Assembly: GCF_002214385.1 (NCBI RefSeq)
Contig: NZ_CP014855.1
Span: forward strand, 1,116,001-1,180,000
Length of the DNA stretch: 64,000 nucleotides
Source of the DNA: Thermococcus gorgonarius
GTDB lineage: Archaea; Methanobacteriota_B; Thermococci; Thermococcales; Thermococcaceae
Direction: 5' to 3'
Position 1 is the stretch's first letter, and every line of letters begins with the position of its first letter. The notes under the pieces are model-generated. The model was not told the origin of the DNA and searched no databases. It was given only the letters and a program-made list of their open reading frames with translations. This document shows, piece by piece, positions 1 through 64,000 of this stretch. The position numbers and the translations under genes were made by a program.

Positions 1-6
1 CACCAC

Positions 7-342
7 CTAGAATATATCGCCAGCCCTTTTAAACTCAACCAGATACCTTTTCCTCAGCTCTAAAAGAAACGTCACTAGGCGCTCGTAGAGGGGCTCAACT
101 TCCTCCCCGAAGCGCGCCTTCAGAGCCTTTCCTATCTCCCCGATGGTTCTTCTGCCATCGCAGAGCTCCCAGATGTATGCCCCTATTTCGTCGAGCTCTA
201 TCCTCCTGTAGTCTCCGTGAAGCTTTCTAGCCAAGAAGTCGAGCTTCGACTCCATGGGGACGAGGAGGTAGTATTTTCCCTCGATCTTCCTGAGTTGAAC
301 TTTCTCGTTGCGCGCTGGGACAAGGTTAAGATACTCCTCCAC
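7..342 (-). CDS. PqqD-like peptide-binding (RRE-fold) protein
   Basis: A 111-residue protein of the PqqD type: a short beta start, then a winged-helix-like body with the family's acidic LDEIGAYIWELCDG segment and a helical tail. PqqD proteins bind a peptide substrate and present it to a modifying enzyme, often a radical SAM protein. No such enzyme or precursor peptide lies next to it here. The start is GTG, followed by EEYLNLVP. It lies 45 bp downstream of the OPT transporter on the same strand, so the two are probably co-transcribed. The function is inferred from the fold family; the substrate is unknown. Confidence 0.75.
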   Translation of the reverse strand: MEEYLNLVPARNEKVQLRKIEGKYYLLVPMESKLDFLARKLHGDYRRIELDEIGAYIWELCDGRRTIGEIGKALKARFGEEVEPLYERLVTFLLELRKRYLVEFKRAGDIF

Positions 343-387
343 ACCCTTTCCCCCGTAGATTGCTCAAAAATAAATGGAAGAAAAAAT

Positions 388-2271
388 TTACTTGCTGTTC
401 TTGCCGATGTTGTATAGCCAGCCGAGGAGGCCAAGGAGGAAGACGACGCCTATGACATTGCCCACGAAGGTCGTCGTAACTGACGGCGCGACGTCTGCAA
501 CTATTAGTCCCGCGAAGATTATTCCCATGAGTGCCTCGCCGGCTATAAGCCCAGCAGCACCGAGGGTTCCCGCGTCAGTGACGCCCTCTTTCCTTTTAGT
601 AGCCCTGTCAACTGCGTACCTTGCGATACCTCCGAGGAGTATTGGAACACCGAGTTCGAGCGGGAGGTATATGCCAACTGCAACTGGCATGACAGGGGTT
701 CTGAATTTTGAGCCCATCTTTGCGAGTATCTCGTCGAGGATTATGAGAACAACCGCTATGCCTGCACCGATGAAGACCATATTCCATTCAAGGGTTCCCT
801 CGAAAACACCCTGTGTAACCTTGGCCATGAGGAATGCCTGCGGGGCCGCGAGAGCGTTCTCTTTGGCCGTTGGGGTTCCTTCTATACCATAGGCCTGGAT
901 TAGAAGGTTGAGCACAGGGGCCATAACAAAGGCCGCCGCGAAGACACCAATGACCTCAAAGACCTGCTGCCTCTTGGGGGTCGCACCGACGAGGTAACCT
1001 GTGGCGAGATCCTGCATGGTGTCTCCCGCTATAGCGGCTGCTGTACACACTACCGCTGCCACGAGAATTGTAGCCACCATCCCCTCAGTGCCAGAGAGGC
1101 CGAGGGCCTTGAGGATGAGGGCCGTGAAGAGGAGGCTCATGATGGTGATTCCCGAGACGGGGTTGTTCGATGAACCAACGACACCCGCGAGGTAGCCGGC
1201 TATCGCGCTTCCGAAGAAGCCGAGGATGAGCATTATGACTGCCATTATTGCCGCAATCCCTATTGAGTCAAGGATGTGGGCATAGAGAAGGAACAGTGGA
1301 ATCACGAAGGCCGCTATGAGCATCAGGACGTAGTTAAGCGGTAAGTCCTCCTCGGTTCTGGGAAGGGTTCCTCCGGCCTGTCTGTGCTTGGCCGCCTCAA
1401 GTCCAGCTCTGATGCCCCTCGATATTGGCCCCCTGAGCTTGATAAGGCTCCAGAGGCCGCCGACGACCATTGCACCGACACCCATGTACCTGATCTTGGT
1501 GCTCCAGATGGTCCAGGCGAGGTCTATGGCGCTCAGGCCATCGGGGTTACCCGTCTTGGCCGCGTAGATAGGAATGGCTATGAACCAGGCGATGGCACCG
1601 CCAAGGAAGACGAGGAAAGCTATGTTGAGGCCGACGATGTAGCCGACGCTTATAAGGGCAGCCGAGAGGTCGCTTCCGAAGTAGAAGACCCTCTTTCCAA
1701 AGAACTTGGCGCTCTCAAGCGTTCCTTTCCAGACGCCTATGCTTCCCAGGAGCTTGTAGACTGCACCAAAGAGACCACCCAAGAAGATAGGCTTTGCGTG
1801 GCTTCCGCCTTTGTCTCCCGCGATAAGGACTTCAGCACACGCAGTACCCTCAGGATAGGGGAGCTTCTCCTCTACTATGAATGCCCTCCTAAGAACTACA
1901 GTGAAGAGGGCACCAAGGGAACCGCCGAGGGCCGCTATTATGGTAACTATGTAGTATGGGAAGGTCGTGTAATATTCGAGCACCACGAGGGCCGGGAACG
2001 TGAAGATGACTCCAGCCGCGAGGGACTCACCGGCGGAAGCCGCCGTCTGTACCATGTTGTTCTCGAGGATGTTCCTGTCTTTGAAGGCAAAGAGTATTGC
2101 CATCGATATAACAGCCGCAGGGATGCTGGCGCTGACTGTCATACCGGCGTACATTCCGAGGTAGGCGTTTGCCGCACCCATTACAATCGAGAGCACAACG
2201 CCGAGCACAAACGCCTTAACGGTGTACTCCGGCAGGGATTTTTCAGGGGGTATGTAAGGTTTGAACTCCAC
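388..2271 (-). CDS. OPT-family oligopeptide transporter
   Basis: A 627-residue membrane protein with about 14 to 16 hydrophobic segments and only short charged loops. It has the organisation of the OPT superfamily, whose members import oligopeptides or metal chelates with protons. The N-terminal EYTVKAFVLGVVLSIVMGAA stretch and a late glycine-rich LGVPILLGG segment are typical. The start is GTG, preceded by GGGAGGTG. It heads a two-gene unit with the PqqD-like gene. Family assignment is firm; substrate cannot be read from the sequence. Confidence 0.9.
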   Translation of the reverse strand: MEFKPYIPPEKSLPEYTVKAFVLGVVLSIVMGAANAYLGMYAGMTVSASIPAAVISMAILFAFKDRNILENNMVQTAASAGESLAAGVIFTFPALVVLEYYTTFPYYIVTIIAALGGSLGALFTVVLRRAFIVEEKLPYPEGTACAEVLIAGDKGGSHAKPIFLGGLFGAVYKLLGSIGVWKGTLESAKFFGKRVFYFGSDLSAALISVGYIVGLNIAFLVFLGGAIAWFIAIPIYAAKTGNPDGLSAIDLAWTIWSTKIRYMGVGAMVVGGLWSLIKLRGPISRGIRAGLEAAKHRQAGGTLPRTEEDLPLNYVLMLIAAFVIPLFLLYAHILDSIGIAAIMAVIMLILGFFGSAIAGYLAGVVGSSNNPVSGITIMSLLFTALILKALGLSGTEGMVATILVAAVVCTAAAIAGDTMQDLATGYLVGATPKRQQVFEVIGVFAAAFVMAPVLNLLIQAYGIEGTPTAKENALAAPQAFLMAKVTQGVFEGTLEWNMVFIGAGIAVVLIILDEILAKMGSKFRTPVMPVAVGIYLPLELGVPILLGGIARYAVDRATKRKEGVTDAGTLGAAGLIAGEALMGIIFAGLIVADVAPSVTTTFVGNVIGVVFLLGLLGWLYNIGKNSK

Positions 2272-2295
2272 TTTTATTCACCTCCCGAAATTTGA

Positions 2296-2312
2296 AAAGC
2301 ATAAATATCTCC
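2296..2312 (-). promoter_or_regulatory. TATA element for the OPT/pqqD-like unit
   Basis: On the minus strand the run AGATATTTATGCTTTT lies about 30 bases before the GTG start of the OPT gene, with the ribosome-binding site GGGAGGTG between them. Spacing suits an archaeal TATA box with a short leader. Confidence 0.5.
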
Positions 2313-2518
2313 GTGTTTTGGGTTGAAAAACGTTTCGTAAACTGAGCTACCATAATGCTTGCACTACTCGTTATGGACATTTGCAACAAGATGCTACAAC
2401 AACATATCCGCCCAATACTACTCAGAATAAATATAACAGCATGTTGATCTAACAATTCATGAATCAGCATTTTCATACATAGATGCCCACTTTTTCCAGC
2501 GATACTCCTCGGCCAATG

Positions 2519-2530
2519 CCCTTATATACG
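2519..2530 (+). promoter_or_regulatory. TATA box for the MBL hydrolase
   Basis: CCCTTATATACGG lies about 50 bases before the GTG start at 2578. It is followed by GGAATGGAGGTGAGTCA, which supplies the ribosome-binding site. Confidence 0.6.
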
Positions 2531-2577
2531 GTGGAAGGTGATATTCCTACGTCCGCAAAGGGAATGGAGGTGAGTCA

Positions 2578-3393
2578 GTGATCGAGATAACATTCCTCGG
2601 GAGCGGCGGCGGGAGGTTCATAACTATAACGCAGTTCCGCTCCACGGGGGGTTTCCACATAAGGGCCAGCAGGAACATCTACGTTGACCCCGGGCCAGGG
2701 GCTCTGGTTAGGAGCTGGCGCTACAAGCTCGACCCAAGGAAGCTCGATGCAGTCTTCGTCTCCCACAGGCACGTCGACCACTGCAACGACCTCGAGGTCA
2801 TGGTTGAAGCTATGACTGGCGGGGCTCTCAAGAAGAGGGGGACACTGATAGCGTCCAAAAGCGTCGTCTACGGCGACGAAGAGCACACGCCTGCGATAAG
2901 TCAGTATCATATCAACGTCCTGGAAAGCGTTCACATACCGGAACCGGGGAGCAAAATCTCTATAGGGGACGAGGAACTAATAATAACCCCCTCAAAGCAC
3001 TCTGACCCCACCACAATTGGATTTAGGATGAAAACTGCCTACGGCGACATCTCGTACATACCCGATACGGCCTACTTCGATGAGCTCGTCAGATGGCACG
3101 ACGGGGCGAGAGTTTTGATTGCAGCCATAACCCGGCCGAGGGACATGGGCATTCCGTACCACCTCAGCACTGACGATGCCGTAGAGATGCTCAAGAGCAT
3201 GGAGAGAAAACCAGAAGTCCTGATAATGAGCCACATAGGAATGAAGATGCACTTCGCCAACCCCTACAAGGAGGCCAAGTACATCGAAAACATCACCGGA
3301 GTCAAAACTTACGTAGCGAAGGAAGGATTCAAAGTAATGATAAACAAGAAGGAGATAGCCGTGAGGACTCTCAGGCCCGCGAGGTTCGTTTGA
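2578..3393 (+). CDS. Metallo-beta-lactamase-fold hydrolase
   Basis: A 271-residue MBL-fold enzyme. The metal-binding signature appears as SHRHVDHCND (about residues 62 to 71), with a further histidine in TPSKHSDP and an aspartate in YIPDTAYFD. These fit a two-metal phosphodiesterase or hydrolase site. It starts at GTG, with GGAGGTGA upstream. Its 3' end overlaps the convergent mutase gene by 23 bp. It is probably transcribed alone. The substrate is unknown; beta-CASP nuclease motifs are not evident. Confidence 0.85.
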   Translation: MIEITFLGSGGGRFITITQFRSTGGFHIRASRNIYVDPGPGALVRSWRYKLDPRKLDAVFVSHRHVDHCNDLEVMVEAMTGGALKKRGTLIASKSVVYGDEEHTPAISQYHINVLESVHIPEPGSKISIGDEELIITPSKHSDPTTIGFRMKTAYGDISYIPDTAYFDELVRWHDGARVLIAAITRPRDMGIPYHLSTDDAVEMLKSMERKPEVLIMSHIGMKMHFANPYKEAKYIENITGVKTYVAKEGFKVMINKKEIAVRTLRPARFV

Positions 3394-4735
3394 GCTTTTC
3401 AACTTCTTCTTTTACTATCGTGTAAGCCATCTCGAAGAGCTCGTCCCTCCTTTTTTCGGTCGGCCCTTCGACGACGACCCTTATCTTCGGCTCGGTTCCG
3501 CTCGGCCTGACGAGAACCCACGAGCGGTCTCTGAGATTGAAGCGGTAACCAGAAATAGTGAGAACTTCTCCGATCTCTTCTCCAAGTTTCTCCTTAAGCT
3601 TCTTGGCAGAGTTTTCGACAACTTTTTCCTTCAGCTCGTCTGGGCAGGCAACGTTGGCCTTTCTGATGTAGTAAGTCGGAATGTTTTCGGCCACTATCTT
3701 AGAAAGCGGGCCTTCCTCGTCTATTATTTTGAGCAGGAGACCCATCGTCACAAAGCTGTCAATCCAAGGGCCAAATTTCGGGTGAACCAGTTTCCAGGGC
3801 TCGCCGGCAAAGATTGCTTTATAGCGTTTTATCCCGTCGTGGGGCTGGCCGAGGGGGACGCGAACGACTTTTCCGCCCGCTTTTTCGACGACCTCGTCTA
3901 TCCGGGAACCGGTGTTTATCGACGTAACGACAGTTCCACCGCCGTGCTCTTCCACATACAGCTTGGCGAATAGCGCTATTACAGTATCCTCGTCAATATA
4001 GTTTCCATTCTCGTCGAAAACCGCTATCCTGTCAGCGTCGCCGTCCTGGGCTATGGCCAGATCAACACCGAGTTCCCTTACTAGTTTTCCGAGATATGCT
4101 ATGTTTTCGTACCTTGGTTCGGGCTTCCTGCCCGGGAAGTGGCCATCAACGTGGGCGTTAATGCTGAAAACCGTCGCGCCCATCTCCCTGAGCAGGTAGG
4201 GAGCAACCAAACTTCCAACCCCGTTTGCACCGTCGTAAAGAACCTTAAGGCTTGTTTCGTGATTAACGAAGTCGAGAACTGCACCGATGTAATCTGTAAT
4301 GACGTCCAAACTCCTAAGAGATTTTATTTCGTTCCACTCTGCCTTTCTAAAGTTTCCGGAAAAGATTATCTCCTCGAGCTCCCTCTCCTGCTCCACGTAG
4401 AACTCCGTTCCGTCCCCGTTGAAGACCTTTATTCCGTTGTCGGTCGGCGGGTTGTGGCTTGCCGTAATCATGACCCCAGCGTCACCGTGCTCCCTCGTCG
4501 CCCATGCCAGGGCAGGGGTTGGAATGAGGTCTGCATCGAGAACTTCCATTCCGCTTGCGAGAAGGCCGGAAATGAGCGCGCTCTTCAGCATGACGCTTGA
4601 GGTTCTGCCGTCTCTGGCAACAACAGCTCTTCCGGTTTTGTACGTTCCGATGGCCATTCCAACTTTAAGCGCCAGTTCAGGGGCAACTTTCTTCCAAAGC
4701 ATCCCTCTAATGCCAGCGGTTCCAAAGAGCCTCAT
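3371..4735 (-). CDS. Phosphopentomutase / phosphohexomutase family enzyme
   Basis: A 454-residue alpha-D-phosphohexomutase-family protein. The phosphoserine loop is ITASHNPPTDNG, the metal loop is DGDADR, and the C-terminal phosphate-binding loop is VRPSGTEPKIR. In T. kodakarensis the gene at the same place after the mal cluster encodes a phosphopentomutase linking nucleosides to central metabolism, so that activity is the best guess. Phosphomannomutase or phosphoglucomutase cannot be excluded from sequence. It lies 29 bp after the UPF0146 gene and ends the minus-strand mal unit or follows it closely. Confidence 0.85.
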   Translation of the reverse strand: MRLFGTAGIRGMLWKKVAPELALKVGMAIGTYKTGRAVVARDGRTSSVMLKSALISGLLASGMEVLDADLIPTPALAWATREHGDAGVMITASHNPPTDNGIKVFNGDGTEFYVEQERELEEIIFSGNFRKAEWNEIKSLRSLDVITDYIGAVLDFVNHETSLKVLYDGANGVGSLVAPYLLREMGATVFSINAHVDGHFPGRKPEPRYENIAYLGKLVRELGVDLAIAQDGDADRIAVFDENGNYIDEDTVIALFAKLYVEEHGGGTVVTSINTGSRIDEVVEKAGGKVVRVPLGQPHDGIKRYKAIFAGEPWKLVHPKFGPWIDSFVTMGLLLKIIDEEGPLSKIVAENIPTYYIRKANVACPDELKEKVVENSAKKLKEKLGEEIGEVLTISGYRFNLRDRSWVLVRPSGTEPKIRVVVEGPTEKRRDELFEMAYTIVKEEVEKLKRTSRA

Positions 4736-4764
4736 ACCACCACCGGGAACAAATTGAGAATAGC

Positions 4765-5166
4765 TTAAATATTTTTTACGTAGATAGCGAGACCCCTAAA
4801 ATTCACAAGCTTCATACCCTTGGGCATGGTATCACCGCTCAGGGGCAGGATAAAGACGGGAACCCCCAGAACGTTGCCCAGATCCAGAATCGCACCCACT
4901 ATCTCAGGGGTAGGTCTCACAGAGTAGACGGCCTTTGCCCCTTTGTAAAGCCCGAGTTCGGGATTAAAGACATCGTCTCTAAAGGCATTTATTCCAGCCT
5001 TCCTAGCGGCCTCAACCGATTTCTCGTTCCAGTCCACCGCCAGAACGTCGAAGCCGAGCTCCTTCAACCTAAGGGCAACCTTAAACTGGAAACCTATTCC
5101 AATCTCGACTACCTTTCCGCCGGGAACCCTGGAGGCGATGAAATCTGCAAAGTCTTTGAGGGGCAT
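4765..5166 (-). CDS. UPF0146 family protein (methyltransferase-like Rossmann fold)
   Basis: A 133-residue protein of the archaeal UPF0146 family. The N-terminal half has a VVEIGIGFQFKVA loop and a following acidic strand end (VLAVDWN) like the SAM site of class I methyltransferases, but the protein is half the usual enzyme length and no catalytic motif is visible. It sits between malK (33 bp upstream) and the mutase gene (29 bp downstream). No ribosome-binding site precedes ATG 5166, and a TATA-like run lies about 26 bases upstream, so the gene may also have its own leaderless transcript. Confidence 0.7.
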   Translation of the reverse strand: MPLKDFADFIASRVPGGKVVEIGIGFQFKVALRLKELGFDVLAVDWNEKSVEAARKAGINAFRDDVFNPELGLYKGAKAVYSVRPTPEIVGAILDLGNVLGVPVFILPLSGDTMPKGMKLVNFRGLAIYVKNI

Positions 5167-5187
5167 GGGATAAAAATTGAGAAAGAG

Positions 5188-5197
5188 CTTAAAAAAG
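5188..5197 (-). promoter_or_regulatory. Possible internal TATA box before the UPF0146 gene
   Basis: On the minus strand CTTTTTTAAG is centred about 26 bases before ATG 5166, beside the malK stop codon. That spacing would place the transcript start at the ATG itself. Weak single-motif evidence. Confidence 0.35.
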
Positions 5198-5199
5198 TT

Positions 5200-6318
5200 T
5201 CAGAAGACGGCCTTTCCAGTGGCCTTATCAAAGACGTGGGCTTTTCTCATATCAAAGACCACATCCACTTCCTGGCCTTCCTGAACCCTTGACTCCGCTG
5301 GGAATTTGCCTACAAAGGTCACGTCCTCAACTCTCAGGTGAACTATCTTTTCTCCACCGAGGTTCTCGATTATGTCCACCATAGCCCTGGCCATGTTCTC
5401 CCCCGGTATCTTCACCTGGGCAAACAGGGCATCGTATATGTCCTCCGGTCTGATGCCAAAGATTACGTCCTTTCCAACGTAGTTCTTCTCCTCAAGGACT
5501 TCAAACTGATCCGGAAGGAACTTCAGGCGGAACTCGCCGAAGTCTGCGAACCCGTCTTCTGTGACGGTTGCATCCATAAAATTCATAGGCGGCGAACCAA
5601 TGAACCCTGCCACGAATGTGTTTGCGGGTTTGTCATAGACTTCCTCCGGCGTTCCGACCTGCTGGAGTTCCCCAGCGTTTATGACCGCTATCCTGTCGCC
5701 CATCGTCATTGCCTCGACCTGATCGTGGGTAACGTAGATGGTTGTAACCCCAAGCTGCCTCTGAAGTTTCTTAAGCTCGGCACGCATTTTCACCCTGAGC
5801 TTTGCGTCAAGGTTACTGAGAGGCTCATCCATCAGGAATACCCTCGGTTTCCGAACTATGGCCCTTCCAAGTGCAACCCTCTGTCTCTGACCACCGCTCA
5901 GCTCTCTCGGCTTCCTGTTTAGAAGTTCAGTCAAGCCGAGCATCTCGGCAACTTCTCTAACGCGCCTGTCGATTTCATCCTTGGGAACTTTCCTGAGTTT
6001 CAGGGGAAAAGCGATGTTGTCATAAACCGTCATGTGTGGATAGAGAGCGTAGCTCTGGAAAACCATCGCGATGTCCCTGTCCTTGGGAGGAACGAAGACC
6101 CCTTTTTCAGGATCCGCAACAAGGGTATCTCCTATATAGATCTGACCCTTTGTGGGCTCCTCAAGGCCAGCTATCATTCTCAGGGTTGTTGTTTTACCGC
6201 AACCGCTCGGCCCGAGGAGTATCATGAACTCCCCATCCTTTATGTGGAGGTTCATGTTCTTGACCGCGGTAAAGTCACCAAACTGCTTCCACACGTTAAT
6301 GAGCCTCACTTCAGCCAT
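5200..6318 (-). CDS. malK: Maltodextrin ABC transporter ATP-binding protein MalK
   Basis: A 372-residue ABC ATPase of the MalK/UgpC class that powers sugar import through MalF/MalG. Visible motifs are Walker A GPSGCGKTT, Q-loop FQSYALYPHM, signature LSGGQRQRVALGRA, Walker B VFLMDEPLSNLD and switch histidine VTHD. A C-terminal TOBE/OB regulatory part follows. I chose ATG 6318 because GGTGAT precedes it at normal spacing; upstream GTG/ATG codons lie inside that site. It follows the amylopullulanase gene by 30 bp. It is the only malK in the window and may serve both sugar transporters here. Confidence 0.95.
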   Translation of the reverse strand: MAEVRLINVWKQFGDFTAVKNMNLHIKDGEFMILLGPSGCGKTTTLRMIAGLEEPTKGQIYIGDTLVADPEKGVFVPPKDRDIAMVFQSYALYPHMTVYDNIAFPLKLRKVPKDEIDRRVREVAEMLGLTELLNRKPRELSGGQRQRVALGRAIVRKPRVFLMDEPLSNLDAKLRVKMRAELKKLQRQLGVTTIYVTHDQVEAMTMGDRIAVINAGELQQVGTPEEVYDKPANTFVAGFIGSPPMNFMDATVTEDGFADFGEFRLKFLPDQFEVLEEKNYVGKDVIFGIRPEDIYDALFAQVKIPGENMARAMVDIIENLGGEKIVHLRVEDVTFVGKFPAESRVQEGQEVDVVFDMRKAHVFDKATGKAVF

Positions 6319-6348
6319 ACCCATCACCTCAAAAATTTGAAAGGGGAG

Positions 6349-9300
6349 TCAGCGCCTCCTTCTGAGGAGGAGCGGCACTACCACGAGGGCAATTAAAGCC
6401 GCCGGACCGCAGATTCCACTCTTGCCCTTGGTCGTAGTAGTCGTCGTGGTGGTAGTCGTTGAAGTGGTGGATGTCTGGGTTGGGGCTCCTCCACCCTGCT
6501 CTCCGCCGGTTCCCTTGACTAAGGGTATCATGAGCACGGTAGCGAGCCTGCCGTTCTTGGTATCGTAGCTCTTGAGCTGCTCCTCTTGAGTCGGCTTGAA
6601 GTCGGGTGGAACGAGCTCATCAACAACCCTTGGAGCAACTCCAGCGATTACCGCATCTGGATCAGCGCCACCGAGCTTCCACTGCTCAGCCTCAACCGCC
6701 ACGGGCCTCCACTTGTCTGGTCCATACCCATCCTGAGAACCAACGAGAACTGCTGCATAAAGCCCGTAGTCGTTTACCTCGGGCAAATATTTCTTCGGAA
6801 GCTTAACCACTATCGCGTTCCTCGTCGGGTCTGCACTGATCTGCATCTCTCCCTGTATCGCCGTTCCGTTCGGAAGCACTATCAGGTTGCCGTAGTCCCA
6901 TCCCGCTATTCTCAGGGCGATGTCCCACGGATGAGTTGGATCTAGGTTAACGTTGCTTCCCGGCCCGTCTGGGAACATCTTTATGGCACTCGTGTTCCCT
7001 CCGTCCTTGAAGTCGAGGTAGACCTCGATTATCTGGAGGCTGAAACCGTTCGGACCATTCCACGGGTTGCCCCCGAGATCCTTGAAGTAGAACTCCAGCG
7101 TCCAAGCGTCATCGCCTTCGGCCATCTTGAACTTGAGCAGGTCGAGGTGACCTGGGACGAAGACCTGGTCGGTCGGATAGGTGTAGGTTCCCGGCCCGTG
7201 GTCATCTCCCTCCGGGTCTTTAACCACTATGCCCTGCTTGAGGAGTGGTATTGCCCTGACCGTCGCGAGCTTGCCGTTCTTGGTGTCGTAGCTCTTGAGC
7301 TGTTCCTCCTGAGTCGGCTTAAAGCCCGGAGGAACGAGCTCATCAACGACCCTTGGGGCAACACCAGCGATTACCGCATCTGGATCAGCGCCACCGAGCT
7401 TCCACTGCTCTGCCTCAACCGCCACGGGCCTCCACTTGTCAGGCCCGTAACCGTCTTGGCTTCCCGTGAGGACGTCTCCCCAGAGGCCGTAGTCCTCGTT
7501 TATCTGGATGTACTTCTTGGGAACTTTGACGACTATCGCGTTCCTCGTCGGGTCAGCGCTGATCTGCATTTCCCCCTGAATAACGGTCCCGTTGGCGAGG
7601 ATTATCAGGTTGCCATAGTCCCAACCGGCAATTCTAAACGCCACGTCCCATGGGTGCTCTGGGTCGAGGTTAACGTTGCTTCCCGGCCCGTCTGGGAACA
7701 TCTTTATGGCACTCGTGTTCCCTCCGTCCTTGAAGTCGAGGTAGACCTCGATTATCTGGAGGCTGAAACCGTTCGGACCATTCCACGGGTTGCCCCCGAG
7801 ATCCTTGAAGTAGAACTCCATCACGTAGCTGTCCGTCTGCTCGAGGAGCCTGAAGCGCAGGAGGTCGAAGACGCCGGGCTTGAAGACGGCGTCAGTCGGG
7901 TAGGTGTAGGTTCCCGGCCCGTGGTCATCGCCTTCCGGATCCTCCATGTCGGCCAGAACAACGCCCTTGACCTGTGTGGGCAGTTTGAGCTCAACCGGTG
8001 TGCTTATGACCTCAAGCTTCCCGTCCTTCACTGTGGAGACTGCGAAGTAGAAGTCGCTCGGGTTGGCGAGGTACTTGAACGGCAGAACTACCTCAACACC
8101 TCCTTCGACCTTCTTAGCTTCGAGGTCCCCTAGCTTCTCGCTGTTCTCGTAGTCGGTGGCGTTGTAGATTTCCGCCTTTCCGTCCCTGTAAACCATGTGC
8201 TTGGTTATCAGCAGGCCAACACTGTCGGCAGAGAACGGGAAGAGGGAGTACCTCAGCTCGCTCGGCCTCTCTTGGAGCAGTGTGAAGGTGTTACCCATCC
8301 TCCTGTCCTTCTCCCAGATGCTGACCTCGAACTCATCTAGGCTACCCTTCACGACGAAGTGAATTCCATCGTCATCGAAGTAGACGTCAACTCCCTCCGC
8401 TACCGGAGAAAGGCTCGAATAACTCTTCGTTTCGCCCTTCTTCAGACCATCAAGGGCCCTGGTGGTGTAGGGCTCGCCGTCGGGGAAGTAGTTTCCGTAG
8501 AGGTAACTCGGCGGCTTAACTCCCGCGAGCCTGTACATCTCGTAGAGGTAAGTCTTGAAGTAACGGTCAAAGCTGTAGTCCTGTCCGCTGTCCTGGTCGC
8601 TTCCGTACCACCAGAACCAGTCACTGGCCTCCGCGCGGAGTAGATACTCGTAAGCCTTCTCCCACTCCTCGGAACTCATCTTGGCCTTGTTCTCCATGAG
8701 GGTCTTTCTCGCGAGGTACAGCCAGTACCAGCCGTAGTTCTCCTGGGGCTCGCCTATCCATGTCGAGAGCGTGCCGTCTATCCAGCTCGACTCTGGCCAC
8801 TGCATCTCCTCCTTAACGCCGACCATGTCGTAGAGCTCCCCGAGGCTCTGGGCCTTGAGGAGGGCCTCTACCTTGTCCCCGGTGAGGTCAAGCCTCTCCA
8901 TCATCTTGGGGGTGAGCTTGTTGGCCTTCTCCCCGTAGAGCTTGATGTACTCGCTCGGCGTAACCGTCCTTATCAGGCCGGCCTTCTGGAGCTCCTCAAG
9001 CTTCTTGTAGAGCTCGTTAAGGAATAACCTGCCGTCGTAGGGGTAGTGCTCCCACGGGTTCTCGCCGTCGAGGGTAACGACGTAAACGAGCGATCCATCG
9101 TAGTTCTCCTTCTGTATCTTAAGGAGCTCGTTGACGAAGTCCTCCACCGCTTGGTACTGGTTCATTCCAGCGTAGGTAAAGCCAACGCGGTCGCTCAGCG
9201 CGTGATCGCGCGGGAAGAGGTATATCTTCTTTCCATTGAACTCGGCAACCCAGGGCTTGTAGTAGTTCTCGGTGGTCTTCTCGACGCCGAGCCTGTCAAG

Positions 9301-10329
9301 AACGAGCTGGTCGGTCATCACCCACGTCCAGCCGTTTTCAGCCAGTATCTCGAGGGTCTTGTCGTTGAGAGCTGACTCGGCTGCCCAGCCGCCAACCGGG
9401 GTAACACTGCCACCTCCGAGGTACTCCCCGTAAAGCTCGTGGGCCTTTTTCACGTGCTCGTTGAAGTCGCTCTCCCATCCGAAGTCGTTGAGTATCGGCC
9501 CTATCGGGTGGGCGTAGGGGACGACGGTAACCTCAACGTTGCCGTTGCCGAGGAGGTAGTTTATCTTCTCGTGCTCCTCGAAGGTGTGGTTAAGGAGCCA
9601 CATCTGGGCGTCGAGGACGGTCTTGACGTCGTCCCTGGTGTAGCCGCCCTTGTCAACCTTGTCGTAGAGGGCCTTGAGCTTCGGGTTGTCCATTATGTAG
9701 CCATAATCCGTCCAGGCAAGGTTGAAAAGGACGGCCAAATCAATGTAGTCCTGCTCGGTGAACTCCTTGGTAACTGCCACCTTCTGCTCTTCGAGAGGCA
9801 GGTTGGCGTACTTGGCCTTCGCCTGGAGCATCTTGTCTTTCAGCTCGGTGTACCTGTCCCAGAAGTCCCTTATCGGGTTGCCGTTTGGATCGGTTATCGG
9901 CTCCCCGTTCCAGGGTATCGTGTGGTCGAAGAACCCTCCTGGGGCCTGGAGCATGAACCACTTTTCGTCAATGGTTAGAGGCTCACCGTTGGCTATCTTC
10001 TCAGTTATTATCTGGTAGGTGTCCTTCTTTCCGTTCATGTAGTCTGCCAGCTGGGCTATGAGAGAACCAGAGAGGTCTATTGTCACGTGGACGTCCGGAT
10101 ATTTGCTCAGGTAGTGGGCCATCTTCCAGTAGTTGTTTGCGGCGTGGAGTCTGACCCATGGCCTCGTGTAGATGTCCTGAACCGGATCGTAGTAGTAGGG
10201 CTGATGCTGGTGCCACACGATTATGACGTTGAGTGGCTTTGGCTCGGCCGCCCCAGCGGTTTTCAGGTTCGCTCCTGCGATGCTTCCAACCACCAAAAAA
10301 GCAAGGAAAAGGGCAAATATTTTCCTCAT
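6349..10329 (-). CDS. apu: Secreted, anchored GH57 amylopullulanase
   Basis: A 1326-residue enzyme that hydrolyses alpha-1,4 and alpha-1,6 links in starch and pullulan outside the cell. A signal peptide covers about residues 1 to 27. The GH57 domain has WHQHQP (39-44), the nucleophile in GGWAAESALND (Glu318) and the acid/base in TLDGENPW (Asp421); these are Glu291 and Asp394 of the mature protein. Two tandem copies of a glucodextranase-C-like beta domain span about 800 to 1280. A threonine-rich linker follows, then a CGP-CTERM tail (SGICGP, hydrophobic helix, RRRR) predicted to anchor it. ATG 10329 has GAGGTGATAGC. It lies 9 bp after malG. Confidence 0.95.
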   Translation of the reverse strand: MRKIFALFLAFLVVGSIAGANLKTAGAAEPKPLNVIIVWHQHQPYYYDPVQDIYTRPWVRLHAANNYWKMAHYLSKYPDVHVTIDLSGSLIAQLADYMNGKKDTYQIITEKIANGEPLTIDEKWFMLQAPGGFFDHTIPWNGEPITDPNGNPIRDFWDRYTELKDKMLQAKAKYANLPLEEQKVAVTKEFTEQDYIDLAVLFNLAWTDYGYIMDNPKLKALYDKVDKGGYTRDDVKTVLDAQMWLLNHTFEEHEKINYLLGNGNVEVTVVPYAHPIGPILNDFGWESDFNEHVKKAHELYGEYLGGGSVTPVGGWAAESALNDKTLEILAENGWTWVMTDQLVLDRLGVEKTTENYYKPWVAEFNGKKIYLFPRDHALSDRVGFTYAGMNQYQAVEDFVNELLKIQKENYDGSLVYVVTLDGENPWEHYPYDGRLFLNELYKKLEELQKAGLIRTVTPSEYIKLYGEKANKLTPKMMERLDLTGDKVEALLKAQSLGELYDMVGVKEEMQWPESSWIDGTLSTWIGEPQENYGWYWLYLARKTLMENKAKMSSEEWEKAYEYLLRAEASDWFWWYGSDQDSGQDYSFDRYFKTYLYEMYRLAGVKPPSYLYGNYFPDGEPYTTRALDGLKKGETKSYSSLSPVAEGVDVYFDDDGIHFVVKGSLDEFEVSIWEKDRRMGNTFTLLQERPSELRYSLFPFSADSVGLLITKHMVYRDGKAEIYNATDYENSEKLGDLEAKKVEGGVEVVLPFKYLANPSDFYFAVSTVKDGKLEVISTPVELKLPTQVKGVVLADMEDPEGDDHGPGTYTYPTDAVFKPGVFDLLRFRLLEQTDSYVMEFYFKDLGGNPWNGPNGFSLQIIEVYLDFKDGGNTSAIKMFPDGPGSNVNLDPEHPWDVAFRIAGWDYGNLIILANGTVIQGEMQISADPTRNAIVVKVPKKYIQINEDYGLWGDVLTGSQDGYGPDKWRPVAVEAEQWKLGGADPDAVIAGVAPRVVDELVPPGFKPTQEEQLKSYDTKNGKLATVRAIPLLKQGIVVKDPEGDDHGPGTYTYPTDQVFVPGHLDLLKFKMAEGDDAWTLEFYFKDLGGNPWNGPNGFSLQIIEVYLDFKDGGNTSAIKMFPDGPGSNVNLDPTHPWDIALRIAGWDYGNLIVLPNGTAIQGEMQISADPTRNAIVVKLPKKYLPEVNDYGLYAAVLVGSQDGYGPDKWRPVAVEAEQWKLGGADPDAVIAGVAPRVVDELVPPDFKPTQEEQLKSYDTKNGRLATVLMIPLVKGTGGEQGGGAPTQTSTTSTTTTTTTTTTKGKSGICGPAALIALVVVPLLLRRRR
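6944..7097 (-). repeat. 154-bp repeat in apu, copy 2
   Basis: This block is identical base for base with 7667-7820, 723 bp (241 codons) away, and codes for residues 1078 to 1128 in the second beta domain. Flanking parts of the two domains differ at many third positions. Confidence 0.9.
7667..7820 (-). repeat. 154-bp repeat in apu, copy 1
   Basis: Identical partner of 6944-7097, coding for residues 837 to 887 of amylopullulanase in the first tandem beta domain. Confidence 0.9.
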
Positions 10330-10338
10330 GCTATCACC

Positions 10339-11589
10339 TCACTCCTTCAGGCCTCCAACCGTGAGACCGCTCCTTATGTAGTTCTGGGCAAGCATGAACA
10401 TCACAAAGACCGGCAGGGCGAAGAGCAGAGCAGCCGCCGCGAAGTAGCTCCAGTCGATTCCCCTGCCTATGCCGCCCAGGAGAAGGTATATCCAGACCGA
10501 AAGCGGCTGGTTGTCCTGAGTTAATAGCAGGCTTGCAAGGAGGAACTCTGTCCATCCCCCTATGAAGGCGAATATTGCAACCGTTGCTATTCCCGGCAGG
10601 GCCATAGGTAAGAGGACGTACCTGATTATCTGGAGATAGCTGGCACCGTCCACCAAAGCCGCCTCGTCAAAGTCGGGGCTGATTGAGTCGATGTAACCCT
10701 TGAGTAGCCACGTGTTGAAAGGAACGCTTCCGGCCGCGTATATGAAGGAAAGCACCGGCAGTTTGTCGTAGAGGCCGAGCTTGACGACCATACCGTAGAG
10801 GGCTATAAGACCTGCTATTCCAAGACCTCCAGATACCTGCGTGAACATGAGGTAGAAGTACAGCACGTGCTCTCTTCCGAAGAACTTCATGCGCGAGAAA
10901 GCGTAGGCCGCCGGGACGACGAAGATCAGCGTCAGTATCACCGTCAGGGTCGCCAGGATAAGGCTGTTCTTGAGGTAGCCGAAGAACTTCGAGTTCACAA
11001 ACTTGCCGAGGTACGTGAAATGCACGGTGCCGCTGTTCTTGGCAACGATGTACTTCTCCATAGGGCCGGAGACGGCTGTCCCCTCAAGACTTCCCTTGGT
11101 GAGGGTGACATTCCTTAGTATGCCGAATCCTATTGTTCCATCCGGGTTCATCCGCGTCAGGACGAAGAGTCCCTTAACTTCTCCCTTCAGCCATCCTTGA
11201 GTGTTCGATTTCGCAGAGACGTCGAATATCAGGTTCTTAACCGGAATTTCAAACGTTATACCAGTGAAAGGCCCGTACTTGACCTTTCCGCTGATTGTTC
11301 CCTCCGTCAGGTAGAGCTTGCCGTCCTGAATGCTGGCACTTCCCTCTATCGTCCCGATGAAGTCCTCGCTGAGCTTGCCGCCAGAGAAGCCAAAGAGCAC
11401 CGCCCTGTAGGAGTCGAGACTGACGTTTCTCGGTATCAGGTGGAACTCAGTCGTCGCGAGGGTTGAACCCGGGCTTATCGAGACTGTGAAGATGTAGTAA
11501 ACTGGGAAGAGGATGATGAACATCACCAGTATTGCCACAAGGGTCAGCGTGAAGCTCTTGAGAATCTCACTCTTCCGGCGCCCCATCAT
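10339..11589 (-). CDS. malG: Maltodextrin ABC transporter permease MalG with large external insert
   Basis: A 416-residue inner permease subunit of the maltodextrin importer. The permease core has the EAA loop near EAALVDGASYLQIIRYVLLPMA, which docks to MalK. Between the first membrane helix (about 12-38) and the second (about 208-230) lies an insert of about 130 residues rich in beta-strand and glycine, facing outside. The other MalG in this window (278 residues) lacks it. ATG 11589 overlaps the malF stop by 4 bp, which indicates translational coupling. A second ATG follows directly. Confidence 0.93.
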   Translation of the reverse strand: MMGRRKSEILKSFTLTLVAILVMFIILFPVYYIFTVSISPGSTLATTEFHLIPRNVSLDSYRAVLFGFSGGKLSEDFIGTIEGSASIQDGKLYLTEGTISGKVKYGPFTGITFEIPVKNLIFDVSAKSNTQGWLKGEVKGLFVLTRMNPDGTIGFGILRNVTLTKGSLEGTAVSGPMEKYIVAKNSGTVHFTYLGKFVNSKFFGYLKNSLILATLTVILTLIFVVPAAYAFSRMKFFGREHVLYFYLMFTQVSGGLGIAGLIALYGMVVKLGLYDKLPVLSFIYAAGSVPFNTWLLKGYIDSISPDFDEAALVDGASYLQIIRYVLLPMALPGIATVAIFAFIGGWTEFLLASLLLTQDNQPLSVWIYLLLGGIGRGIDWSYFAAAALLFALPVFVMFMLAQNYIRSGLTVGGLKE

Positions 11590-12491
11590 CCCTTAGCACC
11601 CTCCTGCAGTTTGGTTATCCTGACGTTGACGTACATGTAAACGGCCAGTATCAGCGTGGCGATTATCATAACCGCCGAGGCCCTTCCGTAGTGCGGGTTG
11701 GCACCGAAGGCTTTTCTGAATCCGTAGAGCAGCAGGAACTTGTTCTCGAAGAGACCGGCGTTGTAGATGTAGGGCACCATGAAGTACTGGAAGCTTGCAG
11801 CACTTGTCAGTATCGTTGCAAAGGCTATGGGCTTGCTGACTATTGGGATAACAACCTTAGTAAGCCTCTGCCAGTAGTTTGCCCCGTCTATGATGGCCGC
11901 CTCGACGAGAGTGTCCGGAACGGACTGGAGCGCCGCCGTTATGACGGTCATCATGAACGGATATGCCAGCCAAACCTCGATCATATTTAGGGCTACAAAA
12001 CCCCAGAGGTCATTGGCCGTCCAGTTAGGAGGGTTGCTAACTCCTATTGATTTTAAGATAACATTAATCGGACCAAAAACAGGATCGAACATGAACTTCC
12101 ATACTGTGACCGAGAAGAGGAGCGGCAGCGCCCAGGGTATTATCAAGAGCGAGCGGTAAACTGTCTTTCCCTTGACGTACTTGCTGTTGTAGAGCAGACT
12201 CAGGAAGATCCCCGCGAGCACCTTCAGAGTAACGCTTGTGGCAACGAATATCCACGTCCACATGAACGCTTCTCTGAATCCATCATCGCCAAGTATCCAC
12301 CGGAAGTTCTCAAGACCGACGAACCTTAGTGGTCCAGCCTTACTTCCTGGGTTGTATATCGGAAAGTTCCCGAGCTGGGCGTTGGTGAAGGCAAGATAGA
12401 TCGAGTAGATTATCGGCCACAGGTTGAAGAACAGGAATGCGACTATCCCTGGAAGTATGAGAAGCAAGGCAATCATAGTCGTTTTCTTCAT
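11586..12491 (-). CDS. malF: Maltodextrin ABC transporter permease MalF
   Basis: A 301-residue permease with six hydrophobic segments. The cytoplasmic EAA loop reads EAAIIDGANYWQRLTKVVIP and contacts the ATPase MalK. ATG 12491 is preceded by GGAGG at good spacing; the longer frame would begin at TTG inside that ribosome-binding site. It lies 42 bp after malE and overlaps malG by 4 bp, in one operon with apu and malK. Confidence 0.94.
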   Translation of the reverse strand: MKKTTMIALLLILPGIVAFLFFNLWPIIYSIYLAFTNAQLGNFPIYNPGSKAGPLRFVGLENFRWILGDDGFREAFMWTWIFVATSVTLKVLAGIFLSLLYNSKYVKGKTVYRSLLIIPWALPLLFSVTVWKFMFDPVFGPINVILKSIGVSNPPNWTANDLWGFVALNMIEVWLAYPFMMTVITAALQSVPDTLVEAAIIDGANYWQRLTKVVIPIVSKPIAFATILTSAASFQYFMVPYIYNAGLFENKFLLLYGFRKAFGANPHYGRASAVMIIATLILAVYMYVNVRITKLQEGAKG

Positions 12492-12533
12492 TTTAAATCC
12501 CTCCAAAAAGGTATGAGAAAAAGGAAAGTGGTT

Positions 12534-13880
<1,347 letters not shown>

Positions 13881-13898
13881 TCAAACTCTGCACTCTAG

Positions 13899-13915
13899 TA
13901 TCATCATGAGTGATA
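13899..13915 (-). promoter_or_regulatory. TGM operator for Tgr upstream of malE
   Basis: The minus strand reads TATCACTCATGATGATA, one base away from the Thermococcales Glycolytic Motif TATCAC-N5-GTGATA. It lies just downstream of, and overlaps, the AT-rich TATA run at 13912-13922. In this family a TGM downstream of the TATA box means repression by Tgr/TrmBL1 that is lifted by maltose-type sugars. The tgr gene is 2 kb away. Confidence 0.75.
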
Positions 13916-13958
13916 TATATATCTTGCGCTTCCGTGTTCAAGTTTGGTCTGGTGCTCC

Positions 13959-15908
13959 TTACACTACCTCGACGATACTTTTGTACACCAGAAGGGCCGA
14001 TGTAGGTGGTACTCTGGGAAGGCTTTTCCCCCTGTAACTCAGTTTTATATCCTCCCCTGAGCAGTTTATAACGACAAAAACTTCCTCATTGTCCAGAACT
14101 CGTTTGTAAGCGAACCATCTATTCCCGGTGACCACAACCCTTAAATCTCCAAGGGCGAGGGGAGCGAGGGAACGCCTGAGGTTTATGAGCTTCCTGACTT
14201 TTTGGAGTGTCTCTTCGTCCCACAGCTCTTCTTTCCAGGGCATCAGCGTTCTCCCAGAGCTCATGCCCTCTCCAGAGCCCTTTAGACCGATTTCATCACC
14301 ATAGAAAAGTGCAGGGATTCCCTTGTAGGTCATCAGAAATGCAAGGGCGCAGAGGTACCTTTTTCCGTCCCCGTTGACAAGGTCTATGAAGCGCTCGGTG
14401 TCGTGGTTGTCGAGGAAGTTGTAGGTGAAGTACTCCGCTGGACCATAGTAAGCGCTCAAAAGGTTCAGCTCGTTCAGAAACTCCTCTGCGTTGATCTCTT
14501 CAAACTCAAAAAACCTCAGAATTGCATCGTAGAGGCGGTAGTTCATAACCCCGTGAAAGACATCGAAGAGCCAGAGTCTTCCGTCGTCCATGACCTCACC
14601 AAAGAGATAAGCTTCCTCTGGAAGCCGCTTCCTGACCTCGCGCCAGAGGTCTGGCGGAACGCCGTGTGCAACGTCCAGGCGCCAGCCGTCGGCACCCCTC
14701 TCAAGCCAGAACTGCATAACGTCTGCTATGAAATCCACAACCTCGAGGTTGTCGTGGTTTAGCCTCGGCATCAACCAGACCGAGAAAAAGCTTTCGTAGT
14801 TCCAATTCAAACTTTTCAGCGCTCTGTACTTCTCAACCCATGGCATATCTGAGTCAAGGACATCGAGGAACTCCTTTGGGACCACTGGAAAACCCGTTAT
14901 CCGGTAAAAGTTCTTATACTCGCTCTTCTCTCCCTTTTTAACAACGTCTTGGAAGTATGGGTGGAAAAAGCTCGTGTGGTGGAAAACGCCGTCAAGGACG
15001 AGCTTTATGCCCCTCCCCTTGAGAGCTTTCACGAGCTCCTCGAAAGCCTCATCCCCTCCGAGTCTCTTGGCCACGTGGTAGTAGTCGGTGATATCATAGC
15101 CGTGGTAGGTCATGGACTCGAATACGGGCGTCAGGTAGAGAGCATTGACCCCTAAGTCCCCCAGGTGGTCTATGTGCTCAACAATCCCCTTCAAGTCGCC
15201 TCCATAGAAGAATTCACCTTTCAACGGCAGCGTCTTCTCCTGAATTCCAACCGCGAACCTGTCGGGCATTATCTGGTAGAAGACGCTCTTCAGTGGCCAG
15301 AGAGGGGCGTTGAGTTTCCGTGGAACGGCTTTAAAGGGGCCGAGTTTTTTCAAGCTTCCGGATGCTATTTCGACCAGGAAGGAGTACTCCAACTCCACCG
15401 GTTCTTTCCACAGAACCGCTTCATAGTACTCAAAAAGCTCGTCCTCAGCTTTTTTCCACATCTCGATTTCCTCTCCGTTAACAGTTAGTATCACTGACCT
15501 GACAACGCCACGTTTTCCACTCAATATGAAATGAGTCCTTCCTGCAAAGTGGTAGAAGTAGAGCAGGGCTGGAGAGTGGTAGATATCCTCGTCACCAGCT
15601 ACCTCCGCCACACTTACTTTCCTCTCGAACTTGTACGCAGGACGGCGGTAGTTCTCCGTTCTTGGGTTCTCCAGGTCGAGCTCGAACCTCCCCCCAAGGG
15701 AAAAAGCGTACCTCCAGAGCCCCTCCGGAAGGAGAACCCTCACTGTCCAGCGGTTTCCGCTCCTCTTCATCCTAAATGAGCCCTCGTTAAAGGCATTGAA
15801 GTTTCCCAAAAGGTAGGCGTACTTCTCGTTACCCGCGGAAATCGAGAACTCTACCTCGGCAAGTCTCCCAAAATACGGATCCTTAACGAATCCGAAAACC
15901 TTATACAC
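13959..15908 (-). CDS. Cyclomaltodextrinase / neopullulanase-type GH13 enzyme
   Basis: A 649-residue cytoplasmic alpha-amylase-family enzyme that opens cyclodextrins and cuts maltodextrins after import. An N-terminal beta domain (about 1-200) precedes the GH13 barrel. Motifs are DGVFHHTS (306-313), nucleophile Asp412 in DGWRLDVAH, acid/base Glu438 in FGEVMDD and Asp503 in FLDNHDTER. No signal peptide is seen. It starts at GTG with GGGTGAT upstream. Its position between malE and divergent tgr matches the cyclomaltodextrinase gene of T. kodakarensis. It has its own promoter. Confidence 0.92.
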   Translation of the reverse strand: MYKVFGFVKDPYFGRLAEVEFSISAGNEKYAYLLGNFNAFNEGSFRMKRSGNRWTVRVLLPEGLWRYAFSLGGRFELDLENPRTENYRRPAYKFERKVSVAEVAGDEDIYHSPALLYFYHFAGRTHFILSGKRGVVRSVILTVNGEEIEMWKKAEDELFEYYEAVLWKEPVELEYSFLVEIASGSLKKLGPFKAVPRKLNAPLWPLKSVFYQIMPDRFAVGIQEKTLPLKGEFFYGGDLKGIVEHIDHLGDLGVNALYLTPVFESMTYHGYDITDYYHVAKRLGGDEAFEELVKALKGRGIKLVLDGVFHHTSFFHPYFQDVVKKGEKSEYKNFYRITGFPVVPKEFLDVLDSDMPWVEKYRALKSLNWNYESFFSVWLMPRLNHDNLEVVDFIADVMQFWLERGADGWRLDVAHGVPPDLWREVRKRLPEEAYLFGEVMDDGRLWLFDVFHGVMNYRLYDAILRFFEFEEINAEEFLNELNLLSAYYGPAEYFTYNFLDNHDTERFIDLVNGDGKRYLCALAFLMTYKGIPALFYGDEIGLKGSGEGMSSGRTLMPWKEELWDEETLQKVRKLINLRRSLAPLALGDLRVVVTGNRWFAYKRVLDNEEVFVVINCSGEDIKLSYRGKSLPRVPPTSALLVYKSIVEVV

Positions 15909-15921
15909 TCAAATCACCCTG

Positions 15922-15938
15922 TATCACTGTTGATGAAT
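15922..15938 (-). promoter_or_regulatory. Degenerate TGM-like site before the cyclomaltodextrinase gene
   Basis: One half-site is perfect (TATCAC on the plus strand, GTGATA on the minus strand), while the partner half-site matches only three of six bases. It lies where the minus-strand transcript should start, and could let Tgr act on this promoter and on its own gene. Weak. Confidence 0.35.
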
Positions 15939-15980
15939 AAACTGATACCAGTGAACTTAAATGTCTTTGGGGGTTGAGTC

Positions 15981-17006
15981 ATGAGGGAAGACGAGATAAT
16001 TGAAAAGCTCCAGAGGCTGGGCTTAACCAAATACGAAAGTTTAGCTTACATAACACTCCTCAAGCTTGGGCCGAGCAAAGCGACTGACGTTACCAAAGAA
16101 AGCGGGATTCCCCATACCAGGGTTTACGACGTTTTAAGCTCACTTCACAGGAAGGGCTTCGTCGACGTCATGCAAGGGACACCAAGACTTTACAAACCGG
16201 TCAATCCTGAAGTTGTACTTGAGAAGATAAAGGAAGACCTCATTGAAGACATTGAGGTCCTGAAGAGAGCTTTTCTCGATCTCTATCGGGAGGCACACGG
16301 TGAAGAGTTGCCGGAGATATGGACGATTCAGGGTTTTGAGAACACAGTTGAGAGGGCAGAGCACATAATCAGAACAGCGAAGTATGAAGTTCTCATAAAC
16401 ACGCCCTTTGAGTTCCTGAAGCTTCTCCAAAGCGAAATTAAAAACAGAAAGGACGTGATCTTTGTTATCATAAGCAACTTCGGGGAAGAAATACCCGAAT
16501 GGCTCAGGCAGGACAACATCATACTGGCAAAAAGCGGTGGGGCACCATGGCTGATGGCAAGCTGGATAATCGGCGACGTCAACTACGCTCTCTTCTTCGG
16601 TGCCCTGCCAAGGGACAGGAGAAGGGAGAAGTTCTACTCATTCTGGGCCAAGAGCCCGAGGATAATCCAGAACTACATGCACTGGTTCTACACCATCTAC
16701 TTCGACAACAGCGAGGTCATAAAACCCCTAAACTATAACGGTCTCTCAAAGCCCCTCTCACTTGTAAACATAAGAACGCTGATAACGGTTCTCAAGTTTG
16801 CGGGTCTGCCAAGAAAAGCAGAAATAGTGGGAAGGTACATCGACACCAAAGAACCCGTGAACCTTGAAGGTAAAATCGTCGACTATGAATACACTCCCCT
16901 AACAGCCAACATAACCTTCAGGTACAACGGCAGCGAGCTCAAGGTTGGCGGAATAGGAAGCTACTTTGAAGATGTTGAGGGGGAGAAGTTCATACTGCTG
17001 GATTGA
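15981..17006 (+). CDS. tgr: TrmB-family sugar regulator Tgr (TrmBL1)
   Basis: A 341-residue regulator. Residues about 10 to 75 form a winged helix (LGLTKYESLAYITLLKLGP; HTRVYDVLSSLHRKGFVDV). A coiled helix and the TrmB sugar-binding domain follow. Tgr represses maltodextrin-uptake and glycolytic genes and activates gluconeogenic genes by binding TATCAC-N5-GTGATA; maltose and maltotriose release it. Its place beside the cyclomaltodextrinase gene is as in T. kodakarensis. ATG 15981 follows GGGGGTTGAG, and a weak TATA run lies at 15953-15961. Confidence 0.9.
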   Translation: MREDEIIEKLQRLGLTKYESLAYITLLKLGPSKATDVTKESGIPHTRVYDVLSSLHRKGFVDVMQGTPRLYKPVNPEVVLEKIKEDLIEDIEVLKRAFLDLYREAHGEELPEIWTIQGFENTVERAEHIIRTAKYEVLINTPFEFLKLLQSEIKNRKDVIFVIISNFGEEIPEWLRQDNIILAKSGGAPWLMASWIIGDVNYALFFGALPRDRRREKFYSFWAKSPRIIQNYMHWFYTIYFDNSEVIKPLNYNGLSKPLSLVNIRTLITVLKFAGLPRKAEIVGRYIDTKEPVNLEGKIVDYEYTPLTANITFRYNGSELKVGGIGSYFEDVEGEKFILLD

Positions 17007-17116
17007 GATCTTTTTATTACATTTAAAACGCACCTACCCGATCAAGTCTCATAGGAGGACAAAAGCAACATCTCACTTCTTTTTGGCACCCATACATTGT
17101 ACGAGAAGTAAATTAA

Positions 17117-18586
<1,470 letters not shown>

Positions 18587-18589
18587 TCC

Positions 18590-18612
18590 TTTTCTTTTAT
18601 TTCTTTTCATTA
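18590..18612 (+). terminator. T-rich stretch after the trehalose/maltose-binding protein gene
   Basis: Oligo-T runs (CCTTTTCTTTTATTTCTTTTC) right after the stop resemble archaeal intrinsic terminators. Because malF and malG follow, this is probably a partial terminator. Confidence 0.4.
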
Positions 18613-18645
18613 CTTTGAACTTTCAATGCGTAACGGGTGGTGCCA

Positions 18646-19524
18646 ATGGGCAAAATGGAATACAGGGAGGAAAAGCTGGCTTACGGGATGCTCTTCCCAA
18701 TGCTCGCGTTCGTCATCCTGTTCATAGTCATTCCAGTAATCGGTACCTTCTGGATAAGCCTTCATCGGGACGTAACGTTCATACCAGGCTTTAAGTTCGT
18801 TGGGGTGAGGAATTATATTCTCGTGCTTAAGAAGCCGGAGTTCTGGCACTCTCTTATGGTCACCGTCGCGTTCTCGCTTGTAAGCGTTACTCTGGAAACG
18901 ATGCTAGGGCTCATCTTCGCCCTTATCCTGAACGAGGAGATAAAGGGCAGGGGGCTCCTGAGGGCGATTGTACTCATCCCCTGGGCCGTGCCCACCATAA
19001 TCTCTGCCAGGACGTGGGAGCTAATGTACAACTACAGCTACGGCCTCTTCAACTGGATCTTCTCACAAGTTGGCCTAGGAGCCATCAACTGGTTCGGAAC
19101 GCCAATAAGCGCCTTCTTCGCGGTTGTTTTTGCAGACGTATGGAAAACGACGCCCTTTATGACCCTGCTTCTCCTAGCTGGTCTTCAGGCCATCCCAAAG
19201 GACACCTACGAGGCGGCAATCATAGACGGCGCCTCAATGTTCCAGAGGTTCTGGCACATAACCATTCCCCTCCTAAAGCCGGTTCTCATAGTCGCAGTGA
19301 CACTCAGAACAATAGATGCACTCAGAGTCTTCGACATAATCTACGTTCTCACCGGCGGCGGGCCGGGAGGAGCCACTACCTCAATATCTCTCCTAGCATT
19401 CAACTACTACAACCTCGGTGACTACGGTGTGGGGTCGGCAATCTCAATCATCACGTTCCTAACCGTTCTCAGCTTCACGGTAGTCTACCTGAAAATCGGC
19501 CGCTTCCAGGAGGGGTTGAAATGA
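18646..19524 (+). CDS. malF: Trehalose/maltose ABC transporter permease MalF
   Basis: A 292-residue permease with six hydrophobic segments and an EAA loop EAAIIDGASMFQRFWHITIP. ATG 18646 is preceded by GGGTGGTGCCA; earlier GTG codons are inside that site. It overlaps malG by 4 bp. It forms the membrane channel with malG. The ATPase partner is not encoded in this operon. Confidence 0.93.
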   Translation: MGKMEYREEKLAYGMLFPMLAFVILFIVIPVIGTFWISLHRDVTFIPGFKFVGVRNYILVLKKPEFWHSLMVTVAFSLVSVTLETMLGLIFALILNEEIKGRGLLRAIVLIPWAVPTIISARTWELMYNYSYGLFNWIFSQVGLGAINWFGTPISAFFAVVFADVWKTTPFMTLLLLAGLQAIPKDTYEAAIIDGASMFQRFWHITIPLLKPVLIVAVTLRTIDALRVFDIIYVLTGGGPGGATTSISLLAFNYYNLGDYGVGSAISIITFLTVLSFTVVYLKIGRFQEGLK

Positions 19525-20357
19525 ACGAAAAAGGGCTAAAGAGGATCATGATCATTATAGGGACCACCCTGATGGTGTTAATCTGCCTCTTCCCGTTCGT
19601 GTGGATGGTAGTGATCTCCTTCACGAAGGACGCCACCTTTCTGGGCTCCTCGTACGTACACTTCCAGTTCACGATTAACAACTACAGGACGGTTCTAAGC
19701 GATCCCACGCTCCACTTCCTCGACTACTTTAAAAATAGCGTGATAATAGCGACCCTCGTCACGGTGGTTACCGTAACAATCTCCGCGCTCGGAGCCTACG
19801 CTGTCTCACGGATAAACTTCAGGGGGAGAATGGCAGTTCCAATATTCGTGTTAGGCCTTTCGATGTTCCCCCAGATAAGCCTCGTCGGTTACCTCTTCAA
19901 GTTCATTGAGAGGCTCGGCTGGATAAACACGTACAAGGCCCTGTTCTTCCCGTACGTGGCGTGGACAATGCCCCTGGCCCTCTGGATACTCCTGAGTTAC
20001 TTCACCCAGCTTCCCAAGGATCTGGACGAGGCGGCCCTTATAGACGGGGCCTCAAGAATACAGGCACTGTACAAAGTCATTATACCCCTCTCCGCGCCGG
20101 CCTTATTCTCAACGGCCCTGCTGGTGTTCATAGCTGCCTTCAACGAATTCATGTTTGCCCTACTCTTTACGACGGACTACCGTGCCAGAACAGTCCCCGT
20201 TGGCATAGCCCTCTTCCAGGGCGTCCACGGTGAGGTACCCTGGGGGAACATAATGGCGGCCTCGGCCATCTCCACAATTCCGCTCGTGATACTGGCACTG
20301 ATATTCCAGAAGTATATAGTAAGCGGACTGACCGCTGGAGCATTGAAAGGAGAGTGA
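19521..20357 (+). CDS. malG: Trehalose/maltose ABC transporter permease MalG
   Basis: A 278-residue permease of normal MalG length with about six membrane helices and the EAA loop EAALIDGASRIQALYKVIIP. It overlaps the malF stop by 4 bp and is followed by treT after 9 bp. Unlike the maltodextrin MalG in this window it has no large external insert. Confidence 0.93.
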   Translation: MNEKGLKRIMIIIGTTLMVLICLFPFVWMVVISFTKDATFLGSSYVHFQFTINNYRTVLSDPTLHFLDYFKNSVIIATLVTVVTVTISALGAYAVSRINFRGRMAVPIFVLGLSMFPQISLVGYLFKFIERLGWINTYKALFFPYVAWTMPLALWILLSYFTQLPKDLDEAALIDGASRIQALYKVIIPLSAPALFSTALLVFIAAFNEFMFALLFTTDYRARTVPVGIALFQGVHGEVPWGNIMAASAISTIPLVILALIFQKYIVSGLTAGALKGE

Positions 20358-20366
20358 GGTGAGAAC

Positions 20367-21605
20367 ATGTTTGAGGTTAAGAAGTTTGGAGGAGAAGGAA
20401 AGAAACTCCAAGACTACGCCAAAATAACGGGAGAGGAAGCCCTAGAAAGAATCCGGGAAAAAGCTGAGCTGCTTGAAGGAAGGAGCCTGGCCCACGTTAA
20501 CTCGACCTCCTTTGGCGGGGGAGTGGCGGAGATACTCCACAACCTAGTCCCCCTGATGAGGGATGTCGGCCTCGACGCAAGGTGGCTCGTTATCGAGGGA
20601 CCGGATGAGTTCTTCAACGTAACCAAAAGCTTTCACAACGCCCTCCAGGGTAACAAGGAACTAAGACTCACGGAAGACATGAAGAACCTTTACCTCAAGA
20701 CCAATGAAGAAAACGCCAAGGACTTCGATTTGAGCTCTTTCGACTATGTTGTGATTCACGACCCACAGCCTGCGGCCCTGATAGACTTTTACGAAAAGAG
20801 GCAGCCCTGGATCTGGAGATGCCACATAGACCTGAGCGACCCCAACGAGGAGTTTTGGAACTTTCTGAGAGAGTTCGTTATTAAATACGACAGGTACATC
20901 TTCCATATGGAGGACTACGTCAGAAACGACCTCAAAAGGGAGAACGTCGTTATAATGCCCCCCTCCATAGACCCGCTGAGTGAGAAGAACATGGAACTCG
21001 AGGAAAAAGAGGTACTGAAGATCCTGGAGAGGTTCGACGTCGACCCGGACAGGCCAATACTCACCCAGGTAGCCAGGTTCGATCCATGGAAGGGGGTCTT
21101 CGATGCCATAGATGTGTATAGGAAGGTGAAAGAGAAAGTCCCGGACGTCCAGCTGCTCCTGGTTGGAGTCATGGCTCACGACGACCCAGAGGGGTGGGTC
21201 TATTTCGAGAAGACACTGAGGAAAATAGGAGAGGACTACGACGTCAAGGTGCTCACCAATTTGAACGGAGTGCACGCAAGGGAAGTGAACGCATTCCAGA
21301 GGGCCAGCGACGTGATTCTTCAAATGTCCATAAGGGAGGGCTTTGGCCTAACTGTTACGGAGGCAATGTGGAAAGGAAGGCCCGTTATAGGAAGATCTGT
21401 CGGGGGGATTAAACTCCAGATAGTGGACGGGAAAACGGGTTTCCTTGTGAAAAGCGTTGAAGAAGCTGCTGAAAAAGCGCTCTACCTCCTAAGGCACCCA
21501 GATGTGGCGAATGAGATGGGGGCAAATGGCAGGGAGCGGGTCAGGGAGAACTTCATCATAACAAGACATCTTGAGAGGTACCTCGACCTCCTAAACTCTT
21601 TTTAA
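20367..21605 (+). CDS. treT: Trehalose glycosyltransferring synthase TreT
   Basis: A 412-residue GT4 glycosyltransferase. TreT reversibly makes trehalose from NDP-glucose and glucose, and in this operon probably turns imported trehalose into glucose and NDP-glucose. The GT-B fold is visible in VNSTSFGGGVAEILHN (acceptor side) and the E-x7-E donor motif EGFGLTVTE near residue 325, followed by GRPVIGRSVGG. ATG 20367 follows GAGGTGAGAAC, 9 bp after malG. The same gene order occurs in the TM operon of T. litoralis and P. furiosus. Confidence 0.92.
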   Translation: MFEVKKFGGEGKKLQDYAKITGEEALERIREKAELLEGRSLAHVNSTSFGGGVAEILHNLVPLMRDVGLDARWLVIEGPDEFFNVTKSFHNALQGNKELRLTEDMKNLYLKTNEENAKDFDLSSFDYVVIHDPQPAALIDFYEKRQPWIWRCHIDLSDPNEEFWNFLREFVIKYDRYIFHMEDYVRNDLKRENVVIMPPSIDPLSEKNMELEEKEVLKILERFDVDPDRPILTQVARFDPWKGVFDAIDVYRKVKEKVPDVQLLLVGVMAHDDPEGWVYFEKTLRKIGEDYDVKVLTNLNGVHAREVNAFQRASDVILQMSIREGFGLTVTEAMWKGRPVIGRSVGGIKLQIVDGKTGFLVKSVEEAAEKALYLLRHPDVANEMGANGRERVRENFIITRHLERYLDLLNSF

Positions 21606-21633
21606 ACCCTTTACTTTATAGCCGGTGATGACG

Positions 21634-22659
21634 ATGGAGGTACCTCCACAACTCGCACAGGCCCTGAACGGGATAGGCTTCACAAAATACGAGACCCTGA
21701 CCTACTGGACGCTCCTGGTTTACGGCCCCAGCACAGCCAGGGAGATCTCCTCCAAGAGCGGGGTGCCCTACAACAGGGTTTACGACACCATATCCTCCCT
21801 GAAGAGAAGAGGATTCGTTACCGAGGTTGAAGGGAAGCCCAAAGTGTACGTCGCTTACTCCCCCAGGATAGCTTTTCTGAGGTTCAAAAGGGAGCTGGAT
21901 GAGATAATGGCCCAGTTTGAAGAGGCCCTAAAGGATGTAAAACGCGAGGAGGAAAGGCCCGCCATATGGAGGAGCCGAGACTTCGAAGAGGCCCTTGAAA
22001 TGTTCAGGGAGTCCCTCTCCTCAGCCGAGAACGAGGTTATAGTTGTAATTCCAAGCGAGTTCTTTGATCCCATTAAGGAAGATCTCATAGGAACGTTTGA
22101 AAGGGGGGTGACTGTCTCCATATACACCGATGAAACTCCCGATGTCTCCGAGTTCAAAGGCCACGGAAACCTTTTCCTCAGGAGATTCTACAAGCTCAAC
22201 CACATAGTGGGTATGGTTGATGGAAGGGAAGTGATAACCGTCCAAAACGTGGCGTTCAACCCCCGCAACCCGCCGGCATTCAAGTCCACGTACCCGGAGA
22301 TAATCTTCTCCCAATACAGCCTTATAATAGAAATTTTCAAGGAATCAAAGCTGGAAAAGGAGGTTCTCAAAAATCCCAGCGACCTAAGATTCTTCGCCAT
22401 GTTCCACGCGGCGGATCTGGTTAAAAGACACTTGAAGGACAGCCAGATAAACGCGGTGATCTGGGGGAAGAACGTCAAAACAGGAAAGGAGGAAATCCTC
22501 CAGGGAATGGTCGTTGGATACACGCTCTCCCTCAAGGAAGCCATAAACAACATCCATGTGGAGACTGAGAGGGGTGTTGTAAAAGTCGGAGGAATGTTCG
22601 CAGTAGTCGAGGACTACGCGAGCACGGATATACGGCTCGGACTTGTTCCTTTGCAGTGA
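21634..22659 (+). CDS. trmB: TrmB, repressor of the trehalose/maltose operon
   Basis: A 341-residue regulator. An N-terminal winged helix ([36 protein letters not shown]) is followed by a coiled coil and a C-terminal sugar-binding domain. In P. furiosus TrmB represses the TM operon and is released by maltose or trehalose. ATG 21634 has GGTGAT before it. The gene lies 28 bp after treT, so it represses its own operon. A malK gene normally follows trmB in P. furiosus; here glgA follows instead. Confidence 0.92.
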
Positions 22660-22693
22660 TGAGGATTAAAAAGGGAAAACTGGGGTGATACTG

Positions 22694-24046
22694 ATGAAAA
22701 TCCTAATACTGGGGTTTGAGTACCTTCCCGTAAAGGTCGGTGGACTAGCTGAAGCCATAACGAGCATAGCGGAGGGCCTTGCCAGTTTGGGCCATGAAGT
22801 CGTCGTCTTCACGCCAGACCACGGGAAGAGCCTCGGAGAGCCCGTGAAGAAGTTCAAAGTTATCGCCTTCGGGGAAGAGGTTGAGATCGAGGTAAGAAAG
22901 CGTGTGCAGAACGGCGTGACCGTTTACTCCCTCGCCGGCGGTCTCCTAGGCGAACCCGACGTCTACGGCCCAGGCTGGGATGGACTGCTGAAAAAAACCG
23001 TTCTCTTTGGGAAGGCCAGCGCCGGACTGATGAACAGCCTTATTGGGGAGTTCAAGCCCGATGTAGTCCATGCCCACGACTGGCACACCGTTTTTGCGTT
23101 CGGCCTTCTGAAGAAGTACTTCGGGATAAGGAGCGTCTTCACGATCCACAGGCTCAACAAAGCAAAGGTTCCAGCGGGATACTTCCACGAAGCAAACTTC
23201 GGTGAGCTTGCCCCCTATCCCGAGATAGATCCGGAGCACACCGCCGCTTACATAGCGGACGTGGTAACTACCGTCAGCAGGAGCTACCTCTGGGAGGAGT
23301 GGGACTTCTTCAGGCACTTTGAGGGCAAGGTAACCCACGTCTTCAACGGCATAGACTGCTCCTTCTGGAACGAAGAGCTTCTCGAAAATGTGAATCTGTC
23401 AAGGGAAGAGCGCAGAAGGCTAATCTTAGAGCGCTTTGGCCTCTCAGATGGCAAAGCATTCATGTTCATAGGCCGCTTTGACAGGGCTCAGAAGGGCGTA
23501 GACACGCTCCTCAGGGCCATAGAGGTGCTCTCTAGTGACCCTGCCTTCAAAGATATGCGTTTCCTCATAATCGGCAAGGGCGACCCAGAGCTTGAGAAGT
23601 GGGCGAAAGAAGTTGAGAACCGCTTCCCCGAGAACGTCAGGGTAATCACCGAGCTCCTCCCAAGAGAGACCGTGAGGGAGCTCTACGGTTCCGTTGATTT
23701 TGTCGTTATACCATCATACTTTGAGCCCTTCGGTCTGGTTCAGCTGGAGGCGATGTGCCTGGGGGCTATCCCGATAGGCAGCGCCGTCGGGGGGATAAAG
23801 GACACTATCATAGACCTCAACGAGAATCCTGAAAATGCCACTGGAATACTCGTGCCACCCAGAGACGCCTTCGCGCTGGCCAAGGCGATGATAAGGGCAA
23901 AGAACCTCGATGAAGAAACGCTCAACCGCCTTAGGGAGAACGGGAAAAAGCGCGCAAGGAAGGACTTCACATGGCCGAATGCCTGCGAGAGGTACGTTAA
24001 GGCCTACCTCAACGAGATCGACAGGGCAATGTCATTCCTGCGCTAA
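22694..24046 (+). CDS. glgA: Glycogen/starch synthase GlgA (GT5)
   Basis: A 450-residue GT5 enzyme that adds glucose from ADP- or UDP-glucose to the non-reducing end of glycogen. It is the shorter archaeal form. The donor-site loop is [13 protein letters not shown] near the N-terminus, and the E-x7-E motif is EPFGLVQLE near residue 347. ATG 22694 is preceded by GGGGTGAT. It follows trmB by 34 bp and overlaps the convergent RNase P gene by 4 bp. Being at the end of the trehalose operon it may share TrmB control. Confidence 0.92.
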
Positions 24047-24405
24047 CGCCACCCGTACTCAGCCAAAAACTTCCTTTTCAATCTTTTTATCGTCCCCGAA
24101 ACGCCGAGCGTTCTGAATATTGCCCGCGAACCGTTTACTCGAGTAACCAGCGTTAGAGCGAAGCGGAGCTCTTCCACGTGCTTCCTGTCCACTCTGACTA
24201 TCCCGGTCTGGCTTTTCTCGTCGAACTTTATGAACCAAGGCTTAGCCTTAGCGGAGCCGAGGACACCGAGTGTTGAAAGGCTCGCCTCCCATATCGCTCT
24301 CTTTATCTCGTCCTTCGTGAATGCCCTCTCGCCGATGACCCGGAAGGCTATGTAGCGGTGCTTGTCCCTCAACGTCGGCGGCAGGTACTTCGGCTTCTCC
24401 CTCAT
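24043..24405 (-). CDS. rnp2: Ribonuclease P protein component 2 (Pop5 homologue)
   Basis: A 120-residue protein of the archaeal/eukaryal Pop5 family, a subunit of RNase P that helps the catalytic RNA trim the 5' end of tRNA. Family marks are the N-terminal [18 protein letters not shown] and the central [19 protein letters not shown] 24405 follows GAAGGTGTGA. It is convergent with glgA (4 bp overlap) and divergent from the radical SAM gene. Confidence 0.92.
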
Positions 24406-24469
24406 CTTCACACCTTCACGGATTTGGCCACCAACCTTTTTAAGCCATGTCCTAAGGTGGGTTAGCGAG

Positions 24470-25564
24470 GTGAGGACTTTGGTCTGGGAGACGCCTTACT
24501 TTTCATACGCCGTGAGAGATCTTCCTAAGGGCTGTCAGCTCTGCGTTAGGGGCGAGAAGCTCGTCCTCTTCACCACCGGTGTCTGTCCAAGGGACTGCTT
24601 TTACTGCCCTCTCAGCCCGTGGAGGAGGGGGGACGTAGTTTACGCCAACGAGAGACCGGTTAAGAGCGCTGAAGACGTTATCGAGGAGGCCCTCCTGCAG
24701 GAGGCAAAGGGGGCAGGTGTTACAGGAGGAGACCCGCTCGCGAGGCTTGACCGAACTGTGGAATACATAAAACTCCTGAAGGAGAACTTTGGCGAGGACT
24801 TCCACGTCCACCTCTACACCACCGGCGCGCTGGCAACAAAGAAGAACCTCGAAAAGCTCTACGATGCCGGTTTAGACGAGATACGCTTCCACCCTGACCT
24901 GTTCAACCCCAACTCAAAGCTCTTCAAGGTTGAGATAGAGAACATAAAGAACTCCTTCGACTTCGACTGGGACGTTGGGGGCGAGATTCCCTCAATTCCG
25001 GGGCAGTTCGAGAGGATGAAGTGGTACGCCGAGTTTCTCGATAAGCTCGGTGCTAAGTTCCTCAACGTGAACGAGCTTGAGTTCAGCGAGATGACTCTCA
25101 AGACCCTCCTCGACATGGGTTACCAGCCGGTAAGCGACGAGAGTGCAGCCATAAAGGGCTCCCTTGAGACCGGCCTAAAGCTCCTTGAATGGGGCGAGGA
25201 AAACACCTCCCTGAGCTACCACCTCTGCACGGCAAGGCTGAAAGACGCCGTCCAGCTCAGGAACAGGCTGAAGAGAATGGCAAGGAAGGTTGTTAAACCT
25301 TACATGGAGATAACCGAAGAGGGGACGCTCCGCTTTGGAATAGCTGAATACGATGACCTCGACGAGCTCTACAGCTTCCTCGTGGAAGAGGCAGAGGTTC
25401 CGCCCGAGTGGCTCTACATCAACCGAGAGAAGGGCCGGATAGAGATGCCAGAGGAAGTTGCGGTTGAGCTGGCAGAGGCAATTGAAGGCGATGTTAGGTT
25501 CTTCATCGTGGAAGAGTACCCGACGTGGGACAGGCTGGAGGTAGAGAGGGTTCCGCTTCCCTGA
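24470..25564 (+). CDS. Radical SAM protein (COG2108 type)
   Basis: A 364-residue radical SAM enzyme. The [4Fe-4S]-binding motif is CPRDCFYC, in the spacing C-x3-C-x2-C, preceded by a further cysteine pair in GCQLC. The protein is related to pyruvate-formate-lyase activating enzymes but its substrate is unknown. The longer open frame starts before the TATA-like run CTTTTTAAGC (24436-24445), so I take GTG 24470. It is transcribed alone. Confidence 0.85.
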
Positions 25565-25669
25565 TCTTGCTTTCTAAAGTTGCCACTCCAGAGGTGTAAG
25601 TAACTTACTGAGGCATATACTTTGTGAGGGTTCCGAAAAAGTTATTTACCCTCAGGAATATTAACGGCC

Positions 25670-26446
25670 ATGAGGGTCTTCATCAAGGACTACTTAATCC
25701 CGTGGCTGTTGTTGATCATGGTGTGGGTTGCAATCTGGATTTTCGTTCCAGGGGAGGAGAAAAACCTCTCGCTGCCGAACGTCCTCTCGGTTCTCGTCCT
25801 CCTTCCCTTATTCCTCCTCGTGGCCCTGTACTTCGTTGGAAAGACTCTCGAACGCTACGGCTACTCGCGAAAGGACGTTAGGAGGCTTCCAGAGATAATC
25901 GAGAAAACCCACGGGAGGCTCTACCTGTCCAAGGAAATCTTTGATACCATTGGATGGGCGCTCATTTTCTGGGGACTGTTTTCAACCGTCATTTTCATGA
26001 CAGAGGGTCCCCTGTGGGGAGTGGCCAACGCCGTGGCGATGTTTGCGTGGATATTTGCGTTCTTTGTCCTGCTCGTCTCGATGGTAATCTGGGTGTTGGG
26101 ATTTCTTCCTGCCCTCTACAAGCTCCTCACCGGTAGGGAGCTTAACAGAGATTTTCTTGTTGAGATGATGAAGCTCAATCTCGTTCTCACGGCAATCCTC
26201 ATTGTGGTCCGGCTCATTGCTCTCCACGTTGGCGACGTCTCCGCTCCCCACTACGTCATGGAGCTAATAGCCTTCGGCAGAAACGACCGCGTTGTGAATT
26301 CTCTCTTCGAACTCTCTGCTTTAAACTTCCTCTTCGGGCTGGCCGGCCTTTATGGGCCGAGAAAAATCGGAAAAGCAACCGCTTTGCTCTTAACCCTTAT
26401 CGTCTTCGGCCAGCTTTGGGTTACCTGGGGGTTGCTGTTCGGTTAA
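25670..26446 (+). CDS. Polytopic membrane protein, paralogue 1
   Basis: A 258-residue protein of unknown function with about seven membrane helices. A charged cytoplasmic segment after helix 2 contains LERYGYSRKDVRRLPEIIE. The same layout and a similar segment recur at 27792-28606 (broken) and 28638-29405, so this is a local three-member family. C-terminal NSLFELSALNFLFGLAGLY matches the other two. ATG 25670 has no clear ribosome-binding site and lies about 25 bases after GTTATTTACC, so it may be leaderless. Confidence 0.75.
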   Translation: MRVFIKDYLIPWLLLIMVWVAIWIFVPGEEKNLSLPNVLSVLVLLPLFLLVALYFVGKTLERYGYSRKDVRRLPEIIEKTHGRLYLSKEIFDTIGWALIFWGLFSTVIFMTEGPLWGVANAVAMFAWIFAFFVLLVSMVIWVLGFLPALYKLLTGRELNRDFLVEMMKLNLVLTAILIVVRLIALHVGDVSAPHYVMELIAFGRNDRVVNSLFELSALNFLFGLAGLYGPRKIGKATALLLTLIVFGQLWVTWGLLFG

Positions 26447-26556
26447 GGGAAAGCGTTAGTTATGTCGGGCACTATTCACGGACATGAGTGGATAGATACC
26501 CCAAGGAGGAGCCGGGGGATGAACTCTGAGATATCAGCTTGCGAGGTGGTATTCAA

Positions 26557-27516
26557 ATGAAAAAGGGAGGATATCCCCTTCTGAACTTTTTTGTCGGAAC
26601 TCTCTTCCTGACAATCCTGTTTCGCTATGCACTATCGCTTTCGTTTGGAAAAAGCCTCTCCTTTGCGGTTATTTTGGCGCTTCTCTACACCTCGGCCCAC
26701 GTTTTCTGGGAAAAGTCGGATAAATGGAGAAAGTCGGGACTTTTAAAATCCAAGGGCGCGAGGTATCTCATCTTCTTCCTGAGCTCGTTTGGGTTTGCCC
26801 TTCTCCTATTTGGGCTTATGTACCTGGTCTTTACAAAACCGGGAACTTCGTTCGTTTCCCTCGTCAAGGGGCTCGCCGTTCTCTTTGCAGTAGGCTCCTC
26901 CCTGATGTTCCTTGCCTCAATGTTTTATAACAGGAACAGAACACCTGAAAAAATCACATATTCCTGGCGGAACTTTCTAAGGGAGCTTTCAGCGTCAATC
27001 CTCCTATTCACGATTGCCTACTTCTCCGGTGTTAGTTTGGAAAAGAGTGCTTCAATGGCACTTTATGTTTTTGTTGCTGCCAGCTGGTACTACTCCACGA
27101 TGGCCCACAGGTACGTGATACCCGAGCAGATACTTAAACTCAGGGCAGTCATCAACTTCGCGGCAATTGCCTCCGGCTTGTACCTCTTCGTGATTGACAA
27201 CGTGCTCATAAGTGGATTAGCGGGGGCACTTTTTGCCGTTGCCGAAGAAAAAGACTACTGGATAACTAGGAAGCTTGTAGAAACTGGACTGTTGAAGAGA
27301 AGATACGCCGAAAGTGGGGCTGGAGGTCTGTTTTATGCAGTCTCATATGGGTTTGGAGCCATGGTGGCTTTAATGGTGGTCACCGGAAATTGTAACGCAT
27401 CTTTCATCAGGGACTTTCTGCTAACGATGTTCAGGCTGTTGTACCTGTTCACGGCGATTTTCCTTCCCTTCGGGACGTTTCTCGGGTGGGCAAGGCTGAA
27501 AGTTCACGGTGAATGA
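26557..27516 (+). CDS. Polytopic membrane protein of unknown function
   Basis: A 319-residue protein with eight or nine hydrophobic segments, short basic loops and no recognised motif. It does not resemble the flanking paralogues. ATG 26557 is preceded by GAGGTGGT. It lies 110 bp after paralogue 1. No function can be proposed. Confidence 0.65.
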   Translation: MKKGGYPLLNFFVGTLFLTILFRYALSLSFGKSLSFAVILALLYTSAHVFWEKSDKWRKSGLLKSKGARYLIFFLSSFGFALLLFGLMYLVFTKPGTSFVSLVKGLAVLFAVGSSLMFLASMFYNRNRTPEKITYSWRNFLRELSASILLFTIAYFSGVSLEKSASMALYVFVAASWYYSTMAHRYVIPEQILKLRAVINFAAIASGLYLFVIDNVLISGLAGALFAVAEEKDYWITRKLVETGLLKRRYAESGAGGLFYAVSYGFGAMVALMVVTGNCNASFIRDFLLTMFRLLYLFTAIFLPFGTFLGWARLKVHGE

Positions 27517-27518
27517 AG

Positions 27519-27550
27519 TGGAAAATGGACTTTTGTGTTCTTTTGCGTAC
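27519..27550 (+). repeat. Intergenic repeat, copy 1
   Basis: TGGAAAATGGACTTTTGTG and the following TTCTTTTG resemble 29550-29576 (four differences in 27 bases). Both copies lie downstream of membrane-protein genes in this region. Confidence 0.5.
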
Positions 27551-27791
27551 TTTATTCTAGACTGGCATTGTAAATGGAGCAAAAGGAGAAACGTGCTCTG
27601 CTGGATGTTCGGAGACACCGAAGAGACTTTATGCGAGTAAATGTGAAATATTGGGAAGCGTTTGTGCAGATGCTTGTGATGCAGTTTTAGCTCCAATGAT
27701 TTGTCCTCGGATTTGTGACATGGTATTCTCATAGTCTTGAGTTCATCAATCTTTTTAATTTTCAGAATCAGGACAGTGTGAGGGAGTTAAA

Positions 27792-28606
27792 ATGAAATCT
27801 GGAAAAAGATTGGTAATAGAGGCTGTAACAGTCCCACTAGTAGCATGGGTAGTTATCTGGATGTTTCTCTATGTGCATCCAATCCCCAATATTCGGCGTG
27901 AGAATTTCAACGCTTCCTGGCTGATTACGGCGGTAGTTTCTCTCTTCCTTGTACTGGCTTTTATTGGCCTTGTACTCAAAAGGCGCCTGAGAAAGGCAGG
28001 TTTTACCGACTTAAAATTTAAAGAGCTTCCCAAAGTTCTTGAGAAGGTTAACCCAGAGATTATCAGTGATTTGATGTCAGGAATTTTTCGTGCCATTTTA
28101 ATATGGGGTGCTTTTAGTTCTGTAGTTCTGATTAATGGCCCCGAGAAGGGAATAACCCTTGCTATGGACTATGCGTTGGTGTTTATAACTGTCGGACTTT
28201 TGTTGATTGTCTCTATGGTAATATTACTTATTTACTTATGGACATTCCTTCGATACTCTATGAAAGTTTAAATGAAAGCTTAACTGGAAAACGGCTCTCG
28301 CCCATCTTCAAGGAAGTTCTGCTGATTTCACTGGTTTCCGGGGGCTTTCTGGCCCTTTTAGGGTTTGTGTTCTCACATCCTGGGGCCTCAGAAATTGGAG
28401 CATTTCACTCTCTCTTAAAATTCTACGTAAACGGGGACCTACATAAGAACCTTCTGTTGCTTTCTGCTCTGAACGCTCTTTACGGCCTTGTCGGAATTCT
28501 AATCCTGCCCCGGAGAAGAAGGCTTGGCCTCTTAACTCTTCTAATGATTGCCCTGGCCCTTATTCCCCTCGTGATAAAGGTTTTTATCCAACTGCACTCA
28601 TTGTAG
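27792..28606 (+). pseudogene. Frameshifted membrane protein, paralogue 2
   Basis: Two overlapping frames together make one homologue of the flanking paralogues. The first (27792-28271) gives the N-terminal helices and the cytoplasmic segment FKELPKVLEKVNPEI. The second (28238-28606, reading frame displaced by one base) gives ILYESLNESLTGKRLSP and SALNALYGLVGI, matching paralogue 1 ALYKLLTGRELNRD and SALNFLFGLAGL. The break lies near 28215-28250. A one-base deletion explains it. No classical slippery heptamer is visible. It could be a true pseudogene or a sequencing error. ATG 27792 follows GAGGGAG. Confidence 0.75.
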
Positions 28607-28637
28607 TTTGGATTTATCAAAAACCCTGGTGGTCTCC

Positions 28638-29405
28638 ATGAAGGGGAAAATTATCTTTAAGATTTTCATTTTCCCTGCGGTGCTCTTCACGGCGCTGTTT
28701 GGCTTCACCTGGGCGAAACTCGGCGTCATGACCCGTGAATGGGCTCTCATTACGGCACTTCTTTTTGTTCTCGTGGTGGGTTCAATGATCTTCTTCCTCG
28801 CCCGCATTCTGGAGAAGCACGGATACAGGAAAAGTGACATCAAGCGAATTGAGGAGATTCTTGAGGAGCACTGGGATGAACCGTGGTATTCAGGATACCT
28901 AAAGCACGACGTACAGGAATGCATAGCCCATCACCTCATTATCTGGGGACTTCTCAGCACGTCTCTTCTGTGGTTTCAAGATGTTTTCTTCGCCATCATG
29001 GCTTTAGTTGGTTTGGTTTTTCTCATGGTGATAATGTATCCCGTCTTTGTAACTATGGTAGTTTGGATTCTGGCTCTACCGTTGTACTTTCTCAAGAGTA
29101 GAAGGGCAGAGGATGCCTTTGAATTCATCGGTAAAACATCCCTTGTCACAACCCTCGCGATTCCCATTATCTGGGCCGTTTCCTCTTACGTCTCAACCAA
29201 AAACTACCCGGAAGACGTTCTTAGGATGTTCAACGCCGTGGTTAGAAACGCCGAGGGGTTTTTGCTCCTCTCAATCCTTAACACACTCTTTGGCTTTTCA
29301 GGGGTCTATCTCTCGCGCAGGGTTGGGAGGAGAGTTCTCGCGATTGTTCTGCTCTCACTTGCAGCGGCTATGCTCTTCATCGTCTGGAGCGTTGTTAAAA
29401 TTTAA
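28638..29405 (+). CDS. Polytopic membrane protein, paralogue 3
   Basis: A 255-residue membrane protein with about seven helices and the segment LEKHGYRKSDIKRIEEILEE after helix 2, followed by HHLIIWGLLSTSLLW, which aligns with paralogue 1 (IGWALIFWGLFSTV). C-terminal SILNTLFGFSGVYLSRR also matches. ATG 28638 is preceded by GGTGGTCTCC. It lies 31 bp after the broken paralogue. Function unknown. Confidence 0.75.
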   Translation: MKGKIIFKIFIFPAVLFTALFGFTWAKLGVMTREWALITALLFVLVVGSMIFFLARILEKHGYRKSDIKRIEEILEEHWDEPWYSGYLKHDVQECIAHHLIIWGLLSTSLLWFQDVFFAIMALVGLVFLMVIMYPVFVTMVVWILALPLYFLKSRRAEDAFEFIGKTSLVTTLAIPIIWAVSSYVSTKNYPEDVLRMFNAVVRNAEGFLLLSILNTLFGFSGVYLSRRVGRRVLAIVLLSLAAAMLFIVWSVVKI

Positions 29406-29549
29406 ATTCTGCAGGATGTGTTTAAATGAAGTAGTCTGGGAAACGTTTGTTGGTGAGGGGCCACAATAGTTCCTCCTTACGATGATTTTTTCACCATTAG
29501 AATATATCTCCTGTCTCCTGAATAAGTTGAGGGTTCCGGGTGGAGGATC

Positions 29550-29581
29550 TGAAAAATGAACTTTTGTATCCTTTTGTTCAC
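29550..29581 (+). repeat. Intergenic repeat, copy 2
   Basis: TGAAAAATGAACTTTTGTA and the following TCCTTTTG is the partner of 27519-27550. The pair may be a remnant of the duplication that produced the membrane-protein paralogues. Confidence 0.5.
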
Positions 29582-29683
29582 TCTTTTACTCTTGCTTCTT
29601 TCATTTCGTTCTCGTCGTTTTGTTATTGTTGGAAATTGAAAACTTTACGAAAAATAAAAGCATTGGTTAATCCAATTAGTAGA

Positions 29684-29700
29684 AGGAAAAGTTTATATAG
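29684..29700 (+). promoter_or_regulatory. BRE/TATA promoter of the cysteine-rich precursor gene
   Basis: GGAAAAGTTTATATAG is a strong purine-rich BRE plus TATA box, 44 to 53 bases before ATG 29744, with GGGTGGTG as ribosome-binding site. Confidence 0.7.
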
Positions 29701-29743
29701 CTTCATGGGTTACTAAATATGACCAACTGGTTGGGTGGTGGCC

Positions 29744-30748
29744 ATGAACTGGAGGAAGACCGCGTTCGGAGTTTTCCTCATTGTCATGGTGTTGAACCTG
29801 CAGTTGATTGCGGCTCCTCAGGCCATGGCAATGAGCACGAACAACTCCAGCATAACCTTCCGCAGGGCGGTAGTTGCATGGTACGATGAGAAGGGCAAAC
29901 TTCAGATGAACGTGACTTGGATCAACAAAGTTGTGAACTTCACCAACCTGACTAACGGCTGTCCGCTCCACGAGTCCAACGTGACTCCTAAAGTGAACGT
30001 TTCAGTGGTTACCTTATACAACATCACGGAGGAGAATGATCAGCTGCTGTTCTTCAGGCTGAACTTCTACAACAGCACGTTCAACTACACGATGTACGCG
30101 CTCGTTTACAGGGCAGAGAGGAGTCAGTACAACTTCACTTTGATCACAAGGATCCTCACAGACAAAAAAGGAGGGTACTGGCTCTTTGTTAATGACATGA
30201 ACATTGCTCCAAAAGATGAAAACAGAATTCTACCTGTTGGCGACGTTATTGTTGTTAAGAATAACCTTACTCTCTCGGAGTACTACTGGACTCTTAATAA
30301 GGTTCTCATGGAGCTTAGAAAGCACGATGAGACGAAGTGGATCTGGGACAGGAGCGCCTACGAGCTGAGGCACTTATCACACCTAGTGAAGCTTAAACTA
30401 CCAGAATATAATATCTACAAAACAGTGGGGATAAGTATTACTATGGATGATTCAGTAACTGCCTGTGTTTTCCCACTGAATTCTCTTATTTCAATAAAGT
30501 TTATATGCACTCAACCAGAAGCCCCCTCCTGGGTTATAGCCGGCGCCTGTTGCGCCTCTTTGTATGCAATAGTTATTGGCTGTGCTTCAGCATGTGTGCT
30601 CTCTGGTGGGGCCGCATGTATAGCTTGTATTGCGGGAGGTGTCTTCGCATCCTGGGCTTCACTCTCGGGATGCTATGGTTACTGCCCCTCAATGCAGGTA
30701 TGCGTTTATGTGCTCTGGTTTAAAGTCACATGTGGAACATTATGGTGA
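29744..30748 (+). CDS. Secreted precursor with halocin C8-like ten-cysteine C-terminal domain
   Basis: A 334-residue protein. A signal peptide covers about residues 1 to 29. The middle (30-235) is hydrophilic with many N-glycosylation sequons (NSS, NVT, NFT, NLT, NTT-like). The last 75 residues (260-334, from APSWVIAGACC) hold ten cysteines in a Gly/Ala-rich, hydrophobic context. Mature halocin C8 is also about 75 residues with ten cysteines and is released from a larger precursor whose N-terminal part gives immunity. The likeness in size, cysteine count, order and composition suggests an archaeal bacteriocin. Cysteine spacing is not identical. Three small membrane-protein genes follow. ATG 29744 has GGGTGGTG. 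Confidence 0.65.
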   Translation: MNWRKTAFGVFLIVMVLNLQLIAAPQAMAMSTNNSSITFRRAVVAWYDEKGKLQMNVTWINKVVNFTNLTNGCPLHESNVTPKVNVSVVTLYNITEENDQLLFFRLNFYNSTFNYTMYALVYRAERSQYNFTLITRILTDKKGGYWLFVNDMNIAPKDENRILPVGDVIVVKNNLTLSEYYWTLNKVLMELRKHDETKWIWDRSAYELRHLSHLVKLKLPEYNIYKTVGISITMDDSVTACVFPLNSLISIKFICTQPEAPSWVIAGACCASLYAIVIGCASACVLSGGAACIACIAGGVFASWASLSGCYGYCPSMQVCVYVLWFKVTCGTLW

Positions 30749-30759
30749 GGGGAAGTAGT

Positions 30760-31026
30760 ATGCATTGGGTAGAGTACGGAGCTTACGCAGGAATACTTGG
30801 AGGGGCAGTTTACCTCCTTTTGCTTTTTACGTTCAGGGAATCCTTTGTAGGCAGGAATAGGGTCTCGTGGGCGGTCCAGCTGGAGATGGCAGTCTTCATG
30901 ATCCTCCTGGGTCTCATGAACTTGAAAGCTCGCAGTGGAGGCTCTTCCGAGTACTTGGGAGCAGTTGGATGGGTATGGCTGGTTGTGATCATACTCACAG
31001 TACTTATCGGCTTTAAGTGGCATTAG
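30760..31026 (+). CDS. Small membrane protein downstream of the cysteine-rich precursor
   Basis: An 88-residue protein with three hydrophobic segments (AYAGILGGAVYLLLLF; VQLEMAVFMILLGLMNL; GWVWLVVIILTVLIGF). It starts 11 bp after the precursor stop and has its own GGTGAGGGG site, so it is co-transcribed with it. Small three-helix proteins in this position are often immunity proteins, but nothing in the sequence proves that role. Confidence 0.65.
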   Translation: MHWVEYGAYAGILGGAVYLLLLFTFRESFVGRNRVSWAVQLEMAVFMILLGLMNLKARSGGSSEYLGAVGWVWLVVIILTVLIGFKWH

Positions 31027-31155
31027 CCCTATAAACGATTGTATTTCCCTGCTCTGAATTAGTCAAGAATGTTGTGATTGTTGCATTAGGCGTAACAATT
31101 TTTGTTTTCCCCAATTCCCCAAATTGAAGACGGGAAACTAAACGGGGGTGAAGCC

Positions 31156-31458
31156 ATGATCCCTGTCGAATACCTCCTCGGAGCTGGTTACGGTATTTCG
31201 CTGTGGTTGATAACATCTGGACTTCTAAAATACATTAAAGGGCCGAAGAGGTTCGCCTTCGTGCTTGAAAAAGATACGTTGAATCCCCTTCCAGAGGAGG
31301 AGCTTCCGGAGGATGTGAGGGAGTATAAAAACAGGCTTGAAGAATCATTTAAGCGGAGTGTACTTGAACGGACAAGAAAAACCGCCATTGTGGAGCTATT
31401 GATTGGGGTTGTTCTGTTAATCGTTACTGCGGCTATCACTTTAGCACTGGCGACATAG
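31156..31458 (+). CDS. Small two-helix membrane protein
   Basis: A 100-residue protein: an N-terminal membrane helix, a charged cytoplasmic stretch (about 28-75, rich in Glu and Arg) and a C-terminal membrane helix. ATG 31156 is preceded by GGGGGTGAAGCC; the upstream in-frame ATG at 31102 has no such site. Function unknown. It belongs to the run of small membrane proteins after the cysteine-rich precursor. Confidence 0.65.
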   Translation: MIPVEYLLGAGYGISLWLITSGLLKYIKGPKRFAFVLEKDTLNPLPEEELPEDVREYKNRLEESFKRSVLERTRKTAIVELLIGVVLLIVTAAITLALAT

Positions 31459-31496
31459 GCTATAAGCGTCTATTCCCATCAGCCGGAGGTGAAAAA

Positions 31497-31814
31497 ATGA
31501 ATACGCTGTCTAAACTAATTCCAATCCCATTCATGATCTTGGCGGTTGCATACGGCATATATGCAAAGGTGCTGTTACCCATCTTCGTTGGGATAGGGGG
31601 TATAGTGCTTTATGCTCTAAGCCTTAAAAGAGACGAAGAGGCCTCGGTAAAGCTAACGGGCCTCGTTGCCATGTTTTCCTCAATCTTTGCGCTCTGGGAG
31701 AATCCGGTTAGATATCTTGCAATAGTGGGCATTTTCCTGCTGGCAATCCTTGAATTCTCGGCGATGATGAGAAGAAGAGAAATAAAAAGGGCAACAGGTG
31801 GAGTTCAAAATTAG
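31497..31814 (+). CDS. Small multi-helix membrane protein
   Basis: A 105-residue protein with about four hydrophobic segments and a basic C-terminus (MMRRREIKRATGG). ATG 31497 follows GGAGGTGAAAAA. It lies 38 bp after the preceding small gene and overlaps the convergent ileS gene by 4 bp. No recognised family. Confidence 0.65.
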   Translation: MNTLSKLIPIPFMILAVAYGIYAKVLLPIFVGIGGIVLYALSLKRDEEASVKLTGLVAMFSSIFALWENPVRYLAIVGIFLLAILEFSAMMRRREIKRATGGVQN

Positions 31815-34800
31815 CCCTCCACCTTCTCAATCCCTATCTTTGCTTCAACCTCTGGCCACTCAACGACGTAGCCCTTTGCTTCTTCAAACCTAACCTCAAC
31901 TGCTCTTGTCTCTCCCTTTATGTAGTCGAGGTTCTCGCTGAGAAGCTCGCGGTTCTCGTCGGTGGTCTCTATCGTGACCACTATCCTGTCGTTGACGTCG
32001 AGGTCAAGCCTCTTCCTCATCTCCTGTATCCTCCTCACAAACTCCCTGGCGAGGCCCTCAGCCAAAAGCTCCCTCGTTAGGGTCTTGTCGATGAACACCT
32101 TTCCGCCCTCGAACTCCTCAGCAACGAGGAAGTCCGGAAGCTTCTCCTCGACGGTGAGGTGCTCCCTCGTGAGGTGGAAGGTCTTGCCCTCGATTTCAAC
32201 GTCCATCTCGCCCTTCTCGTAGAGTTCCCTGCCGTGTTCGTTTATCCACGCGATGACGAGCTTTGCGTCGCCCTTGAACTCCGGTCCAACTTTCGCGAAG
32301 TTCGGCTTTATGATGAGTTCGCGCTCGACCCTGCCGACCTTTACCTCCTTGGCGTTGAGCTGGTCCTTCAGCAGTCTGTTCAGCCTCTCGACGGCTTTCT
32401 TAACGGTCTCGTCCTCGGTCTCGATGATTATCCTCCTCACAGGGTAGCGGAGCTTTATCTTCGCCCTCTGCCTCGCTGATGAACCTGCCTCGACGATTTT
32501 TCTTACAACGTCCATCTCGCGCTCAAGCTCTTCGTCTATGGCCTTCTCATCGGCTTTTGGCCAGTCGAGCATGTGAACGCTCTCCACTCCAACGAACGGC
32601 CTCATGAGGTTCTGGTAGATCTCCTCGGCGATGTAGGGCGTAAACGGCGCCATGAGCCTGAGCAGAACGTCGAAGACCTTCCAGACGGTGTAGTAGGCCG
32701 CCAGCTTATCGGGGTCGTCGCCCTCAACCCACATGCGCTTCCTGATGAGCCTGATATACCACCTGCTTAAATCCTCGACGACGAAGTTGTAGATGGCCCT
32801 CGTTGCCCTCGTCAACCTGAAGGTCTCTATGCCCTCGGTAACCTCACCTATGAGGCTGTTGACCCTGCTGAGTATCCATTTGTCCTCCTCGCGGAAGGGA
32901 AGCTCCTCCGGCTTGAGCTTCGTCGGGTCGAAGCTGTCGAGGCTCATGTAGGTTGCGCTGAGCACGTAGACGTTCCACAGTATGTTGAGCATCCTCTTGA
33001 CCTGCTCAAGGCCCTTCCAGCTGAAGCGGAGGTTCTCCCACGGGTTGGTGGCCCAGAGCATGTAGAACCTGAACGGGTCTCTGCCCTCCTTCTGGACTAC
33101 CTCCTCCGGGCGGATTATGTTTCCAAGGCTCTTGCTCATCTTGTCGCCCTTCTCGTCGAGGACGTAGCCGTGCATGGCAACGGCCCTGTAGGGGACGGTG
33201 TCGAAGGCTATAACCGAGGCAGCCTGCTGGGAGTAGAACCACTTGGTGACCTGATCTTCACCCTCGACTATGAAGTCAGCGGGCCAGAGCTTCTCGAAGA
33301 GCTCCTTGTTCCTCGGGTAGTCGAGGGAGGCCCAGCTCGCTATTCCGCTGTCGAACCACACATCCACGACGTCCTTAACGCGGCGCATCTCCTTGCCGTT
33401 AACCTTTATGATGAAGGCATCAACGTAGGGCCTGTGGAGGTCTTCCGGCCCGAGCTTCTCCTCTATGACCTTTAGCTTCTCCTCGTAGCTCTCTGGCAGC
33501 TCTATCCTCTCGCCGTTGACCTCTATTGCCACGCTCTTTTCAACAAGCTCCTTAAAGCTTCCAACGACGTATATCTCGCCGTCCTCGCTCTGCCATATCG
33601 GGAGCGGAATTCCCCAGTAGCGCTGCCTGCTTATGACCCAGTCGCCGCTGTTCATGACGCCGTTGTCGTAGCGAACCTTGACCCACTCAGGGTACCAAAT
33701 TACCTTCTCGTCGTTCTCCTTGATTATCTTGTCCTTGACCCTGCTGACCTTGAGGAACCACTGGTCGGTTGCCCTGAATATGAGCGGCGTCTTACAGCGC
33801 CAGCAGTGCGGGTACTTGTGCTCTATTTCTCCAGCTTTCACGAGGTAGCCCTTCTCGGTGAGGTGCGCTATTATCTCCGGATCGGCGTCCTTGACGTAGA
33901 CACCCTTCCAGAAGCCCTCGGTGTAGCGTCCCTCGTCGTCAACCGGGCTGTAAACCGGCAGGCCGTATTTCTGACCAACCTCGAAGTCCTCCTCACCGTG
34001 GCCGGGGGCTGTGTGGACTAAACCGGTACCATCCTCCAGCGTTACGTGCTCACCGAGGATAACCCTGTGAGCCCACTCGTACTTCTCGCGGAACTCCTTT
34101 TGGGCTGGATACTCGTCCATGAGGACGTGGACGTAGCGGATGCCCTCAAGCTCCTCACCCTTGAAGGTTTCAACGATTTCACCCTTTACACCGACCTCGG
34201 TCAGAACTCTCTCAACCAGGGCCTTCGCTATTATCCAGTACTCCTCGCCCTTCTCGGTCTCGACCCTAACCTTGGCGTACTCGTACTCGGGGTGGACAGC
34301 TACAGCTAAGTTGGCCGGCAGTGTCCACGGTGTCGTCGTCCAGATGAGGAGGTACTCGTTCTCCCTGCCCTCAACAGGGAACTTCACGTAGATGCTCGGG
34401 TCTTTCCTGAGCTTGTACTCGCCGCGAACCTCGTGTTCAGCGAGGGCAGTCTCACAGCGCGGACACCAGTGGAGAACGCGCTTGTCCTTCTCCAAGAGCC
34501 CCTTCTCCCAGGCCCTCTTGAGCGTGAACCAGCCCGATTCGATGTACTCGTTCTTTATGGTCATGTAGGGGTTGTCCCAGTCCATCCAGACGCCGAGCTG
34601 CTTGAACTGCTCGGTCATGATTTTGAGGTTGTTGAGGGCGAACTCCTTACACTTCCTTATGAAGTTCTCGACGCCTATCTCGGTCTCTATATCCTTCTTG
34701 GTCTTAAGTCCCAGAGCTTGCTCGACCTTGACCTCGATCGGGAGGCCGTGCATGTCGAAGCCCGGCTGTCTGCGGACGTTGTACCCTTGCATCGTCCTGA

Positions 34801-35014
34801 AGCGTATCACCATGTCCTTGATGATCTTGTTCCACGCCGTGCCAAGGTGTATAGCACCGCTGACGTAAGGCGGCCCGTCGAGGAAGTAGTATTTGGGCCC
34901 GTTGGCTCTGCTGGCTTTGACCTTCTCGTAGACCTCGTTCTCCTTCCAAAAGCGCTCTATCTTCTCCTCAAGCTTCCCTGGACTGTACTCCCTAAACTCC
35001 GGCTCTTTAATCAT
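31811..35014 (-). CDS. ileS: Isoleucyl-tRNA synthetase
   Basis: A 1067-residue class I synthetase that charges tRNA-Ile. The HIGH-type motif is GAIHLGTAW near residue 55, and KMSKS is present as DKMSKSLGN near residue 600. The editing domain has [19 protein letters not shown]. Zinc-ligand type cysteine pairs are CPRCETAL and CWRCKTPL. Length and C-terminal domain are of the archaeal/eukaryal kind. ATG 35014 follows GGAGGGG. The unit appears monocistronic. Confidence 0.97.
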
Positions 35015-35136
35015 TGAAAACCCCTCCAGAAGTGATAATCAATGCTAACCCAGAAGAGGGCCTAAGCCGCGAAACGGGCGAAGCGAAGGATAAAACACTC
35101 CCCCCTCATGGGTATCGGGCCAAAGTTGGGGATTTT

Positions 35137-35145
35137 ATTTATAAG
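35137..35145 (+). promoter_or_regulatory. TATA box of the ITPase-like gene
   Basis: TTTTATTTATAAGG lies about 35 bases before the GTG start at 35176, with AAGGGGGA as ribosome-binding site between. It also argues against the much longer open frame that begins at 35014. Confidence 0.6.
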
Positions 35146-35175
35146 GTTTTTGGAATCTCTCCAAGGGGGATTATC

Positions 35176-35757
35176 GTGAGGATTGCCGTTGGCTCAACAA
35201 ACCCGACCAAAGTTCTGGCCGTTAAAGAGGTCATGGAGATGATTTACGGGGACGTCGAGGTCTTTGGCGTTGAAGTCGAGAGTGGCGTGCCAGACCAGCC
35301 CGTTGGAATGGAGGAGACCATCAGAGGGGCGATGAACCGCGCCCGGCAAGCCCTGGAGAAGGGAAACGCGGACATGGGAGTTGGAATCGAGGCAGGCGTT
35401 TACCCAGTTCCGCACTCCCTCACGGGCTACTTCGACATCCAGTTCTGCGCTATCCTCGATAGGGAAGGCCAGATTACCATAGGCCACGGGCCTGGCTTTG
35501 AGTATCCGCCTTACGTCATCAAGAGGATAAAGGAAGGAGTTGAGGCAGGGAAGGCCATGGACGAGCTCGTCGGGGAGAAGGACCTGAAGAGGAAAACCGG
35601 TGCCATAGGCTACCTCACGCATGGAATCCTACCGAGAAAGGAGCTGAACAAGCTTGCCGTGCTCATGGCTATGGTTCCGCGGATGAATCCAGAGCTCTTT
35701 GGTTTGAAAAATGTGCCCTCCCCGACCGCCCCCCGCTCACCGCTCACGGGGGTGTGA
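35176..35757 (+). CDS. Inosine/xanthosine triphosphatase (DUF84/YjjX family)
   Basis: A 193-residue house-cleaning enzyme that hydrolyses non-canonical purine nucleoside triphosphates. The family start is [37 protein letters not shown] and an acidic [10 protein letters not shown] segment follow. GTG 35176 is chosen from the family start and the TATA box. The last dozen residues ([13 protein letters not shown]) look like an added tail and are encoded across the complement of a probable H/ACA RNA (35712-35770), so the coding tail may be shaped by the RNA. Confidence 0.88.
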
Positions 35758-35770
35758 GAGGGGAGGGCGT
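35712..35770 (-). ncRNA. Probable single-hairpin H/ACA guide RNA
   Basis: Read on the minus strand: lower stem GCCCTCCCC with GGGGAGGGC (nine pairs), an internal loop of TCTCACA on the 5' side and GCGGTC on the 3' side, an upper stem CCCCCG/CGGGGG closed by TGAGCGGTGAG (K-loop-like, with TGA and GAG), then ACA and a T-run. The loop-to-ACA distance is 15 bases, within the 14 to 16 known for pseudouridylation pockets. GC content is far above the surroundings. A minus-strand TATA-like CTTAAAATT near 35792 would start transcription at about 35768. It overlaps the 3' end of the plus-strand ITPase gene. Confidence 0.7.
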
Positions 35771-35787
35771 AGAAAGTTGTGTCTGAG

Positions 35788-35798
35788 AATTTTAAGCG
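35788..35798 (-). promoter_or_regulatory. TATA-like element for the single-hairpin RNA
   Basis: On the minus strand CGCTTAAAATTCTC is centred about 25 bases before the predicted RNA 5' end. It overlaps the stop codon of the upstream gene. Confidence 0.45.
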
Positions 35799-36166
35799 TT
35801 TTCCACCTGCCTCTCTTCCTCAGGCTCACCCTTCCTCCTGCTCTCGTTCTTGATGACCTGGATGACATAATCTATGAACTTCCTGACTTCCTCAAGCTCT
35901 TCCTCCGGAATATCGGCTATCTTCTTGTTCTTGGTCTTGTAGGTGAGCAACTTGAGGAGTGCGAGCCTTCCGAGGGCTGTCCTTGTGCTTATCTCACCGT
36001 TTTTCCAGTCGCGCCAGATTGCGTTCGCTATGCCGTAGAACTCGGGTATGCTGTCCAGTCCGGGGTCGCCGACGTCTATGACCTCCTTTCCTAGGTACTT
36101 GTAGCGCTTCTCCTTCTCCTCCTTCGAGAACTCCTTGGTCTTGCCCTTTATGTATTCGTGCACCAT
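35792..36166 (-). CDS. Hypothetical helical protein
   Basis: A 124-residue, highly charged, probably all-helical soluble protein. It has no recognised domain; the central GIANAIWRDWKNGEISTRTALGRL stretch is the most distinctive part. ATG 36166 is preceded by GGAGGTGAT. The open frame extends further upstream without a ribosome-binding site. It lies 52 bp after the two-helix membrane-protein gene and may be in its operon. Confidence 0.65.
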   Translation of the reverse strand: MVHEYIKGKTKEFSKEEKEKRYKYLGKEVIDVGDPGLDSIPEFYGIANAIWRDWKNGEISTRTALGRLALLKLLTYKTKNKKIADIPEEELEEVRKFIDYVIQVIKNESRRKGEPEEERQVENA

Positions 36167-36218
36167 ACCTATCACCTCCAGACTAATTTTAGCATAACTT
36201 TTTATTAACCTTTCGTTA

Positions 36219-36890
36219 TCAAATCTCTTGACCCGGGAGAAGGGTTTCAAGGAGGAGTCTTAGGGGTTTATTGTCCACAGTCTCAAGGGACGTCATTACC
36301 TCCTCTATCGGCACCTTACCTCGCCTATACGAAACGTAGAGGTAGAGGGCATAGGCTGCAACCTTTGGATCCCCTTCCTTAGTGGCCTCCATGGCATTGG
36401 CCAGAAGAGGATCCTCCAGGAGCCTATCGGCAAGAGAGAGAAGCCCATCCAAGTCGTCATTTTCAAGTGCGTTTTCCAAAGGGGTGTAGAACTCCTTGAT
36501 AAGCTTTTTAGCAGCTCTTCCCCTTTCACTAAGATCAAAAGTCTCCACTTTCTTGTTTCGGTTTAGGTAATAAACGACCACCATAAGGGCAAATCCCAGC
36601 GCCAGAACCGAGTATATGCCGATTGAAAGTCCTGAGAGTCCTCCGATGGTTCCCCCGTATTGAACCCTGATGTAATAGAGGATCACCAGCCCGCCGATAA
36701 TCCAGGCTAGAGCGATCCAAACGTAAGTCATGGGAAAATGACTCCCAACTTCCGCGGGAGGCTTTTTTCTGCTCTCCTCATTAAGAAGGCTCTGTTCGGC
36801 TATGTCAACAAGAGCCTGAAGTCGCTTTTTCCTGAGCTGAATCTGGTCAAGCACACCCTTAAGGCCACTCCCGCTTGCTTCCAAGGTCAC
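36219..36890 (-). CDS. Membrane protein with coiled N-terminus and helical tail
   Basis: A 223-residue protein. A charged helix (about 10-50) precedes two membrane helices (MTYVWIALAWIIGGLVILYYI and YSVLALGFALMVVVYYL). A helical, TPR-like cytoplasmic tail of about 110 residues follows. It starts at GTG 36890, or at TTG 36884 if GGGGGAGTG is the ribosome-binding site. It follows the flippase-like gene by 23 bp. Function unknown. Confidence 0.65.
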   Translation of the reverse strand: MTLEASGSGLKGVLDQIQLRKKRLQALVDIAEQSLLNEESRKKPPAEVGSHFPMTYVWIALAWIIGGLVILYYIRVQYGGTIGGLSGLSIGIYSVLALGFALMVVVYYLNRNKKVETFDLSERGRAAKKLIKEFYTPLENALENDDLDGLLSLADRLLEDPLLANAMEATKEGDPKVAAYALYLYVSYRRGKVPIEEVMTSLETVDNKPLRLLLETLLPGQEI

Positions 36891-36913
36891 TCCCCCGTTC
36901 GTAAATGACCACG

Positions 36914-37780
36914 TTACTCATCCAATAAACTTTTCTGAGATGACAGAACCCGGTAGAACACGAACGCCCCTGGAATTATGTACACGTACTGGGTGAGGAA
37001 TTTGTAAAGAAAGGCAACTCCAACGGCTTTCCCACTAATATCAAGTGCAAGCACGATGCCAAGCTCGTTTCCACCGACTCCCCCGGGCGTTCCAATCATC
37101 CCCAGAACAGTGGAATACAGGACGGCAACAAATGCACTGGTCAGCTTGAATTCCCATCCAAAAGCTCTTCCAGTTGAGATTAAAGCCAGAGACGAAAAGA
37201 AAACTTGGACGAGAGTTGAGATAAAAGCCGCCGGGAGGTTACCCTTTTTGGCCAGCTTCCAACCCGAATAGAATTCCTCTATGAACTTTTCCTGCCTCAG
37301 GAGTTCGAAGGGTTTGGCGATAACCCTGTAAAGGGAGTCCTCATGAAAAATCGCCCACAGAAACAGAACTACAACGGGAACAGCATACCATGATCCATTC
37401 AACAGAAGAACAAAAAGTCCGGGTAAGAGCTCAAAGACAGCGACCATGGCGGAAGTCCCAATTGAACGAACCCACCCAATCCCAAGGTATTTGCACTTGA
37501 TGAGTGTCCCAAGGGCGGAGTTTACCGATATTGAAACGTAGCTGCCCATCAGGTTCAGGAGGAGCAGTTTTTTAAAGGACACTCCCGCGTGGCCCAGAAT
37601 GAAATACCAAGAGGCAGTGTACAGGAGAAAGGCAAAAATTCCCGCGGCGAATGCAACCAGCAGATACCAGGGTTCCTCAAAGTGAAAATTGGAACTGCCG
37701 GTTTCATCCCCGATCCGGTAGAGAAAAAAGAGCACAATGAGAAGAGTTATCAAAAGGGAAAAGACCTTTCGTTTTCTCAA
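36914..37780 (-). CDS. UPF0104 / LPG-synthase-TM-like membrane protein
   Basis: A 288-residue protein with seven or eight membrane helices, of the family that includes the flippase domain of lysyl-phosphatidylglycerol synthase. The family motif GTPGGVGGNELG is clear (near residue 232). In archaea such proteins are thought to move lipid-linked molecules, but the substrate is unknown. It starts at TTG with GGGGGAGT before it, three bases after the speE stop, so it is in the speE transcript. Confidence 0.78.
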   Translation of the reverse strand: MRKRKVFSLLITLLIVLFFLYRIGDETGSSNFHFEEPWYLLVAFAAGIFAFLLYTASWYFILGHAGVSFKKLLLLNLMGSYVSISVNSALGTLIKCKYLGIGWVRSIGTSAMVAVFELLPGLFVLLLNGSWYAVPVVVLFLWAIFHEDSLYRVIAKPFELLRQEKFIEEFYSGWKLAKKGNLPAAFISTLVQVFFSSLALISTGRAFGWEFKLTSAFVAVLYSTVLGMIGTPGGVGGNELGIVLALDISGKAVGVAFLYKFLTQYVYIIPGAFVFYRVLSSQKSLLDE

Positions 37781-37783
37781 TAT

Positions 37784-38653
37784 TTACTCCCCCGATTCCA
37801 AAAGCTCCCTAACGTACTTGGGCATCTGGAAGAGTGTCTCATGCCTCTCCGGATCGTAGTAGTATAGTTTGAGCCCCTTTGCCCTTTCGAGATCTACCTT
37901 TCTAAAATCTACGTCACCTTTTACACCAACTAGGAAACTCCAGGGTGAGGCATAGCCTATCACTGGAAAGCTAAAGTAATAGACCCTGTCAAATACTTTT
38001 TTCATTGCCCTGTACGCATCTATGAGCTCGCTGGTGAAGAGATAAACGCTTCCCGCCTGGGTTATGTACAGACCTGGGTCGTTCAGTTTCTCGTAGGCAT
38101 CACGGTAGAAGTCCTCGGAGAACAGAAGCTTTGCGGGACCAACGGGATCCGTGGAGTCCACGATTATCACGTCGAATCTCTCTCCAGTTTCCTTTAGATA
38201 CTTGACCCCATCGCCGATTATGAGCTCGGCCCTGGGTTCTTCCTTTTTTATGAGCCTCTCAAGGAGGTCCTTTGCAACGTCGAGGTACAGGTAAGAGGCT
38301 TCAACAACCCCCTCGTCTATCTCAACCATTACGGCCCTTTCAACTTCTCCATGCTTCAAGACTTCTCTCAAAGTTCCCCCATCGCCCCCGCCTATAACCA
38401 GAACCCTACTTGGTTTTGGGTGAGCAAGCATTACGGGGTGAACCAAGACCTCGTGATAACTCTCTTCACCCACCTCCACGAGCTGGACAGTGCCGTCCAA
38501 AACTAAAAGCTTTCCAAAGCCCTCGGTTTCGTATATTTCAAGCCTCTGATACTGCGTTTGAGTTTCAAAGAGCCTCCTCTTAACCTTAAAACCGACACCG
38601 TATCCACGGGGGTACCATTCAATGAAAGCGTTATCTTCAGCGTTGAATCCCAT
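37784..38653 (-). CDS. speE: Aminopropyltransferase (spermidine synthase family)
   Basis: A 289-residue enzyme that transfers aminopropyl groups from decarboxylated SAM. The SAM site is [15 protein letters not shown], the acidic strand end is [12 protein letters not shown], and the catalytic segment is [12 protein letters not shown]. In Thermococcus the homologue prefers agmatine and makes N1-aminopropylagmatine on the way to spermidine. ATG 38653 follows GGTGGTGGCT. The arginine decarboxylase gene is 600 bp away, so the window holds two successive steps of polyamine synthesis. Confidence 0.93.
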
Positions 38654-38716
38654 AGCCACCACCACTAAAACAGGGGAGGTTGATGTTTTAAACCTAATGG
38701 CAACGGTCGGGACAAA

Positions 38717-38726
38717 AGTTATAAAC
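38717..38726 (+). promoter_or_regulatory. TATA box of a probable leaderless gene
   Basis: AGTTATAAAC is centred about 26 bases before ATG 38748. No ribosome-binding site precedes that ATG, so transcription probably begins at it. Confidence 0.5.
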
Positions 38727-38747
38727 CTCTACTATTGGGTATCAACC

Positions 38748-39242
38748 ATGAGCATAAACATCGTCAGAAAAGAACTATTCAAGAAGGTAACCTACCTGGC
38801 GAGAGAGATAGAGGAGGGAATGAACTACGGAGTTCCTCATCTCGTCGGAGAGATAGAAGCAGGGGAGCTCCCTCAAGTTGAGCTCAGCGTTGTCGTTTTC
38901 AACGGGAGCTATCACAGGTTTCTCTTAAAAGATGAGGATGAGAGAAAGCTCTACTTCATGCTTCCCGTCGATTCCTCAAATCCAAGACGTGTTTTTATGG
39001 AAATATGGACGTTTCTTAACGGAAAAACCGATGGAAGTGTTCTAATACCTGGAACAAAAATCAGGGGTATTCTCAAGAGCGAACTTTCCAGGAGGGGATT
39101 TGAGACAATATGGATGAACGTCTACGAAGAGGGAGGCATAGGCTACGTGGAAGTACTTGCAGTAAAGGAAAACGCCAGATACCGCATGACCTTTGAGAAG
39201 ACGGGGAATGAATTCACCCTTCTTGAAATTGAAAAAATATGA
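38748..39242 (+). CDS. Unknown protein between the polyamine genes
   Basis: A 164-residue soluble alpha/beta protein without a family I recognise. It contains an acidic helix (LAREIEEGMNYGVPHLVGEIEAGE) and a LNGKTDGSVLIPGTKIRGI segment. ATG 38748 lies 26 bases after a TATA box and has no ribosome-binding site, which suggests a leaderless mRNA. It lies between speE and pdaD on the opposite strand from both, ending one base before the convergent pdaD stop. Confidence 0.65.
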   Translation: MSINIVRKELFKKVTYLAREIEEGMNYGVPHLVGEIEAGELPQVELSVVVFNGSYHRFLLKDEDERKLYFMLPVDSSNPRRVFMEIWTFLNGKTDGSVLIPGTKIRGILKSELSRRGFETIWMNVYEEGGIGYVEVLAVKENARYRMTFEKTGNEFTLLEIEKI

Positions 39243-39243
39243 G

Positions 39244-39717
39244 TCAGTAAGGGAACATAACGACCGCCGCCACTACGGCAGCTGGCTTATCCTTAACCGT
39301 TATCTCGGCTGAAGCAACCCTGAATTCCTTGAGCTTCCAGCCCCTGACTCTAAATCCCTCTTCGACCATTTTCCTGACCATTTCCTCTGCCTCTTCCTTG
39401 GTGCAGTAGCCGGAATACTCGTAGATCAGGCCGCCTTCGTTCCCCTCGCTTATACCTACTCCAAGGGCCGCGCTGATGGTCATTCCAGGTTCGTCGCTCT
39501 CGATGTGGGCATAGACCGTCGGAAGGAGCATTCCTATGGGAACATCGTGAACTTTCTCCATCCACTCGATGTGGGCTGGAATTACGCTACTGAGCTTGAC
39601 GAGGTTGACGTTACCTATCCCGAGCTTGAGAAGTGCGTTATCGAAAGCGTTAAGCTTTGTTCCCCCTTCAGCGGCTGCAGCACCTATGAAAGCCCTCTTA
39701 GGAGTCATCCAGCTCAT
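39244..39717 (-). CDS. pdaD: Pyruvoyl-dependent arginine decarboxylase
   Basis: A 157-residue proenzyme that makes agmatine from arginine, the first step of polyamine synthesis. It cleaves itself at the Ser-Ser pair in LVKLSSVIPAH, turning the second serine into the pyruvoyl group. Other family marks are MLLPTVYAHIESDEPG and ALGVGISEGNEGGLIYEYSG. ATG 39717 is preceded by GGTGGTGAAG. A TATA-like TTTATTAACC lies near 39763-39772 on the minus strand. Confidence 0.94.
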   Translation of the reverse strand: MSWMTPKRAFIGAAAAEGGTKLNAFDNALLKLGIGNVNLVKLSSVIPAHIEWMEKVHDVPIGMLLPTVYAHIESDEPGMTISAALGVGISEGNEGGLIYEYSGYCTKEEAEEMVRKMVEEGFRVRGWKLKEFRVASAEITVKDKPAAVVAAVVMFPY

Positions 39718-39876
39718 CTTCACCACCTATCTCACTTTTGAACTACTCCTCACGAGGTCAATTGGTTAATAAACGTTTCGGAAAACATTGGGGGACAGAG
39801 AGGAAAGACCCACCAGAACGAAGGTTTAATCACGCAGGAAGGAGCTATCAATCGACACAAAAAGGTGGAAGGGAAC

Positions 39877-41532
39877 CTACCTTACTATAACGTTGAGTTT
39901 TCTGAGCTTTATGGGGATGCTGTACTCTCTGGACACGTCCCGGATAACACGCAGAATAGTTTCCTTTGCATCGTTCTTGAGTTTTTCTTCATCAACGCCC
40001 AAGAAAGACCCAAAGAGACCAACACCTTCCTCCTTAAGGAAGGACACCTCGATGCTTACATAAACTGTGTTGTCTTTAACGTCCCAGCTTAGTTTGAGCC
40101 ACTTAAACGTCACGCGGGAAATTAGTTTAAGCTCCGTGTGAAGCCTCGCCTTCAGGGTTTCCATGGCGGGTTCTATCCTACTCCTCAGGAGAGTCTGCTC
40201 ACTCTCCTTCTTCTTCTCTTCGGTAAGGAAAGTGAGTTCATCGATACCGGCCTGTTTCAGGAGTTTTTCAACCTCTTTCTCTAGCTCCTTTTTCTTTTCT
40301 ATTATCTGGGCCGCCTTGGCAGATTTTGGTTTAATTTGCACTGAAGGTGCTACCTTTTCAATGGTCTCCACTTCAATGTTGTGCACGGTTATATACCTGT
40401 TGAGAGTCTTTCCGAGCTCTTTGGAGTGTCTCGTAATAATACTCCTTATGAGATTTTCGACGCGGTCATTCGGTAAGTCCGTTTCAACCACGAGCTTCGC
40501 GTTCACCTCAAACTCTCTGCGGCCCTTGATGTCAAAGCTGGCAGCTGTAACGTTGATTCCAGCTTCCCGGATCTCCCCGATTACAGTCCTAGCCATCGCT
40601 CTGAAATAGGGCCACACATCTTCAAGAACGGAAAGGGTTATCCTGCCATCCTCGTCCACTTTTCCCGTCTTCTTCCTGTCTCTCTCCACTATCTGCTGGG
40701 GAGCAACTTCCTTCCCGTCTAGGATTACTTTTATATCCCGAAGTATAGGCTTTGTATCGGCCACCCTGAGTATAATCGGGGCGTGTTTGCTTATAGCGTG
40801 GAGCATTCTTTTCTCCGCAACTTCCCGCATCTGCCCTTCACTGTGTCCGTACATGTGGACGTTTAGATACAGAACACCTCCACTCACCTCTCCCGAGAAT
40901 ACAATCTTAGTCAGCTGAAGTGTTCTAACCCTATTGGCTTCAGATATCAGGTGCTTGGCGTACTCCCTGAGGGCATCGTTTAAGAAGTCTCCATTCGGAA
41001 TCTCGTTTACTATTTCAACCTCTTCTACAGTTCCCGCGCTTACTGCTTTTTGGGTGGACTCTGGTTTTTTCTCTTCTGGGGACTTAGCCGGTCTCTGAAC
41101 TGTCTGGGGAGCTACCTGGGCACCTTCTTGAGGAGAGTGTTTGGATTCCGGGTGGGAGAACAGATCAGCTATCGGAACTTTGGGGGTTTCGGCGTATGCC
41201 TCAAGGTTGTCGGCTATCGACAGCTTTACACCTATTTCGTCGAGGGCGTAGAAATCAACTATTACAGGCCCCTTAAGGAGTTCTTTGAGGAGCGAAAGTG
41301 CTTCCTCTCCAGAGATGTTCTTTCCAGAACCGACTTTCTGGCCCTCAATAGCCAGAATCTTTGAGCGATCCATCAGAATCTCCATGTAGTACCCCTGACC
41401 ACTTTTTTTGCCGAAAAGCTTGACGAAGGCCCCCTCTGTCGTTGAGAGGATATTTTGAATCTCACTGAGCAAATCCTCCGATGATGTTATCACAATGTTT
41501 TCCTTAAGGGGAGTTAAGCTGGGCAGCTTCAT
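39877..41532 (-). CDS. Large conserved protein, DUF2226-like
   Basis: A 551-residue protein. The N-terminal 120 residues look like the archaeal DUF2226 family. A Pro/Glu/Lys-rich linker (about 128-170) follows. The rest is alternating strand and charged helix, with a coiled coil near 420-460 (IIEKKKELEKEVEKLLKQ). No catalytic motif or membrane helix is visible. ATG 41532 follows GGTGGGAAT. A strong TATA box (GATATATATAGG) lies at 41577-41587 on the minus strand. Function unknown. Confidence 0.65.
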   Translation of the reverse strand: MKLPSLTPLKENIVITSSEDLLSEIQNILSTTEGAFVKLFGKKSGQGYYMEILMDRSKILAIEGQKVGSGKNISGEEALSLLKELLKGPVIVDFYALDEIGVKLSIADNLEAYAETPKVPIADLFSHPESKHSPQEGAQVAPQTVQRPAKSPEEKKPESTQKAVSAGTVEEVEIVNEIPNGDFLNDALREYAKHLISEANRVRTLQLTKIVFSGEVSGGVLYLNVHMYGHSEGQMREVAEKRMLHAISKHAPIILRVADTKPILRDIKVILDGKEVAPQQIVERDRKKTGKVDEDGRITLSVLEDVWPYFRAMARTVIGEIREAGINVTAASFDIKGRREFEVNAKLVVETDLPNDRVENLIRSIITRHSKELGKTLNRYITVHNIEVETIEKVAPSVQIKPKSAKAAQIIEKKKELEKEVEKLLKQAGIDELTFLTEEKKKESEQTLLRSRIEPAMETLKARLHTELKLISRVTFKWLKLSWDVKDNTVYVSIEVSFLKEEGVGLFGSFLGVDEEKLKNDAKETILRVIRDVSREYSIPIKLRKLNVIVR

Positions 41533-41576
41533 ATTCCCACCAGCTTGTTGTTTCTCATTCTGATTAGCAGCGACAC

Positions 41577-41587
41577 CTATATATATC
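41577..41587 (-). promoter_or_regulatory. TATA box of the DUF2226-like gene
   Basis: On the minus strand GGATATATATAGG stands about 50 bases before ATG 41532, with the ribosome-binding site GGTGGGAAT closer in. Confidence 0.6.
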
Positions 41588-41677
41588 CGTTAATCCTAGA
41601 CTCAAGCGACGCAAAGAGCTCCGGGTTTGAGTTAAGCAACGTACCTATTTAAACGTTGTTGATCATGGGTGGTGATT

Positions 41678-43141
41678 ATGAGGATACTGATACTCGGTGG
41701 GGGCAGCATTGGTCGTCAGATAGCCGAGGCCCTCAAAGGGGAGTTTGAGATAACCATAATAGAGAAGGATGAAATACGTGCCAAATCTCTTTCCGAGGTA
41801 GGGTTCAACGTTGTACAGGGTGACTTCTCATACACGGCCACGCTCCTCAAAGCAGGCCTCGAGAAGGCTGACGCGGTTGTTATAACGACAAGAAACGTTG
41901 AGACTGTTAAAAAGGCGGTCTATATAATCCGGAGTAACAATTCCAACGTTCCAATAATAACACTTCTTCCCGATGATATGCCCAAAGAAACGCTAGAAGA
42001 TATAATCCTCGAGGAGTTCGAAAAGGAGGCCAGAATAGACTACGGCATTTACCCGCAGAGGGCAATAACCGACGCATTTTTGAGAACCATACTAGATCTT
42101 GGAGAAAAGAAAAACGCCACCCTTTTGTTCAGAAAACTTCAAGAGCTGAAAAAAAGCGGGGACTCGCTCCTGATAATAACCCACGACAACCCGGATCCAG
42201 ACTCACTCTCATCCGCGCTGGCCCTCTCCATGATCGCCCAGAACGCAGGATTAAAGACCACAATAGGCTACGGCGGGGAAATAACACACCACGAGAATCA
42301 GGCCTTCGTTAACCTTCTTGGAATCAATATAAGACGCCTTTCAAAGGGTTCCTACGAGCTCAGAAGACATCAGTTCATAGCCATTGTTGATGCTCAGCCA
42401 AACGGAAACATAACAGTCCTTGACAAGGAGGATCTTGACAGGGTAAAGGTGATAATAGACCACCACCAGATATTCCAGCACCTGTACGACTACCTGCCGG
42501 ATGACGTTTTCATTGACATAAGGCCAGAAGTCAACTCATCAGCGGCGATATTAACGGAGTACATAAAATCCCTGAACATAGTCCCGCCCGAGAACGTTGC
42601 CACCGCCCTTTTCTACGGGATATACACAGACACAAAGAAGTTCTCAAAGCTTAGCCACGTGGATCTCAAGGCCATCGAGTTTCTCGCGGGCAAAGTCAAC
42701 TACGAGATTCTGGACAGAATTGAACACCCGGATATTTCCACCGAGACAGCGGAGATACTGGCCAGGGCAATACTGAACAGAAGAACTTACAAAAACCTCC
42801 TCATTTCAAACGTTGGGTTCATAAACAACAGGGACGCCGTAGCGGAATCAGCAGACTTTCTTTTGAGACTAGAGGGGATAAGCACGGTTTTGGTATTCGG
42901 AATCGTCGACGATTACATAGAGATATCCGCCAGAACCCGGGACGTGAGGGTGAACATTGGGGCGGTTATGAAGGAAGCCTTCAGTGACATAGGGAGCGGA
43001 GGAGGACACCCAACCATGGGTGGTGCAAGAATCCCCCTCGGGATTTTCAAGCTGGCTAAGGACAAAAACTCCCTCCTACGGCTCGTTGAGGAGGCAATAA
43101 CGGAAAAGTTCCTCGAAGCCCTGGGAATCAAAGAAAGCTGA
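41678..43141 (+). CDS. DHH-family nuclease, HAN-like, with N-terminal TrkA-N domain
   Basis: A 487-residue protein. Residues 1 to about 135 form a Rossmann TrkA-N domain (ILGGGSIGRQIAEAL). A DHH phosphoesterase follows with THDNPDPDS, AIVDAQPN and IIDHHQ, and the DHHA1 end has GSGGGHPTMGGARIPLG. All metal-binding motifs are present. In Thermococcales a DHH protein of this region is described as HAN, a 3'-5' exonuclease that binds the Hef helicase in repair of stalled forks; I infer that identity. ATG 41678 follows GGGTGGTGATT. The last base of its stop touches the predicted H/ACA RNA on the other strand. Confidence 0.82.
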   Translation: MRILILGGGSIGRQIAEALKGEFEITIIEKDEIRAKSLSEVGFNVVQGDFSYTATLLKAGLEKADAVVITTRNVETVKKAVYIIRSNNSNVPIITLLPDDMPKETLEDIILEEFEKEARIDYGIYPQRAITDAFLRTILDLGEKKNATLLFRKLQELKKSGDSLLIITHDNPDPDSLSSALALSMIAQNAGLKTTIGYGGEITHHENQAFVNLLGINIRRLSKGSYELRRHQFIAIVDAQPNGNITVLDKEDLDRVKVIIDHHQIFQHLYDYLPDDVFIDIRPEVNSSAAILTEYIKSLNIVPPENVATALFYGIYTDTKKFSKLSHVDLKAIEFLAGKVNYEILDRIEHPDISTETAEILARAILNRRTYKNLLISNVGFINNRDAVAESADFLLRLEGISTVLVFGIVDDYIEISARTRDVRVNIGAVMKEAFSDIGSGGGHPTMGGARIPLGIFKLAKDKNSLLRLVEEAITEKFLEALGIKES

Positions 43142-43288
43142 TGTGGGCCCGAGTGATCCCCCGCCTTCATGGTAAGCTTTTCTACTCTCTCCGGCGGTCC
43201 GGAGCTCGGGCCCTATGCGCCCGGCATCGTCGCACCCGCTCATCGCTGGCACAAGCCCGCTCCCGGGCCCGGGCCACCGGGCGCGACC
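43142..43288 (-). ncRNA. Probable two-hairpin H/ACA guide RNA
   Basis: Read on the minus strand. Hairpin 1 is closed by GCGCCCGG/CCGGGCGC (43277-43284 with 43217-43224) and followed by ATA. Hairpin 2 is closed by GGGCCCGAG/CTCGGGCCC (43205-43213 with 43145-43153) and followed by ACA (43142-43144). Inside hairpin 2 an upper stem CCGCC/GGCGG with GGAGAG opposite ATGA looks like a K-turn, and the pocket-to-ACA distance is 16 bases. Hairpin 1 also has GGGAG opposite GATGA. GC content is about 70 percent, against an AT-rich surrounding. A minus-strand TATA run (TTAAATATC, 43311-43320) would start transcription near 43288. Confidence 0.75.
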
Positions 43289-43310
43289 GTCGTTGAAAAT
43301 TTATCAGGGT

Positions 43311-43320
43311 GATATTTAAG
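43311..43320 (-). promoter_or_regulatory. TATA box for the two-hairpin H/ACA RNA
   Basis: On the minus strand GCCTTAAATATCACC is centred about 26 bases before the first paired base of hairpin 1, the spacing expected for a directly transcribed RNA gene. Confidence 0.5.
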
Positions 43321-43374
43321 GCTTTCAGCTCTAATAACCATTAGGAATATTCCTGTGGTTACTTCATGCCGAAA

Positions 43375-43384
43375 AGTATATAAG
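43375..43384 (+). promoter_or_regulatory. TATA box of metK
   Basis: GAAAAGTATATAAG is a BRE/TATA pair about 45 bases before ATG 43427. The longer open frame starting at 43355 would begin upstream of it and is rejected. Confidence 0.65.
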
Positions 43385-43426
43385 ATGATGAACAGACCTG
43401 CTCATGCTCATCTGGAGGTGACGCTC

Positions 43427-44644
43427 ATGGTTGAGAAAGTCAGGAACATAGTCGTTGAGGAGATGGTAAGGACTCCTGTTGAGATGCAGAAGGTCGAGCT
43501 CGTCGAGAGAAAGGGGATAGGCCACCCGGACAGCATTGCCGATGGCATTGCCGAGGCAGTAAGCAGAGCCCTCAGCAGGGAGTACATCAAGAGGTACGGC
43601 ATAATCCTCCACCACAACACCGACCAGGTTGAAGTGGTTGGCGGAAGGGCCTATCCAAGGTTCGGCGGCGGTGAGGTCATAAAGCCTATCTACATCCTCC
43701 TCTCCGGAAGGGCCGTCGAGATGGTGGACAAGGAGTTCTTCCCGGTTCACGAGATAGCCATAAAGGCTGCAAAGGACTACCTCAGGAAAGCAGTCAGGCA
43801 CCTCGACCTTGAGCACCACGTGGTCATAGACTCCCGCATCGGGCAGGGAAGCGTTGACCTCGTCGGTGTCTTTAACAAGGCCAAGGAGAACCCGATTCCG
43901 CTCGCCAACGACACTTCCTTTGGAGTTGGCTACGCCCCGCTCAGCGAGACCGAGAGGATTGTCCTCGAGACGGAAAAGCTCCTCAACAGCGACGAGTTCA
44001 AGAAGAAGTGGCCGGCAGTTGGAGAGGACATCAAGGTCATGGGTCTCAGGAAGGGGGACGAGATAGACCTCACCATCGCTGCGGCCATAGTGGACAGTGA
44101 AGTGGACAACCCGGACGACTACATGGCCGTCAAGGAGGCCATCTACGAAGCTGCCAAGGAAGTCGTTGAGTCCCACACCCAGAGGCCGACCAAGATCTAC
44201 GTCAACACCGCCGACGACCCGAAGAACGACATCTACTACATCACCGTCACGGGAACGAGCGCAGAGGCCGGAGACGACGGTTCCGTCGGAAGAGGCAACC
44301 GCGTCAATGGCTTAATCACCCCGAACAGGCACATGAGCATGGAGGCTGCAGCCGGTAAGAACCCGGTCAGCCACGTTGGAAAGATCTACAACCTCCTCGC
44401 AATGCTGATAGCCAACGACATAGCCGAGCAGGTCGAGGGTGTGGAGGAGGTCTACGTCAGGATCCTGAGCCAGATCGGCAAGCCGATTGATGAACCACTC
44501 GTTGCAAGCGTTCAGATAATACCAAAGAAGGGCTACTCACTCGAGGTCATCGAGAGGCCGGCCTACGAGATAGCGGATGCATGGCTGGCAGACATAACCA
44601 AGATCCAGAAGATGATCCTCGAGGATAAGCTCAACGTCTTCTGA
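43427..44644 (+). CDS. metK: S-adenosylmethionine synthetase, archaeal type
   Basis: A 405-residue methionine adenosyltransferase of the archaeal family, which makes SAM from methionine and ATP. Family motifs include [31 protein letters not shown] and [23 protein letters not shown] 43427 follows GGAGGTGACGCTC. It supplies SAM for the several methyltransferases and radical SAM proteins in the window. It ends 4 bp before the convergent helicase gene. Confidence 0.97.
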
Positions 44645-44648
44645 ACTC

Positions 44649-47237
44649 TCAGCCTTTTTCTTCTATTATCGCCATTATTTTCCTGTGGAGTTGCTTTATC
44701 AGTTCCCTCCTGTCCTCCATGAGAACGACGTCGCTTGAGCCTATCGTTTCGAGATTGAATGCAAAGGGGCTGGGGAGCTCATGCCTTTCAAAGACCACCT
44801 TAACCTTTCCTTCCCTCACCCAGTTCAGAAAGAGCTCGGCGTTTTCCACGTCCATCTTGTCCTCCATTATCTCGCGGTAGACTTCCTTTAGGAGCGGAAA
44901 GTCCGGATAGTTCTCCTTCAGGACTTTGAGAAGGGAAACCGCTATTACCTGCTGTCTTCCCAATCTTTTGCTCCTTCCAACATAGCGTCTCAGTATCAGG
45001 AACCCGCGGTTGGCAACGTGGCGAAAACGCCTCTTCAAAAGCTCCGTGTTGTCCAGAGCCCTCTTGAGAACCTCACGGAGGTCTTCAATCCGGAAGAGCT
45101 CTCTTATCTCGGCCTCCGAAAGCCTGGCCTCCTTTGGAACCCTAAGGAGGAAGCCGTTGTCGTTTATGGCTATCCCAACGTTTACCCCTTTCCATCTGCC
45201 CACTGCGTAGGCAAAAGCCCTGCTTAAGGCGTCGTTGGCCTTCCTGCCAATGAGCGTGTGGAAGAAGTACTCGTAGGTGTTCTCCTTCTCAACCTCTTCA
45301 ACCAGAACGGTTTCGTCATCCGGAACAATCGAATACTTCGCCTGCTCGCGGAAATAAGCAACTATTGCCCTCGCCGCTTTCTCATCTATGCCGTATTTTC
45401 GCATAAGTCTTTTTATCACGTCTTTTCTGTTAAGGATTCCCTTGAGCTCCCTCCTAAAACGCTGTATGTCGAGAGCTAAATCAAAGCTTAAAGGCAGCAT
45501 CTCTGAGAACCAGGCGGGAATGGTTGGCTTGGCACCCTCTCTGGGAACCACGTATATCTTGTTTCCTCTACTCTTGACGAACTCGTAGGTTCTCCCAGCT
45601 AAAACGAAGATATCCCCCGGCATCAGCCTCTCGGCAAACTCCTCCTCAACGGTTCCAATCATCTGCTTGTCCATCGTGTAAACCCTGATCTTTGCTTCGT
45701 CTGGAATGGTTCCCACGTTCATGTAATAAATAGCCTTCGTCATCTTACCTCTTCTTCCAAACTTACCGCCCTCAAGCCAGATTTTGGCATAAACCTTCCT
45801 GTCCTCAAGACCCTCATAACCTCCAGAGAGATACTTGAGGATCGACATGAAGTCCTCGAAAGGCAGCTCGTGATACGGGTAGGCACGCCCCACCAGGCGA
45901 TAGGCCTCATCAACGTCCCACACCTTGTAAAGCGCCATTCCAACGATGTGCTGAGCCAGGACATCGAGGGGGTTTTTGGGTATCTTAACCCTATCGAGCC
46001 TTCTGTTGCGGGCGTTGTGGGCTAAAACAGTAACTTCAACCAGATCGTCTCTATCCAGAGCCAAAATTACCCCCTTACTTACCTCGTGAAGCCTATGGCC
46101 GGCCCTTCCAATCCTCTGCAAAGCGCGATTGACGCTCTTTGGAGAACCAATGAGAACCACCAAATCTATTGTGCCGATGTCAATCCCTAACTCCAGGCTT
46201 GTTGAGCTGATTACCGCCCGGAGCTCCCCACGCTTCAGCTTCTCCTCAACATCCAGCCTAACTTCCCTAGATAGCGAGGAGTGGTGTGCCTCTATAAGCC
46301 CCTCAAACTCGGGAAAACGCTTTTTTAGGTTAAACGCGACCCTCTCGGCACCGCTTCTGGTGTTGGTGAAGATCAAAGTTGTCCTATGCTTTTTGATAAG
46401 CTCGGCCAGGCGGTTGTAGAGTGCATCGCTGAGTACATCCGAGGGGGTGTATATTAAGTCGTCCACAACGCTCTCAACACTTATCTCGGTCTGCTTGGCA
46501 AAGCTCACGTCAACTATAAGGCCTGACCTTGGCTCCCCGTTATCGTTGAAACCGAAAACGAACTTTGCTATCTCCTCAAGGGGGTGTATAGTAGCGCTCA
46601 GACCAATTCTAACGAACTCCCTGTCAGCCATCTCCTGGAGCCTCTCTATCGTGAGGGCAAGATGGGAACCGCGCTTGTTCTCGGCCAGGGCGTGGACTTC
46701 GTCAATGATAACGTACTTAACCGTCTTAAGCCTCTCACTGAATTTTGGAGCGTTTAAAGCTATCGCCAGACTTTCAGGAGTGGTTATAAGGATGTGCGGC
46801 GGCTTTTTAACCATCTTGCTCTTTTCATAGCTTGAAGTGTCGCTCGTCCTTATGCCGACGCGGATTTCAGGCAACTCGTAGCCGAGTTCCCTCGCGACCT
46901 CCGTTATCTCTGCCAGTGGGCCCTCAAGGTTCCTTTTGATGTCGTTGTTCAACGCTCTAAGCGGTGAGACGTAGAGGACGTAAATTTTGTCCTCAAGCTT
47001 TCCCTCATTCCCGAGGAGAATAAGCTCGTTTATTGCCGCCAGAAAAGCGGATAAAGTTTTTCCAGAACCGGTGGGTGAGGAAATCAAGACGTTCTCTCCC
47101 TTGTGTATCTCAAGGACGGCGTAGCGCTGGGGCGGTGTAAAGCTCCCGAACTTCCGCTTAAACCACACCTTTACGGGTTCGGTGAGAATGGACAATATCT
47201 CTTCGTCGCTGTACTCCCTTTCAGCCCAGCGTATCAT
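44649..47237 (-). CDS. lhr: Lhr-family superfamily 2 helicase
   Basis: An 862-residue ATP-dependent helicase of the Lhr type, implicated in DNA repair. Motifs are Walker A SSPTGSGKT (about 55-63), Ia SPLRALNND, DEVH box IIDEVHAL, III LSATIHP and VI QRIGRAGHR. The winged-helix and Lhr C-terminal domains fill the second half. ATG 47237 follows GGAGTGGGAACC. It lies 46 bp downstream of a phosphoesterase gene on the same strand, as Lhr and an Mre11-like phosphoesterase do in bacterial repair operons. Confidence 0.92.
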   Translation of the reverse strand: MIRWAEREYSDEEILSILTEPVKVWFKRKFGSFTPPQRYAVLEIHKGENVLISSPTGSGKTLSAFLAAINELILLGNEGKLEDKIYVLYVSPLRALNNDIKRNLEGPLAEITEVARELGYELPEIRVGIRTSDTSSYEKSKMVKKPPHILITTPESLAIALNAPKFSERLKTVKYVIIDEVHALAENKRGSHLALTIERLQEMADREFVRIGLSATIHPLEEIAKFVFGFNDNGEPRSGLIVDVSFAKQTEISVESVVDDLIYTPSDVLSDALYNRLAELIKKHRTTLIFTNTRSGAERVAFNLKKRFPEFEGLIEAHHSSLSREVRLDVEEKLKRGELRAVISSTSLELGIDIGTIDLVVLIGSPKSVNRALQRIGRAGHRLHEVSKGVILALDRDDLVEVTVLAHNARNRRLDRVKIPKNPLDVLAQHIVGMALYKVWDVDEAYRLVGRAYPYHELPFEDFMSILKYLSGGYEGLEDRKVYAKIWLEGGKFGRRGKMTKAIYYMNVGTIPDEAKIRVYTMDKQMIGTVEEEFAERLMPGDIFVLAGRTYEFVKSRGNKIYVVPREGAKPTIPAWFSEMLPLSFDLALDIQRFRRELKGILNRKDVIKRLMRKYGIDEKAARAIVAYFREQAKYSIVPDDETVLVEEVEKENTYEYFFHTLIGRKANDALSRAFAYAVGRWKGVNVGIAINDNGFLLRVPKEARLSEAEIRELFRIEDLREVLKRALDNTELLKRRFRHVANRGFLILRRYVGRSKRLGRQQVIAVSLLKVLKENYPDFPLLKEVYREIMEDKMDVENAELFLNWVREGKVKVVFERHELPSPFAFNLETIGSSDVVLMEDRRELIKQLHRKIMAIIEEKG

Positions 47238-47283
47238 GGTTCCCACTCCTTAGGTTCGATTAAAAACTTTTTGGTATCCAAAA

Positions 47284-47991
47284 TCAAACCCGGCTGATTT
47301 TCCTCATAGCCTCTAGGAGTTTTCCCAGTTCCCCAAAGTCAAGGACCTCTCCACCAGCGGGAACCAGAATTCTAAGATTAAGGACATCGGTCTTTTTCAA
47401 AAACGGGGAAACAATCTCCCTCGTTACATCGTTCCCGTAGGCCCACGGGCTGAAAGCCGGAAGAACGACCAAATCCCGTCCCTTTAAAAAAGCGGGCACC
47501 TTTACGGCAGCACCCACCTCGTCCCTCAGCCTTATTGAAGGGTGTTCATGGCCGATGATGAAGCGCTCGCCCTCAACCAGTTTGTGTCCGTGTACAACTT
47601 TCCACCCTTTAAGATCCAGCTCGTCTACGATTTCAACGCCAAGCTCTCTGAGCCACAAAACCCCCACATCATGGTTTCCCCTGACGAGGATTACCTCATC
47701 GACCAATCCATCAATCCCCTCGAAAAATGCCCTAAGCTCGGCCTTTTCCCTCCTAATGGGAACGAACGAGTGCTTGAGGTCGCCATCTATTATGAGCCTT
47801 TTGGGTCTTTCCCTCTCAAGGACGGCCTTGAGAGAGGAAATAAGATTTCCCAAAAGCTTCGGCACGTAATGGCCCTCACTTACCAGGGCCTCCTCAAAAC
47901 CCACGTGAAGATCAGCTACCAGCAGATTCTTTCCCACCATCAGGGCCTTTTCGGGGAGAAATTTAAAGACAGACAAGGGTGGCACCCTCAC
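47284..47991 (-). CDS. Mre11/SbcD-related metallophosphoesterase
   Basis: A 235-residue calcineurin-like phosphoesterase. All metal-binding motifs are visible in order: DLHVG, GDLKH, RGNHD, VHGHK and GHEHPS. It is shorter than Mre11 and belongs to the archaeal SbcD-related group that is also called ligase-associated phosphoesterase in bacteria. The GTG start overlaps the stop of the preceding gene by 4 bp, and Lhr follows after 46 bp, so a role in nucleic acid repair is inferred. Confidence 0.85.
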   Translation of the reverse strand: MRVPPLSVFKFLPEKALMVGKNLLVADLHVGFEEALVSEGHYVPKLLGNLISSLKAVLERERPKRLIIDGDLKHSFVPIRREKAELRAFFEGIDGLVDEVILVRGNHDVGVLWLRELGVEIVDELDLKGWKVVHGHKLVEGERFIIGHEHPSIRLRDEVGAAVKVPAFLKGRDLVVLPAFSPWAYGNDVTREIVSPFLKKTDVLNLRILVPAGGEVLDFGELGKLLEAMRKISRV

Positions 47992-48953
47992 TCAAGGACT
48001 AGCTCCACCCAGTTTTCCCTGCCGAGTTTGTAAACCCTGACCAGGCCCTTTTCTTCGAGCCTCTTGAACATCCTCCAGGCGGTGGTCTTGGGAATCCCCA
48101 GAGCAGCCCTGACCTTGGACTGGGGCGCTTTACCCCCGTTTTCCACAAGGTAAATAAGGGCACCCTTTTCGTCATCGTTGAGGTCTTCCATGGATTCTAT
48201 CTTCTCCCTGAACTTTCTCAGTGCCTCAGGGGCAGCCGTTTCCATTGAAGTTCCTGATTTCTTATCCCTGCTCAGGTAGGCGTATAGGCCCCCAAGGATC
48301 ACCAGGCCGATTATCACAGCGGCCACAAGCTTTCCACCAATTCCAGAACCAGTACCTCCCGGGGAGGGGGTAGTAGAGCTTCCACCACCTCCACTTCCTG
48401 GAATAATAGAAGATGTCGTTGAGGACGATGTTACTGACCCCGTGCTGGTTTTTGCCTGGAGCACGTAAGAGACGCTGATGTTTCCGGGGGGCATCACCAG
48501 AAGGTTGTCCTGTATCTTCAGGGGAACTTCGCTGAGGTCAGTTATTATGGCATCCTCAGGGAGGATTATATAAACCTGAACAGGGCTCTCAAGGGACAGA
48601 GTCCAGACGGCACCTTCCTTAGTCGTTATATCCGGGGTGAAATACGAGATTTGAACAACCGAGACGTTTCCAAAGTAAATTGTCGCGTTTGAACCGGAGA
48701 TCTCGTAGGGAAGGAGTTCGCCGTTTTCATCAACCGCTATGAAGCCCTCAACGTGCTGACCGAGCAGAGGGACGTCGAGAACTACGGTGTAGTTTGCGGT
48801 CAAGACTGTCTCGTTGACCAGTACGTAACCATCCTCGTAGACGGTCAGAGAAAGGGATGAAACAGTCTGACCCTTAACCGGAACCGGTGCCATTAGCAAG
48901 CCCGCGATGATCATGACCAAGACTGACAAAGACAGCCTCATGTGACCGTCCAT
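47988..48953 (-). CDS. Membrane-anchored protein with C-terminal winged helix
   Basis: A 321-residue protein: signal peptide (about 1-28), an extracellular beta-rich domain with several N-glycosylation sites (about 30-170), a Ser/Thr/Gly linker, one membrane helix (about residue 205-225) and a cytoplasmic winged helix at the C-terminus (GALIYLVENGG, SKVRAALGIPKTTAWRMFKRLEEKGLVR). This places a DNA-binding domain at the inner membrane face, as in one-component surface sensors. ATG 48953 follows GAGGTGATAAA. It overlaps the phosphoesterase gene by 4 bp. Confidence 0.75.
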   Translation of the reverse strand: MDGHMRLSLSVLVMIIAGLLMAPVPVKGQTVSSLSLTVYEDGYVLVNETVLTANYTVVLDVPLLGQHVEGFIAVDENGELLPYEISGSNATIYFGNVSVVQISYFTPDITTKEGAVWTLSLESPVQVYIILPEDAIITDLSEVPLKIQDNLLVMPPGNISVSYVLQAKTSTGSVTSSSTTSSIIPGSGGGGSSTTPSPGGTGSGIGGKLVAAVIIGLVILGGLYAYLSRDKKSGTSMETAAPEALRKFREKIESMEDLNDDEKGALIYLVENGGKAPQSKVRAALGIPKTTAWRMFKRLEEKGLVRVYKLGRENWVELVLE

Positions 48954-49047
48954 TTTATCACCTCTAGTATTCATAAAAACTTGTCCCTTAAAAAGGTTTA
49001 TTCAGGGAATTTAGCTTAAATAAAAAGGCAAAAACAAACAAAAGAGA

Positions 49048-50124
49048 TCACGGACGCTTTCCGTGCTTTTCGTGTCCATCCCACATTCCAGACCACTGGC
49101 TGCTCCAGTTAATCACAAAACTCTGGTTCTGTTCTCCGGGGTTCCCCGGCCTCCAGACGGGCCAGCGCATTTCGTCCTTCTTGTGAATCCACCTGAGGTG
49201 GGCGGCTACGAGCTTGAGTCTCGGCGTGGCCTCCTTTATTATCTTGACGGCCTCCAGGTACTTGCCCTCTCTGACGAGCTGGGTTACGTTCTCCCTGAGC
49301 TGAACCAGCTGCTGCCTGAGCTCCTCAACAAGGGTCGCGTTTATTCCCTGGACGTTTCTAAGCCTCTCAAGGGCCCTAATCTCCATCTCTACCCTGAAGG
49401 TAAAGGCACTGGCTATGGAATTGCCTTTGACCTTAAGGAACTCCTTTCCAAGCTCTCTCAGGGCCTCATCCAGTTGCTTCTTCAGCTCCCTGGCCTTCTC
49501 AAGGTCCTCCGTGAGTGCGGTGCTGTTGCCGCTCATGGCGTCTTCCACCACTTTCCTGTAGGCTTCTCTGGTCTCGTTGTAGAGCTCCTCAACTTCCGTA
49601 ACGTTTATTCCCCTCATCTTGGCAGCATTGATGATCAGCTCTGCGTGCCTGAAGTAGCCGTTCATCCTGAGGGCCTCGACCTTGGCGATGGTCTCGTTGC
49701 TGGGTCCCTTTCTCTCCGTCTCGTTGGTTTCTACAGAGGTTTCTTCTTTTATGACGATCTTGTAAGACCTCATTGCTTTAATAGCCGTCTCAAGGGCCCC
49801 TTTGTAGTCCCCGCTGTTGTAGAGGCTCCAGGCTTCCTTTCTGAGTTCCTCTGCCCTGTTAAACTGTTCCATGGTCTCATTGGTCAGGTTGCTCACGTTT
49901 GCAATGAGTCCACTGGTGTAGTTTGCCAGCCTGTCAACTATCTTCAGGAGGTTCTCTGCAGCCTTCTGAAGTCCAGTTGCATTAACAGTCACGTTGACAG
50001 AGGCATTGAAAGAGGCCTGCATCGAAGCCCCTTCAGTAACCTCTGCCGCTCCTGCCAAGGTGTAAGCGGGTACCATTGAAAGTACCAGCATTGCCATTAC
50101 AAGTATGGCTTTTATCCCCTTCAT
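49048..50124 (-). CDS. Secreted glycosylated coiled-coil protein
   Basis: A 358-residue exported protein. A signal peptide (about 1-26) is followed by a region rich in N-glycosylation sequons and by long amphipathic helices (two or more coiled coils across about 60-310). The tail is Trp/Asn-rich (NWSSQWSGMWDGH). There is no membrane anchor at the C-terminus. ATG 50124 follows GGTGAAGAACC, and a minus-strand TATA run (CATATAATG) lies at about 50156-50165. Function unknown; the layout suits a surface or extracellular protein. Confidence 0.72.
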   Translation of the reverse strand: MKGIKAILVMAMLVLSMVPAYTLAGAAEVTEGASMQASFNASVNVTVNATGLQKAAENLLKIVDRLANYTSGLIANVSNLTNETMEQFNRAEELRKEAWSLYNSGDYKGALETAIKAMRSYKIVIKEETSVETNETERKGPSNETIAKVEALRMNGYFRHAELIINAAKMRGINVTEVEELYNETREAYRKVVEDAMSGNSTALTEDLEKARELKKQLDEALRELGKEFLKVKGNSIASAFTFRVEMEIRALERLRNVQGINATLVEELRQQLVQLRENVTQLVREGKYLEAVKIIKEATPRLKLVAAHLRWIHKKDEMRWPVWRPGNPGEQNQSFVINWSSQWSGMWDGHEKHGKRP

Positions 50125-50367
50125 GGTTCTTCACCTCGTTTTTGATTAGGGAACTTTCATTATATGAGGGATGCGCTGAAACGGAAAGTGAGAAAACGTT
50201 CCAGATCGTTCCACCATTTATTTACAAGTTTTAAACTGCTGTGCTAGCCCAACAAAACAATTCTTCCAGTTATTATCTTAACTAAAGCCTTGCTAGTTCG
50301 AGATCATGGATCTTGCATAAGCTTCATAAAGCTTCCCTCCAAAAACAGAGGCTGGATGGTGAGAATT

Positions 50368-50709
50368 ATGCCACGTGGAATGGGCTGGGGCAGGGGAAGG
50401 AGAAGAAAGATGAGAATGATAGGATTCATCCCCCAGGTCAAACACTTCTATCCCGCTCTCCCCCCGATGGTTCCACCCAAACCTCCCGTATTCATGACCT
50501 ATGAAGAGTTTGAGGCCCTTAGGCTCGTCGATTATGAGGGTTTAACCCAGGAGGAAGCGGGCCAGAGGATGGGTGTTTCCAGGGGCACCGTCTGGAGGGC
50601 CCTTAGTTCTGCCAGAAAGAAAGTTGCCCAGATGCTTGTAGAGGGGAGGGAACTGATAATCCTTCCGCAGGGAAACGAGGCGCCAAGAATGGAAATAAAG
50701 GAGGATTAG
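50368..50709 (+). CDS. DUF134/UPF0251 HTH protein
   Basis: A 113-residue predicted DNA-binding protein. It begins MPRGMGWGRGRRRKMR, an Arg/Gly-rich start also seen in a membrane protein at 57697. The helix-turn-helix is LTQEEAGQRMGVSRGTVWRALSSARKKVAQML, like a sigma-region-4 fold. DUF134 genes often lie beside MinD/ferredoxin and NifX-like genes, as here. ATG 50368 is preceded by GGTGAGAATT. It overlaps the convergent MinD gene by 4 bp. It is a candidate regulator for the palindromic sites in this neighbourhood (inference only). Confidence 0.82.
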   Translation: MPRGMGWGRGRRRKMRMIGFIPQVKHFYPALPPMVPPKPPVFMTYEEFEALRLVDYEGLTQEEAGQRMGVSRGTVWRALSSARKKVAQMLVEGRELIILPQGNEAPRMEIKED

Positions 50710-51596
50710 CCGAGTATCTCCTCGGCTATTCTCTCGGCAATCTCCTTAAGGGCCCTGCTTGCGGGACTCTCCGGGAAAGCCTCAACGACCGGCTTGAGGA
50801 GGCTCATGCTCTTAGGAATTGCCCTGTCGTAAGGAACTTCGCCGAGTATTGGAATCCCCTCGCTTTCGGCCCACTCCCTCAGCTTTGTAAAGCCGGGGTT
50901 TATATCGGCCTTGTTGATTATGAGATAAGCCGGCTCCCTGAAGTGCTGGACGACCTTGTAAGCCCTCTGAACGTCGCTAAGCGATGCTGGAGTGGGTTCG
51001 GCTATGAGTATGGCCACGTCCGCTCCTCCAAGGCTCGCTATAACCTGACAGCCGATTCCAGCGGCGGAATCAACTATCATATGCTCCAGGTTTAGCTCCT
51101 CCATTATCTTCTTCGCCCACTCTTTCTCCTCGGTGACGAGCTTACCGCTCTCCGGCCGGCCAACGTCGAGCTGGGCAGATATGATCGGAAAGCCGTACTT
51201 GGTTGTGGCCTTCCTTATAACCCCTGAGCGGACTTCTTCGAGGGTTATCGTTCCCGCAACTGGGCAGACCAATCCGCAGACGTTACAGCCCTCGCAGGTG
51301 AGTTCGTTGACGACGTAGTTGCCCTCATCGTCTATGTAGATGCATCCGTAGGGGCAACGCTCGTAACATATGCCGCACCTTATGCAGCTCTCGGTGTTTA
51401 TCCTCGCTACCTTCGCACCTACGTGCTCTCTCTCCTCCTCCCACTCGGTAACCCCGAGGAGAAGGCCAAGGTTCGGTGCCTCTGCATCGGCATCCACGGC
51501 TATGAGCCTATACCTGTCTTTCAGGAAGTAGAGGAGCGAGGCCGTTATGCTGCTCTTCCCAACGCCGCCTTTACCGCTCGCTATAGCCAGCTGCAT
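50706..51596 (-). CDS. MinD-superfamily ATPase with inserted ferredoxin domain (second of pair)
   Basis: A 296-residue P-loop ATPase. The deviant Walker A is SGKGGVGKSS near the start. A two-cluster ferredoxin insert follows: CIRCGICYERCPYGC and CEGCNVCGLVCP. Proteins of this group are thought to help handle or insert iron-sulfur or nitrogenase-like cofactors. ATG 51596 overlaps the stop of the preceding MinD gene (TGATG), so the two are translationally coupled, perhaps as a heterodimer. Confidence 0.88.
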   Translation of the reverse strand: MQLAIASGKGGVGKSSITASLLYFLKDRYRLIAVDADAEAPNLGLLLGVTEWEEEREHVGAKVARINTESCIRCGICYERCPYGCIYIDDEGNYVVNELTCEGCNVCGLVCPVAGTITLEEVRSGVIRKATTKYGFPIISAQLDVGRPESGKLVTEEKEWAKKIMEELNLEHMIVDSAAGIGCQVIASLGGADVAILIAEPTPASLSDVQRAYKVVQHFREPAYLIINKADINPGFTKLREWAESEGIPILGEVPYDRAIPKSMSLLKPVVEAFPESPASRALKEIAERIAEEILG

Positions 51597-52474
51597 CACT
51601 CACCACCTCCAAAAGCGAGAACCCTCTCGGCAATTGCTTTGAATATCTCCGCCTCGGGAGAATCGCTCAGGACAATCGGCTTTCCGCTAACGTAGCTCCT
51701 CACTACCTTCTCGCTGTAGGGTATTTCAGCCACTACTTCGGCACCGTACTTTTTGGCCAACTCGTAGACCTTCCCCTTCTCGCCGAGGTCAGCCCTGTTT
51801 ATCACTACCCACGTGGGAATTTCCATGAGCTTTCCCAGTTCGAGGATTAGCTCGGTGTCGTGAATTCCAAGCGGAGTTGGTTCCGTAACCGCTATGAGGA
51901 GATCCGAGAACTCGATGGCCTTTGAAACGGTGTTGCCGGTTCCAGCGGCAGTATCAACGAGGAAAATTCCGCCCGTCTTTTCATGTATTTCCATTGCCCT
52001 CCTCTTGGCGGCCACGACGAGGGGCATCGACCTCTCCTCGCCTTCCTTCAGTTTTCCGGTCACCAGAGTAAAGCCGTAGGGGGTTTCGGTTACGTAGATG
52101 TGCCCGATAAGTCTTGACCCCTCAAGGATTGCCCCCGGAACTGGACAAACTATTTCACAGGCCCTGCAACCGGAGCAGAGGGTCGGCATCAGGAAAGGAG
52201 TTCCATCCTTCAGGGTGATTATGGCGTGCTCCTCACATACTTCGGCGCATTTTCTGCACTTGGTACACTTCGAGTAGTCAAAGCGCGGCATGAACTGGTT
52301 CACCGGCTCCTCGTTGGCCAGGTCAACCCCGAGGAGAAGGTGGTCGTTTGGGGCCTCAACGTCCAAGTCTGCCATTGTGAGGTTAACTCCCAGATTCCTG
52401 AGCGCTACCGCAAGATTAATGGCGACGGTAGACTTCCCAGTTCCTCCCTTTCCACCGCTCACTGCTACCTGCAA
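51596..52474 (-). CDS. MinD-superfamily ATPase with inserted ferredoxin domain (first of pair)
   Basis: A 292-residue homologue of its downstream neighbour. Walker A is GGKGGTGKST, and the ferredoxin insert has CTKCRKCAEVCEEHA and CSGCRACEIVCPVPGA. It starts at TTG with GGAGGTGAGAGC at ideal spacing. It is divergent from a NifX-like gene; the 71-bp gap holds the imperfect TTGTGCATA palindrome. Confidence 0.88.
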   Translation of the reverse strand: MQVAVSGGKGGTGKSTVAINLAVALRNLGVNLTMADLDVEAPNDHLLLGVDLANEEPVNQFMPRFDYSKCTKCRKCAEVCEEHAIITLKDGTPFLMPTLCSGCRACEIVCPVPGAILEGSRLIGHIYVTETPYGFTLVTGKLKEGEERSMPLVVAAKRRAMEIHEKTGGIFLVDTAAGTGNTVSKAIEFSDLLIAVTEPTPLGIHDTELILELGKLMEIPTWVVINRADLGEKGKVYELAKKYGAEVVAEIPYSEKVVRSYVSGKPIVLSDSPEAEIFKAIAERVLAFGGGE

Positions 52475-52517
52475 GCTCTCACCTCCGGAATTAGGCCAAC
52501 CTAAAAGCTTTTAAGCT

Positions 52518-52533
52518 TTGTGCATACGCTCAA
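52518..52533 (+). promoter_or_regulatory. Palindromic site 1 before a NifX-like gene
   Basis: TTGTGCATACGCTCAA: the left half matches the perfect palindrome at 57023 and the right half differs at two positions. It follows directly on a TATA-like CTTTTAAGC (52508-52516), so a bound protein would block the transcript start of the gene at 52546. It could also affect the divergent MinD pair. Confidence 0.55.
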
Positions 52534-52545
52534 AACGGTGATAGC

Positions 52546-52962
52546 ATGAGGTGCCTTAAGGTCGCCTTTGGAATGGAGGACGATGAACACCTCATAGACG
52601 CCCACTACGGCGATTCTGAGTTCTTCGCAATTTATGAAGTCTGCGAAGATGGTAGCGTTAAACTCCTCGAAAAGAGGCACAACAAGGCCAAAGACTTCGA
52701 AGAGGAACATGACGAGGGCCACGGCGACCCGCGGAAGTTCAAAGCCGTTGTCAGCCAGCTCCTCGACGTTGACGTCCTTGCAGCCTTTAGAATGGGCCCG
52801 AACTTTTTGAGAATCCGCGACAAGACAAACAAGGTGGCCTTCTTTACCAGGACGAGGGACATAAAGCTCGCCCTCCAGAGGGTCGTTGAGAACTTCGACG
52901 AGCTTTGGGAACAGGTGCAGGAGAAGAAGAGAGCCATCGAAAAGCCGATCGTCGAGGAGTGA
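52546..52962 (+). CDS. NifX/NifB-C-like cofactor-binding protein (acidic)
   Basis: A 138-residue protein of the dinitrogenase iron-molybdenum cofactor family (NifX fold). The fold begins LKVAFGMEDDEHLIDAHYGDSEFFAIYEV, with the D-x-H-[YF]-G type motif. A central His/Glu/Asp-rich loop (EEEHDEGHGDP) could bind metal. There is no nitrogenase in sight, so a role in other metal clusters is inferred. ATG 52546 follows GGTGAT. It is divergent from the MinD pair. Confidence 0.82.
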   Translation: MRCLKVAFGMEDDEHLIDAHYGDSEFFAIYEVCEDGSVKLLEKRHNKAKDFEEEHDEGHGDPRKFKAVVSQLLDVDVLAAFRMGPNFLRIRDKTNKVAFFTRTRDIKLALQRVVENFDELWEQVQEKKRAIEKPIVEE

Positions 52963-53021
52963 CCTTTCACTTTATTTGACCCGTGCCAGAGGGGAAACTT
53001 CCCATCCCAAAGGTGCCGCCC

Positions 53022-53453
53022 ATGAAGTTCTGGGGAATCGTGCCAAAGGTAGCTGTTCTCTCCGCCCCGTACGCGGCGGCCGCTTTTTATTTAAACGACC
53101 GATTTAACGTGACTTCTATTCAGCTTGTTAAGCCGGGTATCTTCCTGATGGCGATCGGCGTGGCCCTGTGGCTCTTCTGCTACTTCCAGGTTTCGAGGGC
53201 ATACGCTAAGGGCGAGCTCCTAACCACGGGATGCTACTCCAAGGTTAGACACCCGATATACTCAATCTGGGGCTTCCTGATCCTTCCGGGCTTTTCGCTC
53301 GTAGTCGGTGGCTTCATGCTCGCTCTCCCGATCGTTTATTGGTTATCTGTTCTCGTCTTCATTGGCGAGGAGGAACAAGCGCTGGAGGAGAGGTTCGGCG
53401 ATGAGTGGCGGAGATACGCGGAAAGAACGCCCCGCTTCATTCCAAGGCCTTGA
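53022..53453 (+). CDS. Isoprenylcysteine methyltransferase-family membrane protein
   Basis: A 143-residue membrane methyltransferase-like protein with about four helices. Family motifs are GCYSKVRHPIYSIW and the C-terminal EEEQALEERFGDEWRRYAERTPRFIP, which bind SAM in the ICMT/PEMT group. The substrate in archaea is unknown. I take ATG 53022 because AAAGGTG precedes it; a GTG at 52983 in the same frame has no such site. Its end overlaps the next gene by 53 bp. Confidence 0.8.
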   Translation: MKFWGIVPKVAVLSAPYAAAAFYLNDRFNVTSIQLVKPGIFLMAIGVALWLFCYFQVSRAYAKGELLTTGCYSKVRHPIYSIWGFLILPGFSLVVGGFMLALPIVYWLSVLVFIGEEEQALEERFGDEWRRYAERTPRFIPRP

Positions 53454-53931
53454 GCTTTTACCTGTTCATCTCTACGTTTTAGCTCACCTCAGAAAAGCGG
53501 GCGTTGACTACGCCAAGATGATGGCGAAGATGAGCGAGCTACCCCTTTCCCTCATCGAGGACGCGATAAAAGACCTAATGGAAGCCGGACTGGTGGAGCG
53601 GGACTCTGGAAGCGCGATAAAGAGGAGCAAGGCGAGGTTTAAGAAGGCCTTCGAGGTTCACAAGCACCATACTTATTCTCGTCTCTCGCGCGAGGGAGAG
53701 CTTTTCGTCAGGTCAATCGATGAGAAGTGGCTGAAGAACTACTTTGACTCGCTTTTTCCAGGCGGATGGAAGGTTGTGAGGGCTTTGGCAGAGGCTAAAA
53801 ACTTCAATGAGCTCCCAAAGGATCTCAGGGGCGACAAAATCAGAGAAGAACTCCTCCTGCACCGCTTCATAACGCCGAACGGCAGGAAAACAACGTTCTT
53901 TAAGCTGTTGGTGGAGTTTCTGAGTGTTTAA
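53401..53931 (+). CDS. DUF2250 winged-helix protein
   Basis: A 176-residue protein with an N-terminal winged helix (LPVHLYVLAHLRKAGVDYAKM; EDAIKDLMEAGLVER) of the DUF2250 family, and a charged C-terminal helical part. It may be a transcription regulator. The start is uncertain. ATG 53401 inside the end of the methyltransferase gene has GGAGAGG before it; the open frame extends further upstream. It overlaps the convergent MBL gene by 4 bp. Confidence 0.7.
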   Translation: MSGGDTRKERPASFQGLELLPVHLYVLAHLRKAGVDYAKMMAKMSELPLSLIEDAIKDLMEAGLVERDSGSAIKRSKARFKKAFEVHKHHTYSRLSREGELFVRSIDEKWLKNYFDSLFPGGWKVVRALAEAKNFNELPKDLRGDKIREELLLHRFITPNGRKTTFFKLLVEFLSV

Positions 53932-54578
53932 ACTTTAAGAACACTCCCTGTCCTCACTTCCACGAACTTCTCAGAATACCCTTTTCTCACGTAGGCCTTT
54001 GCATCGTCGCCAGAGCAGTGGGCTGGAGCTATGAATTCGGTCATTCTGGCGAGTTTGTTAAGGGTTCTCCGTGAGGGATAATGGAAGCCGCCTATGACGA
54101 GGTGGGCTTTCTCGTAGCCCGAAACCTCGAGTATGGCTTTGGTAAGCCTGTCCACGCCAGGGTGGGAGCAACCGACGATGACGACGAGTCCTGAAGTTGT
54201 TTCCACTCCTATCGCGTGCTCAAAGCCATCCAAAGCCCCGGAAGTCCATATCCCGTCGATTATCTCGTCCGCGCTGCGGATCTCAACAACCCTAAGCCCC
54301 TCAATCCTCCCACCTGGAGGCGCGTAAAGCGTCAAGCCGGGGTTGAGTTTGGCTATCAGAGGGAAACCGCCGTAATGGTCGTAGTGCCAGTGGCTTAAAA
54401 CGGCGAAGTCGAGGTTTTTGAGAGAAACGCCCAGAACTTTAGAGTTATGGATTAGAACCTCTCCCCTCGTGTCCGCATCGAAGAGAAAGCGATACTTTCC
54501 CTCAACCAATATGCTCCAGCCCCAATCGTTTAGGAAACCCTTCGAGGGCACGTTGTCGTTGAGGATTGTGAGCCTCAT
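53928..54578 (-). CDS. MBL-fold hydrolase, dihydropterin-synthase-like group
   Basis: A 216-residue metallo-beta-lactamase-fold protein. The metal motif is LSHWHYDHYGG, with GCSHPG and GGFHYP later. This order matches the group named after the methanopterin step enzyme MJ0301, but the actual substrate here is not known. ATG 54578 overlaps the stop of the DUF364 gene by 4 bp, and GGTGAGAG precedes it. Confidence 0.82.
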   Translation of the reverse strand: MRLTILNDNVPSKGFLNDWGWSILVEGKYRFLFDADTRGEVLIHNSKVLGVSLKNLDFAVLSHWHYDHYGGFPLIAKLNPGLTLYAPPGGRIEGLRVVEIRSADEIIDGIWTSGALDGFEHAIGVETTSGLVVIVGCSHPGVDRLTKAILEVSGYEKAHLVIGGFHYPSRRTLNKLARMTEFIAPAHCSGDDAKAYVRKGYSEKFVEVRTGSVLKV

Positions 54579-55315
54579 ACAACTCTCACCACGTACTTCC
54601 TGTTCCCCTCCTCAAATCCCCTAAAGGAGCCAAGCTTCAGCCCCAAAAGGGCCTTTTCGATATCAACCACCTTCATAGCGGCGAGGTGCGTTACGCCAGT
54701 GCCTTTCAAAAACTCTGGCAAAAGCTGGCCCGTCGGGCCCGTAAGGACGAAGAGCTCGGCTTTTCTCGCCCTGTCGAGGAGCATATCTATCGTCCCGTTA
54801 ACCAGACAGCTCGCGCTCGCTATAACGGCGTCCATCCCGGGCAGAAGGTGGTACTCGAGGGCATCGCTGTAAGTGTCTCTGTCCCAGAGCTTGGCGTTCC
54901 TCTCGAATACGTAGATTTCATAGCCCCTATTGCGGAGTTCCCTAACTAAAGGGGGCATGTTGCCTATTAGAGCCACTTTCCCAGCGTTCTCGGGCAAAAG
55001 CTCAAGCACGTCAACCCACTCGGCGTTGCTAAGGTCTATGTGGTACTGCGAGACCGCATTTATAGCCGCCAATCCCAAGGTGCGCTCGATCACGTTCAGG
55101 CTGTCGGCCCTCTCGATAAAGGCCTTAAGTGAAGGATCGCTTATCGAGTTTCTGTATCTCTGCACTTCCTCCGGAAGGGTCATGGCAACTCCTAAGGCCT
55201 TTCCCTCCGGCCCTTCAGCCAAAACCCACGTGTAGGGCAGTGCAAAGCCAAAATCCACCAGCTCAAGCCCCTCGGCCAGTTTCAAGGCCTTTTTCTTTAT
55301 TCCTGAGAGTAACAT
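54575..55315 (-). CDS. DUF364/DUF4213 Rossmann-like protein
   Basis: A 246-residue protein of the family predicted to take part in metal chelation or transport. The N-terminal DUF4213 part (LGVAMTLPEE) is followed by a Rossmann-like part with VALIGNMPPLVRELR, ASASCLVNGTID and LTGPTGQLLPEF. ATG 55315 has GTGATGGGT before it. It lies 5 bp after the methyltransferase gene and overlaps the MBL gene by 4 bp, so the three form one operon. Confidence 0.78.
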   Translation of the reverse strand: MLLSGIKKKALKLAEGLELVDFGFALPYTWVLAEGPEGKALGVAMTLPEEVQRYRNSISDPSLKAFIERADSLNVIERTLGLAAINAVSQYHIDLSNAEWVDVLELLPENAGKVALIGNMPPLVRELRNRGYEIYVFERNAKLWDRDTYSDALEYHLLPGMDAVIASASCLVNGTIDMLLDRARKAELFVLTGPTGQLLPEFLKGTGVTHLAAMKVVDIEKALLGLKLGSFRGFEEGNRKYVVRVV

Positions 55316-55320
55316 ACCCA

Positions 55321-55950
55321 TCACTTCACGGCCTTTATAACCACGAAGCTCCCCTCACCGTAGCCGGGCTTAACGGGTTCGACTTCTTTTATCTCGTCTA
55401 GCTTGTGGAAGAGGGTCTGAACAATCTCAAACTTTTTGAAGCCGATCTTTTTGAGCAGTTCTAAGAGCTCTTCCGTAGAAAAGAACCTAGCGTCCCTGTA
55501 AAAGACGCTCTCCTCTCTGTGCTCTTCGTAGTATCTTCCTATCGGGCTGTTCCTATCAACGAAGCCTATTATCAGGGCCCCACCCGGCTTCAGCACGCGG
55601 TAAGCCTCGCGCAGGGCCTTTTCAGGGTCGTCAACGAAGCAGATCGTCGTGACCATCAGAAGGTAGTCAAGGCTCTCATCCGGGAAGGGAAGATTTTCCG
55701 CAACGCCTTCAATGACCTCTATCCCTCGCTTCCTCGCTATCTCTGCCATTGCTTTGGAGGGCTCGACTCCGAGCTTTATTCCGAGCGGTGCCGCAAAGCG
55801 ACCAGTCCCCACGCCTATCTCGGCCCCTTTTCCCTCCTTTGGCAAAAGTTTTCTGACGGCCTCAAGCTCAGAGAGGTAAGCGTATTTGTGCCTCTCGAAC
55901 CAGTTCTCATAGCGGTCGCGGTGCTTCTCGAAGGGCTCCACCTTGGGCAT
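55321..55950 (-). CDS. Class I SAM-dependent methyltransferase
   Basis: A 209-residue methyltransferase. Motif I is GAEIGVGTGRFAAPL, then VEPSKAMAEIARK and LPFPDESLDYLLMV, and post-motif RVLKPGGALIIGFVDRNS. It most resembles the UbiE/arsenite-methyltransferase-like group; substrate unknown. ATG 55950 follows GAGGTGGGG. It is the first gene of a three-gene operon with DUF364 and MBL genes. Confidence 0.85.
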   Translation of the reverse strand: MPKVEPFEKHRDRYENWFERHKYAYLSELEAVRKLLPKEGKGAEIGVGTGRFAAPLGIKLGVEPSKAMAEIARKRGIEVIEGVAENLPFPDESLDYLLMVTTICFVDDPEKALREAYRVLKPGGALIIGFVDRNSPIGRYYEEHREESVFYRDARFFSTEELLELLKKIGFKKFEIVQTLFHKLDEIKEVEPVKPGYGEGSFVVIKAVK

Positions 55951-56045
55951 TACCATCCCCACCTCTCGATAGGCTTTGTCCCTTATCACCTTTGGGGCAG
56001 GAAACGTTTATACGCTTTTAGGCAGACCTAACGCCGGGTGGTGAT

Positions 56046-57005
56046 ATGATAGCCTTTGGGCCAGTTCCTTCTAGAAGGCTCGGGAGGAGCCTTGGGGTAA
56101 ACAACATTCCCGATAAGGTCTGCTCCTTTGCCTGCGTCTACTGCCAGATAGGCAGAACCCTGAGGATGAAGCTTGAGAGGAGGCCCTTTTACGAGCCCGA
56201 GCTGATCTTTGAAGAAGTCAGGAAGAAGGTTGAGGAAGCAGAGGAGAGAGGTGAGAGGACAGACTACATAACCTTCGTCCCCGACGGTGAACCGACGCTT
56301 GATGCAAATCTCGGAAAGGAAGCTGAGCTGTTGAAAACGCTCGGAATTCCGCTCGCGATACTCACCAATTCCTCACTTATCTGGCGCGAGGACGTAAGGG
56401 AAGACCTCCTCAAGTTCGACTTTGTTTCCCTCAAGGTCGATGCCGTCAGCGAGAACCTCTGGAGGAGAGTAGACAGGCCCCACAAGAGCCTGAGCCTTGA
56501 GAGAATTCTCGAGGGAATGCTTGAGTTCAGGAAGGCCTTCAGGGGAAAAGTGGTCACCGAAACGATGCTGATTGATGGTGTAGACTACGGCGACGAGTTT
56601 GAGAGGATAGCGGACTTCTTAGCTGAACTTAAGCCCAATGTTGCTTACATAGCGATCCCGACGAGACCTCCAGCTGAGGAGTGGGTAAGGCCAGCCAAGG
56701 AAGAGGTGATAAACCGCGCCTTTCAGGTCTTCGCCGAGAAGCTTGGAGAAGACCGCGTTGAATACCTGATAGGCTATGAGGGCAACACCTTCGCCTTCAC
56801 CGGAAACGTGGAAGAAGACTTGCTGAGCATAACGGCGGTTCACCCGATGCGTGAAGATGCTGTAAGAGAACTTTTGAAGAAAGCCAGCGCAGACTGGGGC
56901 GTCGTTGAGAGGCTTTTGAGGGAAGGAAAGCTCATAGAGCTGGAGTACAACGGGAAGCGCTTTTACATGCGCAGGCTGAAGAGCAGGGAACCCCCAGTTA
57001 GGTGA
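56046..57005 (+). CDS. Radical SAM protein (COG0731-like)
   Basis: A 319-residue radical SAM enzyme. The cluster motif is CSFACVYC, and FGPVPSRRLGRSLGVNNIP precedes it, a family start. FVPDGEPTLD follows as the SAM-binding GE-type motif. The C-terminal 90 residues look like a small winged-helix-type domain. It does not look like Tyw1. ATG 56046 follows GGTGGTGAT. It lies 52 bp before a NifX-like gene. Confidence 0.85.
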   Translation: MIAFGPVPSRRLGRSLGVNNIPDKVCSFACVYCQIGRTLRMKLERRPFYEPELIFEEVRKKVEEAEERGERTDYITFVPDGEPTLDANLGKEAELLKTLGIPLAILTNSSLIWREDVREDLLKFDFVSLKVDAVSENLWRRVDRPHKSLSLERILEGMLEFRKAFRGKVVTETMLIDGVDYGDEFERIADFLAELKPNVAYIAIPTRPPAEEWVRPAKEEVINRAFQVFAEKLGEDRVEYLIGYEGNTFAFTGNVEEDLLSITAVHPMREDAVRELLKKASADWGVVERLLREGKLIELEYNGKRFYMRRLKSREPPVR

Positions 57006-57013
57006 ACCGAAAA

Positions 57014-57038
57014 GTTTAAATGTTGTGCATATGCACAA
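57014..57038 (+). promoter_or_regulatory. TATA box and perfect 16-bp palindrome (site 2)
   Basis: TTGTGCATATGCACAA at 57023-57038 is a perfect palindrome placed directly after the TATA-like GTTTAAATG. It covers the expected transcript start of the NifX-like gene at 57058. Related sites stand before the other two NifX-like genes. Confidence 0.7.
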
Positions 57039-57057
57039 AATATTGGAGGTGATGGTT

Positions 57058-57657
57058 ATGAAGATCGCGATCCCAACCAACGGTGGAGGAAGGAACGATA
57101 CGGTTGCACCGGTGTTCGCCCGTGCTCCGGCTTTCTACATAGCAGAAGTAGATGAAAACGGAAACATTATCAGCGAGAAGGTTCTCCAGAATCCAGCTTC
57201 AACAGTCGGCGGTGGAGCCGGCCCGATGGCAGTTCAGACCCTCATCAACGAAGGGGTTGAGGCGATAATAGCCCCACAGGTCGGCCCGAACGCCCTCGGG
57301 GCCATACAGGCAGCGGGCATAAGGCTCTATCAGGTCGCGCCAGGAACTCCCGTTGAGGAGGCAATAAAGGCTGTCGTCAGTGGCACGGCCGGACAGTTTA
57401 CGGCGCCAGTTGCCCCCACAACCCCAACAACTCCAGCTCCAGCGTACGGCCCGTATCCGACTACGCCAGTTTACCCGCCGTACCCGGCCTATGGCTACGG
57501 CCCCGGATGGGGCAGAGGCGGCTGGGGAAGAGGACGCGGCTGGGGCCGTGGATGGGGAAGAGGAGGCAGAGGCTGGGGAGCGAGGCTCGGATACTGTCCG
57601 TGGACCGGCCAGCCGAGCAGGAGGGCCTGGCTCGCCAGGTTCTTCGGCTGGTGGTGA
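57058..57657 (+). CDS. NifX-like protein with Gly/Arg/Trp-rich tail
   Basis: A 199-residue protein. Residues 1 to about 110 form the NifX-like cofactor-binding fold (IAIPTNGGGRNDTVAPVFARAPAF; GPMAVQTLINEGVEAII). A Pro/Thr/Tyr linker follows, then a tail of repeated GWGRG units ending in a CPW-containing segment. ATG 57058 follows GGAGGTGATGGTT. The upstream in-frame ATG lies inside the palindrome and is rejected. Confidence 0.82.
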   Translation: MKIAIPTNGGGRNDTVAPVFARAPAFYIAEVDENGNIISEKVLQNPASTVGGGAGPMAVQTLINEGVEAIIAPQVGPNALGAIQAAGIRLYQVAPGTPVEEAIKAVVSGTAGQFTAPVAPTTPTTPAPAYGPYPTTPVYPPYPAYGYGPGWGRGGWGRGRGWGRGWGRGGRGWGARLGYCPWTGQPSRRAWLARFFGWW

Positions 57658-57696
57658 CTTTTCCCTCTCCTCTTTTGACTTTTAGGAGGTCAAAAA

Positions 57697-57933
57697 ATGC
57701 CGAGGGGAATGGGAAAGGGCTACGGCAGGGGCTTCGGGAGAGGCTACCCTAGATACAGGTTCTTACCCTTCGGGGGACTTTACGGACTGATTGATTTAGT
57801 GTTCCTGCTCCTGATCCTCTACGTGCTCTTCAAGCTCTTCCTGGTCGCTGCTACCTATGTGGTGGCTCTGGTTGTGCTGTTCCTGCTCTGGAGCTTTCTC
57901 AGGCCCTACCGGAGACCTTTCTGGCCACTATGA
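57697..57933 (+). CDS. Small membrane protein with Arg/Gly-rich N-terminus
   Basis: A 78-residue protein. It begins MPRGMGKGYGRGFGRGYPRYR, similar to the DUF134 start and to the NifX tails in this window. Two hydrophobic helices follow, then a basic end. ATG 57697 follows AGGAGGTCAAAAA, 39 bp after the NifX-like gene, so it is co-transcribed. It overlaps the convergent methyltransferase gene by 35 bp. Function unknown. Confidence 0.7.
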   Translation: MPRGMGKGYGRGFGRGYPRYRFLPFGGLYGLIDLVFLLLILYVLFKLFLVAATYVVALVVLFLLWSFLRPYRRPFWPL

Positions 57934-58507
57934 GCCTAACTATTCCGCGGTAGTACGTTTCCTCTTTTTCCACCTCAAAGAGCTCCCTTACCAGTTTATG
58001 TGTTTCCCTCAACGGGTCATCGTCCAGTAGGGGCTTCAAAAGGGCTTTCATCGGCAGGAGAAAGAGGTAGTTCACGAGTTTATCATCACTCCTTGTGTGC
58101 TCAAGGAAGATGGCCTTTCCGCCGGGTTTTAGAACCCGCCTTATCTCTTCCATCGCCTTCTCTGGCTCTGGAACCGTGCAGAAAACGAAGGAAGAGATAA
58201 CCGTGTCGAAGTAGTTATCAGGAAAAGGCAGCCTTTCGGCTTCGGCAAGTTTAAACTCCACGCGAATGCCGAGCTCTTTCGCCCTTTTCTTTGCTATTTC
58301 CAACATCTTCTCGGAACCGTCAACGGCGTAGAGTTCAAGGCCGGGAGGATAGTAAGCGAGCGTTTTCCCAGTGCCAACGCCTATTTCGAGCGTTCTACCC
58401 CGGGCGAGGGAAACCGCCCTCTCACGGAGGGGATTGAAGAACCTGTCAAGTGGCCTCTCAAGGAGCTCGTAAAAGTTAGCTATTCTGTCGTACTTCTCCC
58501 GGTACAC
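57899..58507 (-). CDS. Class I SAM-dependent methyltransferase (UbiE-like)
   Basis: A 202-residue methyltransferase. Motif I is LEIGVGTGKTLAYYP, then AVDGSEKMLEIAKKRA, LPFPDNYFDTVISSF and RVLKPGGKAIFLEHT. It is close to phosphatidylethanolamine or quinone methyltransferases; substrate unknown. I take GTG 58507, with GGTGAT before it; the frame extends upstream into the sufB stop region. It lies 22 bp after sufB. Confidence 0.83.
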   Translation of the reverse strand: MYREKYDRIANFYELLERPLDRFFNPLRERAVSLARGRTLEIGVGTGKTLAYYPPGLELYAVDGSEKMLEIAKKRAKELGIRVEFKLAEAERLPFPDNYFDTVISSFVFCTVPEPEKAMEEIRRVLKPGGKAIFLEHTRSDDKLVNYLFLLPMKALLKPLLDDDPLRETHKLVRELFEVEKEETYYRGIVRLIVARKVSGRA

Positions 58508-58529
58508 AAAAATCACCGAGAGGGGGGGC

Positions 58530-59870
58530 TCACATGCCCCCGCTGACGGCAAGCTCGATTATCTTCCTTATCTCCACGAGGAACTCCATCGGGATGTCCT
58601 TGAGCATCGGCTCGAGGAAGCCCTTGACGATGAGCTGGGTCGCCTTCTCCTCGTCCAGTCCCCTGGACATTAGGTAGAACAGCTCTTCCTCGCGTATCTT
58701 GCCGATGGCAGCTTCGTGGCTGAGCTCAGCATCGTCGACCTTGCTCACCAGTCCCGGGTAGGTCTCCATTACCGCTTTGTCGCTCATTAACAGGGCGTCA
58801 CAGCTTATGTGACCCTTTGTCTTTGGAGCTTCGGCGGTTATGACTCCGCGCGTTATGACCCTGCTCTCGTCCATTATTACAGCCTTGCTCGCGTTTATTC
58901 CCGCCGCACCTTTGCCCTGGAGGTACATCTCACCGCCGAGGTCAACGTACCAGTCCTTCTGGCCGAGGAGGATGCCGTTCAGCTCAACGTAGCCGTTCTC
59001 GTCCACCCAGTACTTCGGGTTGGCCGTGTTGCTCTTACCGCTCCCCAGGCTGACGGTCGTGTTTATGAAGCGCGCGCCCTTGCCTACCTTCGCCCTCGTC
59101 ATCGGCCTCGTGTGCACGTATTCAGGCCAGTTCTGCAAGACCGTCAGCTGACCTTTCGCCCCCTCCGCGAAGTATGCTTCCGTCATGTCGAGGTGGAGGG
59201 AGTGCCTCACGAGTATCGGCGCGGTACAGCCCTCTATGAGGTGGAACTCGCTGTTAGGTTCGGCTATTATGATTATGTGCGGCGCCTGCGCCAGGGCGCT
59301 CTCCTGTATGAGGAAGAACAGGTGGAGCGGGAACGGAACCTTCAACCCTTCCTTGACGTAGAGGAAGATTCCCCCGTTCCATACGGCAGTGTGGTAGGCC
59401 GTCAGCTTGCTCTCGTCAACGCGGAAGAGCTTCAGGAAGTGCTGCTTAACTATATCCGGATACTTCCTCACCGCCTCCTCCGTCGGGAGGACTATCAATC
59501 CCTTCTTCGCCCACTCCTGGAGGAACTGGTTGTAGATGACGCCAGTATCAGTCTGGACGGCTAAACCGGCGATGTACTTCTGCTCGACCTCGCTTATGCC
59601 CAGCCTGTCCAGGAGAGCTTTCATCTCCGGTGGAAGGTCATCAAGGCTCTCGATCTTCTCAGGGAGTCCTTCTATCTCGGGCTTGGCTATGAAGTGGAGC
59701 AACTCCTCCTCGCTTATGACTGGATCCCTGTGGGGTGCCTTCTCAAAGGCTTCCAAGGCCTTGTAGCGAATCCTCGTCATCCACTCGGGTTCCCTGTTCC
59801 TCTTTGCGAGTTCTTCAATCTGGTTCTCGATTATGGCCTTGGCATCGCTCAGGGTTATCGTTTCAGTCAT
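58530..59870 (-). CDS. sufB: Fe-S cluster scaffold protein SufB
   Basis: A 446-residue SufB/SufD-family protein that forms the iron-sulfur assembly scaffold with SufC. The right-handed beta-helix core is seen from about 200 to 390, and the conserved cysteine segment KGHISCDALLM is present (near residue 363). The C-terminal LSHEAAIGKIREEELFYLMSRGL is a family mark. ATG 59870 overlaps the sufC stop by 4 bp. There is no separate sufD or sufS nearby. Confidence 0.94.
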   Translation of the reverse strand: MTETITLSDAKAIIENQIEELAKRNREPEWMTRIRYKALEAFEKAPHRDPVISEEELLHFIAKPEIEGLPEKIESLDDLPPEMKALLDRLGISEVEQKYIAGLAVQTDTGVIYNQFLQEWAKKGLIVLPTEEAVRKYPDIVKQHFLKLFRVDESKLTAYHTAVWNGGIFLYVKEGLKVPFPLHLFFLIQESALAQAPHIIIIAEPNSEFHLIEGCTAPILVRHSLHLDMTEAYFAEGAKGQLTVLQNWPEYVHTRPMTRAKVGKGARFINTTVSLGSGKSNTANPKYWVDENGYVELNGILLGQKDWYVDLGGEMYLQGKGAAGINASKAVIMDESRVITRGVITAEAPKTKGHISCDALLMSDKAVMETYPGLVSKVDDAELSHEAAIGKIREEELFYLMSRGLDEEKATQLIVKGFLEPMLKDIPMEFLVEIRKIIELAVSGGM

Positions 59871-60607
59871 GCTCCCACCTCCTCAAAGAGTTTGGCGAAT
59901 CCTTCTTTGTCTATCCTGTCGACAAGGTCACCGCTTCCGGTCTTGACGATCTTGCCGTCCTTCATGACGTGGACGGTGAGTTTTTCTCTGTCCAAATGGC
60001 CGAGAATCCTGCCGTAGTGGGTTATGAGGAGTATAGAGGTTCCTTTTTTGTGAAGCTCCTCTATCTTCCTGCTGATGATGCTCAGCGAGTCAACGTCTAC
60101 GCCACTGTCCGGCTCATCCAGAATGAGCAGTTTAGGCTCGATGAGTAGAGCTTGAAGGAGCTCAAGCCTCTTTCTCTCGCCACCGGAGAAGCCGACGTTG
60201 ACGTAGCGGTGTAAATCCTCCTCCTTGAACCAGAGCTCCTTGGCCTTATCGACGATCAGATCGTAGGCCTCGGCTGGATCCATTCCCTTTAGCTCCACCA
60301 GAACCTGCTGAAGGAACTCGATTATTTTAACTCCTTCGACCTCGGGCGGAACCTGGAAAGCCAATAGAATTCCCTTTTTGGCCCTCTCATCGGGGCCGAG
60401 TTCGTGAATCTCCTCACCCTCGAAGGTTATCCTACCATCGGTGACCCTGTACTTTGGATGTCCCGCTATCGTCAGGGCAAGGGTAGATTTTCCCGAGCCG
60501 TTGGGCCCCATAACCACGTGAAACTCGCCGGGTTTGACTTCGAGGTCAACACCCTTCAATATCTCCTTGTCCTCGACTGAAACGTGAAGGTTCTCAACTT
60601 TGAGCAT
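59867..60607 (-). CDS. sufC: Fe-S assembly ATPase SufC
   Basis: A 246-residue ABC-type ATPase that drives the SufB scaffold. Walker A is GPNGSGKST, the signature is FSGGERKRLELLQALL, Walker B is LLILDEPDSGVD and the switch is ITHYG. ATG 60607 follows GGAGGTGAGCT. A minus-strand TATA-like GCTTAAAAAA lies at 60641-60650. Confidence 0.95.
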   Translation of the reverse strand: MLKVENLHVSVEDKEILKGVDLEVKPGEFHVVMGPNGSGKSTLALTIAGHPKYRVTDGRITFEGEEIHELGPDERAKKGILLAFQVPPEVEGVKIIEFLQQVLVELKGMDPAEAYDLIVDKAKELWFKEEDLHRYVNVGFSGGERKRLELLQALLIEPKLLILDEPDSGVDVDSLSIISRKIEELHKKGTSILLITHYGRILGHLDREKLTVHVMKDGKIVKTGSGDLVDRIDKEGFAKLFEEVGA

Positions 60608-60640
60608 TAGCTCACCTCCATGGGTAGCGTTTGTGGGACG

Positions 60641-60650
60641 TTTTTTAAGC
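60641..60650 (-). promoter_or_regulatory. TATA box of sufCB
   Basis: On the minus strand ATGCTTAAAAAACG stands about 38 bases before the sufC start, leaving room for a leader with GGAGGTGA. Confidence 0.5.
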
Positions 60651-60671
60651 ATTTTGGAACAAACGTGGGTA

Positions 60672-60687
60672 ATGAGCATATGCACAA
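60672..60687 (+). promoter_or_regulatory. Palindromic site 3 between sufC and a NifX-like gene
   Basis: ATGAGCATATGCACAA: the core GCATATGC and the right half match the perfect palindrome at 57023. It stands just upstream of the TATA-like CTTTTAACTT (60690-60699) of the rightward gene and about 25 bases behind the sufCB TATA box, so it could act on both. Confidence 0.55.
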
Positions 60688-60730
60688 GCCTTTTAACTTA
60701 GGCTTTCCTAACTCGGATGGAGGTGATAGG

Positions 60731-61228
60731 ATGAGGATAATCGTGTCAACCGTCAACGGAGGTCTCGACGACAGGGTGAACCCGGCTTTCGGGAGGACTC
60801 CAACCTTCACGATAGTCGACGTTGAGAACGGGGAGATAGTGAACGTTCAGGTTGTCCCGAATCCCGGCTATTCCCAGCCGAGGGGTGCCGGAGTCACCGC
60901 GGCACAGTTCGTAATCGACCAGGGTGCTGATGTCGTCATAGCAGGCCAGTTCGGGCCTAACTCCTCCGGCGTCCTCCAGGCCGCGGGAATCAGGATGGTC
61001 TCCGCGCCAGCAACAATGACAGTTAGGGAGGCCGTTGAGGCCTTCCTCCGCGGAGAGCTTTCAGGCCCGGTCATGGGTCCCGAAGGGGGTGGAATGGGAG
61101 GTGGATACGGAGCCGGCTATGGCCCGGGTTACGGACGCGGTGGCGGCATGGGCAGAGGAATGGGCCGTGGAAGGGGAATGGGAAGAGGCCGCGGCGGTGG
61201 ATACGGACGTGGAAGAGGGGGATGGTGA
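60731..61228 (+). CDS. NifX-like protein with Gly/Met/Arg-rich tail
   Basis: A 165-residue protein. The first 110 residues form a NifX-like fold (VNGGLDDRVNPAFGRTPTFTIVDV; AAQFVIDQGADVVIAGQFGP). The tail is about 50 residues of GGG, GYG and MGRGRG repeats. It has the same two-part design as the protein at 57058. ATG 60731 follows GGAGGTGATAGG. It is divergent from sufCB, so a part in iron-sulfur handling is inferred. Confidence 0.82.
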   Translation: MRIIVSTVNGGLDDRVNPAFGRTPTFTIVDVENGEIVNVQVVPNPGYSQPRGAGVTAAQFVIDQGADVVIAGQFGPNSSGVLQAAGIRMVSAPATMTVREAVEAFLRGELSGPVMGPEGGGMGGGYGAGYGPGYGRGGGMGRGMGRGRGMGRGRGGGYGRGRGGW

Positions 61229-61343
61229 GCCACATCTTTATTCCCTTCTTAGTCCAGTCTCTTTTAATCTGGTCACATCTAACTAAGGAATTTGACACTA
61301 CACCTTTTCACCCGCCAAGGTTATTGGAATGGAACGCTACCCA

Positions 61344-61401
61344 TTGAACAACGTGGACAATACTTTAGACAACGTGTTCAAGGTGTTCAACGTGGACAAA
61401 A
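61344..61401 (+). repeat. Cluster of three related sites, right-facing
   Basis: TTGAACAACGTGGACAA (61344-61360), AGACAACGTGTTCAA (61367-61381) and TGTTCAACGTGGACAAAA (61384-61401). They share the ACGTG core. The third is repeated exactly in inverted form at 61609-61626. Confidence 0.7.
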
Positions 61402-61608
61402 GCCTTGATGCTATTACCGGAACAAAGTCGCGTGAAAAACTCACGTAAGTTGCCGGAAAATTTAGGGAATGAGCTTTTCAGTTGCTGACATGGAAGTCAT
61501 TATCTACCCCAACTTTATTTCTCTGGGCTCCTTATGGAGGTGTTGGATAACACCATCCATCTGTAGAATTATGATACAAGTGTCCCCTTAATTTTCATGG
61601 AACTTTAT

Positions 61609-61662
61609 TTTTGTCCACGTTGAACATGCATCCAGAAAGTGACGTCCAACATTGTACATCAA
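61609..61662 (-). repeat. Inverted partner of the repeat cluster
   Basis: TTTTGTCCACGTTGAACA (61609-61626) is the exact 18-bp reverse complement of 61384-61401. GTCCAACATTGTACA (61645-61659) is a looser copy. They lie directly before the HTH gene promoter. Confidence 0.7.
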
Positions 61663-61720
61663 GATGGATATTATAAAATTTAAAAGTAGTGGTAAACAAA
61701 AATGTTAACGAGGTGATGCT

Positions 61721-62674
61721 ATGAAAGGAAGGACAAGCCAAGAAAAAGAGGCGAGCATGCCAGACGATCATGGCAAACAGGAAGGTACCACTACCCCAAA
61801 GAGGGTTATACATGAGGTTAACAAAAGGAAAGTCAAAGCATGGAGGGAACAGCTACCTCCTAAAGAAGTCTTTGAAAAGTTCACTCAACAAGGGGAGTTC
61901 ACAGAGACACAGGTAAAAATTCTTAACGCTGTTTATTCCGACCCCACAGCCAGCATGACAAAAATAGCAAAACAAGTTGGAGTCGCCAAAAACTCCGTTA
62001 AACATGCTGTAGATAAGCTCATTAGCCTCTATAAGAATCGAGTAGCCCAAATACCAGAGTCCCAGAGATCTAACCCCTCTCGCATAGACAACGCAAGAAG
62101 GGAACAACAAAAACTCACTCCAAAAGAGGAGAAGCTCTCTGCCAAGACCACAACATTTAGGGAGGTTGATAAGGCTGTCGCCCAAGCCTTGGGGGTGGAT
62201 TTTCACAATACAGCGATAAAAAAGGAAATTTATGCTCGTCTTGGGGAACTGTTAATCTATACCCTCTTGCAAGCTGGAATCACCGATAGAGACAAAATAG
62301 TTGAGTACAGTCAAAGAATTGTTGATAACCCAGAAGCCCTTTATTCCTACATAAAGAGGCAACTTGATGCTCTAATTAAAAGCGCCGATACTAAGACTAT
62401 TGTAGCTCTGCAGGAGGAGAACCAAGAGCTCAAAGTAAAAGTGAAAACTTTAGAAAACGAATGCGCCCAATTAAAAAACAGGCTGAATGAGTGCATGGAA
62501 ACTGCGGAGTACATTATTAGGACACTACTAACCGAAGACCAACTGAAGAGTCTCTATATATGGATAATAGAAAGAGACACAATAAAACGCAGAATGGATA
62601 TACTCACTCAGCAGAAATTTGTAGCAATAATCAATAGCTTAATCTCCCAAAACAATGAGTTACATGAGCTTTAG
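61721..62674 (+). CDS. HTH protein with C-terminal coiled coil
   Basis: A 317-residue protein of no family I recognise. The basic, hydrophilic N-terminus precedes a winged helix (FTETQVKILNAVYSDPT; MTKIAKQVGVAKNSVKHAVDKLI, about residues 60-105). A helical middle and a leucine-zipper-like coiled coil (EENQELKVKVKTLENECAQL, about 230-260) follow. ATG 61721 follows GAGGTGATGCT. It could be a regulator or a plasmid-type replication or partition protein acting on the repeats just upstream. It overlaps the next convergent gene by 15 bp. Confidence 0.65.
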   Translation: MKGRTSQEKEASMPDDHGKQEGTTTPKRVIHEVNKRKVKAWREQLPPKEVFEKFTQQGEFTETQVKILNAVYSDPTASMTKIAKQVGVAKNSVKHAVDKLISLYKNRVAQIPESQRSNPSRIDNARREQQKLTPKEEKLSAKTTTFREVDKAVAQALGVDFHNTAIKKEIYARLGELLIYTLLQAGITDRDKIVEYSQRIVDNPEALYSYIKRQLDALIKSADTKTIVALQEENQELKVKVKTLENECAQLKNRLNECMETAEYIIRTLLTEDQLKSLYIWIIERDTIKRRMDILTQQKFVAIINSLISQNNELHEL

Positions 62675-63013
62675 CTCGATGAACGCATCCAGCTCAAATA
62701 ATTCTAATGGTATGAGTTCAGAATCTCCTTCACTAAGATCCCTTAGGTACAACTTATCACCCCTGCGACTAATTGACCAAAATTCCACTGTGCCTGGGGG
62801 CAGGGCACTCCTTAGCAACCCGATATCAGCTGGGTAATCCCCGTCTGAGCCTCTCTTAGAGGAAAGTACTAGGACTAAACTCTTCTTTCCGTTGCTCAAT
62901 ATTACAGTGTCCAAGCAAACAAGTTCTGTTGAGAGCTTTTGGACAGCTTGTTTGATGGTAGCGGCCAATTTTGCCCGCTTAAAAATTGCATCAATCTCAA
63001 CGTCATCTAGCAT
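62660..63013 (-). CDS. Unknown small protein in the AT-rich island
   Basis: A 117-residue soluble alpha/beta protein. It has a helical start (EIDAIFKRAKLAATIKQAVQKLS) and a strand-rich middle (LVLVLSSKRGSDGDYPADIGLL), and no known motif. ATG 63013 follows GGGGTG at good spacing. Its promoter region carries the duplicated CGATAATAA element. It faces the tandem AbrB gene divergently; a toxin-antitoxin-like arrangement is possible but not shown. Confidence 0.6.
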   Translation of the reverse strand: MLDDVEIDAIFKRAKLAATIKQAVQKLSTELVCLDTVILSNGKKSLVLVLSSKRGSDGDYPADIGLLRSALPPGTVEFWSISRRGDKLYLRDLSEGDSELIPLELFELDAFIELKLM

Positions 63014-63027
63014 CGTCAACACCCCGT

Positions 63028-63060
63028 GTTTATTATCGTTTTATGATAATTATTATCGTA
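63028..63060. promoter_or_regulatory. Duplicated CGATAATAA operator-like element
   Basis: On the minus strand CGATAATAA occurs twice, 20 bases apart, around ATTATCATAAAA, which also gives the inverted repeat TTATC/GATAA. It overlaps the probable TATA box of the leftward gene. A likely binding site for a regulator, perhaps the AbrB protein encoded 70 bp away. Confidence 0.5.
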
Positions 63061-63131
63061 TCAAGATATTTAAATTTTTCTGTCTTAACAATGGTTAAAA
63101 ATTCCCGTGGCATATTTTGATAGGTGGTACC

Positions 63132-63434
63132 GTGGACGTCCTAGCAAAGTTCCATTCAGTAATCCACACATCATGGAGGATTATAATCCCCAAAGCCACA
63201 AGGGAATTTTATGAGATAGAACAGGGTGACGTAGTGGAGCTCCTTCTTATTAAATATCAAGATAAAAAGCCGCAGATAAAGAAACAATTCTTGGGAAAAG
63301 TGGGAGAGCATGGATCCGTGATAATACCCAAGACTGTCCGGGAGGTCATGGACTTAAAACCCAAGGAGATAGTGGAAGTAATAATGCTAGATCATCATAA
63401 ACCGACCATGAGACAGGTTAAAGAGAATAAGTGA
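63132..63434 (+). CDS. Tandem AbrB/SpoVT-fold DNA-binding protein
   Basis: A 100-residue protein made of two swapped-hairpin repeats: WRIIIPKATREFYEIEQGDVVELL and GSVIIPKTVREVMDLKPKEIVEVI. Each has the IIPK-x3-RE core of AbrB-type DNA-binding domains; a protein with two in one chain would act as a pseudo-dimer. It starts at GTG 63132 after GGTGGTACC. It probably regulates its own region and perhaps the hsd genes that follow. Confidence 0.8.
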   Translation: MDVLAKFHSVIHTSWRIIIPKATREFYEIEQGDVVELLLIKYQDKKPQIKKQFLGKVGEHGSVIIPKTVREVMDLKPKEIVEVIMLDHHKPTMRQVKENK

Positions 63435-63449
63435 ACATTTACTAAAGCT

Positions 63450-63480
63450 AGTGCTAGCACTTCCCTCTTAAACCTTATAT
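63450..63480 (+). promoter_or_regulatory. Palindrome and TATA box before hsdM
   Basis: AGTGCTAGCACT (63450-63461) is a perfect 12-bp palindrome. The TATA-like AACCTTATAT (63471-63480) follows at once, about 50 bases before the TTG start of hsdM. Confidence 0.5.
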
Positions 63481-63527
63481 CCTTCAATCCCCATAACTTC
63501 CCAGAGAGATAACAAAGGGTGGTAACC

Positions 63528-64000
63528 TTGGAGAAGAAGCTAACCGATTACGTTAAAGTCAGGGAGAGAAAGACCGTAACGAGGGAGGAAATCGAGAGGG
63601 TTCTGAAGAAGGGGGCCGATCTGATAAGAACCCGCGTCGATTACAAGTACCTTCTCCTTCTGCTGTTCCTGAAGAGGATAAGCGATGAGTGGGAGAAGGA
63701 GTTTGAGAGGTACGTTGATGAGCTTGTGAAGAGTGGATTAAGCAGAGAAGAGGCCGAGGAGATAGCGCTGAAGGACGAGAGCGCCTACACCGTGAGGTAT
63801 CCCCCGGCCTACCTCTGGAGGAAGCTCCGCGAGAAGGACGTCGAAAAGCTTCCCCAGACCCTTTCTGAGGCTTTAAAAAAGCTCGCCGAGCTGAACCCCA
63901 ACCTCAGGGGCGTTGTTGACCGCTTCGACTTCATGGAGTTCCTCCTCCACAGGGACAACGCCGAGATACTAAAGGGCCTCTTCGAGCTGTTCAGCGGGCT
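63528..64000 (+). CDS. hsdM: Type I restriction-modification methylase subunit HsdM (partial)
   Basis: The first 157 codons of an hsdM-type gene, cut by the window end. The translation begins EKKLTDYVKVRERKTVTREE, and the HsdM N-terminal helical domain appears as ADLIRTRVDYKYLLLLLFLKRISDEWEKEFE and SAYTVRYPPAYLWRKLREKD. HsdM methylates adenine in the recognition site; the SAM motifs would lie past the window. The start is TTG with GGGTGGTAACC at normal spacing. hsdS and hsdR are expected downstream. Confidence 0.88.
   Translation, partial: MEKKLTDYVKVRERKTVTREEIERVLKKGADLIRTRVDYKYLLLLLFLKRISDEWEKEFERYVDELVKSGLSREEAEEIALKDESAYTVRYPPAYLWRKLREKDVEKLPQTLSEALKKLAELNPNLRGVVDRFDFMEFLLHRDNAEILKGLFELFSG

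Follow-up and report, generated by a model that had tools for sequence, protein, structure and literature searches.

The protein encoded at positions 29744-30748 of the window (the whole 64,000-nucleotide stretch of Thermococcus gorgonarius DNA analyzed here) is very probably one allele of a polymorphic archaeocin system, that is, a modular disulfide-rich bacteriocin together with its cognate immunity protein. This reading is built on direct observations: the leader of the precursor is conserved, its payloads are exchanged, payload and downstream partner are paired one to one, an array of partner genes surrounds the precursor in the window, and halocin C8 domains are carried by sibling leaders. 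The earlier note on this DNA had proposed a bacteriocin precursor of halocin C8 type; it missed the many payload types present on the same leader, the immunity candidate downstream of each type, and the array in the window. The features of the locus are displayed in Table 1.

Table 1. Features of the probable archaeocin precursor locus and its flanks (window coordinates)
Feature	Position	Strand	Remarks
Radical SAM gene	24362..25564		Array flank
Orphan immunity candidate, type-B family	25670..26446	+	34% identity, tblastn; ~6 hydrophobic segments
Orphan immunity candidate, type C	26557..27516	+	67% identity, E 2e-134, tblastn
Orphan immunity candidate, type B1	27792..28606	+	81% and 76% identity, tblastn; frameshift near 28240-28260
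Orphan immunity candidate, type B2	28608..29405	+	78% identity, tblastn
TATA element TTTATATA	29692..29699	+	~45 nt 5' of ATG, within conserved upstream stretch
Polymorphic archaeocin precursor (probable)	29744..30748	+	Intact ORF, 334 aa; signal peptide, conserved leader and type-A Cys-rich payload
Predicted signal peptide, residues 1-29	29744..29830	+	Hydrophobic segment 6-24
Conserved leader, residues 30-235	29831..30448	+	From alignments, hinge counts and model; beta-rich
Type-A payload domain, residues 236-334	30449..30745	+	From alignment and AlphaFold2 model
Cognate type-A immunity candidate, 88 aa	30760..31026	+	Three hydrophobic segments; homologue directly downstream of type-A payloads
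Type-H immunity gene remnant	31041..31139	+	56% over 34 aa, tblastn
Orphan immunity candidate, type I	31156..31458	+	96% identity, tblastn
Orphan immunity candidate, type J	31497..31814	+	44% identity to gene downstream of L055 payload, tblastn
ileS	31811..35014		Array flank

The precursor gene and its product

The reading frame is uninterrupted from ATG to TGA. At the N-terminus of its product there is a single hydrophobic segment (residues 6-24) closing on APQAMA, which indicates a signal peptide, and no twin-arginine motif was found in this N-terminus (MNWRKTAFGVF). The 12 N-X-S/T sequons all lie in the leader, in the first two thirds of the protein, and the C-terminus has none. The signal peptide and the glycosylation-rich N-terminal part described in the earlier note are both borne out. 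The leader ends in a G-x5-D junction with an invariant aspartate, D235.

Behind this junction, the type-A payload carries 12 cysteines over ~99 residues, including C241 and C257, and all of them are kept in the five same-type homologues (5/5), so that a lack of cysteine conservation, named in the earlier note as a refuting outcome, did not materialize. The chance of at least 12 cysteines per 109 residues is p ~2e-11 under an assumed background of 0.7%. The ten cysteines previously counted in the last 75 residues are exact as a count, but the natural unit is this larger domain, and the closeness to the cysteine number of halocin C8 was due to the placement of the 75-residue cut.

The AlphaFold2 model of the payload (pLDDT 79, pTM 0.66) shows a strand pair at each end with hydrophobic helices between them. 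According to this medium-confidence model, the C-terminus is probably not an integral membrane domain, an outcome that would have refuted the proposal of the earlier note. The leader is beta-rich in its model. Foldseek searches with the full-length model (pLDDT 57) and with the payload model gave no match below E 0.001, and the payload has no fold match in the PDB.

Concerning the upstream region, TTTATATA is a good archaeal TATA element, present in most of the 12 relatives compared, with CTTTTAAG in its place in a few. The ~100-150 bp located 5' of it (window 29600-29700, TCGTCGTTTTGTTAT..GTTGGAAATTGAAAA..TACGAAAAA..) are unusually conserved among copies at different chromosomal sites, which suggests that these copies may have a regulator in common.

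Spread of the leader family

Leader homologues were found in 30 of 94 Thermococcales genomes belonging to three genera, with up to seven matches per genome, some of them broken. The leader profile search gave no match beyond these three genera of one family, and neither a PDB sequence search with the same profile nor tblastn against a plasmid collection returned any match. A scan of contigs with near-exact peptide patterns recovered one relative only. A full-text literature search, whose coverage did not extend to a 2019 mBio survey of archaeal toxins, yielded no description of the family. That survey of archaeal toxins and halocins reportedly expanded the halocin C8 family. It should also be noted that frameshifted or truncated copies are frequent (L045, L046, L048, L060, L070 and L073); in some, for example, the leader is broken into two parts. 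This suggests that copies are gained and lost quickly.

Payload types and their exchange

In the alignment of 48 copies, the leader is conserved from residue 1 to ~235, with a mean column identity of 71% in a diverse set, and D235 is present in 45 of 45 copies. Past this residue the sequences fall into ~15 Cys-rich C-terminal types, which were assigned manually on the alignment. Their cysteines number between 6 and 20, and the count is even in 44 of the 45 payloads. The 6-Cys type is the only one recognizably related to type A of the window.

Unrelated payloads occur on leaders up to 91.8% identical, and near-identical 20-Cys payloads of type C are found on leaders just 52% identical. At the DNA level the similarity ends sharply at D235 (~codon 235): between L032 and L058 the identity is 80-93% over the first ~700 nucleotides and no more than background from there through the tail and the downstream gene, while L036 and L048, both of type C, present the opposite pattern, with tail and downstream gene ~60-96% alike and leaders much less similar. 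In the maximum-likelihood tree of the leaders, well-supported branches force at least two changes for each payload type that has more than one member; the leader of the window, for instance, and the leaders of L053 and L054 belong to different clades despite the same payload type. The exchange of payloads between leaders is real, and on these sequence comparisons what is swapped behind the leader is the payload and the putative immunity gene as one cassette.

Downstream partner genes

Each precursor gene is directly followed by a short ORF for a membrane protein whose family tracks the type of the tail. When the downstream ORFs were compared all against all, 93 of 107 same-type pairs were homologous versus 0 of 883 different-type pairs; with permuted type labels (2000 permutations, related sequences being treated as independent) the mean was 10 homologous pairs and the maximum 27. 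Ten of the 14 same-type exceptions are pairs across two type-B sub-types, whose partners make two matching sub-families, and the other four come from the wrong ORF having been picked for L037. The partners are ~90 aa long in type A, 265 in type B (16-Cys), 325 in type C (20-Cys) and 115 in type E; they belong to many unrelated families and some have just 62-92 aa.

In the window this position is occupied by the type-A candidate, which simple gene calling missed because the antisense ORF is longer. A homologue of its product is encoded directly 3' of all seven type-A payload genes (7/7). The type-A gene is also found without a type-A payload in seven other genomes. Moreover, the genome of the window has a second copy, 93% identical, at ~143 kb (G000:C1:143411-143668; L109:5382-5669), next to a gene distantly related to a different immunity type and with no precursor in reach.

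A one-to-one covariation of peptide and membrane protein would likewise be produced by pherotypes, in which the tail would be a secreted peptide signal, the partner its specific receptor, and orphan receptors a means of eavesdropping. This is very unlikely, since the partners come from so many unrelated families, some of them so small, with no Pfam signalling domain found in any of them and no kinase or regulator found moving with the cassette, and since sibling precursors bear halocin C8 domains.

Relation to halocin C8

Five sibling payloads match the halocin C8 model TIGR04449 above its curated NCBI cut-off of 24 bits: L032 (33.1 bits), L062 (45.2), L058 (39.6), L035 (41.9) and L059 (41.9). 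These matches lend support to the proposal of the earlier note that the protein may be a secreted bacteriocin precursor with a C-terminal Cys-rich payload. The assignment of the window C-terminus itself to the halocin C8 type is not supported by sequence. The profile search against the halocin C8-like family, which had been set as its test, gave no match: TIGR04449, positive on Haloferax volcanii as a control, found nothing at E<=10 in the whole protein or in the C-terminus alone, and a profile comparison by hhalign between type A and a set of 10 halocin C8-like payloads returned a probability of 0.3%. The 12-Cys pattern of type A is also distinct from the cysteine framework of halocin C8, and the window payload has no detectable relation to a tested bacteriocin.

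Furthermore, a second, unrelated leader family of ~262 aa with an ECPCC motif carries halocin C8-like tails followed by matching downstream immunity candidates. It was matched in 15 of 94 Thermococcales genomes, some weakly, and includes L085:940-1734 (G072) and L086:1498-2283 (G070), both adjoining a methylthioadenosine phosphorylase gene, as well as copies in G018, G054, G044 and G039. Its downstream genes match partners of the first leader, that of L085 resembling type J and that of L086 the partner of L035. The most economical reading of these sequences is that halocin C8 would be one of many payloads on a common carrier.

The layout of the window precursor is that of halocin C8: an export signal, a long N-terminal part and a hydrophobic Cys-rich peptide at the C-terminus, and sibling leaders bear TIGR04449 itself. 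It could be asked whether the protein is simply a member of that family, with its N-terminal part as its own immunity protein, as the N-terminal half HalI is in haloarchaea (PMC11509114). We regard this as extremely improbable. As far as sequence goes, membership is refuted for the payload, which has 12 cysteines in ~99 residues and fails both TIGR04449 and the profile comparison. As for immunity, the leader is independent of the payload type, the same whatever payload it carries, and therefore can hardly give payload-specific immunity; specificity apparently tracks the downstream gene, which co-varies with the payload. Unlike HalI, the immunity function here apparently resides in a separate, payload-specific gene. 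The export route also seems to differ, since ProC8 is Tat-exported (PMC11509114) and the window leader has no twin-arginine signal. HalC8 is freed by cleavage from the C-terminus of its precursor by an unidentified protease (PMC12893001) and is heat-stable (PMC10058572).

The array of orphan partner genes

The tblastn queries that revealed the array were the genes located directly downstream of payloads of other types. The reference for the type-C gene lies directly 3' of the 20-Cys payload in L036, L044, L048 and L077, and that for the type-I gene directly 3' of the halocin C8-domain precursor L062 (genome G072). The window membrane genes of types B, C, I and J and the type-H remnant are predicted to confer, or to have conferred, immunity to the peptides of rivals.

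Elsewhere in the order, genomes carry different payload types in this interval between the radical SAM gene and ileS, and at least three more fixed chromosomal sites host the same kind of cassette elsewhere.

These orphan genes bear on another explanation. Thermococcales are known to have VARTIG, a hypervariable module accompanied by membrane proteins that co-vary with it, for which adhesion or self-recognition has been proposed (PMC8416519). Its C-terminus, made hypervariable by recombination, and its occurrence in the same order resemble what is described here. The precursor could, like VARTIG, be a polymorphic surface protein for self/non-self recognition or adhesion, with a displayed tail, the downstream membrane protein as its anchor or partner and no killing, and a beta-rich, sequon-rich leader does look like that of a surface protein. 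A role in surface recognition or signalling would yield a similar genomic covariation. However, VARTIG is a large immunoglobulin-domain protein (PMC8416519), whereas no Pfam domain, Ig included, was found in the window precursor, whose payload is Cys-rich. The payloads of the family are short and have hardly any sequons or none, and several of those on sibling precursors are halocin C8 domains. Stand-alone partners are kept in arrays without a payload, which immunity explains better than anchoring. The halocin C8 domains of siblings and the retained orphan partners favour antagonism, and we consider surface recognition unlikely.

Proposed mechanism and comparison with polymorphic toxins

If the precursor is an archaeocin, it would be exported via the general secretory route, and the conserved glycosylated leader would hold the payload soluble and inactive or display it outside the cell. 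A protease encoded outside the locus would cut near the invariant D235. The locus contains no dedicated protease or transporter, which counts against this reading, as does the lack of any PDB fold match or of a relation to a tested bacteriocin for the window payload. The product released would be a disulfide-stapled hydrophobic peptide of ~99 residues that may attack the cytoplasmic membrane of closely related strains in which the matching small membrane protein is missing, while the type-A immunity protein would shield the producer. Since every partner is a membrane protein, analogy with bacterial bacteriocins suggests a membrane target. For every member of the family, secretion, glycosylation, cleavage, killing, the membrane target and protection are predicted features.

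Polymorphic toxin systems have a conserved N-terminal delivery part, an exchangeable C-terminal toxin and an immunity gene immediately downstream, with orphan immunity arrays and exchange driven by recombination (PMC3482391). The locus has the same conserved N-terminus with exchangeable, unrelated C-termini, what appears by sequence to be a type-specific gene paired immediately downstream, and orphan immunity candidates in arrays (window 25670-29405 and 31041-31814). Toxicity of the C-terminal domain is suggested only by sibling payloads being homologous to halocin C8. The differences are that the payloads in this family are hydrophobic peptides of small size, rich in disulfides, and the partners integral membrane proteins, and that the carrier has only ~235 residues, with no known trafficking domain found in it.

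On a slight balance of probability, hyperthermophilic archaea use at least two unrelated secreted leaders as universal carriers for ~15 kinds of disulfide-rich peptide, several with undescribed folds. On this view the peptides are exchanged along with dedicated membrane immunity genes at a few fixed chromosomal sites, where immunity genes also accumulate and so record which rivals have been encountered. Intermicrobial warfare in these organisms is almost uncharacterized. If the proposal is true, it supplies ready-made predicted toxin/immunity pairs that share a single leader, in an order for which genetic tools exist, accounts for a fast-changing set of nameless membrane genes and offers a source of heat-stable disulfide-rich peptides, and swapping payloads on the constant carrier becomes a way of finding what an archaeal bacteriocin acts on. 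A further suggestion is that immunity may be separable from the leader, unlike in the one textbook archaeal example.

Genomic surroundings

Searches of the window proteins with Pfam, NCBIfam and PADLOC gave no significant match besides the flanking radical SAM enzyme. A sactipeptide-like peptide modified by this enzyme was considered. The radical SAM gene is confined to this chromosomal site, and other sites with the same precursor family lack it; this possibility was rejected because the gene belongs to the site and not to the cassette. On the far side of it, window 18637-22659 encodes proteins named by inspection as permeases of a sugar ABC transporter, a trehalose synthase-like glycosyltransferase and a regulator resembling TrmB. 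They make up a sugar-uptake cluster of the usual Thermococcales kind, adjoining the locus.
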